Positions 1-37,259 of a DNA stretch of 37,259 nucleotides are shown one piece after another. Within the stretch, counting starts at the first letter, position 1. Each line of letters starts with the position of its first letter. Both the position numbers and the translations under genes were made by a program. The stretch covers positions 1-37,259 of the forward strand of contig JAFGJS010000062.1 of assembly GCA_016928995.1 (NCBI GenBank), written 5' to 3'. The DNA comes from Candidatus Sumerlaeota bacterium (lineage in GTDB: Bacteria > Sumerlaeota > Sumerlaeia > JAFGJS01). The notes under the pieces were generated by a model. That model did not search any database. It saw nothing but the letters and a program-made list of their open reading frames with translations, and had not been told where the DNA came from.

Positions 1-72
1 CTGTTGCTGCTCGAACTCGCGCGAAGAAACGACGACTGGGACGAAATCTGGAGCGAACGCTTGGTAGCTTGA
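1..72 (+). CDS. C-terminal end of an unidentified protein (truncated by window edge)
   Basis: Frame 1 is open from the first base to a TGA at 70-72 and gives 23 residues ending DEIWSERLVA. The piece is leucine-rich and then charged. It is too short to place in a family. It reads in the same direction as the glycosyltransferase that follows after 156 nt, so it may belong to the same transcription unit. The 73-228 gap shows no further gene. Confidence 0.4.
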   Translation: MLLLELARRNDDWDEIWSERLVA

Positions 73-228
73 TCAAGATGCGCCCTACGTTTGCTTGAAG
101 GCTTTTTCGTGGTTGCATTTTTGCGGAAACGTGCTTCAGAATCTGAACACTCTAGGAAATTTGATTTGTTGGTTTTGATTGATCGGATGGGCGCTTAATG
201 ATTGATGCGAGTTTGATGGGGAGGGGTT

Positions 229-987
229 ATGTTTAAGGGCAAACGGATTGTGGTGGTGATGCCGGCTTACAACGCGGCGGAGACGCTGCAGCGGACGTAT
301 GACGAGGTGATGGCGCAGGAGATCGTGGATCACGTGGTGGTGGTGGATGACGCGAGCCGCGACGCGACGCTGGAGCTGGCGCGGACGCTGCCGAATGCGA
401 CGGCGCATGGGCATGAGGCCAACCGCGGCTATGGCGGGAATCAGAAGACGTGCTACCGGCTGGCGCTGGAGGCGGGGGCGGACATCGTGATCATGGTGCA
501 TCCGGATTATCAGTATACGCCGCAGCTGATTCCGGCTATGGCGGCGTTGATCGCGAACGGGACATACAATTGCGTGTTGGGTTCGCGGCTGCTGGGCGGC
601 GGGGCGCTGAAGGGCGGAATGCCGCTGTGGAAGTACATCGCGAATCGCGGGCTGACGTTCGCGCTGAACGTGGTGTATGGGGCGAAGCTCTCGGAGTATC
701 ACACGGGGTACCGGGCTTTTTCCCGGGAGCTGCTGGAGGCGTTGCCGCTGGAGGAGAACTCGGACGACTTCGTGTTTGATAATCAGATTTTGGCGGAGAT
801 CATCTGGCAGGGCGAGACGATCGCGGAGATCACGTGTCCGACGTTGTATTTTCCGGAGGCGAGCAGCATCAACTTCAAGCGGAGCGTGGATTACGGCTTC
901 GGCTGCCTGGCCACGGCGTGCGAGTATCGTCTGGCGTCCTGGGGTTTGGCGAAGTCGCGGCGGTTTGTCACTAAGCAACGAGTTTAA
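229..987 (+). CDS. Family 2 glycosyltransferase, polyprenyl-phosphate-sugar synthase type
   Basis: This 252-residue protein has the GT-A fold signature of GT2 enzymes: VVMPAYNAAET at the N-terminus, a nucleotide-binding VVVDDASRD segment near residue 40, and HPDYQYTP near residue 90 in the position of the metal-binding acidic motif. It lacks obvious transmembrane helices, like soluble DPM1-type enzymes that transfer a hexose from a nucleotide sugar to polyprenyl phosphate on the cytoplasmic face. The start is supported by a purine-rich GGGGAGGGG at 218-226. Lipid-linked sugars are the donors of GT-C enzymes, and four GT-C/TMTC-like proteins follow downstream, so donor supply for them is a reasonable inference. 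The sugar and acceptor cannot be read from sequence, and a different GT2 role in polysaccharide synthesis remains possible. Confidence 0.85.
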   Translation: MFKGKRIVVVMPAYNAAETLQRTYDEVMAQEIVDHVVVVDDASRDATLELARTLPNATAHGHEANRGYGGNQKTCYRLALEAGADIVIMVHPDYQYTPQLIPAMAALIANGTYNCVLGSRLLGGGALKGGMPLWKYIANRGLTFALNVVYGAKLSEYHTGYRAFSRELLEALPLEENSDDFVFDNQILAEIIWQGETIAEITCPTLYFPEASSINFKRSVDYGFGCLATACEYRLASWGLAKSRRFVTKQRV

Positions 988-1110
988 GAAGTGTAATATT
1001 TGCTTTATGCGTGTGGAATTGAGCATTATTGGAAAGTCGCTCAGCAACTTCGAATTGAAAATTGAAAATAATATCATGCTCAAGGCCAGTATAGATAGGT
1101 AAAAACTCAT

Positions 1111-1374
1111 ATGTCAAAATTGAAAACTATTGAAAAGATAAAATTTGAAAAGCTATTCGGTATGGAATCAGGATACGTTCTTGATTTTTCGAATTTCACA
1201 TTTCAAGAATTTGTTTTAGAGAATGTTAATATTGATATTTATGCTGAAAAGTATAATTTCAGAAGTGGTTCAAAAGCAAATCGTCTCAGAGCGTTTTGGG
1301 AGAAAGAGTCGTATAGTGTTGTCGCCACCCTAAATAAAGCTTTGCTTGAATATTGGAAAACATTAAAAATATGA
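1111..1374 (+). CDS. Small hypothetical protein paired with nuclease (possible defence component)
   Basis: This 87-residue soluble protein carries a block LFGMESGYVLDFS, then FQEFV, then SGSKANRLRAFW. I have seen similar blocks as stand-alone proteins or N-terminal domains next to nuclease or abortive-infection proteins, but I cannot name the family with certainty. Its stop overlaps the start of the following nuclease gene as ATGA, so the two are probably co-translated. An AGG at 1097-1099 may serve as ribosome-binding site. Both genes are clearly AT-richer than the glycosyltransferase before and the TPR genes after, which suggests recent acquisition. The role is unknown; regulation or targeting of the nuclease is only an inference from the coupling. 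Confidence 0.75.
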   Translation: MSKLKTIEKIKFEKLFGMESGYVLDFSNFTFQEFVLENVNIDIYAEKYNFRSGSKANRLRAFWEKESYSVVATLNKALLEYWKTLKI

Positions 1375-1997
1375 ACCATGAACCTATAACTTCGAACGAG
1401 AAAAAACTGTTTAATGAATGCATGCAGACTATTTGCGTGTCTGGCCTCAAACAAACCAATATCGATACGGAAAACTCCAAGCCATTACAATCAATAAATC
1501 AAAATGAACTTAGTGAATTAAAGTCTAAGCTATATTCATTAAATGAAATTTCTCCGCAGACTAGAGGCTTCGCATTTGAGAAGTTTTTAAATAAGCTATT
1601 TTCTATGTATAACCTAGCTCCTCGCGGATCATTTCGGCTAACTGGAGAACAGATTGACGGTAGTTTTCAACTTGATAGATTTACTTATTTAGTTGAAGCA
1701 AAATGGCAGGAGAGACAAGTTGGGAACAGTGATTTGCTTGCCTTCAAAGGAAAAGTGGCTGGTAAAGCTATTTGGTCAAGAGGAATATATATTAGCTATA
1801 GTGGTTTTACACCTGATGGATTAATCGCTTTTTCCAAAGCGGGAAGTACAAATATTATTGGTATAACAGGACAAGATATCCATTTCATATTGGAAGGAGA
1901 ACTGTCCTTTGTTGAGGCAATTCAGTTAAAGACTCGATATGCAGCAGAAACGGGTGAGTTTTGGATTTCTGTTTTCGATCTTCGTCGTGGTCATTAA
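1371..1997 (+). CDS. Mrr-like PD-(D/E)XK restriction endonuclease
   Basis: This 208-residue protein has a helical N-terminal third and then a restriction-endonuclease fold of Mrr type. RGFAFEKFLNKLF gives the first helix, EQIDGSF supplies the catalytic Asp, and YLVEAKWQ supplies the E-x-K pair with the trailing Gln common in Mrr-like nucleases. A further block, RGIYISYSGFT, corresponds to a core strand of the fold. Such enzymes cut foreign or modified DNA. I chose ATG 1371 because it overlaps the upstream TGA as ATGA; a TTG at 1353 would add six residues. No methyltransferase is adjacent, which fits a type IV-like or other stand-alone defence nuclease rather than a classical restriction-modification pair. 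Low GC marks it as likely transferred together with the small upstream gene. Confidence 0.82.
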   Translation: MNHEPITSNEKKLFNECMQTICVSGLKQTNIDTENSKPLQSINQNELSELKSKLYSLNEISPQTRGFAFEKFLNKLFSMYNLAPRGSFRLTGEQIDGSFQLDRFTYLVEAKWQERQVGNSDLLAFKGKVAGKAIWSRGIYISYSGFTPDGLIAFSKAGSTNIIGITGQDIHFILEGELSFVEAIQLKTRYAAETGEFWISVFDLRRGH

Positions 1998-2074
1998 GTT
2001 CAAAAATTAGGGTGACGGGATCAGTCAAGTTAATTACACCATCAATTACGAGTATACATATAGGATTATTTTGT

Positions 2075-4519
2075 GTGATCAGTGTACCGGAACAAGAGAC
2101 ATCCAGACCGCGGCTTGTTTTGATTTCAGCTGGTTTGATTTTGCTGATGCTGCTGGCCTATGAGCCGGTGCGGCATAACGATTTTGTGTATTATGATGAT
2201 GAAGATTATGTGACGAAGAACGTTGAGGTGCAGCAGGGCTTCACGCTGGTGAACGTGATTTGGGCGTTCACCGCGGAGAACAATACGGCGAACTGGCATC
2301 CGTTGACGTGGCTGAGCCATATGGCGGATGTGGAGCTGTTCGGTTTGAATCCGCTGGGGCACCATCTGCATAACCTGGCGTTGCATATGCTCAGCGTTGT
2401 GTTGCTGTTTTGGCTGTTGCAACGGATGACGGGGGCGGCGTGGCGCAGCGCTTTTGCGGCGATGGTGTTTGGGATTCATCCGCTGCATGTGGAGTCGGTG
2501 GCCTGGGCGGCGGAGCGGAAGGACGTGCTGAGCGCGTTGTTCTTTATGCTGACGCTGCATGCTTATGTTTCGTATGTGCGGAAGCGCGGGGCGCTGCGGT
2601 ATATGCTGGTCGCGCTGCTTTTTGCGCTGGGGCTGATGGCCAAGCCGATGCTGGTGACGTTGCCGCTGGTGCTGTTGATTCTGGATGTGTGGCCGTTGCA
2701 GCGGATTCCACAAATCGCGGGCGAGGCGGTTGACGGAGATGATCGTTCATCGCTGGCCGTCGCGCGCGGTCTGATCGTGGAGAAGCTTCCGCTGTTTATC
2801 CTGACGTTGATTTCCTGCGTGGTGACCTTCGTGGTTCAACGGAGCGGCGGGGCGATGATCATCGAAGCACCAGTGAGTGTGCGTTTGTTGAATACGCCGA
2901 TCAATTATATCACTTATATCACTGACATGTTCTGGCCGGCGAAGCTGGCGGTTTTGTATCCTTATGATTTGACTCCGCCGGTCTGGAAGGCGCTCGCGGC
3001 TTTCGCGGTTCTGCTGGCGATTACCGTCGCCGCGCTCTGGCAGCTGTGGCAACGACCCTGGCTGACGGCGGGATGGCTGTGGTTCGGCGTGATGCTGGTT
3101 CCGGTGATCGGCCTGGTGCAGGTCGGGTTGCAATCGACGGCGGATCGTTATATGTATCTGCCTTGCATCGGGATTGCGATGATGGTTGCGTGGACGGCCG
3201 GGCAGGCGGTCGAGAGCTGGCCGCGCGGGAAGCTGGCGTTGTCTGTTTGCGGAGCGCTGCTGGCGGCCGGGATGGCGCTGGGGACACGGGCGCAATTGGC
3301 GCATTGGAAAGACACGAACACGTTGTTCGAGCATACGCTGGCCGTGACTCACGATAATTACCTCGCGTATAACAACCTCGGGGCGATTCGTTATCATCAG
3401 GGGCGATTGGAGGAGGCGGAGGCGCTTTTCTCCCGGGCGATTGAGATTCAGCCGGATTTTCCCAGCACGTATGTGGATCTGGCGGCGGTGTTTTCCAAGC
3501 AGGGGCTGAGCGAAAAGGCGGAGAGTTATCTGAGGAAGGCGTTGAGCATCGATCCGGATCATTTTTTCGCCAATAACAATCTGGCGACGTTGTTTCTGGA
3601 GCAGGGGCGGTTGGACGAGGCGCAGGTTTATTTGGACAAGGCGTTGCAGGTCAAGCCGGAGAGCGTGGCGGCGCTGATGAATCTGTCCACCATCTATATG
3701 CAAGGCGAACAGTATGACAAGGCGATGGAGTGTATGCAGAAAGTGACCCGGCTCGATCCGGATAACTTTCTGGCGTATCAGCGGATGGGAGTGATTTATC
3801 AGGCGTGGGGGCGGCTGGACGATGCAATCGCGGCGTATGAGGATTCGGTGCGGTATTTTCCGGAGAACGGCGAGGGGTATAATAATCTGGGCGTGCTCAA
3901 GGGCCAGAAGGCCTCGCAGGCGAAGACCGCCGAGGAGCATCAGGCTTTGCTCGATGAGGCGGTCGAGTGTTTTCAGCGGAGTCTGGAGATCGATCCAAAC
4001 GGCGTGGAGACTTACAACAACCTTGGCTTTGCGCTAAAAATCCAAGGCCGGTTCAAGGAGGCCGTTCAGAATTATCGCCTTGCGTGCAACGTGGATCCCG
4101 GCAATTTTGACCGGCATTGGAATCTTGGCACGGCGCTGCAGACAATGGGGAATCGCGAGGAAGCCGCGGAGTGTTACCGGCGGACGATTGCGTTGAATCC
4201 GGAGTTTGCGCCTGCGATGAGCAATTTGGCGTGGATTCTGGCGACTCATCCGACTGAGGCGTTGCGCGATCCTTCCGAGGCGGTTGCGCTGGCGGAGAAG
4301 GCCGTGGAGTTGACGTCGCATGAGATTCCGATGGCGCTGGATTCGCTGGCTGCGGCGTATGCGTCGGCCGGCGAATTTGACCAGGCGGCCGGGACGGCAC
4401 AAGAGGCCGTGGAGCGGGCTGAAGCGGCGAATCAGCCACGGATGGCCGGCGATATCCGAAGCCGGCTGGATTTATATCAGGCGGGAAAGCCGTTTTATGA
4501 AAAAAACTCGCAGGATTGA
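2075..4519 (+). CDS. TMTC-like GT-C membrane protein with C-terminal TPRs, copy 1
   Basis: This 814-residue protein begins with a membrane helix followed by a conserved loop containing EPVRHNDF and a YDDED motif (Asp41, Asp42), in the position of the acidic catalytic motif of GT-C glycosyltransferases. HPLHVESVAWAAERKD at 135-150 resembles the HPxHTEAVAxxxxRAD signature of eukaryotic TMTC O-mannosyltransferases. Several more helices follow to about residue 420, then roughly ten TPRs to the end. GT-C enzymes use lipid-linked sugars on the extracytoplasmic side; the TPRs may bind the protein acceptor. I chose GTG 2075 because it matches the N-termini of the paralogues and has AGGA about 9 nt upstream; the frame extends back to a TTG inside the nuclease gene, which is unlikely. 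Glycosyl transfer is inferred, not shown. Confidence 0.85.
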   Translation: MISVPEQETSRPRLVLISAGLILLMLLAYEPVRHNDFVYYDDEDYVTKNVEVQQGFTLVNVIWAFTAENNTANWHPLTWLSHMADVELFGLNPLGHHLHNLALHMLSVVLLFWLLQRMTGAAWRSAFAAMVFGIHPLHVESVAWAAERKDVLSALFFMLTLHAYVSYVRKRGALRYMLVALLFALGLMAKPMLVTLPLVLLILDVWPLQRIPQIAGEAVDGDDRSSLAVARGLIVEKLPLFILTLISCVVTFVVQRSGGAMIIEAPVSVRLLNTPINYITYITDMFWPAKLAVLYPYDLTPPVWKALAAFAVLLAITVAALWQLWQRPWLTAGWLWFGVMLVPVIGLVQVGLQSTADRYMYLPCIGIAMMVAWTAGQAVESWPRGKLALSVCGALLAAGMALGTRAQLAHWKDTNTLFEHTLAVTHDNYLAYNNLGAIRYHQGRLEEAEALFSRAIEIQPDFPSTYVDLAAVFSKQGLSEKAESYLRKALSIDPDHFFANNNLATLFLEQGRLDEAQVYLDKALQVKPESVAALMNLSTIYMQGEQYDKAMECMQKVTRLDPDNFLAYQRMGVIYQAWGRLDDAIAAYEDSVRYFPENGEGYNNLGVLKGQKASQAKTAEEHQALLDEAVECFQRSLEIDPNGVETYNNLGFALKIQGRFKEAVQNYRLACNVDPGNFDRHWNLGTALQTMGNREEAAECYRRTIALNPEFAPAMSNLAWILATHPTEALRDPSEAVALAEKAVELTSHEIPMALDSLAAAYASAGEFDQAAGTAQEAVERAEAANQPRMAGDIRSRLDLYQAGKPFYEKNSQD

Positions 4520-6977
4520 TCATACGGAGCAAATGAAGTCCAGGCGGACGGGGCTGATTGTATCCGCTGTCCTGGCCGCGTTGATCCTGGCTGCGTATGA
4601 GCCGGTGCGGCATAATGATTTTGTGCGGTACGATGACGAGCATTACATCACTCAGAATTTACAGGTCCAACAGGGATTGACCTGGGAGAATGTCCAGTGG
4701 GCGTTCACGTCGAGGAATCGAACGGCCAACTGGCATCCATTGACCTGGCTCAGCCATATGACGGACATCGAGTTGTTCGGACTGAATCCGCAAGGGCATC
4801 ATTTTCATAATGTGGCGCTGCATGCGGTCAGCGTAATTCTGTTGTTCTGGCTGCTGTGGAGGCTGACGGGTTCAATCGGGCTTGGCGCGTTCACGGCTGC
4901 GGTGTTCGGCTTGCATCCGCTGCATGTGGAGTCGGTGGCGTGGGCGGCGGAACGGAAGGACGTGCTGAGCGCGTTGCTGTTCATACTGACGCTCGCCGCG
5001 TATGCGTATTACGCGAAAAAAGGCGGGGGCGTGCGCTACGCGCTGGTCGTGTTGTGTTTTGCCCTGGGGCTGATGGCCAAGCCGATGCTGGTTACATTGC
5101 CGATTGTGCTGTTGCTGTTGGACGTCTGGCCATTGAAGCGCATTCCGGCTTTATCCGGCGAGGCGGCGAAAGGCGAAGTTGATTCAAGCATTGCGAAAAA
5201 GTCCACGGGCGGTTCGAAAAAGCCTGCTGAAAATTCGGCGGCGATTGTTCGCGGTTTGATCGTGGAGAAGCTTCCGCTGTTTCTGCTGACGTTGATTTCC
5301 TGCGTCGTGACGTTCAAGGTTCAACAGACGGCAGGTGCGATGCAGTTTCAGGCGCCGCTGAGCGTGCGTCTCGCCAATATTCCGCTGAATTATCTCAGTT
5401 ACTTATCCAGCTTATTCTGGCCGGTTGATCTAGCCGTGCTTTATCCATATTTGTTCGACCGGCCGTGGTGGCAGCCGCTGGGCGCTTTGGCGGTGTTGCT
5501 GGGAATCACCGGATTTTTTATGTACCAAATCCGCACGCGGCCGTGGTTGATCGTGGGATGGCTCTGGTTCGGCGTGATGCTGTTTCCCGTGATCGGATTG
5601 GTGCAGGTGGGCGTGCAATCCACGGCGGATCGTTATATGTATCTGCCGTGCATCGGGATTGCGATGATGCTTTCCATGACGATCGCCGAGCTGACGGCGA
5701 GATGGCCGTATCGTAAGGCGATCCTGGGATTCGCGGGCGGACTGCTTGTGCTGGGGATGGTGTTGACGGCGCGCGTACAGACGACTTACTGGAAGGACAC
5801 GGTGACTCTGTTCGAGCATGCGCTGGCGGCGGTTCCGGACAATTACGCCGTGCATAACACGTTGGGCGTGTATTATTGCAAGGACCAAGCCGTCGATCTC
5901 GACAAGGCCGCGGAACATTTTCAGCGGACGATTGAGATTCAGCCGGATTTTCCCAACCCGTATGTCGGCCTGGCTTTTGTTTATAATAAGCAGGATCGGG
6001 AAGAAGACGCGGTTCGCGAGCTGCAGCATGCGTTGAAAATCGAACCGGGCCATCCATACGCGTGCAATAATCTGGCGAATATTCTGATGAATCGCGGCGA
6101 GCTGGATGAGGCGGAGAGTTATTTGCGCAAGGCGCTGAAGTCCGAGCCGTATAATATCGTGGCGAATATGAACATGTTTACGATTTGCATGCAGCGTTCG
6201 CGCGCGGAAGAGGCAACGTCTTATATGCAGCGGGTGCTGGAGTTGGACCCGGATTATGCTCCGGCGCTGAAAAATCTGGCGAGGAATTATGAGTCGCGGC
6301 AAATGATCGCCGAGGCGATTGCGGCGTACGAGCGCCTCGTGCAAGTCGAACCGGATAACGCCGAAGCGCTTAACAGCCTCGGCGTGCTCAAGGGCAATCA
6401 AGGTCTGTTTGACGAGGCTATCGAGTGCTTTCGCAAGAGCTTGAAATACGATCCGGACGGCGTTGAAGTCTGCAATAATCTTGGCATTACATTGAAACGG
6501 CTGGAGCGTTTTCAGGAAGCTGTTCCATATTTCCGCAAGGCGCGAAAAGTCGCGCCGGACGATATTCAGTGTTTTTGGAATCTTGCTTATTGTCTGCATA
6601 TGAGCGGAGAATATGGCGAGGCTGTGGCCGGTTATCGTCAGATCCTGCAATCCAATCCGCAATTCATGCCCGTATTATGCAACCTGTCCTGGATTCTGGC
6701 CACGAGTCCGGACAGCGATCTACGAAATCCTACAGAGGCGGTTGCGCTGGGTCTCAAGGCCGCCGAATTATCGAAGTTCGGCAATCCCGCCGTTTTAAAC
6801 GCATTGGCCGCGGCCTATGCCGCCGCAGGCGATTTCGACAAGGCGGTAGCGACCGCGCAAAAAGCGATCAGCCTGGCCGACGCCGCCGGTCAACCGGACT
6901 TGGCCGAAGATTTCAAAAGCCGCCTGCAATTATATCAATCCGGAAAGCCGTTCTATGAATCCTCTCCGGAAAAGTGA
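4497..6977 (+). CDS. TMTC-like GT-C membrane protein with C-terminal TPRs, copy 2
   Basis: This 826-residue paralogue has the same layout: an N-terminal helix, EPVRHNDFVRYDDE, the HPLHVESVAWAAERKD block, about a dozen hydrophobic segments and around ten TPRs. It carries an extra Ser/Lys-rich hydrophilic loop (about 35 residues with STGGSKKPAEN) that the other copies lack or have shorter. ATG 4497 lies inside the end of copy 1 and gives a 23-nt overlap identical in geometry to the copy 2/copy 3 junction. An internal ATG at 4533, with GGAG just upstream, is a possible alternative start. The C-terminus, GKPFYESSPEK, matches that of copy 1. It is most likely co-transcribed and translationally coupled with its neighbours. 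The function is inferred as for copy 1. Confidence 0.85.
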   Translation: MKKTRRIDHTEQMKSRRTGLIVSAVLAALILAAYEPVRHNDFVRYDDEHYITQNLQVQQGLTWENVQWAFTSRNRTANWHPLTWLSHMTDIELFGLNPQGHHFHNVALHAVSVILLFWLLWRLTGSIGLGAFTAAVFGLHPLHVESVAWAAERKDVLSALLFILTLAAYAYYAKKGGGVRYALVVLCFALGLMAKPMLVTLPIVLLLLDVWPLKRIPALSGEAAKGEVDSSIAKKSTGGSKKPAENSAAIVRGLIVEKLPLFLLTLISCVVTFKVQQTAGAMQFQAPLSVRLANIPLNYLSYLSSLFWPVDLAVLYPYLFDRPWWQPLGALAVLLGITGFFMYQIRTRPWLIVGWLWFGVMLFPVIGLVQVGVQSTADRYMYLPCIGIAMMLSMTIAELTARWPYRKAILGFAGGLLVLGMVLTARVQTTYWKDTVTLFEHALAAVPDNYAVHNTLGVYYCKDQAVDLDKAAEHFQRTIEIQPDFPNPYVGLAFVYNKQDREEDAVRELQHALKIEPGHPYACNNLANILMNRGELDEAESYLRKALKSEPYNIVANMNMFTICMQRSRAEEATSYMQRVLELDPDYAPALKNLARNYESRQMIAEAIAAYERLVQVEPDNAEALNSLGVLKGNQGLFDEAIECFRKSLKYDPDGVEVCNNLGITLKRLERFQEAVPYFRKARKVAPDDIQCFWNLAYCLHMSGEYGEAVAGYRQILQSNPQFMPVLCNLSWILATSPDSDLRNPTEAVALGLKAAELSKFGNPAVLNALAAAYAAAGDFDKAVATAQKAISLADAAGQPDLAEDFKSRLQLYQSGKPFYESSPEK

Positions 6978-8904
6978 TTCGCTGCCGGACGCCGCGGCGC
7001 GGCGATGGATAATTGTCATCATTTCCGCAGGGCTGGCTGCGTTGATCCTGATCGCGTTTGAGCCGGTCAGGCATAACAGTTTTATCGCGTTCGACGACAA
7101 CAGCTACATCACGGCCAATCCGCATGTGCAGTCGGGATTCACGGTTGATTCCATCGTGTGGGCGTTTACTTCGGGGCATTCCTCCAACTGGCATCCGCTG
7201 ACGTGGCTGAGTCATATGCTGGATGCGCAGCTTTTCGGCATGAATCCGCTTTGGCATCATTGGCATAATCTGGCGTTGCATCTCATCGCGACGATTTTGC
7301 TCTTTCTGATTCTGCACAAGATGACCGGCGCTGTTTGGCCCTGCGCGTTCACGGCGATGGTGTTTGGCATTCATCCGCTGCGAGTGGAGTCGGTGGCCTG
7401 GGCGGCGGAGCGCAAGGATGTGCTGAGCGGCGTGTTTTGGATGCTGACGCTTGCGGCGTATTATTATTATGTCAAGGCGGGCGGCGTTGTCCGGTATTTG
7501 CTGGTGGCGCTGTGCCTTGCGCTGGGCTTGATGGCCAAGCCGATGCTGGTCAGCCTGCCGTTGATTTTATTGCTGCTCGATTTCTGGCCGCTGGGGCGAG
7601 TTCGGGAATTCATTGTCGATGCTGATGAAAAAGCGAACGCGATGCCGCTGCGGAAATTGATCGTGGAGAAAATTCCTCTGCTGCTGCTGGTTTTGATTTC
7701 CTGCGTCGTCACCTACCTGGTTCAGCGTCACGGCAAAAGCACGTCGCCGGATCTTGCGATGGTTTATCGCGTGTTGAATGCGATGAACAGTTGCACCGCT
7801 TATCTTGGGAAAGTTGTTTATCCGGTTGATCTGGCGTTGCTGTACCCGCAGCCGCAACATTTGCCGTTGTGGAAACCGGCGGCGTCGGCGGTCATTCTGG
7901 TTTTGATAACGGCCTTCGTGATCATGCAACGATTTCGCCGGCCATATTTAGCCGCGGGCTGGTTTTGGTATTTGATCGCGCTCGCGCCGGTGATCGGGAT
8001 CGTGCAAGTCGGGGCGCAGTCCATGGCCGACCGCTACACGTATCTGCCGGCGATCGGCCTGTCAATGATGGCCGCGTGGGGCGCGGCCGAACTTTCCGCA
8101 AGATGGCGGCGCCAGCAGGCGATTCTGTCGATCCTGTGCGCGGGGATTGCGCTGGCGATGATCATGGGCACGCGGGCGCAACTGCGTTATTGGACGGACA
8201 GCGTGACGCTGTTTGAGCATGCCTTGGCGGTGACCGAGGATAACTATCCAATGCATCACAGCCTGGGCTTTGCGCTGGCGGAACAAGGCCGGCTGGATGA
8301 GGCGGCGAAACATTTTGTGCAGGCGCTGAAAATCTGGCCCGAGGCGAAGCTGGATGTTGAGCTCGCCAATCTGATGATCAAACAAAAAAAGTATGACGAT
8401 GCGCTGGACTTGCTGCGGGATGTTATCAAAGAGGAGCCAGACAATTCGCTCGCGTATTACAACATGGGGATCGCGTATCAGCTGCAGGAGAAGTTCGGCG
8501 CGGCGGCGGCCGCTTATGAGCAGGCGGTGCGGCTTGACCGGAACAATGCCAAGGCGTTTAACAACCTGGGCGTGCTCAAGGCGCAACAGGGATTGATTGA
8601 CGAAGCGGCGGAGTGTTTTCGGGAGTGCCTGCGCGGCGCGCCGTACAACGCCACGGCGCATCGTCAGCTGGCGTCGATGCTGCTGATGCAGGGGCGGAAC
8701 GATGAGGCCGCCGCGCAGTGCCGCGCCGCGCTGAAGATCAATCCGCGGGACGCCGAGGCGAATTTTTTCCTCGCTTATGCGCTGCGCATGACGGGCAAGC
8801 CTGACGAGGCCGCGGAATACGCGCGCAAGGCCGTCGAGCTGGCCAGAGCCGCGGGCGATGATGAACTGGCGCGGGAATTTGAGCAGCGGATGCAATTCGA
8901 TTAA
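6955..8904 (+). CDS. TMTC-like GT-C membrane protein with C-terminal TPRs, copy 3 (shortest)
   Basis: This 649-residue paralogue keeps the membrane half, with EPVRHNSFIAFDDN replacing YDDE and HPLRVESVAWAAERKD replacing the HPLH form. Only about six TPRs follow. The C-terminus stops at EQRMQFD, before the GKPFYE tail seen in copies 1 and 2, and the ILATxP-containing repeat present in the other three copies is missing. ATG 6955 overlaps copy 2 by 23 nt and no later canonical start precedes the first helix, so the start is firm. Loss of TPRs with preservation of the membrane domain suggests divergence in acceptor or partner binding rather than decay. The first acidic motif reads FDDN rather than YDDE, and copy 4 has YDDN, so copies 3 and 4 form a subgroup. 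Confidence 0.84.
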   Translation: MNPLRKSDSLPDAAARRWIIVIISAGLAALILIAFEPVRHNSFIAFDDNSYITANPHVQSGFTVDSIVWAFTSGHSSNWHPLTWLSHMLDAQLFGMNPLWHHWHNLALHLIATILLFLILHKMTGAVWPCAFTAMVFGIHPLRVESVAWAAERKDVLSGVFWMLTLAAYYYYVKAGGVVRYLLVALCLALGLMAKPMLVSLPLILLLLDFWPLGRVREFIVDADEKANAMPLRKLIVEKIPLLLLVLISCVVTYLVQRHGKSTSPDLAMVYRVLNAMNSCTAYLGKVVYPVDLALLYPQPQHLPLWKPAASAVILVLITAFVIMQRFRRPYLAAGWFWYLIALAPVIGIVQVGAQSMADRYTYLPAIGLSMMAAWGAAELSARWRRQQAILSILCAGIALAMIMGTRAQLRYWTDSVTLFEHALAVTEDNYPMHHSLGFALAEQGRLDEAAKHFVQALKIWPEAKLDVELANLMIKQKKYDDALDLLRDVIKEEPDNSLAYYNMGIAYQLQEKFGAAAAAYEQAVRLDRNNAKAFNNLGVLKAQQGLIDEAAECFRECLRGAPYNATAHRQLASMLLMQGRNDEAAAQCRAALKINPRDAEANFFLAYALRMTGKPDEAAEYARKAVELARAAGDDELAREFEQRMQFD

Positions 8905-8920
8905 ACGGAGCAGGCGTTTG

Positions 8921-11119
8921 ATGTCTTCTGAACAGACCGTTGATGCGCCGTCGCGGGATTCGGCGAAGTTTGCGCCGCTATGGATCGCGGCGGGTTTGAT
9001 CGCCCTGGCGCTGATCGCCTTTGAGCCGGTGCGGCATAACGCTTTTGTGCAGTACGACGACAATCATTATCTGACGGAAAACGCGAATCTGCAGTCCGGC
9101 TTGTCGTTGCAGTCGGCGGCCTGGGCGTTCACCACCGGGCACGCCTGCAACTGGCATCCGGTCACCTGGCTGAGCCACGCGCTGGACATCGAGCTGTTCG
9201 GCTTCAATCCCCTGGGCCATCATTGGCATAATGTCTTGCTGCATGCCGCGGTCACGATTCTGCTGTTTCTGATTCTGCGGAACATGACCGGCGCGCTATG
9301 GCGGAGCGCGTTTGTGGCGATGGTTTTTGGCGTTCATCCCTTGCGCGTCGAGTCCGTGGCGTGGGCGTCGGAGCGGAAGGATCTATTGTGCGCGTTGTTC
9401 TGGATGCTGACGATTGCGGCGTATTGCGCGTACGTGCGGCGCGGCGGGATCGTCCGGTATTTGCTGGTTGTGCTGTGCCTGGCGCTGGGATTGATGGCCA
9501 AGCCGATGGCGGTCAGCCTGCCGCTGGTGCTGCTGCTGCTGGATGGCTGGCCTTTGCGGCGCGTGCGCTGGTTGGCTGGCGACGATGGCGAGGCGGCGCC
9601 GTTGAAGCGATTGATCGTGGAAAAAATTCCGCTCTTCGCCTTGTGCCTGGCGTCCTGCATCGTGACTTATCTGGCGCAGGATCGCGCGATGCGCGCCTCG
9701 GCGGATTGGCCGTTGTTGTTTCGCGCGATCAACGCGCTGGACTCCTATGTGAATTATCTCTGGAAGCTGCTTTGGCCGGCGAAACTGGCGTTGTTTTATC
9801 CGTATCCTGAGCAGTGGCATTGGTGGAAGCTTTTGATTGACGCCGTGGTCGTTCTGGCATGCACGGGTTTTGCGGCGGTTCGGTTTTCCAAACAGCCGTA
9901 TCTCGCCGTGGGCTGGCTCTGGTATGTGATCAGCTTGATTCCGGTGATCGGTCTGGTGCAGGTCGGTTCGCAGGCGATGGCGGATCGCTACACATACCTG
10001 CCCTCGATCGGCGTCTTGATCATGCTCGCCTGGGCTGTTGCGGATTGGACCGCGAGTTGGCCGCATCGGAAAATTCTGCTCGGGGCGCTATGCGGATTGC
10101 TGGCGCTGGGGATGATCTGGGGAACGCGGGCGCAAACGGCGTATTGGAGGGATAGCGTCGCGCTGTTTGAGCACACGCTGGCCGTGACGGAAATGAACTA
10201 CGTGATTCAATACGAGCTGGGGCTGGTGCTCTGGCAGCAAGGCGAAGCCGAGGCGGCGGCCGATCATTTCAACCGGGCGCTGGAGATCTGGCCGGGTTAT
10301 CCGGACGCGAATGTGAACATGGCCGTGATTCTGATGACACGCAATCAGTTCGAGAAGGCGCTGACGCATCTTCAGCGCGCGCTGCAGGCCAATCCGAATT
10401 ATGACAAGGCGCATTATAACATGGGCGCGTTGTTTCAGGCGCAGGGAAAATTGGATCCGGCGATGGCGGCTTATCAGCAGGCCGTGCGCTGCAATCCGAA
10501 TCATGCCGGCGCATATAATAATCTGGGGATGCTGAAGGGGCAAAGCGGCAAGATCGGCGAGGCGATGGAGTGTTTCCACGAGAGTCTGCGCATTGATCCG
10601 GATAATGTGCAGGCGCGCTGCAATTACGCCCAGGCGCTGATGATGCTAGGGCGCCATAAAGATGCCCTGGAGCAATTTCAGGCAGCGTTTCGCATCAATC
10701 CGATGGATACGGATATTTGCACGGGAGTAGCGTCTGCCTTTTTTGCGACGGGAGGATTCTATGGGGCCGTTGATTATTATCGTCGCGCATTGGAGCTGCA
10801 GCCAGATAACGTATTGGCGTTGAATGGATTAGCGTGGATTCTGGCCACGGCGCCGCATCCTGACATTCGAGATCCGCAGGATGCAATTTTGAAGGCGCGA
10901 AGGGCTTGTGAACTGACTTCTTTTCAATATTCCAATTTTTTATATACGTTAGCAGCAGCTTGTGAAAGCGCAGGACAGTCTGATGCTGCGATGGAATACG
11001 GCAGTCAGGCGTTAGACTTAGCGCAGGCTGAAGGTCAGGATGGATTGGCGCGGGCAATCACGGAGTTGCTGCGACGTAACGCCTCGCAATCTGATGCTGA
11101 AGCTTTGCGGGAGAAATAG
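8921..11119 (+). CDS. TMTC-like GT-C membrane protein with C-terminal TPRs, copy 4
   Basis: This 732-residue paralogue opens with a hydrophilic stretch, MSSEQTVDAPSRD, then the first helix, EPVRHNAFVQYDDN and HPLRVESVAWASERKD. About eight TPRs follow. It begins 16 nt after the stop of copy 3, with GGAG at 8907-8910 about 10 nt before the ATG, so this junction is spaced rather than overlapping. An in-frame extension to 8858 would overlap copy 3 but lacks homology. The last ~420 nt are visibly AT-richer than the rest of the gene, which may indicate a patch of different origin. No clear terminator follows before the convergent gene ending at 11211. Function is inferred as for copies 1-3. Confidence 0.84.
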   Translation: MSSEQTVDAPSRDSAKFAPLWIAAGLIALALIAFEPVRHNAFVQYDDNHYLTENANLQSGLSLQSAAWAFTTGHACNWHPVTWLSHALDIELFGFNPLGHHWHNVLLHAAVTILLFLILRNMTGALWRSAFVAMVFGVHPLRVESVAWASERKDLLCALFWMLTIAAYCAYVRRGGIVRYLLVVLCLALGLMAKPMAVSLPLVLLLLDGWPLRRVRWLAGDDGEAAPLKRLIVEKIPLFALCLASCIVTYLAQDRAMRASADWPLLFRAINALDSYVNYLWKLLWPAKLALFYPYPEQWHWWKLLIDAVVVLACTGFAAVRFSKQPYLAVGWLWYVISLIPVIGLVQVGSQAMADRYTYLPSIGVLIMLAWAVADWTASWPHRKILLGALCGLLALGMIWGTRAQTAYWRDSVALFEHTLAVTEMNYVIQYELGLVLWQQGEAEAAADHFNRALEIWPGYPDANVNMAVILMTRNQFEKALTHLQRALQANPNYDKAHYNMGALFQAQGKLDPAMAAYQQAVRCNPNHAGAYNNLGMLKGQSGKIGEAMECFHESLRIDPDNVQARCNYAQALMMLGRHKDALEQFQAAFRINPMDTDICTGVASAFFATGGFYGAVDYYRRALELQPDNVLALNGLAWILATAPHPDIRDPQDAILKARRACELTSFQYSNFLYTLAAACESAGQSDAAMEYGSQALDLAQAEGQDGLARAITELLRRNASQSDAEALREK

Positions 11120-11210
11120 TACATCGGCTCCTGATCAATGACTAAGGATTGGAATGACTTTGGAAATCCAATTCAATCGTAAACCGCGTACAATGAATCC
11201 AGGATTTAGC

Positions 11211-11459
11211 CTAATCGGCCCCTTGGTCTTCGGCGGCGTGACAGATGTATCCTTCGATCAGGGCTTCGGCGTCGTCGGCGTTTTCCGCGCTGACTTGCAG
11301 CCGGATCATGCCCAGCGATGAATTCGCCAGGCCGTACAGCGTGCCGATAGTCTCCTGCTGAATATGCGAAGGAATGCCGGCGTCTCGCAGCAGCCCCTTC
11401 AGTAATTGAGCCTCCCACTCGAGGCCCGTGGTGAATACGGTTTTCAGTGGTCCGGTCAT
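11211..11459 (-). CDS. DUF2007-like small protein
   Basis: This 82-residue protein resembles DUF2007, a small fold described as a putative signal-transducing or regulatory domain. TGLEWEAQLLKGLLRDAGIP is the typical first strand and helix, and IRLQVSAENADDAEALI is the closing strand and helix. It lies directly downstream of the ABC ATPase gene, with the ATG overlapping that gene's TGA by 4 nt (ATGA), so the two are almost certainly translated together. No catalytic residues are evident. A role in modulating the transporter is possible but unsupported beyond the coupling. It converges with TMTC-like copy 4, leaving a 91-nt gap with no strong terminator visible. Confidence 0.75.
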   Translation of the reverse strand: MTGPLKTVFTTGLEWEAQLLKGLLRDAGIPSHIQQETIGTLYGLANSSLGMIRLQVSAENADDAEALIEGYICHAAEDQGAD

Positions 11460-12472
11460 GCTGATTTCCTTTCTTGCTGATTGGCGGCGGCCTTGGCTTC
11501 CCGTCCTTCGGACTTCGATGCCGAAGCCGTCAATGCCATAAATAAATCGCGCAATGTGCGGCGCACAGGCACGATGGTCGTGGTCTGCAGGCTTTGCTCG
11601 CGCAGCCAGCCGGTCAATCGCTCCACCGGCTCGCGCCCGATATGCACACGCAACTCATACGCATGCAGTTTTCCGCCTGACAGGGCTTCGCCAATCCACT
11701 CCTGCGTCTGCAACAACTCCAGCGCGCGGCGCTGCTCGTTTTCCGATACGAATCCGACGTCTAGCTGCAGATCTTCTTTTTCGAGCAGCGCTTTCACTTC
11801 TCCATCGGCAATTAAGCGCCCGGACTTTATTAAAGATAAATGGGTGCAGAATTCTTCTACCTCATAGAGCAGGTGGCTCGACACCAGGATCGTGCAGCCG
11901 GATTCGCTGACCAGCCGTACCAGGATGCGCCACATTTCCTCATTGCCCTCCGGATCCAGCCCATTGCTCGGTTCGTCGAGGATCAGCAGCTCCGGCTGGT
12001 GCAGATACGCCTGCGCCAAGCCCAGGCGTTGCTTCATACCGTGCGAAAAATTTTTCACCAGATCCTTTCCGCGTCCTTCAAGCCCCACGAGTTCCAGCGT
12101 CTCGTCGATCCGCCGTCCGTCGGGTTGCCGCGTATACAGCCGTCCGGCCAACTCCAGATTTTTTCGCGCGCTCAGATACCCATAGAACGCCGGTTCCTCG
12201 ATCATCAGACCCACGCGCTCGCGCAGCCGGTGATCACGGTTGTTTTCGCCGAAGAGCAAAATCCGCCCGGCCGTGGGGCGGGCGAATCCCGCGAGCATCG
12301 ACAGCGTGGTGCTCTTGCCCGAACCATTGGGGCCGAGAAATCCATACAGCGAACTGCGAGGCACGTCGAACGAAAGGCCGTCCACCGCCCGCAATTTGCC
12401 GAAATATTTGCGCACTTCCAGAAATTGGATCACAGGTTCCATGAATAGACGAAATCCGTATTTATTTGACAT
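11456..12472 (-). CDS. ABC transporter ATP-binding protein
   Basis: This is a complete ATPase domain: Walker A GPNGSGKST at residues 47-55, a signature region of the FSHGMKQR type at 142-149, Walker B LLILDEPS at 162-169 and the switch His200 in VSSH. About 100 residues follow, as in NatA/CcmA-type exporters. It would energise transport by a separate permease, but none is encoded next to it. The longest frame starts at 12472; ATG 12442 (MEPVIQFLEV) fits the usual length of the family equally well and neither has a strong ribosome-binding site. It is divergent from the DprE1-like gene, and the 178-nt gap between them must hold both promoters. Its 3' end overlaps the DUF2007-like gene. Confidence 0.88.
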   Translation of the reverse strand: MSNKYGFRLFMEPVIQFLEVRKYFGKLRAVDGLSFDVPRSSLYGFLGPNGSGKSTTLSMLAGFARPTAGRILLFGENNRDHRLRERVGLMIEEPAFYGYLSARKNLELAGRLYTRQPDGRRIDETLELVGLEGRGKDLVKNFSHGMKQRLGLAQAYLHQPELLILDEPSNGLDPEGNEEMWRILVRLVSESGCTILVSSHLLYEVEEFCTHLSLIKSGRLIADGEVKALLEKEDLQLDVGFVSENEQRRALELLQTQEWIGEALSGGKLHAYELRVHIGREPVERLTGWLREQSLQTTTIVPVRRTLRDLFMALTASASKSEGREAKAAANQQERKSA

Positions 12473-12650
12473 TCAGCGAAGAGCTTATAAATCATGATAC
12501 AGCAACAGAGGGCGGCGGCAGCGCTCCGCACTGGACAAAAAAGTCATGCGGCTCCGGTTCGCTTCTCTCTTGCAGTTGTATTTTTCAACGCGAAGATGCA
12601 AATGTACAGCATGTTTTCGCGTTTTCAATGGATTCAGGGGCGAAACGTCA

Positions 12651-13955
12651 ATGACTAAAATCAGCGGATGGGGGCGATACCCCGTCGTCAACGCGGCCAC
12701 CTTCTCCTTTGAAACACCGGGGCAACTCAGCGAGCATCTCGCGCGGCCCGGGGCCATGATTCCTTTTGGCATGGGGCGCAGCTACGGCGATAGCGCCCTC
12801 TGCGAGCAGATTGTCTGCACCCGGCGCGCACGCAGCATCGAATCGTTCGATCCTGAAACCGGCGTTGTGGTTTGCGACGCCGGAGTCAGCCTGGCCGAAC
12901 TGATCGACGTGTTCCTGCCGCGCGGCTGGTTTCTCAGCATCACCCCCGGCACGAAATACATCACAGTCGGCGGCGCCATCGCAAGCGACGTTCACGGCAA
13001 GAATCATCACTCCGCCGGATGCTTCAGCGCGTGCGTCGATTGGTTCGAACTGATGCTGCCGGACGGCAGCGTCACGCGTTGCTCCGCGAAGAAGAACGCC
13101 GAGCTCTTCCGCGCCACTTGCGGCGGCATGGGCCTCACCGGCGTGATCGTCCGCGCGCAAGTCCGGCTTCAGCCCGTGCCCAGTGCGATGATCGACCAGA
13201 CCATCGTCAAGGCGCGCAACCTGGAGGAAGCCTTCGAACTTTTCGAACAATACAGCAGCTGGACTTACTCCGTGGCGTGGATCGATTGCCTGGCGCAGGG
13301 CAATCACCTGGGCCGCTCGCTGCTGATGGTCGGCGAGCATGCCGGGAACCAGCCCTTGCGGCTGCTGCCGAACCGCAAACTCAACGTGCCGGTGGATTTT
13401 CCGGCTTTCACGCTGAATTCGCTCTCCGTCTCGCTGTTCAATTCGCTCTATTACGCCAAGACCTTCGGCCGCATGACACAAAACCAGACGGCCATTGATC
13501 CGTTTTTTTATCCGCTTGATGCGATCCATAACTGGAACCGGATTTACGGCAAGCCGGGTTTCACGCAGTACCAGTTCGTGCTGCCACGCGCGGCGAGCTA
13601 CGATGGACTGAAGCAGATTCTCACGCGCATCGCCGCTTCCGGACAAGGCTCGTTCCTCGCCGTGCTGAAACTTTTCGGCGCGGAAAACGACAACTACCTG
13701 TCCTTTCCGATGGAGGGCTACACGCTGGCGCTCGATTTCAAGATCACGCCGCAGTTGTTTCCTCTGCTCGATACGCTGGATGAAATGGTGCATGAAATCG
13801 GCGGACGCGTGTACCTCACCAAGGACGCGCGGCTGCGTCCCGACACCTTCCGCCAGGGTTATCCCGGGCTGGAGGACTTTATGAAGGTCCGCCGGCAATA
13901 CGGGCTGCCGGAAAAGATGCAATCCCTGCAATCACGGAGGTTGAACCTGCAATGA
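12651..13955 (+). CDS. DprE1-like FAD-dependent polyprenylphosphoryl-ribose oxidase
   Basis: This 434-residue flavoprotein has a PCMH-type FAD-binding domain with GRSYGDS at 42-48 and DVHGKNHH at 113-120. The latter and the following SAGCF and GGMGLTGVI blocks closely resemble mycobacterial DprE1, as does the C-terminal pattern with YLTKDAR and VRRQYGL. DprE1 oxidises decaprenylphosphoryl-ribose at C2; the keto product is reduced by DprE2 to the arabinose form. The next gene is a DprE2-like dehydrogenase overlapping by ATGA, so the pathway assignment rests on both genes. ATG 12651 has AGGGGCG 8 nt upstream; longer frames add an unconserved leader. The native polyprenol length is unknown, and other sugar substrates are possible in a non-mycobacterium. 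Confidence 0.85.
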   Translation: MTKISGWGRYPVVNAATFSFETPGQLSEHLARPGAMIPFGMGRSYGDSALCEQIVCTRRARSIESFDPETGVVVCDAGVSLAELIDVFLPRGWFLSITPGTKYITVGGAIASDVHGKNHHSAGCFSACVDWFELMLPDGSVTRCSAKKNAELFRATCGGMGLTGVIVRAQVRLQPVPSAMIDQTIVKARNLEEAFELFEQYSSWTYSVAWIDCLAQGNHLGRSLLMVGEHAGNQPLRLLPNRKLNVPVDFPAFTLNSLSVSLFNSLYYAKTFGRMTQNQTAIDPFFYPLDAIHNWNRIYGKPGFTQYQFVLPRAASYDGLKQILTRIAASGQGSFLAVLKLFGAENDNYLSFPMEGYTLALDFKITPQLFPLLDTLDEMVHEIGGRVYLTKDARLRPDTFRQGYPGLEDFMKVRRQYGLPEKMQSLQSRRLNLQ

Positions 13956-14683
13956 ATCTGCTCATACTTGGCGCCAACTCAGATATCGCCATGGCCGCGG
14001 CGCATGAATTCGCCGCCCATGAAGGCGCGACGATCCTGCTCGCTTCTCGCGACGTGGAGCGGCTGGAGCGCAAAGCCAAGGATCTGGAAATTCGCCATCA
14101 GATCCAGGCCCGCGTGCTGCCCTTCGACGCTGTAGACTACGCGTCGCATGCCGCCTTTTACGAAGCCCTCGATCCCAAACCCGACGGCGTGATTCTGGCC
14201 TTCGGCTACCTCGGCGACCAAGCCTCGGCCCAGCGCGACTGGGGCGAGGCGCGCCGCATCATCGAGAGCAACTACACCGGCGCCGTGAGCATCCTGGAAA
14301 TCATCGCCGCCGACTTCGAGCAAAAGGGGCGCGGTTTCATCATCGGCATCAGCAGCGTGGCCGGTGTGCGCGGCCGCCAGAGCAACTACATCTACGGCTC
14401 GGCCAAGGCGGGCTTGAAGGAATACCTCAGCGGCCTGCGGCAACGCTTGTTTAAATGCGGCGTGCATGTGATGACCGTGCTTCCGGGTTTCACCCGCACC
14501 GCGATGACCGAAGGGATGGACCTGCCCGCACGCCTCACCGCTGAGCCGGAGGACGTGGGCCGCGACATCTATCGCGCCTGGCGCAAGCGTCGCCGGGTCA
14601 TTTACAGCCGCTGGTTCTGGCGCTGCATCATGCACATCATTCGCCACGTGCCGGAATTTGTTTTCGTCCGCACGAAACTTTGA
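13952..14683 (+). CDS. DprE2-like short-chain dehydrogenase
   Basis: This 243-residue SDR has a nucleotide-binding GANSDIA motif at residues 7-13, FGYLGDQ near 85, catalytic SS at 134-135 and the Tyr148-x3-Lys152 pair. The arrangement and the C-terminal IIRHVPEFVF resemble DprE2, which reduces the 2-keto intermediate made by DprE1 to complete epimerisation of polyprenylphosphoryl ribose to arabinose. The start overlaps the upstream stop as ATGA, with CGGAGG at 13935-13940. DprE1 and DprE2 act as a pair, and the coupling fits equimolar synthesis. A strong hairpin with a T-run follows at 14723. A generic SDR role is less likely given the partner. Confidence 0.83.
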   Translation: MNLLILGANSDIAMAAAHEFAAHEGATILLASRDVERLERKAKDLEIRHQIQARVLPFDAVDYASHAAFYEALDPKPDGVILAFGYLGDQASAQRDWGEARRIIESNYTGAVSILEIIAADFEQKGRGFIIGISSVAGVRGRQSNYIYGSAKAGLKEYLSGLRQRLFKCGVHVMTVLPGFTRTAMTEGMDLPARLTAEPEDVGRDIYRAWRKRRRVIYSRWFWRCIMHIIRHVPEFVFVRTKL

Positions 14684-14722
14684 CGCTGATTGGGCGTCTC
14701 TATCACGATTCGGCAAAACAAT

Positions 14723-14811
14723 TTTCACCACAACGGCACGATGTCACGACGAAAGGAATTTCAAAAAAAATCTAACGTCGTGACATCGTGCCGTTGTGGT
14801 GAAATTTTTTT
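14723..14811 (+). terminator. Long perfect-stem intrinsic terminator after the dprE-like pair
   Basis: Two 29-bp arms (14723-14751 and 14776-14804) are exact reverse complements around a 24-nt loop. Seven T follow at 14805-14811. This is a rho-independent terminator for the upstream pair. The stem is much longer than usual and may derive from a palindromic repeat element. Confidence 0.8.
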
Positions 14812-14865
14812 GGATTGTCTATTACGCCCAATGATTCTGGACGGAAATTTTTATCGGCGGTAGAA

Positions 14866-15105
14866 ATGTTCAATCTGCTATTGCTGCTCATGTTGGCGTA
14901 TATCGCCTTCAAGTGGTGCGAGATCGTGATCCGCCGCTTGCCGCAAGACCTGCGCAAAATCCGCGAAGCCTGGCGCGAATTCATGATCGAAGTCTGCACT
15001 CCCGTCTTGATTATCTGGCCCATCACTGCGCTTCTGCTCTACTGGCTCGGTCTTTTTTTAGTCCGTGTCTTCCGCAACATCATACTGCTCATCCAACAAT
15101 TCTAG
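14866..15105 (+). CDS. Small predicted membrane protein
   Basis: The frame from ATG 14866 encodes 79 residues with two hydrophobic stretches: an N-terminal one starting FNLLLLLMLAYIAF and a second around VLIIWPITALLLYWLGLF. A basic, charged segment (RRLPQDLRKIREAW) lies between them. This is a two-helix hairpin inner-membrane protein of unknown function. The frame continues back to a TTG at 14815 inside the terminator region, which is unlikely to be used. No clear ribosome-binding site is present, and I do not recognise the family, so the gene is moderately supported by its length and hydrophobic pattern only. Confidence 0.5.
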   Translation: MFNLLLLLMLAYIAFKWCEIVIRRLPQDLRKIREAWREFMIEVCTPVLIIWPITALLLYWLGLFLVRVFRNIILLIQQF

Positions 15106-15229
15106 CGTCCCGCCGTGCGGTCGCGATTTCCGGGGCGCATCCCGTTTCATTTACGAACTTCGCTCAAACGGCTGTCATGATTTTTGCAGGGCAAAAATCC
15201 CGCCAGCCTGGGTTTGTTTTGTCCATTTA

Positions 15230-15318
15230 CCCAGGCCGGCGCTCACGGCCGCAAGCGGCCTACGCTCTGGCCTGGGCTGTGATACATCGCGCTTTCAGCG
15301 CTGATAAGGAGCCATGAT
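15230..15318. repeat. REP-like palindromic repeat, copy 1
   Basis: The outer arms CCCAGGCC (15230-15237) and GGCCTGGG (15269-15276) enclose a perfect GGCCGC/GCGGCC hairpin (15247-15260). A second hairpin CGCTTTCAGCG and the text GGAGCCATGAT follow. This layout resembles elements dispersed by REP-associated tyrosine transposases. No transposase is encoded here. Confidence 0.6.
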
Positions 15319-15443
15319 TAGAAAGAGATTTGAATTCGTAATTTTATCAAGAGTGAAGCTCACGTCCGCTGTGGAGTTCTTGGTCGCTGTAAAGAATGAA
15401 ACCGACAACCGCATTGCGAAACGCTCAGCAGGAGCCTTTCGCT

Positions 15444-15499
15444 GTTCTGGCTTGGGCTACGATCTTGAGCGCTTTCAGCGCTAATATGGAGCCATGATA
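15444..15499. repeat. REP-like palindromic repeat, copy 2 (partial)
   Basis: This is a second copy of the 3' half of the 15230 element. It shares TCTGGC, TGGGCT, GCGCTTTCAGCGCT and GGAGCCATGAT in the same order, about 180 nt downstream. The 15106-15627 gap contains these two elements and no convincing gene. Confidence 0.6.
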
Positions 15500-15627
15500 T
15501 AAAGAGATGGATGCCTCCGTAACTTAAGTGACATGCGCCGCAATCCCCGCCGCTTGTCTTTTTTACTTGTCTTCAGACCCCGCCTCCATCTTCAATGGAA
15601 CAATCTCTGGCAGCAAGGAATCGAACC

Positions 15628-16170
15628 ATGAAAATCACCGTTATCAGTTTCACGTTGTGTTTCGCGCTTATCCTTTGTTCCTGCGTGCGCAAGCAGCCGC
15701 TCTCGGTGATTCCTGACAAGGACACCGCCGAGTCGCAATACCTGTACGCCTATATGTATCATAAAAGCACCATTCCTCCTGCCGAGAGCCAGGCCTTGCA
15801 TGCGATGTACATCGGTCTGATCCTGCGCTACCAGAAAGTTGTGGAGCGCTTTCCCGACGACATGCAATACACTCCGGAGGCCATTCTGCACATCGCGCGG
15901 CTGATGAACGCGCAAAATCAAAACCAAAGATGCGTCAACTACCTCGAAGCCGCTCTGCCGTTATATCGCGACAAACTTCCGCAATTCGAAGCCCGCGCCC
16001 TTTACCGCATCGGCCTCAGCCTGGACCGTCAGAAAAAATACGCCGAAGCCAAGGTTATCTATAAGGAATGCACGCAGAAATTCAGCGGTTACACCGATCC
16101 TGTCATTAAAGACTCCGTGATGCGCTGCAATAGACTATACAACGCCGCACACATCGAAGCCGGCGCCTAG
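15628..16170 (+). CDS. Predicted outer-membrane or periplasmic lipoprotein with TPR-like helices
   Basis: This 180-residue protein starts with a lipoprotein signal peptide: a basic N-terminus, a hydrophobic core and LCSC, where the second Cys would be lipidated. After it, helical segments such as LRYQKVVERFPDD and ALYRIGLSLDRQKKYAEAKVIYKEC are of the TPR type, similar to BamD/YbgF-like tetratricopeptide proteins. The function is not assignable; such proteins often scaffold envelope complexes. The start at 15628 has AAGGA 8 nt upstream; the longer frame from 15595 would put eleven residues before the signal peptide. The gene stands alone and converges with the SpoIID-like gene across 170 nt. 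Confidence 0.72.
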   Translation: MKITVISFTLCFALILCSCVRKQPLSVIPDKDTAESQYLYAYMYHKSTIPPAESQALHAMYIGLILRYQKVVERFPDDMQYTPEAILHIARLMNAQNQNQRCVNYLEAALPLYRDKLPQFEARALYRIGLSLDRQKKYAEAKVIYKECTQKFSGYTDPVIKDSVMRCNRLYNAAHIEAGA

Positions 16171-16340
16171 AAACGTCTCTCGAATGAAATGGCGCACTCG
16201 TTCTCGAACACCAGTTTCAAACGAGCGAGATTGCGATCCAATCGAGTACGGGTACGGGCGCCGCTACGCTGAGTACGAGTTCGAAAAAGCTTTTCAACAA
16301 AGCAAGAATCGCTATAAACCGTTGGATCATCCAATCATTC

Positions 16341-18095
16341 TTAATACAGTTGAGCGAAGTCGATGTCGTTGTAGTAATGGCGGAGGATGGCGGCGGCGGT
16401 GTAGCCGCGCTCGCCCATGCCCATGGCGCCGACCTGGCACATGCCGACGCCATGGCCGTATCCGGCGCCGCGGATCGTGAAGACGGAGCCGTCTTTGCCG
16501 CCGATGGGCGGATCGATATAGAAAAACAGGCTGCGGGCGAAGCTCAGGGCGGCGATTTTTTCGATGTCATTTGCGTCCGTGCGGATTTTGCGCCCGTCGC
16601 TGAGAGTGAATTCCAACGCGCTGACGCGGCCGCTGGCGCCGCGGCTGGCGACACGGACGTTGTCCACGGCGCCGAGATTGAACTGTTTATTGATCGCCTG
16701 TGAAAGTTTCCGTGGACTCATGCGCGTCTCCCAGCGGTAGCGCCGGTCCAGCATTTTGCGCAGGTTGTCGGAAATGCCGGCCTGATCCGGATTGCAAAAG
16801 GCCACGGGCTCCCGGTCGATCCATTTGCGCGCGGCGGCTTCGGTGTTGAACTGGGGCGGCCGGGCGGCGAAAAAACGCCGGTCAAAGCGCGGGATTAAAT
16901 AGGAGCACTTTTCGTGCTGCCAGCGTTCGTGGCTGTCCACGGTGACGCCGCCGCAACAGGCGCAGAAAACGGCGTTGGCCATATAACGCTTGCCGGATTC
17001 GCCGGTGAAAAACATCACCTGTCCGCGCGTAGCGTCCACGGCGGCGGTGGCAGCCGGATTTTCATGGGGATATCCGCCGTACTCCATGTCGATGGTGAAA
17101 TCGCGGGCGAGGTCGAAGTGCTTGTCGCCGTTCTGTCCTCGCGCCACGCGAAACAGCGCCGTGGTGCGCGCGGCGATGGCTTGCGCCTTCAAGGTCTCCG
17201 GAGGAGCGGTGGGATAGATCTCAACCGGCACAACGCCGTATAGGTATTGCTCCACGTGCACGACGTTGGCCATGCGCAGCAATTCCCATTCGTTCGTGTA
17301 CGCTTCAAAGTCGCCGCGCACCATGGCGTCGGTGCGGGTGTGAAGGCGCCATGAGCTTTTCTCGTTTTGCAGCGCCTCGAAGTACGTGCGCGCTTCATTG
17401 CTGCGCTGAACCAGCGACACGCGGTCGTCGAATTCGCCGAGCGCCTCGCCGCTGCCGAGAGTGACGCGGATGACGCGTTTGGCTTGCTCGCGTTGATCGA
17501 ATATCACCCGCGCCTTGGGGTATTGTGCGCGCAAACGGCCGGCCAGTTTTTGGGCCTCCGCTTCATCCACGAAGCCTCCCGCCACGACCAGCTTGCGGCC
17601 GACGCCCTTGTTCCAAAAAGGATAGAAGTCCTTGAAGTGCCGGATGCGCATGGTGATGTCGATCACCTGGCCATTAAGGCGCAGCTTTTTGCGGACATCG
17701 AGCGCCATGAGCCTGGCGGGATTTTTCTCCCAGATGGAAAAGTCCTCGAGATAGACGCGGTAAAGGCCTTCCCGCTCGATCTCCTTGGGAGTTTCCAGTT
17801 TGATGAAGCTCCCCGCCTTGATTTCGGCGATCCGGTCGCCGCGAGCGTCGCGCAGCTCGCAGGCCTCGAGCGGATTCAACTTGATGCGCCGGGCGTTGTT
17901 GATCACGCGCACACGCAGGCGATAGTCGTAGGCCTTGAGGATTTCCTCCTCGCTCATCCCGCGATAGTCGTCCGCCGTGACCGGCGCCGCGCAGCCCTCG
18001 CGGGAAGGCGCAAAAAGGAACAGAACGGCCAGCGCGAATCCGGCGGTGAAGGTCATGCAAAACGGCGCGGGCCGATGTAGGGTCTGTTTGCGCAT
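16341..18095 (-). CDS. SpoIID/LytB-domain protein with SPOR-like segment
   Basis: This 584-residue exported protein starts at ATG 18095 with a basic N-terminus and a hydrophobic signal segment. A region near residues 170-205 (VVAGGFVDEAEAQKLAGRL) resembles a SPOR peptidoglycan-binding repeat. From about residue 278 it has the SpoIID fold: VEQYLYGVVPVE with Glu292, then KAQAIAARTTAL, a cysteine cluster CACCGG, and the C-terminal GHGVGMCQVGAMGMG. SpoIID family members are lytic transglycosylases acting on glycan strands lacking stem peptides during sporulation; homologues in non-sporulating bacteria act in the envelope, often without known roles. The frame continues upstream to 18146 but the added residues do not look like a signal peptide. 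Confidence 0.85.
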   Translation of the reverse strand: MRKQTLHRPAPFCMTFTAGFALAVLFLFAPSREGCAAPVTADDYRGMSEEEILKAYDYRLRVRVINNARRIKLNPLEACELRDARGDRIAEIKAGSFIKLETPKEIEREGLYRVYLEDFSIWEKNPARLMALDVRKKLRLNGQVIDITMRIRHFKDFYPFWNKGVGRKLVVAGGFVDEAEAQKLAGRLRAQYPKARVIFDQREQAKRVIRVTLGSGEALGEFDDRVSLVQRSNEARTYFEALQNEKSSWRLHTRTDAMVRGDFEAYTNEWELLRMANVVHVEQYLYGVVPVEIYPTAPPETLKAQAIAARTTALFRVARGQNGDKHFDLARDFTIDMEYGGYPHENPAATAAVDATRGQVMFFTGESGKRYMANAVFCACCGGVTVDSHERWQHEKCSYLIPRFDRRFFAARPPQFNTEAAARKWIDREPVAFCNPDQAGISDNLRKMLDRRYRWETRMSPRKLSQAINKQFNLGAVDNVRVASRGASGRVSALEFTLSDGRKIRTDANDIEKIAALSFARSLFFYIDPPIGGKDGSVFTIRGAGYGHGVGMCQVGAMGMGERGYTAAAILRHYYNDIDFAQLY

Positions 18096-18224
18096 ACCGG
18101 GATATTTTTTCCACGAGCCGGGTTCGTTGCAAGGGCAAAAAAACAATCGCGCCGAGGGCGGGGGCAGTCCAACTTCAGAGCAAACCTGATTGCGTCTTCA
18201 ATGTTTCGTCCGCTGTCATTTATT

Positions 18225-18254
18225 TTGACATGAATCGGCCAGAATGATTATATT
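18225..18254 (+). promoter_or_regulatory. Sigma-70-type promoter for the 18286 gene
   Basis: A perfect TTGACA at 18225-18230 is followed after 18 nt by TATATT at 18249-18254. The start codon at 18286 lies 32 nt further on, giving a short leader. Spacing and position both fit. Confidence 0.6.
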
Positions 18255-18285
18255 CATATGCACTGATGTTATGCACGGAATGACC

Positions 18286-19371
18286 ATGAAGACTTCGATA
18301 GTATACGTTTGCTTATTGATAGTATCGATTCATTGCCAGGCGGCGACAACAGAGCTGTCCAGCGAAGCCGGGGATCCAATGCCGGATGAAGTCCGAGACT
18401 TCATCAATGATATGCGCGACAGGCCCAGGATCATGTCCGAATCCGGACGCTTTATTCTCACACCGGAAAAAAATCCAGTGCAACTGGGCGATCCTGTTTG
18501 GCTTGGAGTGGAGTATGTCAATCACACCACGCAAACTTTTGAGATCGATATTCAGGGCATTGGACACAACAATCCTTTTGTGATCACCGGACCGGATGAC
18601 AAACAAGTTGACTGGATGGGCAGCTGGGCGCAAACGGGCTATAATCCACAAACATTCATCCCTGATCAAGCAGTCTGGCTTTTTGCATATGATCTCAGCG
18701 ATGAATATCTATTTCTCGAACCGGGTGATTACACGGTCCATCATCACATGCAGGAATCCAGTCAAATTAAAATCACAATCAGCGATGGCCGTTTGAATTC
18801 GCTCGACCGCGCCATTCGTAAACTGAAAGCCAAATTGCCTGAGCGCTGGACGCTAAAACGCAAATTCACTAGCCACAACAGCAGCCTCTTCAGAAAGAAA
18901 GATTATGATGAATTTCTGCGCTCGAAAACCGCCGCGACGGATCCTGACCGATACATCAAAGTCGCGCCGCCGGGATTCAAAACCACGCAAGGCAAAATGA
19001 TTCACCTGCTGTATTCCGACGATAGCAACTATTTGCGGCTTGCGTATATTCTCTATGAAACCAGAGAACAAGCGGACGAAGACGCTGAAGGCATGAAATA
19101 CATTGTCGATCACACCATGCCGGGGCTCATCGATAGGCCCGGTCAATGGTTTACCGCGGAATATCTGGGACATTTTAACAAACGTTATTACTACCTCGCC
19201 GCCGATGATGTCTGGAGCCGTCAATGGCCGGCGGCAAAATATGATATTCTATCGGCAATCAAAAGTCCGATAGCAAAACTGATTGACTTGCCGGCAATTT
19301 CACTATCCCTGATGATTGCTTTTGCCGGCGGATTGATCCTTGCAATCTATAATTTTTTTCGGCAAAAATGA
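18286..19371 (+). CDS. Hypothetical exported protein with C-terminal membrane anchor
   Basis: This 361-residue protein has a signal peptide (MKTSIVYVCLLIVSIHCQA), a β-rich first half with FILTPEKNPVQLGDPVWLGVEYVN and PGDYTVHHHMQ, which reads like an immunoglobulin-like domain, then a charged helical segment and a C-terminal transmembrane helix around SLSLMIAFAGGLILAIYNFF with a short basic tail. It is probably held in the inner membrane with the bulk outside. ATGs at 18271, 18280 and 18286 are in frame; I chose the last because GGA lies 8 nt upstream and it gives a standard signal peptide. No family is recognised. A strong promoter directly precedes it, and it appears monocistronic. Confidence 0.7.
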   Translation: MKTSIVYVCLLIVSIHCQAATTELSSEAGDPMPDEVRDFINDMRDRPRIMSESGRFILTPEKNPVQLGDPVWLGVEYVNHTTQTFEIDIQGIGHNNPFVITGPDDKQVDWMGSWAQTGYNPQTFIPDQAVWLFAYDLSDEYLFLEPGDYTVHHHMQESSQIKITISDGRLNSLDRAIRKLKAKLPERWTLKRKFTSHNSSLFRKKDYDEFLRSKTAATDPDRYIKVAPPGFKTTQGKMIHLLYSDDSNYLRLAYILYETREQADEDAEGMKYIVDHTMPGLIDRPGQWFTAEYLGHFNKRYYYLAADDVWSRQWPAAKYDILSAIKSPIAKLIDLPAISLSLMIAFAGGLILAIYNFFRQK

Positions 19372-19403
19372 ACTCTGTAAAAATGTAAAATTGGTGAAAT
19401 TGG

Positions 19404-19561
19404 GGACGCTAAACTTAATTCATGATGGACGCCCAAGGCGATGCGTGCTTATACGTAATTTATCGCGCAGAGGCGCAGGGACGCGGAAGAATACATGAAG
19501 ATCTCATCTCTGCGCCTCCGCGGCTCTGCGCGAAATTTATGAAAAAAATATCTGCGGATGA
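19404..19561 (+). repeat. 158-bp direct repeat, left copy
   Basis: This segment is repeated at 20759-20916 with very few differences (for example AAGAATACA against AGGAATGCA). It contains an inverted repeat: CGCAGAGGCGCAGGGACGCG near 19469 pairs with sequence near 19509-19531. It lies just upstream of the 19596 gene. Confidence 0.85.
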
Positions 19562-19595
19562 ACCGCAGATTTTCCGGTGCGACGAGTCCGTTCAA

Positions 19596-20561
19596 ATGAA
19601 GATGAATTTCCGGCCAATCGCCAAGTCCTCAATCCTACCCGCTATGATCTTGCTTGTGTTTTTATTGCCTTCCCGGGCGCCGGCAAATGTGCCGGTTCCC
19701 TCCATGTTCGGCATGGGCGCCCCGTTCTTCCTCACGATTGAGTCTATCGGTTTGCTATTCATGGCGATTGTCCTGATTGAAGCGAGCGTTCTGCGCTTTG
19801 GACTCCGCATTGGCTGGAAGGACGCCATCCGGGCGGCTGCGCTGGCGAATCTCGGCAGCAGTCTCTTGGGCGTGTTTCTATCGGGCGTCCCTGCAGCCAT
19901 GCTGCTGCTTTTTTTCCTTCCTGTGTTGCTGGCCGGTTTTCTTCGACGAAAGATGGGGTTGTCGAATCCCCAGGCGTATAGTTTGGCTCTTGCTCCCACG
20001 ATCTGCATCTTTGCGTGGTGTTTTCTGAGCTACTCGCATGGAATGGAAATGTGGTCTCTATACGTTTCTCTATTGCCTGCGTTTGTGCTGACTGTGCTGA
20101 TTGAACTGCCGATCCTCAGGCGGTTTCTGGATGCTAAGCGATTGTTTGGCTGGACCGTGTTATCCAACACGATCACTTACCTGGCGCTTGCGGTGTATAT
20201 GTGGACGCTTTCTTACTCGCCTCTGGACAATCCGGTTCTGACTATTGATTACTTCTATACAATGTCCATGGAATATGCTCGTTCAGGCAAGGTCGAGGAA
20301 TCCTTAAGACGGCTGGATTGGATGCGGGAATTCATCGAGCGACATTATGAGGAGGATGAAGGCGACGCGATGTATCTCAGGTGGGAACTGAAAGCAGCAA
20401 TAATCCTCGCGGAAAATGGCCACGCAAAAGAAGCGGCGCAAATAATGGAAAGAGTCAAGCAAACCAAGAGGGCTCCATCCCCCTGGGATCAAGAAATCGA
20501 AAGTCAAATCAGCAAAATCGAGAGGATGTCGCCGAATCGATCGCGCGCCGATGAGCCATAG
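19596..20561 (+). CDS. Hypothetical polytopic membrane protein
   Basis: This 321-residue protein has an N-terminal signal-like helix, then about five further hydrophobic segments (for example LLLFFLPVLLAGFL and SLLPAFVLTVLIELPIL) and a soluble, helical C-terminal region of about 90 residues with SMEYARSGKVEESLRRLDWM and HAKEAAQIMERV, which looks TPR-like. I do not recognise the family. ATG 19596 is preferred; the open frame extends into the upstream direct repeat (to 19422), which is repeated elsewhere without this gene and so is not part of the protein. ATG 19602 is an alternative. The gene lies between two 158-bp direct repeats, so it may have arrived or been duplicated as a unit. Confidence 0.68.
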   Translation: MKMNFRPIAKSSILPAMILLVFLLPSRAPANVPVPSMFGMGAPFFLTIESIGLLFMAIVLIEASVLRFGLRIGWKDAIRAAALANLGSSLLGVFLSGVPAAMLLLFFLPVLLAGFLRRKMGLSNPQAYSLALAPTICIFAWCFLSYSHGMEMWSLYVSLLPAFVLTVLIELPILRRFLDAKRLFGWTVLSNTITYLALAVYMWTLSYSPLDNPVLTIDYFYTMSMEYARSGKVEESLRRLDWMREFIERHYEEDEGDAMYLRWELKAAIILAENGHAKEAAQIMERVKQTKRAPSPWDQEIESQISKIERMSPNRSRADEP

Positions 20562-20632
20562 CCAGTATATGCGCCGGACACAATCGAGCTAAGCCCGTAA
20601 TGTGTTACGTTGTCTTTGAGAGTTGGAGCTAA

Positions 20633-20731
20633 GCATCACATGGCAATCCGGAAACCGGCCGCTATCGCTGGTCCAAGCAACAAGCGTGGGATGATTATTA
20701 TTTCACCGGATTATTTCTGTATGTGGAATGA
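20633..20731 (+). pseudogene. Gene-end remnant
   Basis: A short open stretch right after a TAA codon gives 32 residues of protein-like composition, including NPETGRYRWSKQQAWDDYYF, and ends at TGA 20731. It has no start codon and no upstream continuation. It reads like the surviving C-terminus of a lost gene. The call is weak because of its length. Confidence 0.3.
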
Positions 20732-20758
20732 TCAAACAGTGACACCAATGAAAAATGA

Positions 20759-20916
20759 GGACGCTAAACTTAATTCATGATGGACGCCCAAGGCGATGCG
20801 TGCTTATACGTAATTTATCGCGCAGAGGCGCAGGGACGCGGAGGAATGCATGAAGATCTCATCTCTGCGCCTCCGCGGCTCTGCGCGAAATTTATGAAAA
20901 AAATATCTGCGGATGA
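20759..20916 (+). repeat. 158-bp direct repeat, right copy
   Basis: This is the second copy of 19404-19561 at a constant offset of 1355 nt, with both edges sharp. It also supports an open frame (20777-21028) that I do not regard as a gene. Together with the remnant at 20633 it fills the 20562-21074 gap. Confidence 0.85.
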
Positions 20917-21074
20917 GGAGATTGACGACTGGCTTATTGTGAATCAAGCATTGTCGAGTGAGAGGGATAATGCGCGCACGGCGCCAATGTTGCAGGATGC
21001 AATCGAACAAAGCCTCGGCGGTTGCTGACGCTAATGCGCCAGAATCTCAAGACTAACGTTGTGCGGTGAAAAAT

Positions 21075-21419
21075 ATGCGACCCAAATCACGAATAATGTA
21101 CATCGAGTATAAGGGCGATGATGGGATTGCAGGATCTGCACGCATAGGGCGTGTGACCTTTTCAAAATCGGGCAAATCGATCCATTATAATGGGAAAACG
21201 TTTGAAACAAAGAAGGGAACTGGATTTAAGTCAAATTACTTTGATGTTGAAACCGGCGAGGACTATTGGATCTCTGGGTGCAGAAAAGACGGGCGCGATG
21301 CGCTTTACAGCACCGACGCCGAAATTGATGATGATGTCCGGGAGGAATATTGGACAGAAATACGAAAGATGCCGGAGAATAAGCATATTTCAAAAATGAA
21401 AGTGATGAGCAAATATTAG
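21075..21419 (+). CDS. Conserved small hypothetical protein
   Basis: This 114-residue soluble protein has conserved-looking blocks IMYIEYKGDDGIAG, ARIGRVTFSKSGKSI, YFDVETGEDYWISGC and EIDDDVREEYWTEIR. Small proteins with this pattern are widespread in bacteria as unknown proteins, and I recall them sometimes carrying unrelated enzyme names; no enzyme motif is visible. ATG 21075 is preferred over GTG 21066, though neither has a good ribosome-binding site. The gene is AT-richer than the chromosome around it and follows the second direct repeat, so it belongs to the same accessory patch. Function unknown. Confidence 0.72.
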   Translation: MRPKSRIMYIEYKGDDGIAGSARIGRVTFSKSGKSIHYNGKTFETKKGTGFKSNYFDVETGEDYWISGCRKDGRDALYSTDAEIDDDVREEYWTEIRKMPENKHISKMKVMSKY

Positions 21420-21503
21420 GATGCGCATGACAAACCATCTTTAGATGGATTCACCCCCAAGCCGTCACCTCGACTGATTCAAAATAAAGAAACCTCTATA
21501 AAT

Positions 21504-21592
21504 TCACCACAAAGACACGAAGGCACAAAGAACAGATTTTATAAGCCATGAAAAAATTTTTAATCTCTGTGCGCTTCGTGTGCTCTGTGCGA
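21504..21592. repeat. Imperfect inverted repeat, CACAGAG-type family
   Basis: The left part, CACCACAAAGACACGAAGG (from about 21504), is complementary with mismatches to CTTCGTGTGCTCTGTG at 21573-21589. Related text occurs at 19469, 20824, 33864, 35536 and 37051. The rest of 21420-21750 shows no gene apart from the probable true N-terminus of the flippase after 21745. Confidence 0.6.
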
Positions 21593-21843
21593 GGATCACG
21601 ATTTTTAGTAGTTTCCATAAGAAAACCTTTGCCCAATTTCAGGTTAAACATAAGCTGCGCTTTCTATGGCGTTGACAGGATGCGGCGTGGCGGGAGAGAT
21701 TAAAACGTGCGCTGAGAAGCAGCGCGCAGGAACTATGCACGGAGAGTGACACCATCCGAAAAATTCTTGCGGCCATATTCTGGATTGGATCGTCGCGCGG
21801 GGCGTGGATTCTGGCTACGCTGGCGCGGCAAAAGGCGCTGGCG

Positions 21844-23214
21844 ATGACCGTGGGCCAGATGGGCTTTGGCATCTGGGGCAACCTGCGCCTGCTGGTTGAT
21901 CTGTTCGAGAGCGTGCTGCCGCAGGGTTTTCAGCAGGGGGTTACGCGGCGCGTGGCGGAACTGCGCGCGGGAAACGATGACGAGGCGTTGCGGCGTTTCG
22001 CAGGCGCGTCGCTGACGGTGTTCGCGGGGATCGCGGCGATCTCCACGCTGATCGTCTATCTCTTTGCGGACACGCTGGCGCTGAAATACACCGGCTCCGC
22101 AGACAACGCGCCGCTGGTGCGGTTGATCGCGGCGGCGCTGCCGGGGCTGACCTTCAGCGGCCTGCTCTACGCCGTGCTGCGGGGATTGAAGCGCGTGCGG
22201 CGGCTGGCGCTGATCAGCGCGGCCGCGGCGGCGATCATGGCCGGCGTGGCGATTCCGCTGATCGTGCTGTTCGAGCTTCCGGGGCTGCTGCTCTCGCTGA
22301 CCGTGGTGGAACTGCTGCAGATCGCGTTGCTGACCAGGGCGGTGAAACGCGATCTGACGCTGACCTTGCAGCTGCCGCGCTGGGAGGATTGGCGCATGTT
22401 CAGCGGTTTGGGCGCGCTGTTGTTCGGCAGCGGGATCGTGACGTGGACCTCGAACAACTGGCTGCGCGTCGATTACCTGGCGCTGTATGGCGCCGAGACA
22501 GCCGGTTTGTTCGAGGCGGCTTTTCGCCTGACGAATTTCATCCTGGCCGCCGTGCTGGCGACGATGATGGCGCATGTGTTTCCGCGCATGAGCGAGATCG
22601 AATCGCGCGAGGAGTTCAGCCGCGAGCTGAACCTGACGTTGCGCGCGTACCTGCTGGTCTGCACACCGGGGCTGCTGATCACGGCGTTGCTGGAGAACGA
22701 ACTGCTCGCTTTGTTCTATGACTCGACATTCATCGATGCGGCGCGGATGCATCTGATGGCGCCGTTGCTGATGGCGTGCTTTTTCCAGATTGTGATGTGG
22801 TGCTTCATGATCACGCTGATCCCGCGCAAGCGCCATGCGGCGTATTTTCTAACCTGCCTGGGGATCGCGTTGGTGATACCGGCGTTTTATCTGCCGTTGC
22901 GCCAGGCGGACATACCAGCGTCGCTGGCGCTGGCCATGCCGCCGGCCTATGCGCTGATCGGACTGGGGCTGATGCTGTATCTGATGCTGCGTATGGGCTT
23001 TTACTGGGAATGGGCCGCCTTTCGCATGGCGGCGGTCTCCGCGCTCGTGCTCTTCTGGGCGCTTTTTCTCGGCGGCGACGCAACGGAATTTCGCCTGATG
23101 CGCATCGCGGCGTTGCCGCTTTGGGCCGCGCTGGCCGTGCCGCTGGGCGAATGGCGGCGCTATCTGCGCCAGTCGCGCGAGCTGTTGCGCGAAAGGCTCC
23201 GCGAATCGCGTTAA
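21844..23214 (+). CDS. Oligosaccharide flippase / MATE-like polysaccharide transporter
   Basis: This protein of at least 456 residues has about a dozen hydrophobic segments in the pattern of Wzx-type flippases (MOP superfamily), which move lipid-linked oligosaccharides across the inner membrane. Supporting stretches are NNWLRVDYLALYGAETAGLF, LLITALLENELLALFY and repeated hydrophobic helices to a basic C-terminus (LRQSRELLRERLRESR). ATG 21844 is the first canonical start, but the frame is open back to 21676, and the codons from about 21751 (TIRKILAAIFWIGSSRGAW) look like the missing first helix. No ATG, GTG or TTG occurs there in frame, so a frameshift, sequence error or unusual start is likely. 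Its stop overlaps that of cysE in a TTAA. Confidence 0.78.
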   Translation: MTVGQMGFGIWGNLRLLVDLFESVLPQGFQQGVTRRVAELRAGNDDEALRRFAGASLTVFAGIAAISTLIVYLFADTLALKYTGSADNAPLVRLIAAALPGLTFSGLLYAVLRGLKRVRRLALISAAAAAIMAGVAIPLIVLFELPGLLLSLTVVELLQIALLTRAVKRDLTLTLQLPRWEDWRMFSGLGALLFGSGIVTWTSNNWLRVDYLALYGAETAGLFEAAFRLTNFILAAVLATMMAHVFPRMSEIESREEFSRELNLTLRAYLLVCTPGLLITALLENELLALFYDSTFIDAARMHLMAPLLMACFFQIVMWCFMITLIPRKRHAAYFLTCLGIALVIPAFYLPLRQADIPASLALAMPPAYALIGLGLMLYLMLRMGFYWEWAAFRMAAVSALVLFWALFLGGDATEFRLMRIAALPLWAALAVPLGEWRRYLRQSRELLRERLRESR

Positions 23215-24059
23215 ATCACCCAGTTCCCCGGCCAGCTGGCGTCGCGGTCTTTTTTGCGCACGGGAATTTGATGATTCATCTCCAGAGCCGGTTCGGCGCT
23301 GAAGGTTCCGCCGATGATTTCGGCCGGAACACCAATCACCGTGACGTGCGGCGGGACGTTTCCGAGTACGACGCTGCCGCCGCCGATCTTGGCGCCTTCG
23401 CCGATTTCGATGTTGCCAAGCAGCTTGCTCCCCGCGCCGATCAACACGCCGCGCCGCACCTTGGGATGCCGGTCGCCGGTGGCTTTGCCCGTGCCGCCCA
23501 GCGTCACTTCATGCAGGATCGAGACGCAGTCTTCGACCACGGCGGTTTCGCCGATCACCACGCCAGTGGCGTGGTCAATGAAGATCGCCTTGCCGATGCG
23601 CGCGGCGGGATGGATGTCCACGGCGAAGATTTCCGACATGCGGCTTTGCAGGTACAGCGCGAGTCCCGTGCGTCCCTGACGCCAGAGCCAGTGGGCGATG
23701 CGATAGGACTCCAGCGCGTGGAAGCCTTTGAAATAGAGCAGCGGTTCGAGATGCCGTTGGCAAGCTGGATCGCGATCCACCGCGCCTTGAAGGTCCGCGC
23801 GCACGGCGGCGCCGATCTCCGGATCAGAGTCGAGCGCCTCGTCGATGATTTCACGGATGGAGATCGCGGGGATCGTCGCGTCGCCGAGCTTGTTGGCCAG
23901 CTTGAAACTCAGCGCGCCTTCGAGCTTGTCGTGCTTGAGGATCACGTCATAGAGATAACTGGCCAGCATCGGCTCCTGGGCCGCGTCGTTCTCGGCCGCC
24001 TCGCGGATCGATTGCCAGATGGGATCGTCTTCGGCGCCGGGTGTATATGTGTTTGCCAT
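23211..24059 (-). CDS. cysE: Serine O-acetyltransferase
   Basis: This 282-residue enzyme would transfer acetyl from acetyl-CoA to L-serine, the first step of cysteine synthesis from serine. The N-terminal helical domain (residues about 10-140) is followed by the hexapeptide left-handed β-helix. DIHPAARIGKAIFIDHATG carries the conserved Asp and His residues of the active site. HEVTLGGTGK, GDRHPKVRRGV and IGAGSKLLGNIEIG continue the acetyl-CoA-binding coils. The length matches the long CysE form. The start at 24059 has only a weak upstream purine run (AAAGAG). The gene is convergent with the flippase, and the two stop codons share the TTAA at 23211-23214. No cysK is present in the window. Confidence 0.93.
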   Translation of the reverse strand: MANTYTPGAEDDPIWQSIREAAENDAAQEPMLASYLYDVILKHDKLEGALSFKLANKLGDATIPAISIREIIDEALDSDPEIGAAVRADLQGAVDRDPACQRHLEPLLYFKGFHALESYRIAHWLWRQGRTGLALYLQSRMSEIFAVDIHPAARIGKAIFIDHATGVVIGETAVVEDCVSILHEVTLGGTGKATGDRHPKVRRGVLIGAGSKLLGNIEIGEGAKIGGGSVVLGNVPPHVTVIGVPAEIIGGTFSAEPALEMNHQIPVRKKDRDASWPGNWVI

Positions 24060-24156
24060 GATTGGACTCTTTATTTGAATTGATGCAGCCGCCAGTCTTG
24101 CCGTACGCGGCAGGAAAGTGCAAAGGAAATTTTCCAGTTAAGCGAAAAGGGAATGT

Positions 24157-25986
24157 TTATTCCAGCAGATCCCATTGGTTGGCGGCTGTGCGGATGAAGA
24201 TCTGTTCGGGCGGAGCGTCGCCGGCGTTGGCCTGAAAGATGCACCTCACTTCATCCGCTGTCAGGGCGCGGTTGTAGATGGCGACTTCGCGGATGCCTCC
24301 GTTGAGCGGCGCGGCTGAGTTCGGGCCAAGGATCAGATGGTTCGTGTTATCGGTCACGGTGCGGGTCAGCTCGACCGTCTCCACGATCTGCACGCCGCTG
24401 ATGTAATGCCGCGATGCGCTGCCGTCCCAGACGAACGCCACGTGCGTCCAGTTGTCATTGTCCACCACGGCGTTGGTGTGGTCTTCCGGAACGGGATAAT
24501 CCTCGCCGAAGTATGTGTTGATGTGGCTGTCCATGTCGTCTTCGGCGTAATGATCGGAACTGAAAACGCCTTCCTTGGAGAGCACCACCGTGCAGTCGCC
24601 GCCGATCGTGGCGCTGTTGTCGTTAGGATGATACCAATAGCAATATGAGAACGCGCCGCCGGTCCCGGCGACGTCCACTTCGTCCAGGTCGAGCGTGGCA
24701 TTGACCGAGCCGTCGAAGATCAGGCACTCGACGCCATCGAGTATGCCGTGGGACACCCCGGCGGGCAGCGCGCCGGTGTAGGTTGAGTCGAGCATGAAGA
24801 ATCCCGTGCGCCCGTCGGCCGGATAGCCCGTCGAATCGCTCGCGGCGATATCGTGCAGGCGGTTCCACTGAATGTTAAGCAGCGGAACCAGCTCCTTGGC
24901 CGCCACTGCGCCGCCGAAATGATTCGGATGGGAATCGCCGGCGGAAAAGCACATGTAGATGTCGTCCACGAAATCGGGATCACCGGGCGCTGTATAATCG
25001 CGGCTGTTGGTGAAGGGATTGTAGCGGCAATGGTTGTGTTTCGTCAGCAGCGCGGGGAGCGTCGAGCCGTCGCCGGGGTCGTGCTCGCCGGTGTGGATGT
25101 TCCAGTAATTGAACGCCATGACGTTTTGGTATGCGTAGCCGTCCAGCCAGTCATCCTCGAACCATTCGGACAGCGCGCGGGCGTAGGCGGGCGGATCGCC
25201 ATAGTCGCCTTGCAGCATCGGCGGCGCGACCCAGGCGACGAACAGGATGTCGCGATAGCGCTCCTCGCCGAACACGTCGAGCAGCGCGAGGTATTCCGCC
25301 TGGATAAAATTGATCGGCCCGCCTGATTCGCCGCTGGTGCGCCAGGTCTCATAACCGCCGCCCGAGATCCAGGCGCGCGCGTCGGTGATGGTCGGATTGG
25401 CGGGCAGGCCGCCAGAGGTGTCCGGGGCGTAGACGTAGCTGTTCGGGAAGCAGCTCTTGAACATAATCACCTGGTTGGTCTGGCTTGAGACGTCCTCGCC
25501 GGTGAATTCGTCCGTTCCCTGCGCAGCGTAGGTGATGTCCTGTGAATAACAGTGGACCAGGTCCGCGCCGCCGACGCCGCCGGCGTAATGCGCCGTGTCG
25601 CCGCTGTCGAGATAGTTGCGGAATTTATAATACCAGTCGCGGTAATCAGTGTAAATGTCGCCATCGGCCAGCTGCGATCCGTAGGAGAGATGATGCATGA
25701 TGTAATTGTTATTGTAGAGGGCGATTTCGCCATTGCCGCCCTCGCCGGAGGTGTTATGGCGGCGGGCGTAATCGTTGTCCGCCTCGACCGTCGCGGCCAC
25801 GCCGTCGTTCCAGGTCTGGCTCCAACCATAGCGATGGGCGAAGTTGGCGCCGGTGGAATGATGAATCCACAGCAGGTTGACTGGATCCTCCGGCGGCGCG
25901 ATGTTGTAATCCTGCGCGAATGCGGCGAGGCATGAAAGCGTGGCTGTGAGAATGATACAGACGGTTCGATTCACTCTGTTGCGCAT
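24157..25986 (-). CDS. Secreted SGNH-hydrolase-like protein with C-terminal LamG domain
   Basis: This 609-residue exported protein has a signal peptide ending near CLAAFAQ. The N-terminal ~370 residues contain LLWIHHSTGANF, in the position of a block I of SGNH-like hydrolases, FVAWVAPPM and a late DSHPNHFGG with the Asp-x-x-His pattern expected of the catalytic acid and base. From about residue 390 to 590 lies a concanavalin A-like LamG domain (VNATLDLDEVDVAG, NWTHVAFVWDGS, GGIREVAIYNRALTADEV), typical of carbohydrate-binding secreted proteins. AGGAG lies 8 nt before the start, a strong ribosome-binding site. Hydrolysis of an ester on a polysaccharide is plausible, but the first block has Ser in HHSTG rather than the canonical GDS, so activity is uncertain. 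Confidence 0.72.
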   Translation of the reverse strand: MRNRVNRTVCIILTATLSCLAAFAQDYNIAPPEDPVNLLWIHHSTGANFAHRYGWSQTWNDGVAATVEADNDYARRHNTSGEGGNGEIALYNNNYIMHHLSYGSQLADGDIYTDYRDWYYKFRNYLDSGDTAHYAGGVGGADLVHCYSQDITYAAQGTDEFTGEDVSSQTNQVIMFKSCFPNSYVYAPDTSGGLPANPTITDARAWISGGGYETWRTSGESGGPINFIQAEYLALLDVFGEERYRDILFVAWVAPPMLQGDYGDPPAYARALSEWFEDDWLDGYAYQNVMAFNYWNIHTGEHDPGDGSTLPALLTKHNHCRYNPFTNSRDYTAPGDPDFVDDIYMCFSAGDSHPNHFGGAVAAKELVPLLNIQWNRLHDIAASDSTGYPADGRTGFFMLDSTYTGALPAGVSHGILDGVECLIFDGSVNATLDLDEVDVAGTGGAFSYCYWYHPNDNSATIGGDCTVVLSKEGVFSSDHYAEDDMDSHINTYFGEDYPVPEDHTNAVVDNDNWTHVAFVWDGSASRHYISGVQIVETVELTRTVTDNTNHLILGPNSAAPLNGGIREVAIYNRALTADEVRCIFQANAGDAPPEQIFIRTAANQWDLLE

Positions 25987-26129
25987 GGATTCGGCTCCTG
26001 TCGGTGATGGATGAACGGCATTCCGATGAATCTTTTACCAGACAGAATTTATGCGACATTTCTTCGATTTTGTCAAGATCAAGCGGAATATCGACCACCT
26101 GAACACAACAGCACCTGTGAAATTTCTGC

Positions 26130-26159
26130 TTGACATTTAGCTGAAAATTTTAATATGAT
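26130..26159 (+). promoter_or_regulatory. Candidate promoter for the 26478 gene
   Basis: TTGACA (26130-26135) and TATGAT (26154-26159) are 18 nt apart, the same spacing as at 18225. If used, the leader would be about 310 nt. The leader contains a hairpin with arms GGGTGCAT (26221-26228) and ATGCACCC (26253-26260). Confidence 0.4.
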
Positions 26160-26477
26160 GTTTATTTACTGGCGGTAGCATTTGCAATACTGGGATTGAT
26201 TCAATTATTGGGGGCTTTCCGGGTGCATTGTGTTCTGTTGATTGAGCTTATTATGCACCCGCGATCATCCAAAATCAATAATTGATTGAGACAGATTTGC
26301 ATTTTCCGGTTTAACTTTTAGATTTTAAGTTTTAATGATTTTCTTTGAATTGCCGAAGTATCTCGATTTTGCGTACTCTGGGAGAAAGGAGGAGGGATTG
26401 CTTTTTTAGTTTTGGGGGGAAGCTCGATCGCGGTTTTGAGTGTGAGAAGGATCAAAAAAGCAGAGGAGGAAGTACTA

Positions 26478-27590
26478 ATGAATTCGAGTTTGAAGACGTT
26501 GAAGGTTTGGGGAATGCTTAGTGCATTAGTGTTGAGTGTTTTCATGGCGTCGCAGTCGCATGCCGCGCTCACCTACACGCTGAATCTGGATGGCGTTGAT
26601 TCGACGATTGCCGCTGAAATTACGGCAGCGATGGAGGAGGCCGCCTATTATTACAATACATACGGTACTTTCACCAAACATGTGTGGGCCAATTATAATT
26701 CCGGCGTGCCGACGGCTCAGGCGAACTATGATGGCTGGATTGAATTCGGCGGATCGAGAAACGCCCGGGTGGCGATGCACGAGATCCTGCATACCATGGG
26801 CATCGGGACCTATACGACTTATTGGACCTTGATGACGGATGGCACGTGGGATGGCGGATATGCGGTCTGCAAGCTGAAAGAAATCGATGGCGCGAGCGCG
26901 GTGTTGAAGGGCGACACTGCGCATATTTGGCCGTATGGCTTGAATTATGACAGCGAGGACAGCACCGCTGCCCGGATCGCTCATGTTAAAATCGTACAAG
27001 CCATACAATCCGATATGGGATTGAACTCCCTGGGCAGCAGCTCGTTTCCGACGGGCAGCAGCCTGGCGGTTACAAGCGTCGGCAGCGGCCTGGTGCTGGC
27101 GGCTGACGGCAATGCCAACGGCGCCAATGTGATGGTCTCCACCAGCGATGGCGGCACGGATCAGCTGTGGAACGTCGTGGCGAAGGACGCAGGCCGTTTC
27201 TCAATTCAGAGCGCCCAGACGGGCAACCTGGCGTGCGACACCTGGAACTGGGGCACGGTGAACGGCACGAACATCGCGCTTTACACCTATTACGCGAATG
27301 CTTGCCAGAAGTACATCCCGTATAACGTGAGCGGCAGCTATTGGATTCTTCTTCCGAGCCATGCGACGTACAGTGTGCAATGCCTGGACGCTGGCACCGC
27401 GGATGGCGACAATGTCGGCACGTGGGGTTATTGGGGCGGCACGAACCAGCAGTGGACGGTTGGCGCCAGCACCAGCAGCTCCAGTAGTTCGAGCAGCAGC
27501 TCCAGCAGTTCGAGTAGCAGTTCCAGTTCGAGCAGCAGCTCCAGCAGCAGTTCGAGCAGCAGCGGCCGTCCTGGCGGTCGCCCTCGTTAA
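26478..27590 (+). CDS. Secreted metalloprotease-like protein with ricin-type lectin domain and polyserine tail
   Basis: This 370-residue protein begins with a signal peptide ending SQSHA. HEILHTMGIG at 101-110 is a HExxHxxG zinc-protease motif; the third ligand position of metzincins is Thr111 rather than His, so a different ligand or an inactive fold must be considered. Residues from about 190 to 350 form a β-trefoil of the ricin type with QLWNVV and QQWTVG as QxW motifs, a sugar-binding module. It ends with 30 consecutive serines (codons 27474-27563) and the basic tail GRPGGRPR. Polyserine normally links domains in secreted carbohydrate-active enzymes; here nothing follows it. AGGAGG lies upstream of ATG 26478, an excellent ribosome-binding site. 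A terminator follows. Confidence 0.78.
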   Translation: MNSSLKTLKVWGMLSALVLSVFMASQSHAALTYTLNLDGVDSTIAAEITAAMEEAAYYYNTYGTFTKHVWANYNSGVPTAQANYDGWIEFGGSRNARVAMHEILHTMGIGTYTTYWTLMTDGTWDGGYAVCKLKEIDGASAVLKGDTAHIWPYGLNYDSEDSTAARIAHVKIVQAIQSDMGLNSLGSSSFPTGSSLAVTSVGSGLVLAADGNANGANVMVSTSDGGTDQLWNVVAKDAGRFSIQSAQTGNLACDTWNWGTVNGTNIALYTYYANACQKYIPYNVSGSYWILLPSHATYSVQCLDAGTADGDNVGTWGYWGGTNQQWTVGASTSSSSSSSSSSSSSSSSSSSSSSSSSSSSSSGRPGGRPR

Positions 27591-27626
27591 GGTATGTTTA
27601 TCATCGTTTGACGATATAAAATGACA

Positions 27627-27660
27627 AACCTGCACGTCGAAAACGGCATGCAGGTTTTTT
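27627..27660 (+). terminator. Intrinsic terminator after the protease-like gene
   Basis: The arms AACCTGCA (27627-27634) and TGCAGGTT (27649-27656) form an 8-bp stem and the T-run continues to 27660. It lies 37 nt after the stop codon. Confidence 0.8.
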
Positions 27661-27701
27661 CATTATTGTATCGACGGTTCAGCAAAATAAAACCGATTTT
27701 A

Positions 27702-27773
27702 TAGGGCGGGCCTTGGCCCACCATCTTGTATTGATTCGAGCCCGAGTGAAATGGTGGGCCACGACCCACCCTA
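27702..27773. repeat. Imperfect inverted repeat
   Basis: A left arm with GGCCTTGGCCCACCAT (27702-27724) and a right arm with ATGGTGGGCCACGACCCACC (27751-27773) are complementary at about 20 of 23 positions. It lies between the terminator and the convergent end of the sigma-factor gene. Confidence 0.65.
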
Positions 27774-27826
27774 CACCGAAGAGTCGAATAATAATGCGGA
27801 GTATTCTACGCGATAATATTTTCTGT

Positions 27827-29254
27827 TTACCACTGAATGCGATATTGGGCCTGGTAATATCTCCGGCCGTCCTTGCGCGTTGCGCGGAGCGGACTCAGCT
27901 CATCAAACCTGCGCAAAAGGCCCTTCTGGCGCAATTCGTCCAGAAAATCGCTCACGGACGAATGAGACAGCCCCTCGACCACCGCATCCGCGCTTTTTCC
28001 GGTGATTTTTAACGAGACGATGCGGCATTGCGCGCGCCGCGCAGCAGCATGGAATTCTTCGCGCACGTCAATCTCGAGCCTGTTATTTCGCGGCTCCATC
28101 TTTACCTGGACCGGTTGTATTGCTGGAGCCTGAACGCGATTCTGTTCCTGCGCGATAAATTCATTCCTCGCCGTCGCTGCCTCAGCCGCGGCGCTCGGAG
28201 CCTGCCCTTGCGCGGGATTGACGTTCACCGCCGGAGCCGGAACAGCGCGATCGGATCCGGCGTCGGATAATGTGAAATCCGCACCCTGCATGGATTGAGG
28301 CGGACTCGCGCTGGACGCGACGACCGCCGGCTTGGGCTGTGTGGACAAGTGCCACTGTAGAAAACGCGCCCCCGCGCCGATCAACAGCAACGCCAAACCC
28401 AGCGCGGTCAGCTTCACAAAATTGCCCAATAAGAACGATTTCAATCCATTCAACGGCGCGATCAAAAAGGCGTCCAACGCGCATTTGAGCTTAAACAGCA
28501 ATGGCCCGTCGAACAGGGTTGCGGTAAACGGCGCATCCAGCGCGTAAAGCGCCGCTTCCGCCCTCAGCGCGGCTCTGCTGCCGCTCATCAGGGCCTGGAT
28601 CGCGGTCGCCGTCAGCATCACGCGCAACGCGGAAGACTTGCGAAGCCGCAACACCGGACGCTTCTCGTTCAACATGGAAAGCGCCTCGCGCCGGATCATC
28701 ACAAGCGCCTTATCCAGCTCCCGGCTGACTTGCGTCGGATGGAGCTCCAGCCGCTCGGCGATCTCAACCTTTTTCATCCGGTTGACGTAAAACAGCAAAA
28801 CGATCTCCCGATGCTGCGGCTTAAGCCTGCTCATCGCCTTCTTCAATATTTTCAACTTCCGTTTCTGGTCGAGCTGCTCCTGCAGATCAGGCGTATCTGG
28901 ATCTTCAATGGCGTGCGCGACATTGTCGTACGGCACATTGAACGCCAATGTGGAATGCTTACAGTTCCGCCGATGCCAATCCACGGCAAGGTTGCGTGTG
29001 ATGCGGGTGATCCACGTCGAGAAGCGAAACGAAGGATCGAATCGATCCATATTCAAATAGACCCGCAGAAAGACTTCCTGAACCAGATCCTCCGCGGCAT
29101 CCTGATCGCGCAGCTGAGCATAGGCCAATGAATAAACGATGCGGTAATTGCGCTGCGTCAAGGCTTCAAACGCCTCACAATCCCCCTCCTTCGCAGCCAA
29201 AATCAATTCATTGTCGTCCGCGATGATATATTGGGGTTGCATCAAGCCGGACAT
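27827..29254 (-). CDS. ECF-type sigma factor fused to a transmembrane and C-terminal domain
   Basis: The first ~195 residues are a typical ECF sigma factor. Region 2 contains YAQLRDQDAAEDLVQEVFLRVY and the promoter-melting segment FSTWITRITRNLAVDWHRR; region 4 contains HREIVLLFYVNRMKKVEIAERL and a helix-turn-helix ending TQVSRELDKAL. Normal ECF sigmas end here. This protein (475 residues) continues with a hydrophobic stretch, then a clear transmembrane helix near residues 279-299 (TALGLALLLIGAGARFLQW), a Pro/Ala/Gln-rich linker and a ~90-residue C-terminal domain, probably periplasmic, with LEIDVREEFHAAARRA and VSDFLDELRQKGLL. It could be a membrane-held sigma released by a signal, or a sigma with a built-in sensor. 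ATG 29254 was chosen over GTG 29263 because AGG sits 8 nt upstream. Confidence 0.83.
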   Translation of the reverse strand: MSGLMQPQYIIADDNELILAAKEGDCEAFEALTQRNYRIVYSLAYAQLRDQDAAEDLVQEVFLRVYLNMDRFDPSFRFSTWITRITRNLAVDWHRRNCKHSTLAFNVPYDNVAHAIEDPDTPDLQEQLDQKRKLKILKKAMSRLKPQHREIVLLFYVNRMKKVEIAERLELHPTQVSRELDKALVMIRREALSMLNEKRPVLRLRKSSALRVMLTATAIQALMSGSRAALRAEAALYALDAPFTATLFDGPLLFKLKCALDAFLIAPLNGLKSFLLGNFVKLTALGLALLLIGAGARFLQWHLSTQPKPAVVASSASPPQSMQGADFTLSDAGSDRAVPAPAVNVNPAQGQAPSAAAEAATARNEFIAQEQNRVQAPAIQPVQVKMEPRNNRLEIDVREEFHAAARRAQCRIVSLKITGKSADAVVEGLSHSSVSDFLDELRQKGLLRRFDELSPLRATRKDGRRYYQAQYRIQW

Positions 29255-29381
29255 GCATTGCACCTGTGCCGTCAGATCTTGCTTTCAATGATATACGTAT
29301 TCTTGGCGCTTTGGATTGAAGCGGCCATGCCGCCGCCTTGGCCCGAATTTCTCACCGCCCAGCACGTTTTACACAGTTACA

Positions 29382-29480
29382 CTTGCTCGTGCTCGTGCTC
29401 GTGCTCTTGATCTTGATCTTCATAACCAACCACACACTGTTTTTTGAGCGAGAGTAAAAGCAAGAGCAAGGGCAAGAATA
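29382..29480. repeat. GAGCAA-type inverted repeat array
   Basis: CTTGCTCGTGCTCGTGCTCG-type text (29382-29422) is complementary in style to AAGCAAGAGCAAGGGCAAG (about 29458-29476). Similar arrays occur at 35336-35480 and 37243-37255. The 29255-29705 gap holds this array, the 29581 repeat and no gene. Confidence 0.6.
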
Positions 29481-29580
29481 TTCGGTCTCAAGCACGATAC
29501 AATTACAATCTTATTCACCGTGGGAGAAGACCGGGGTCGTGGAGCGCCCAGTGCATAGCCTTAAAGAATAAAATTCCACA

Positions 29581-29613
29581 GAACAAGGCGCAGGCATGGC
29601 CTGCGCACTCCAA
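29581..29613. repeat. 33-bp dispersed repeat, copy 1
   Basis: This palindrome-containing sequence (core GGCGCAGGCATGGCCTGCGC) is present in reverse orientation at 37112-37144 with one mismatch. Confidence 0.75.
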
Positions 29614-29705
29614 GGCTCCCTGCTTTAACATCTGTTTATAAGATATTACGCTTTCCGGCGCGTGAATTCACAAAAAAAGAACAACCCTTGAGGAAAAAAC
29701 CGGTT

Positions 29706-31937
29706 TCACAGCGTGTTAAACATCGTGCTGGAGCGCAGGTTGACTTCCGTGATGCGCTTGCCCAGCAGACGTTCGGGCAGAATCCCCGGCGAGGGATGCA
29801 CGCAGATGATCGCCCGCACGCGGCTGTCCTGAGCATATGCGCGCAATTGGCGAGTCAGTCCGGCGCGCGGAGTTTCCTGCACCTTGATCTCCACCCCAAC
29901 GCCGTCCGGCGTCAGGAAATCGATCACCCCGCCATCCAGATGCGCCTCGCGCGCGATCTCGACGCCCATCTCCCGCAAAAACTCGTGCAGCGCCTCCTGA
30001 TACAACCGCTCATCCGGCTCGCGATCCCAGACAAAGCCCTCCAGCGCCGCCAGCAGCGTCCAGTACGAATCCGGCTCCTTCACGTTGTACTCCGCCTCCG
30101 CGCGAGCCAGATCCACCTCGTAGCGATGCAAGATCTCCCGCGCGATCTCATCCAGCCGCTTCTGTCCGGACGCCGTGTCGAGCTCCGGCTCATATTTGTC
30201 ATGCGGATTCATGATCTTGAATGACTGCTCGCTCTTCAAATCGAGCAGCTTCCCGATCAGCGGATCGCTCCCCTCGGCGCTGAGCAAAAACATCGCCAGC
30301 ACATGGTCGCTCTGCCCGAAGCGATGCAGCCGCCCGATCACCTGATGATGGATCTGCGGGCTCCAGTCCAGCTCGCCGAACACGACGATCGACGAGCGCT
30401 GCTGCAAGCCGTCCAGTCCCTCGCCGCTGCGCAGGCTCAGGATCAGCAAATGACTCTCGCCGTCGATGAACTTCCGCTTGCTCTCGTCCTTTTGCTTCGG
30501 CGATTCCGTGCCTGTGATCATCACCGGCTTGAAATCCTCGAGCAAGCGCAGCCAGATGTCGTACACGTCCCGGTGCCAGCCGACCAGCACCACCGGCCGG
30601 CCGCTTTCCAGGATGATCCGTGTGCGCGCCGCCACATAATGCGCCTTGGACACGCCCGTGGCATGTCGCAGCTTCACGTCCAGCATCCCGCTGCTGGTCA
30701 TCCGCTCCTCGTTGCTGAAGCCGAACAGCGAACGCTTGGCCAGTTCCAGGATTTCGCCGATCGATTGATTGAACAACTGCGCGTCATGATCCACGTACTC
30801 CACGGCGTGCTGGATCTCCGGCAGCTCCAGCCCTACCTCGTCCATCGTGCGCCGCATCATCAGCAGCCGCTCGCGCAGCACCGCTCCCAGCGCCGCCGGG
30901 TGCTCGATCAGCAGCCGGTTCCGCCGCGTCGGCCGCCCCCACTCCTTGATGAAGTCGTTCAGTTTCCCCAGGCAGCGCGGCTTGATCAAATTCAGCACAT
31001 TGTAGATCTCGTCGCCGTAGTTATAGATCGGCGTCGCCGTCAGCCCCACGCAAAACTCCGCCGACTGCGCCACGCTCGACGCCGCCTTGAACTTCCGCGT
31101 GTTCTTGTGCCGCAGCTCCTGGCATTCGTCGAAAACCGCGTACTGAAAATTTGCGCGGCTCAGCGCAGCCGTCCAGCCCCGCAGAATCGAATACTTGAAA
31201 ATATGCACATGCGCTTCCGGCAGCTTGTACGTCTGCAAACCGTCCACGATATGCACCACAACCCACTGCCGCGGATCCGGCGGCAGCGACTCATTGCCCT
31301 GCGCCGCGACGGCCTGTTCGATGTCCTTGAATTTTTCGCGTGAATCCATGAAATGATACATGCCGCGTCGGTCCACGCAAATCGCCGGCGCGAACTTGCC
31401 GAACTCACGCGCCGCCTGCGTCGCGAGGTGCGTCTTCGTCACGAACAGCGCCGGCAGCGCCCGTTCCTTCAGGATCGAGCCGATGGCCACCGCTGTTTTG
31501 CCCAGACCCACGTCGTCCGCGATCAGCATGCGCTGTTGCAGCGCCACCGCCTCCACCGCCTTGAGCTGATAATTCCGCAGCGGCATGCGCAGATTCAGCC
31601 GCAGCTCCGACGGCGCCTTCAACCGCTCATTGAACGCCTCGATGCGCTCCGACTGCTCCAGGTTCTCCGCGATGAGTTGTTCCAGCAAAGGACGATGCTT
31701 CGGCGACACGCCGAAAGGATAGAGTTTCATGAACCAATTGAGCTCGGTCCAGAATCCCGGTTGATTGTCCGGGAGCAGCACCGATCCGTCCGCGCGGCGG
31801 ATGATCCCGCTGAACACCTTGCGCAGCTTCTGCGTCGCATCCGGCCGGCACTCCGCCACATACCACCGCCCTCGTCGCGGCTCCAGCCGCCCATACGGCG
31901 AATCATCAGGTATCTGCGCGGGAATTAACCGGTCCAT
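29706..31937 (-). CDS. SNF2-family helicase with C-terminal PD-(D/E)XK nuclease
   Basis: This 743-residue protein has a SNF2-type motor: Walker A DDVGLGKT at 141-148, a DECQ box at 270-273, GLTATP at 298-303 and motif VI QVIGRLHRFGQ at 532-542. The C-terminal ~85 residues carry Asp673 in GGVIDFL and Glu683-Ile-Lys685, a PD-(D/E)XK nuclease core, followed by RQLRAYAQD. SNF2-nuclease fusions act in DNA restriction and phage defence; translocation along DNA coupled to cleavage is the likely role. ATG 31937 was chosen because the duplicated copy at 32722 aligns from exactly this codon; the TTG at 31973 only extends into the intergenic repeat. A HicAB toxin-antitoxin pair lies just upstream on the same strand, another common member of defence neighbourhoods. 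Confidence 0.85.
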   Translation of the reverse strand: MDRLIPAQIPDDSPYGRLEPRRGRWYVAECRPDATQKLRKVFSGIIRRADGSVLLPDNQPGFWTELNWFMKLYPFGVSPKHRPLLEQLIAENLEQSERIEAFNERLKAPSELRLNLRMPLRNYQLKAVEAVALQQRMLIADDVGLGKTAVAIGSILKERALPALFVTKTHLATQAAREFGKFAPAICVDRRGMYHFMDSREKFKDIEQAVAAQGNESLPPDPRQWVVVHIVDGLQTYKLPEAHVHIFKYSILRGWTAALSRANFQYAVFDECQELRHKNTRKFKAASSVAQSAEFCVGLTATPIYNYGDEIYNVLNLIKPRCLGKLNDFIKEWGRPTRRNRLLIEHPAALGAVLRERLLMMRRTMDEVGLELPEIQHAVEYVDHDAQLFNQSIGEILELAKRSLFGFSNEERMTSSGMLDVKLRHATGVSKAHYVAARTRIILESGRPVVLVGWHRDVYDIWLRLLEDFKPVMITGTESPKQKDESKRKFIDGESHLLILSLRSGEGLDGLQQRSSIVVFGELDWSPQIHHQVIGRLHRFGQSDHVLAMFLLSAEGSDPLIGKLLDLKSEQSFKIMNPHDKYEPELDTASGQKRLDEIAREILHRYEVDLARAEAEYNVKEPDSYWTLLAALEGFVWDREPDERLYQEALHEFLREMGVEIAREAHLDGGVIDFLTPDGVGVEIKVQETPRAGLTRQLRAYAQDSRVRAIICVHPSPGILPERLLGKRITEVNLRSSTMFNTL

Positions 31938-31965
31938 GAAGGAAATGTAATCTATTCGGAAGGCT

Positions 31966-32060
31966 AAGATCAATCAGGAAACAAAAGGGATTTCCATCCA
32001 CTCCAATTCTCAATTGCCAATTGGCAATTGAGAATTGCGCATTGATACAGAAAGAAAATC
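31966..32060. repeat. Direct repeat with 34-bp perfect palindrome, copy A
   Basis: The segment begins AAGATCAATCAGGAAAC and contains a perfect palindrome at 32004-32037 (arms of 15 around AATT). It matches 33126-33220 at both ends and in the palindromic core. It fills the gap between the helicase start and the hicB stop. Confidence 0.8.
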
Positions 32061-32286
32061 AGGCTAGCATCAAACGCTGCCCCTTCGGCTCCGGCACGGA
32101 ATCGCCAAACTCGCGGGCAGTTTCGATCCACAACTCGATCGCCGCGTCGATTTGCTCCAGCGCCTCTGCGGCGGTATCGCCATGCGCCATGCACCCCGGC
32201 AGCTCCGGCGCCTCAGCCACAAACACCTGATCCTCATTGCTCCAATAAATGATGCGTTCGTATTTATAGATGGCTCTACTCTCCAA
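32059..32286 (-). CDS. hicB: HicB-family antitoxin
   Basis: This 75-residue protein has the HicB fold signature: IIYWSNEDQVFVAEAPELPGC, then HGDTAAEALEQIDAAIELW and a C-terminal tail PEPKGQRLM. HicB proteins bind and block HicA ribonucleases and repress their own operon; this short form lacks a separate C-terminal DNA-binding domain. The start appears to be a TTG at 32286 lying inside the end of hicA, an 11-nt overlap that implies translational coupling. An ATG is absent near the expected N-terminus. The order toxin-then-antitoxin is usual for hicAB. Confidence 0.88.
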   Translation of the reverse strand: MESRAIYKYERIIYWSNEDQVFVAEAPELPGCMAHGDTAAEALEQIDAAIELWIETAREFGDSVPEPKGQRLMLA

Positions 32287-32527
32287 ATAATTTATACTTT
32301 AAAATGACATTGCGCACTTGCCGCACTTGATATGGTTTCGCCAACTTTCCGGATTTTTGCAAATTCACTTTTTCAATAACACCCGCCATGCGAAATATAT
32401 AATGACCGCCTTTTATACGTTCTTCAAAGCCCAAAAACAACATCAAACTGCACAGGTCCAAAAAAGAAATATTTGCATCAGACTGCCCCTGCAAGATTTT
32501 CTGAATCAGCTTTTGATGCTTGTTCAT
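32276..32527 (-). CDS. hicA: HicA-family mRNA interferase toxin
   Basis: This 83-residue protein has the double-stranded-RNA-binding-like HicA fold: LMLFLGFEERIKGGHYIFR with the catalytic His42 after GG, then VNLQKSGKLAKPYQVRQV and the closing helix VRNVILKYKLF. HicA cleaves mRNA when free of HicB. It is slightly longer than the common ~60-residue HicA and has an N-terminal helix (KHQKLIQKILQGQ). It is AT-richer than the helicase gene. It lies between a duplicated 5' fragment of the helicase gene on one side and hicB on the other, so the pair probably entered or moved with that duplication. Confidence 0.88.
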   Translation of the reverse strand: MNKHQKLIQKILQGQSDANISFLDLCSLMLFLGFEERIKGGHYIFRMAGVIEKVNLQKSGKLAKPYQVRQVRNVILKYKLFGE

Positions 32528-32566
32528 ACTGCTGCGTCAACTTTATGCATGATGAACTTCATTTCC

Positions 32567-32722
32567 TTACGAGACAGAATAGCTCATTTTGCTCAAAAGA
32601 ACGAAATATTTCAATGGTTTTTTATTTCGTATTCGAGGAAAAGCGCACCACCGCCCCCGTCGCGGCCCCAGCCGCCCATACGGCGATTCAACAGGTATCT
32701 GCGCGGGAATGAACCGGTCCAT
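32567..32722 (-). pseudogene. Duplicated 5' fragment of the helicase-nuclease gene
   Basis: Positions 32647-32722 copy the first 25 codons of the helicase gene (31862-31937) with about six mismatches in 76, at an offset of 785 nt. The encoded start, MDRFIPAQIPVESPYGRL, aligns with MDRLIPAQIPDDSPYGRL. After codon 25 the frame runs into unrelated sequence and stops at 32567, giving 51 residues. Most changes keep the frame. I regard it as a remnant of a partial duplication rather than a working gene, although a 51-residue peptide could be made. Confidence 0.75.
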
Positions 32723-32796
32723 CATGCCTTTTTTCTTCTCTCAAATTCAGCCGCCATTGATACAATCCCAAAAACGCCTATCACTGGCGCAGCGTA

Positions 32797-33078
32797 TCAC
32801 CCAATGTTGAACAGCGCGATTGAATTTTGAGGATCATTATGAAGATAAAATAAACCGATATGAATATAAGCGAACAATATCGCATAAAGCAAAACAGAAA
32901 CCAACAGCAACAGCTGAGGTTTATCTTTTTTGCATAAAAAGCCCAAAAACAAAGAAACCCAAACAGGACCTAGCAATAAAGGAACCATCAAAAGACCCGA
33001 CACCAAATCATTCATACAGAGCAATAATGTTCCCGCAGCTAAAACGCCGATGGACGCATACAAGCAAGCTCGTTTCAT
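32797..33078 (-). CDS. Small hypothetical membrane protein
   Basis: This 93-residue protein has about three hydrophobic helices (YASIGVLAAGTLLLCM, LLMVPLLLGPVWVSLFLGFL, LLLLVSVLLYAILFAYIHIG) separated by a short basic loop, CKKDKPQ. ATG 33078 has GGAG 8 nt upstream; a GTG at 33081 is directly adjacent. It is AT-rich and lies between the helicase remnant and repeat copy B. I recognise no family. A role with the toxin-antitoxin or helicase genes is not supported beyond position. Confidence 0.6.
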   Translation of the reverse strand: MKRACLYASIGVLAAGTLLLCMNDLVSGLLMVPLLLGPVWVSLFLGFLCKKDKPQLLLLVSVLLYAILFAYIHIGLFYLHNDPQNSIALFNIG

Positions 33079-33125
33079 CACAATCGCTCCAGCTCAATAA
33101 GGCGATTCTAAAGCACCGCCGCGCC

Positions 33126-33220
33126 AAGATCAATCAGGAAACTACCGCGGATTTTTCTTCCGTGGCAATGCACAATTGACAATTGGCAATTGAGAATTGC
33201 GTATTGCATAGGAAAGAAAA
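33126..33220. repeat. Direct repeat with palindromic core, copy B
   Basis: It shares AAGATCAATCAGGAAAC, the core CAATTGGCAATTGAGAATTG and GAAAGAAAA with copy A at 31966. Its palindrome is less perfect. The 33079-33451 gap holds this repeat and no gene; the region after it is AT-rich. Confidence 0.75.
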
Positions 33221-33451
33221 GCGGAATCCATATTTTTAGCTTGATCCAACGCCTGATCCCGCTGTTAATATCATTAATTGATGAATGAAATCCTCCAAAG
33301 GAGGCCCGGCTGCTTTTATTGATTATGACAAATTGATGTAAACGTTGCACCGAGCATTCACATTCAACTGTTGCGAATACGAAATCCACAATGGTGGACG
33401 GCGCGAAATCCAGCGCCGCGATGATCCCTGAAGAAAGAGAGGCTCCCGCTC

Positions 33452-33856
33452 ATGCCGAATGCATTGCAGATCCCCGAGTTTCCCAGGAAACTCTATTACA
33501 AAATCAATGAAGTCGCGGCCATCACCGGCCTCAAGCCCCACGTGCTGCGCTACTGGGAAACGGAATTCCCCGCGCTCAACCCCGAAAAAGACGGCAACGA
33601 CCAGCGCCGCTATCGCGAGAAGGACATTGAACTGGTTTTCCAGATCAAGCGTCTGCTTCACGATGAGGGCTACACGATCAAAGGCGCGCGCGCGCAGCTC
33701 AAGCAATCCAGGCAGCAAGCCGCCTCGAACGTGATCGACATCGAGCCGCCGCGCGAAGGCAATCCCGAACGCAGCGAGCGCCTGAACCAATTGCGCAGCC
33801 GCGTCCGCACCTTGCGCCGCGAGCTCTCCGACCTCAACGCCTTCCTGCAGGCGTAA
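33452..33856 (+). CDS. MerR-family transcriptional regulator
   Basis: This 134-residue protein has the MerR winged-helix DNA-binding domain: YYKINEVAAITGLKPHVLRYWETEF at residues 15-39, then QRRYREKDIELVFQIKRLLHDEGYTIKGAR. A short coiled-coil C-terminus (RLNQLRSRVRTLRRELSDLNAFL) would form the dimer helix. There is no cysteine-rich or large effector domain, so the signal is unknown. ATG 33452 has GAGAGG about 10 nt upstream. It stands alone; similar short MerR proteins are common near translation or cell-division genes in this kind of bacterium. A hairpin follows and the next gene is convergent. Confidence 0.88.
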   Translation: MPNALQIPEFPRKLYYKINEVAAITGLKPHVLRYWETEFPALNPEKDGNDQRRYREKDIELVFQIKRLLHDEGYTIKGARAQLKQSRQQAASNVIDIEPPREGNPERSERLNQLRSRVRTLRRELSDLNAFLQA

Positions 33857-33863
33857 TTTTATA

Positions 33864-33931
33864 AACGCAGAGGCGCGGAGACACGGAGATCATTTTGCAA
33901 CTCAATCTCTGTGTCTCCGCGCCTCTGCGTT
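33864..33931. repeat. Near-perfect 27-bp inverted repeat, CAGAGGCGC type
   Basis: The arms AACGCAGAGGCGCGGAGACA... (33864-33890) and its complement (33905-33931) differ at one position around a 14-nt loop. It sits between the convergent merR-like and msrA genes and could stop transcripts from both, though no T-run follows in either direction. The family is the one seen at 19469 and 21504. Confidence 0.75.
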
Positions 33932-33946
33932 AAAAAAACTCTTTGC

Positions 33947-34570
33947 CTACAAATGGCAGCTCGCCTGCCCGCGCTTCTCCAGATAGCGCTGATGATACTC
34001 CTCGGCGCGATAGAACTCCTGCGCCGGCTCGATCACCGTCACAATCTTCCGGCCCTTGAACGCCTCGGATTCCTGCAGGGCCTGCTTTGACTTCTCCGCC
34101 GCCGTCTTCTGCGCGTCGTTATAGTAAAACACCACCGACCGGTACTGCGTGCCCGTGTCCGGACCTTGCCGGTTCAGCTGCGTCGGATTGTGGTTCTCCC
34201 AGAACACCTTCAGCAGCTCTTCATACGACACCTTCCCCGGATCATACGACACATGCACCACTTCCGCGTGCCCGGTCTTATCGGTGCACACTTCTTTATA
34301 CGTCGGACTCGCCGTATGGCCGCCCGAATACCCCACGGCGGTCTCCTGAACGCCCTTGACCTTGCGGAAGGTCTCCTCCACGCCCCAGAAACATCCCGCG
34401 CCGAACATCGCCTGCTCCATTTTCGCGTCCTTCTTAGCTGCTTCCGCTGAGTCCTCTTCACCGGCGGACAATCGCGCCGAAACGCCAGCCAGCATCAATC
34501 CGCCGGCGAGCAACACGGCGACGCCGAACATCGCCGCGCGCTGTATATGCCGATCATTGGAAATTTGCAT
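33947..34570 (-). CDS. msrA: Exported peptide-methionine (S)-S-oxide reductase
   Basis: This 207-residue MsrA reduces the S-epimer of methionine sulfoxide in proteins. The catalytic Cys60 is in [10 protein letters not shown], followed by [43 protein letters not shown] and QYRSVVFY; the C-terminal CHL (Cys205) can act as resolving cysteine. The N-terminal ~35 residues (with [18 protein letters not shown]) are a signal peptide, so this is a periplasmic or anchored form. The start is fixed by AGGAGG about 9 nt before ATG 34570; longer frames are not needed. It lies 79 nt downstream of ridA on the same strand and may be co-transcribed with it. No msrB is present. Confidence 0.92.
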
Positions 34571-34649
34571 CCCGGATTCCTCCTTTAGTGCGTACTGCAT
34601 GATCATCAGTCGCACAAAAGACCGGATGCTTTCATTCCCGCCGGTTCAA

Positions 34650-35075
34650 TCAAAACAAAGGCTTGGCGCCCTCAACCTCATCATGCTGCTTGGGGATATG
34701 CGCCACGCAATCGATCTCCACGCGCACGCCCTTGGGCAGCGCCGCCGCCTGAATCGTCGCGCGAGCGGGCGGATTGAACACGAAATGCTTGGCATACACC
34801 GCGTTGAACTGCGCAAACTCGCCCAAATCCGTCAGGTAGCACGTCGTCTTCACCACATTGGAAAGTTGCAGTCCGGCGAATTGCAAAATCGCCTCCAGAT
34901 TCTTCATCACCTGCTCGGTCTGCGCGGCAATATCCGAACCGGCCACCTCGCCCGTTTGCGGATCGAGCGGAATCTGGCCCGAAACATAAATCCACTGATC
35001 CACCTTGATCGCCTGGCTGTATGGTCCGATGGCCTTCGGAGCGCCGTCGCATTCAATCGGCAGAATATCTGGCAT
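34650..35075 (-). CDS. ridA: RidA-family enamine/imine deaminase
   Basis: This 141-residue protein of the RidA/YjgF/Rid family hydrolyses reactive 2-iminoacids and enamines such as 2-aminoacrylate formed by PLP enzymes. Recognisable blocks are GPYSQAIKV, YVSGQIPLDPQTGE, QVMKNLEAIL and the catalytic Arg105 in NPPARATIQAAALPKG, followed by VEIDCVA. The length fits the usual trimer subunit with a short C-terminal extension. ATG 35075 has GGAG 8 nt upstream; the open frame continues to 35279 but the added part is unconserved. It heads a possible ridA-msrA transcript. Confidence 0.92.
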   Translation of the reverse strand: MPDILPIECDGAPKAIGPYSQAIKVDQWIYVSGQIPLDPQTGEVAGSDIAAQTEQVMKNLEAILQFAGLQLSNVVKTTCYLTDLGEFAQFNAVYAKHFVFNPPARATIQAAALPKGVRVEIDCVAHIPKQHDEVEGAKPLF

Positions 35076-35335
35076 GATCGCATCTCCTTCGGAATTAACG
35101 TGACAGGAACGCGCCCGCGGACTATCTTCGCTCGCAATCGCGCAATGGAATCGCATTCCATCGCCAGCATTACACCGCCCCCAGCGACTTCGGGCAAGCA
35201 AAAACATACGGCACTGAACAATCGATGATCTTGGGAACATCAAAAATACAATAGAAACGCAAAGCCGTAAAGCGCGCAAAGATTGAGCTCATTGTATTGG
35301 GCGCATTTCAAGTTTGCCGGGATTTTCGTTTCGGA

Positions 35336-35480
35336 CTCTTGCTCCTGCTCTTGCTCTCAATCGGATTCCAGCGCCGGTTTTGGAAATCCGGATTAAACCG
35401 GCTCCGGCTGCGTAGCAAAGAAATTTCAGACTGTGCGAAAAGACGGTTTATCAGAGCAAGAGCAGGAGCAAGAGCAAGAA
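35336..35480. repeat. GAGCAA-type inverted repeat
   Basis: A perfect 21-bp pair, 35336-35356 and 35454-35474, flanks a 97-nt spacer, followed by more GAGCAAG text to 35480. The rest of 35076-35535 shows no gene. Confidence 0.7.
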
Positions 35481-35535
35481 AAGACACAGGACAAAGTCGA
35501 GATGCGCTCCATTGTATTCACAACGCAGACTGATC

Positions 35536-35567
35536 ATTCTCTGTGTCCTCTGTGCGCTCTGTGGTGA
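35536..35567. repeat. 32-bp inverted repeat left of mnmE
   Basis: It is the reverse complement of 37051-37082 except for one base (core CTGTGCGCTCTGTGGTGA). The two copies bracket mnmE. Confidence 0.8.
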
Positions 35568-35588
35568 ATGAATAAAGGCCCGCGATAC

Positions 35589-37016
35589 ATGACCAATCCC
35601 AGACCCCAGACCCTAGACCCCAGACCCTCCGAAACCATCGTCGCTCGCGCCACGGCGCCCGGCCAAGGCGCCATCGCCATCGTGCGCCTCAGCGGAGCGC
35701 TCACGCCGCGCATCGTCGAGGCTTGCTTTCAGCGCAACGGCAAGAGCGCGGCATGGAGCGAATTGCCCCCGCGCACCATGATCCTCGGACTCTGGAGCGA
35801 GCCTGGCGCCGCCGCGCCGATCGATGAAGTCCAGCTCGCAGCTTATCGTGCGCCGAACAGCTACACCGGCGAGGAACTCGGCGAAATTTTCTGCCACGGT
35901 GGACGCGTTGTCGTCGAGGCAATCCTGCACAGCTGCATCGCCGCCGGAGCGCGGCTCGCGGAGCCTGGCGAATTCTCCCGCCGCGCCTATCTCAACGGCC
36001 GCATGGACCTGGCCCAGGCCGAAGCCGTCTGCGATCTGATCGCCGCCTCCACCGAAGCCGCGCGGCGCCTCGCCCTGCGTCAATTGCGCGGCGGAGTCTC
36101 CCGCGCCGTGGAAGCTTTGCGCGAACGGCTGATTCTTTCCGCAGCGGAAATCGAGGCGCGCCTTGACTTCGACGATGAAGACATCGGCGCCGCCGACCGC
36201 AGCCGCATACAGGCCGAACTCAAGGCGCTAATCGCCGAACTCGACGCCGCCATGCAGCGCTCTTCGCGCGGACGCATCGCCCGCGAAGGCGCCCGCATCG
36301 TCATCTGCGGCAAGCCCAACACCGGAAAATCCTCCCTGCTCAACGCCCTCGCCGGACGCGAACGTGCACTCGTTACGCCGCATGCCGGAACCACCCGCGA
36401 CACCATTGAATGCTCGCTCGACGTGCGCGGCTTCGAAATGACCTTCATCGACACCGCCGGCATCCGCGACACCCCGGACGAAGTGGAACGCCTCGGAGTC
36501 AACGCCGCGCGCCGCGAGATCGCCGACGCTGACATCGTCCTCTGGCTGCTCGACGCCTCGCAGCCGCTCGACGATGACGACCGTCTGCTGAACAACGAAC
36601 TCGGCGCGGTAAAAACACTGCGCCTGCGCAATAAAATCGACCTCGAACCGCAGTGGACCGCCGAAACCCTCGACGCCCTCGCGCCGGAGGTCGCCGGACC
36701 TTTGCTCGAGCTCTCCGCTCGCACCGGACAAGGCCTCGACCGCCTGGAGGCCGCGCTGATCGAACACACCGCCGGCGGCGAACTCCCCCCGGCCGAAGAA
36801 GGCCTCCTCGCCGGAAATATCCGCCACATCGAGCGCCTGCGCCAGGCGCGCGACGCGGTCGCCCGCGCTTACGACGCCTACATCCAGAACGTCAGCGGCG
36901 AATTCCTCATGATCGACCTCAACGAAGCGCTAGCCGCGCTCAGCGCCATCCTCGGCCTCGAAACCGGCGAAGCCATCCTCGACCGCATCTTCTCCCGCTT
37001 CTGTATTGGCAAATAA
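35589..37016 (+). CDS. mnmE: tRNA uridine-5-carboxymethylaminomethyl modification GTPase
   Basis: This 475-residue GTPase, with MnmG, modifies the wobble uridine of several tRNAs. The N-terminal tetrahydrofolate-binding domain starts at TIVARATAPGQGAIAIVRLSG and includes GEFSRRAYLNGRMDL. The G domain has G1 GKPNTGKSS at 241-249, TTRD, DTAG at about 288 and NKID at about 348. The C-terminus FCIGK carries the invariant Cys that is essential in MnmE. ATG 35589 has AAAGG about 10 nt upstream; a second ATG at 35568 is in frame. The first 13 or so residues (NPRPQTLDPRP) come from a heptanucleotide repeat and have no counterpart in other MnmE proteins. It stands alone, bracketed by inverted repeats. 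Confidence 0.94.
   Translation: MTNPRPQTLDPRPSETIVARATAPGQGAIAIVRLSGALTPRIVEACFQRNGKSAAWSELPPRTMILGLWSEPGAAAPIDEVQLAAYRAPNSYTGEELGEIFCHGGRVVVEAILHSCIAAGARLAEPGEFSRRAYLNGRMDLAQAEAVCDLIAASTEAARRLALRQLRGGVSRAVEALRERLILSAAEIEARLDFDDEDIGAADRSRIQAELKALIAELDAAMQRSSRGRIAREGARIVICGKPNTGKSSLLNALAGRERALVTPHAGTTRDTIECSLDVRGFEMTFIDTAGIRDTPDEVERLGVNAARREIADADIVLWLLDASQPLDDDDRLLNNELGAVKTLRLRNKIDLEPQWTAETLDALAPEVAGPLLELSARTGQGLDRLEAALIEHTAGGELPPAEEGLLAGNIRHIERLRQARDAVARAYDAYIQNVSGEFLMIDLNEALAALSAILGLETGEAILDRIFSRFCIGK
35598..35625 (+). repeat. Heptanucleotide tandem repeat within the 5' end of mnmE
   Basis: Four 7-bp units, CCCAGAC, CCCAGAC, CCTAGAC, CCCAGAC, are placed directly after the start codon. Seven is not divisible by three, so a change in unit number would shift the frame. 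Confidence 0.75.
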
Positions 37017-37050
37017 AGAGGATGTTTATCAAATGGAAGTCTCGAATAAA

Positions 37051-37082
37051 TCACCACAGAGCGCACAGAGAACACAGAGAAT
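37051..37082. repeat. 32-bp inverted repeat right of mnmE
   Basis: It is the reverse complement of 35536-35567 with one mismatch. It lies in the 37017-37259 tail, which has no gene. Confidence 0.8.
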
Positions 37083-37111
37083 ATCATTCTGATGTTACGC
37101 AATGCTCATCA

Positions 37112-37144
37112 TTGGAGTGCGCATGCCATGCCTGCGCCTTGTTC
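37112..37144. repeat. 33-bp dispersed repeat, copy 2
   Basis: It is the reverse complement of 29581-29613 with one mismatch (core GCGCATGCCATGCCTGCGC). A partial GAGCAA-type element follows at 37243-37255 (GCTCCTGCTCTTG). Confidence 0.75.
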
Positions 37145-37259
37145 AGCGAGCTTTCATCCGCATTGTCTTACTTTAGGGCGTGTCGTCAATTAATCTTGAC
37201 GCCGTGATCGTCCTTGGCGACAATTTTGTATACATTGCTCAAGCTCCTGCTCTTGTTGC

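Follow-up and report, generated by a model that had tools for sequence, protein, structure and literature searches.

Organization of the GT-C/TPR gene array

The window (the whole 37,259-nucleotide stretch of Candidatus Sumerlaeota DNA that was analysed) contains, at positions 2075-11119, four consecutive genes on the forward strand that were called as open reading frames and encode GT-C/TPR proteins (Table 1). The initial annotation had described them as four tandem paralogues, and this was borne out by the open reading frames of 814, 826, 649 and about 732 amino acids, whose N-terminal domains (N-domains) align end to end with 53-65% identity and more than 150 invariant positions. Because the copies are homologous, a chance resemblance between them is excluded. 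The acidic DD motif that had been noticed in the first loop of the polytopic N-domain is indeed invariant in the four copies, together with a HPLxVESVAWAxERKD block, and the C-terminal remainder of all four consists, as the same annotation had it, of TPRs (Pfam TPR_1, E-values from 1e-30 to 1e-53). A 23-nt overlap joins copy 1 to copy 2 and copy 2 to copy 3, and about 16 nt separate copies 3 and 4, as would be the case in a single transcription unit. A gene of the GT2 family, resembling dolichol/polyprenyl-phosphate-sugar synthases, lies 1.1 kb upstream of the array. Given this gap of about 1.1 kb and the restriction-endonuclease-like ORF that it contains, GT2 and the array need not share an operon; this ORF is possibly an insertion that split them.

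Table 1. Features of the window, with positions counted from its first nucleotide.
Feature	Position	Strand	Remarks
GT2, dolichol/polyprenyl-phosphate-sugar-synthase-like	229..987	+	Pfam PF00535 1.4e-21; proposed donor synthase
Mrr_cat restriction-endonuclease-like ORF	1353-1997		Pfam 5.8e-7; between GT2 and array; region looks more AT-rich than its surroundings
GT-C/TPR copy 1	2075..4519	+	814 aa, GTG start; PMT_2 in N-domain 2.4e-6, over curated cut-off
DD motif of copy 1 (D41-D42)	2195..2200	+	Predicted first periplasmic loop; corresponds to TMTC motif M1
GT-C/TPR copy 2	4497..6977	+	826 aa; 23 nt overlap with copy 1
GT-C/TPR copy 3	6955..8904	+	649 aa; 23 nt overlap with copy 2; modelled by AlphaFold2
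GT-C/TPR copy 4	8921..11119	+	About 732 aa; PMT_2 1.6e-5 in whole protein, just under cut-off
DprE1-like oxidase and DprE2-like reductase pair	12546-14683		2.6e-121 and 1.6e-61, both below curated cut-offs
Wzx-like flippase gene	21844-23214		
Sigma-70 regions 2 and 4 (ECF-like)	27827-29263	-	In N-terminal part of a 478-aa ORF; long C-terminal extension

Fold and membrane topology of the array proteins

The structure of copy 3 was predicted with AlphaFold. From the single sequence the mean pLDDT was 56 and the membrane part was poor, which was remedied by an alignment of 64 sequences, the resulting AlphaFold2 model having a mean pLDDT of 93.4 and a pTM of 0.90. With VIA-align, the N-domain of this model matched STT3 (8age_A, Z 20.5 over 329 residues) and Pmt4 (9i5k_A, Z 18.7 over 355 residues), and its C-terminal part matched TPR proteins. 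The Foldseek lists for the model were mostly made of TPR proteins, and a viral fold library returned chiefly TPR and repeat proteins. ArnT was not among the 50 VIA matches listed, which carries no weight against ArnT. The GT-C core that had been proposed from sequence motifs is therefore present in the copy 3 model, as illustrated by the STT3 and Pmt4 matches, and with their modelled multi-TM fold and acidic first-loop residues the array proteins belong to the GT-C glycosyltransferase superfamily. Pfam matches within the N-domain were sparse: PMT_2 scored 28.3 bits for copy 1 (cut-off 26.1) and, at a loose threshold, two of the four copies matched, the second one more weakly. The profiles A1 and A5 searched against PDB sequences yielded no match.

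The helices of the model correspond to 11 predicted transmembrane segments. The conserved blocks are located in loops 1, 2, 3 and 5, all on one side of the membrane, and the helix count places the TPRs on this same side. Helix counting in the model thus predicts that the catalytic loops and the TPRs are periplasmic. A positive-inside charge bias was clear in copies 2 and 3 but not in copies 1 and 4, so the periplasmic location of the TPRs rests mainly on the model and on the parallel with TMTC proteins.

Relationship to TMTC proteins and other GT-C enzymes

TMTC proteins combine a GT-C domain with TPRs and carry out the O-mannosylation of cadherin-type acceptors. The resemblance to them first noted in the array, a HPxxVESVAWAxERKD block, held in part: the block is present, homologous and colinear with the TMTC-type block, but its signature is a different one, HPxxVESVAWxxERKD in the array family against HPIHTEAVxxxVGRAELL in DUF1736-positive TMTC-type proteins. 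When the array family was aligned by hhalign with four DUF1736-positive bacterial proteins (L137-L140), a probability of 99.95% and an E-value of 6.5e-38 were obtained over 398 columns, and hence the two groups are homologous throughout the N-domain. Together with the topology of the model, this alignment upholds the suggestion of a TMTC-like architecture. Nevertheless, a Pfam profile search found no match to PF08409 (DUF1736) in the window genome or in the four N-domains, whereas among 40 genomes of the phylum 8 contain PF08409, 5 of them with a score over the cut-off.

Seven motifs, M1 to M7, were defined for TMTC proteins, with metal-ligand roles proposed from homology models (PMC7801869). 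They were counted in 140 N-domains of the family, numbered as in copy 3. The DD of M1 is almost invariant (D47 in 140/140, D48 in 138/140), as are the Arg of M3 (139/140), the Lys of M4 (140/140) and, in M7, the Arg (139/140) and the Tyr (140/140), the array having DRYxY, with E changed to D relative to ERxxY. The RxD of M3 is present as RKD. Instead, NWHP is found at M2 in place of SHKSYRP, the Glu of M4 is replaced by Pro in 130/140, the Asp of M5 (DW) by Phe, Leu, Tyr or Ile in 132/140, and the second Pro of M6 is Gly in 135/140. Both proposed metal ligands, the E of KE(T/Q)xxT and the D of DW, are consequently replaced in the array family, whereas the DUF1736-positive proteins keep the M4 Glu and the M5 Asp in all four cases. 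Since DUF1736 and two proposed ligand motifs are missing, the array family is not TMTC/GT105; from its sequences, the family is a sister branch of TMTC with a varied active site. As the proposed metal-ligand residues are unconserved, its donor chemistry could differ.

Like TMTC1-4 and bacterial TMTC-type proteins, the array proteins have an 11-TM GT-C N-domain with DD in EL1, a HPxHxE block with an Arg in EL2, a Lys in EL3, (D/E)RxxY in EL5 and a TPR tail on the catalytic side. Unlike TMTC/GT105, they have no DUF1736 and no DW, KPMxVT stands for KE(T/Q)xxT, RKD for RAE and (S/A/C)NWHP for the SHKSYRP region, and they form a large bacterial set of their own. With the dolichol-P-mannose-dependent PMTs (Pmt4/POMT) and STT3 they share the GT-C fold, copy 1 also giving a PMT_2 match over the cut-off, but they carry TPRs instead of a MIR domain and give no PDB profile match. 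The loss of both putative metal ligands of the TMTC models would suit proteins that have given up sugar transfer and serve envelope proteins as membrane-anchored TPR scaffolds or chaperones. We consider this highly improbable, because the DD, R, K and DRxxY residues are retained in nearly all of the 140 N-domains and because such a role leaves the linkage to a lipid-P-sugar-synthase-like gene, described below, unexplained. In a literature search that covered a minority of the subscription journals, neither a paper describing the bacterial GT-C/TPR family nor a report of a biochemically tested member was found.

Distribution, phylogeny and divergence of the TPR tails

At least 581 confirmed loci of the GT-C/TPR family were retrieved in a GTDB scan covering many phyla, the best 77 of them coming from Planctomycetota, Desulfobacterota, Verrucomicrobiota, Acidobacteriota, Nitrospirota, Hydrogenedentota and others. 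Two or more domain ORFs, a few of them split or partial, were present in 35 of these 77 loci. Tandem expansions therefore recur across phyla and the four-gene array itself is ordinary. At one of these loci (L057, 1-19120), a Planctomycetia contig consists nearly entirely of tandem GT-C/TPR genes, with 13 domain ORFs, some of them split.

Relatives of the family, mostly divergent, occur in 30 of the 39 genomes of the class, and three further ones lie elsewhere in the window genome (on C85, C122 and C20). Orthology of the four copies across the class was considered and rejected, since none of the class genomes searched has a close relative of them, the best other N-domain scoring 246 bits against 780-793. 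Among the matches listed, the nearest relatives belong to Planctomycetota. In the phylogenetic tree, the window copies, as the pairs 1+2 and 3+4, fall within one supported clade (100/99), and other arrays also tend to group by locus. This window clade also takes in, on a long branch, a Planctomycetota sequence (L086), so a simple duplication within a single genome is not proven.

The TPR tails serve as protein-binding modules, and such regions often diverge quickly. Between the window copies, TPR identity amounts to 34-49% compared with 53-65% for the N-domains and is the lower of the two in all six pairs; the same holds for 48 of 50 adjacent tandem pairs. At the sequence level, this faster divergence fits a shared donor with varied acceptors. 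It is no proof of a division of labour, however, given that fast divergence is the usual tendency of TPRs.

Linkage to a dolichol-P-mannose-synthase-like GT2 gene

The only PDB match of GT2 was the dolichol-P-mannose synthase of P. furiosus (5mlz, 1e-11), and the gene is the sole GT2 orthologue in the window genome (571 bits, against 87 for the next paralogue). GT2 was checked against every ORF in the best 77 loci, a strong orthologue being defined by an E-value of at most 1e-70. Under this definition, 10 of the 77 loci have a strong orthologue, where the genome-wide density of these orthologues would predict 0.28. The comparison was extended to 41 whole genomes, which were chosen after the linkage at the loci had been seen and are thus slightly enriched for linked cases. 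They contain 40 GT2 orthologues in 37 genomes, of which 34 have a single copy, and all 41 carry GT-C/TPR genes (1-23 per genome, among the matches listed). For at least 14 of the 40 orthologues a family N-domain is located no more than 5 kb away, where 0.73 would be expected, and six orthologues are only 12-56 bp away from a family gene on the same strand. This linkage spans phyla, and in three members of the class (G021, G022 and G033) the GT2 orthologue is located 1-3 kb from a divergent relative of the family. Taken together, these sequence comparisons support a coupling, new here, between the GT-C/TPR family and a single dolichol-P-mannose-synthase-like GT2, even if most family members have neither GT2 nor pilin alongside. 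In-frame TAGs were noted in three GT2 orthologues; in one of these, L024, the match simply overruns the stop of the gene itself (ORF ending at 9255).

Type IV pilin neighbours and alternative acceptors or donors

After GT2, the next recurrent neighbour in the clustering was a type IV pilin, with 10 genes in 8 loci. The pilin gene is directly upstream of the family gene in L024, L051 and L056, flanks it in L031 and lies within 2.7 kb of it in L017, L026, L072 and L085; several of the pilin-adjacent cases are Desulfobacterota. In L072, from Desulfonema magnum 4be13, there are four family copies, with the pilin gene about 2.2 kb from the first. A pilin within about 3 kb of a family gene was found in 8 of the 41 genomes against 2.3 expected, but these same loci had supplied the pilin profile and the linkage is suggestive only. 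The association of a transferase gene with an adjoining pilin, observed in the first four loci, is not found in the window, and no pilin-like ORF is present there or on its contig. The window genome has 34 pilin-like N-methylation matches, most of them in ORFs some 200-300 aa long; one match is about 0.3 kb away from the paralogue on C85, as chance could give. With a run of at least five on C85 (e.g., C85:81957-85320), these matches amount to a large pilin/pseudopilin-like expansion.

A pilin gene with its dedicated glycosyltransferase alongside is the gene order of TfpO and TfpW in Pseudomonas aeruginosa, and in several Desulfobacterota the family gene likewise adjoins a type IV pilin gene. 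The array proteins differ by their TPR tail, which to our knowledge TfpO and TfpW lack, and the window has no pilin gene. Both enzymes are glycosyltransferases of P. aeruginosa pilins, and TfpW adds D-Araf to the pilin (PMC11841053). In the window, a DprE1-like and DprE2-like pair (Table 1) suggests that polyprenyl-P-arabinofuranose may be synthesized in this genome; the array could then be a TfpW-like set of arabinosyltransferases using this donor. This is very unlikely: an ABC gene on the opposite strand separates the pair from the array, the window shows no recognisable polyprenyl-P phosphoribosyltransferase, and neighbour clustering, in which linkage to DprE-like genes was looked for, revealed no DprE-like family recurring beside GT-C/TPR genes, whereas GT2 does recur.

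The pairing of a polyprenyl-P-sugar synthase with a GT-C transferase is also characteristic of the Gtr/GT136 three-component systems of extracytoplasmic glycosylation, through which bacteria modify their O-antigen (PMC11127046). By analogy with these systems or with ArnT, the GT-Cs might decorate a surface polysaccharide or lipid, rather than protein, with single sugars, the TPRs serving complex assembly, and a Wzx-like flippase gene is indeed found in the window. The array resembles Gtr/GT136 in its polyprenyl-P-sugar-synthase-like gene paired with GT-C genes, but the target of those systems is polysaccharide, whereas here many GT-Cs correspond to one donor synthase and no dedicated flippase was found. 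Up to 23 paralogues (among the matches listed) for one synthase would better suit many protein acceptors; moreover, TPR tails bind proteins, and what recurs as a neighbour, apart from GT2, is a pilin gene rather than polysaccharide genes. A polysaccharide or lipid acceptor is hence considered unlikely, while remaining the most plausible of the alternatives.

Proposed function of the array

We therefore favour, with a probability of roughly 0.6 for the system as a whole, a lipid-P-sugar-dependent extracytoplasmic protein glycosyltransferase system. GT2 would load polyprenyl phosphate with one sugar at the cytoplasmic face, and a putative flippase would flip this lipid-P-sugar donor across the membrane. 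Each GT-C would then move the sugar to Ser/Thr residues of an exported protein gripped by its TPRs, through periplasmic catalytic loops bearing the Asp pair in EL1, ERKD in EL2, Lys in EL3 and DRxxY in EL5. The four copies would use a common donor and different acceptors, type IV pilins or pilin-like proteins being the likeliest acceptors in some lineages. The initial suggestion that each copy may serve different acceptors is backed indirectly by the linked single-copy GT2 and by the faster divergence of the TPRs than of the N-domains. In this scheme, we infer catalysis, the sugar, the lipid-P-sugar donor, the protein acceptor, pilins as acceptors and the division of labour.

More tentatively, and at odds that we place below even, the array may represent an undescribed and widespread form of bacterial protein O-glycosylation, in which one conserved polyprenyl-P-sugar synthase would supply tandemly expanding TMTC-like GT-C/TPR transferases, each picking its own exported acceptors, pilins included, via periplasmic TPRs. 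It would be a bacterial equivalent of the human TMTC system with its four enzymes. The GT2 and pilin neighbours turn what was a vague resemblance into specific predictions for gene knock-out and mass spectrometry. If the proposal is true, many phyla, among them Planctomycetota, Desulfobacterota, Verrucomicrobiota and Acidobacteriota, would run a TMTC-like glycosylation with modular acceptor choice, and such a bacterial system could be easier to study and to engineer than the human enzymes.
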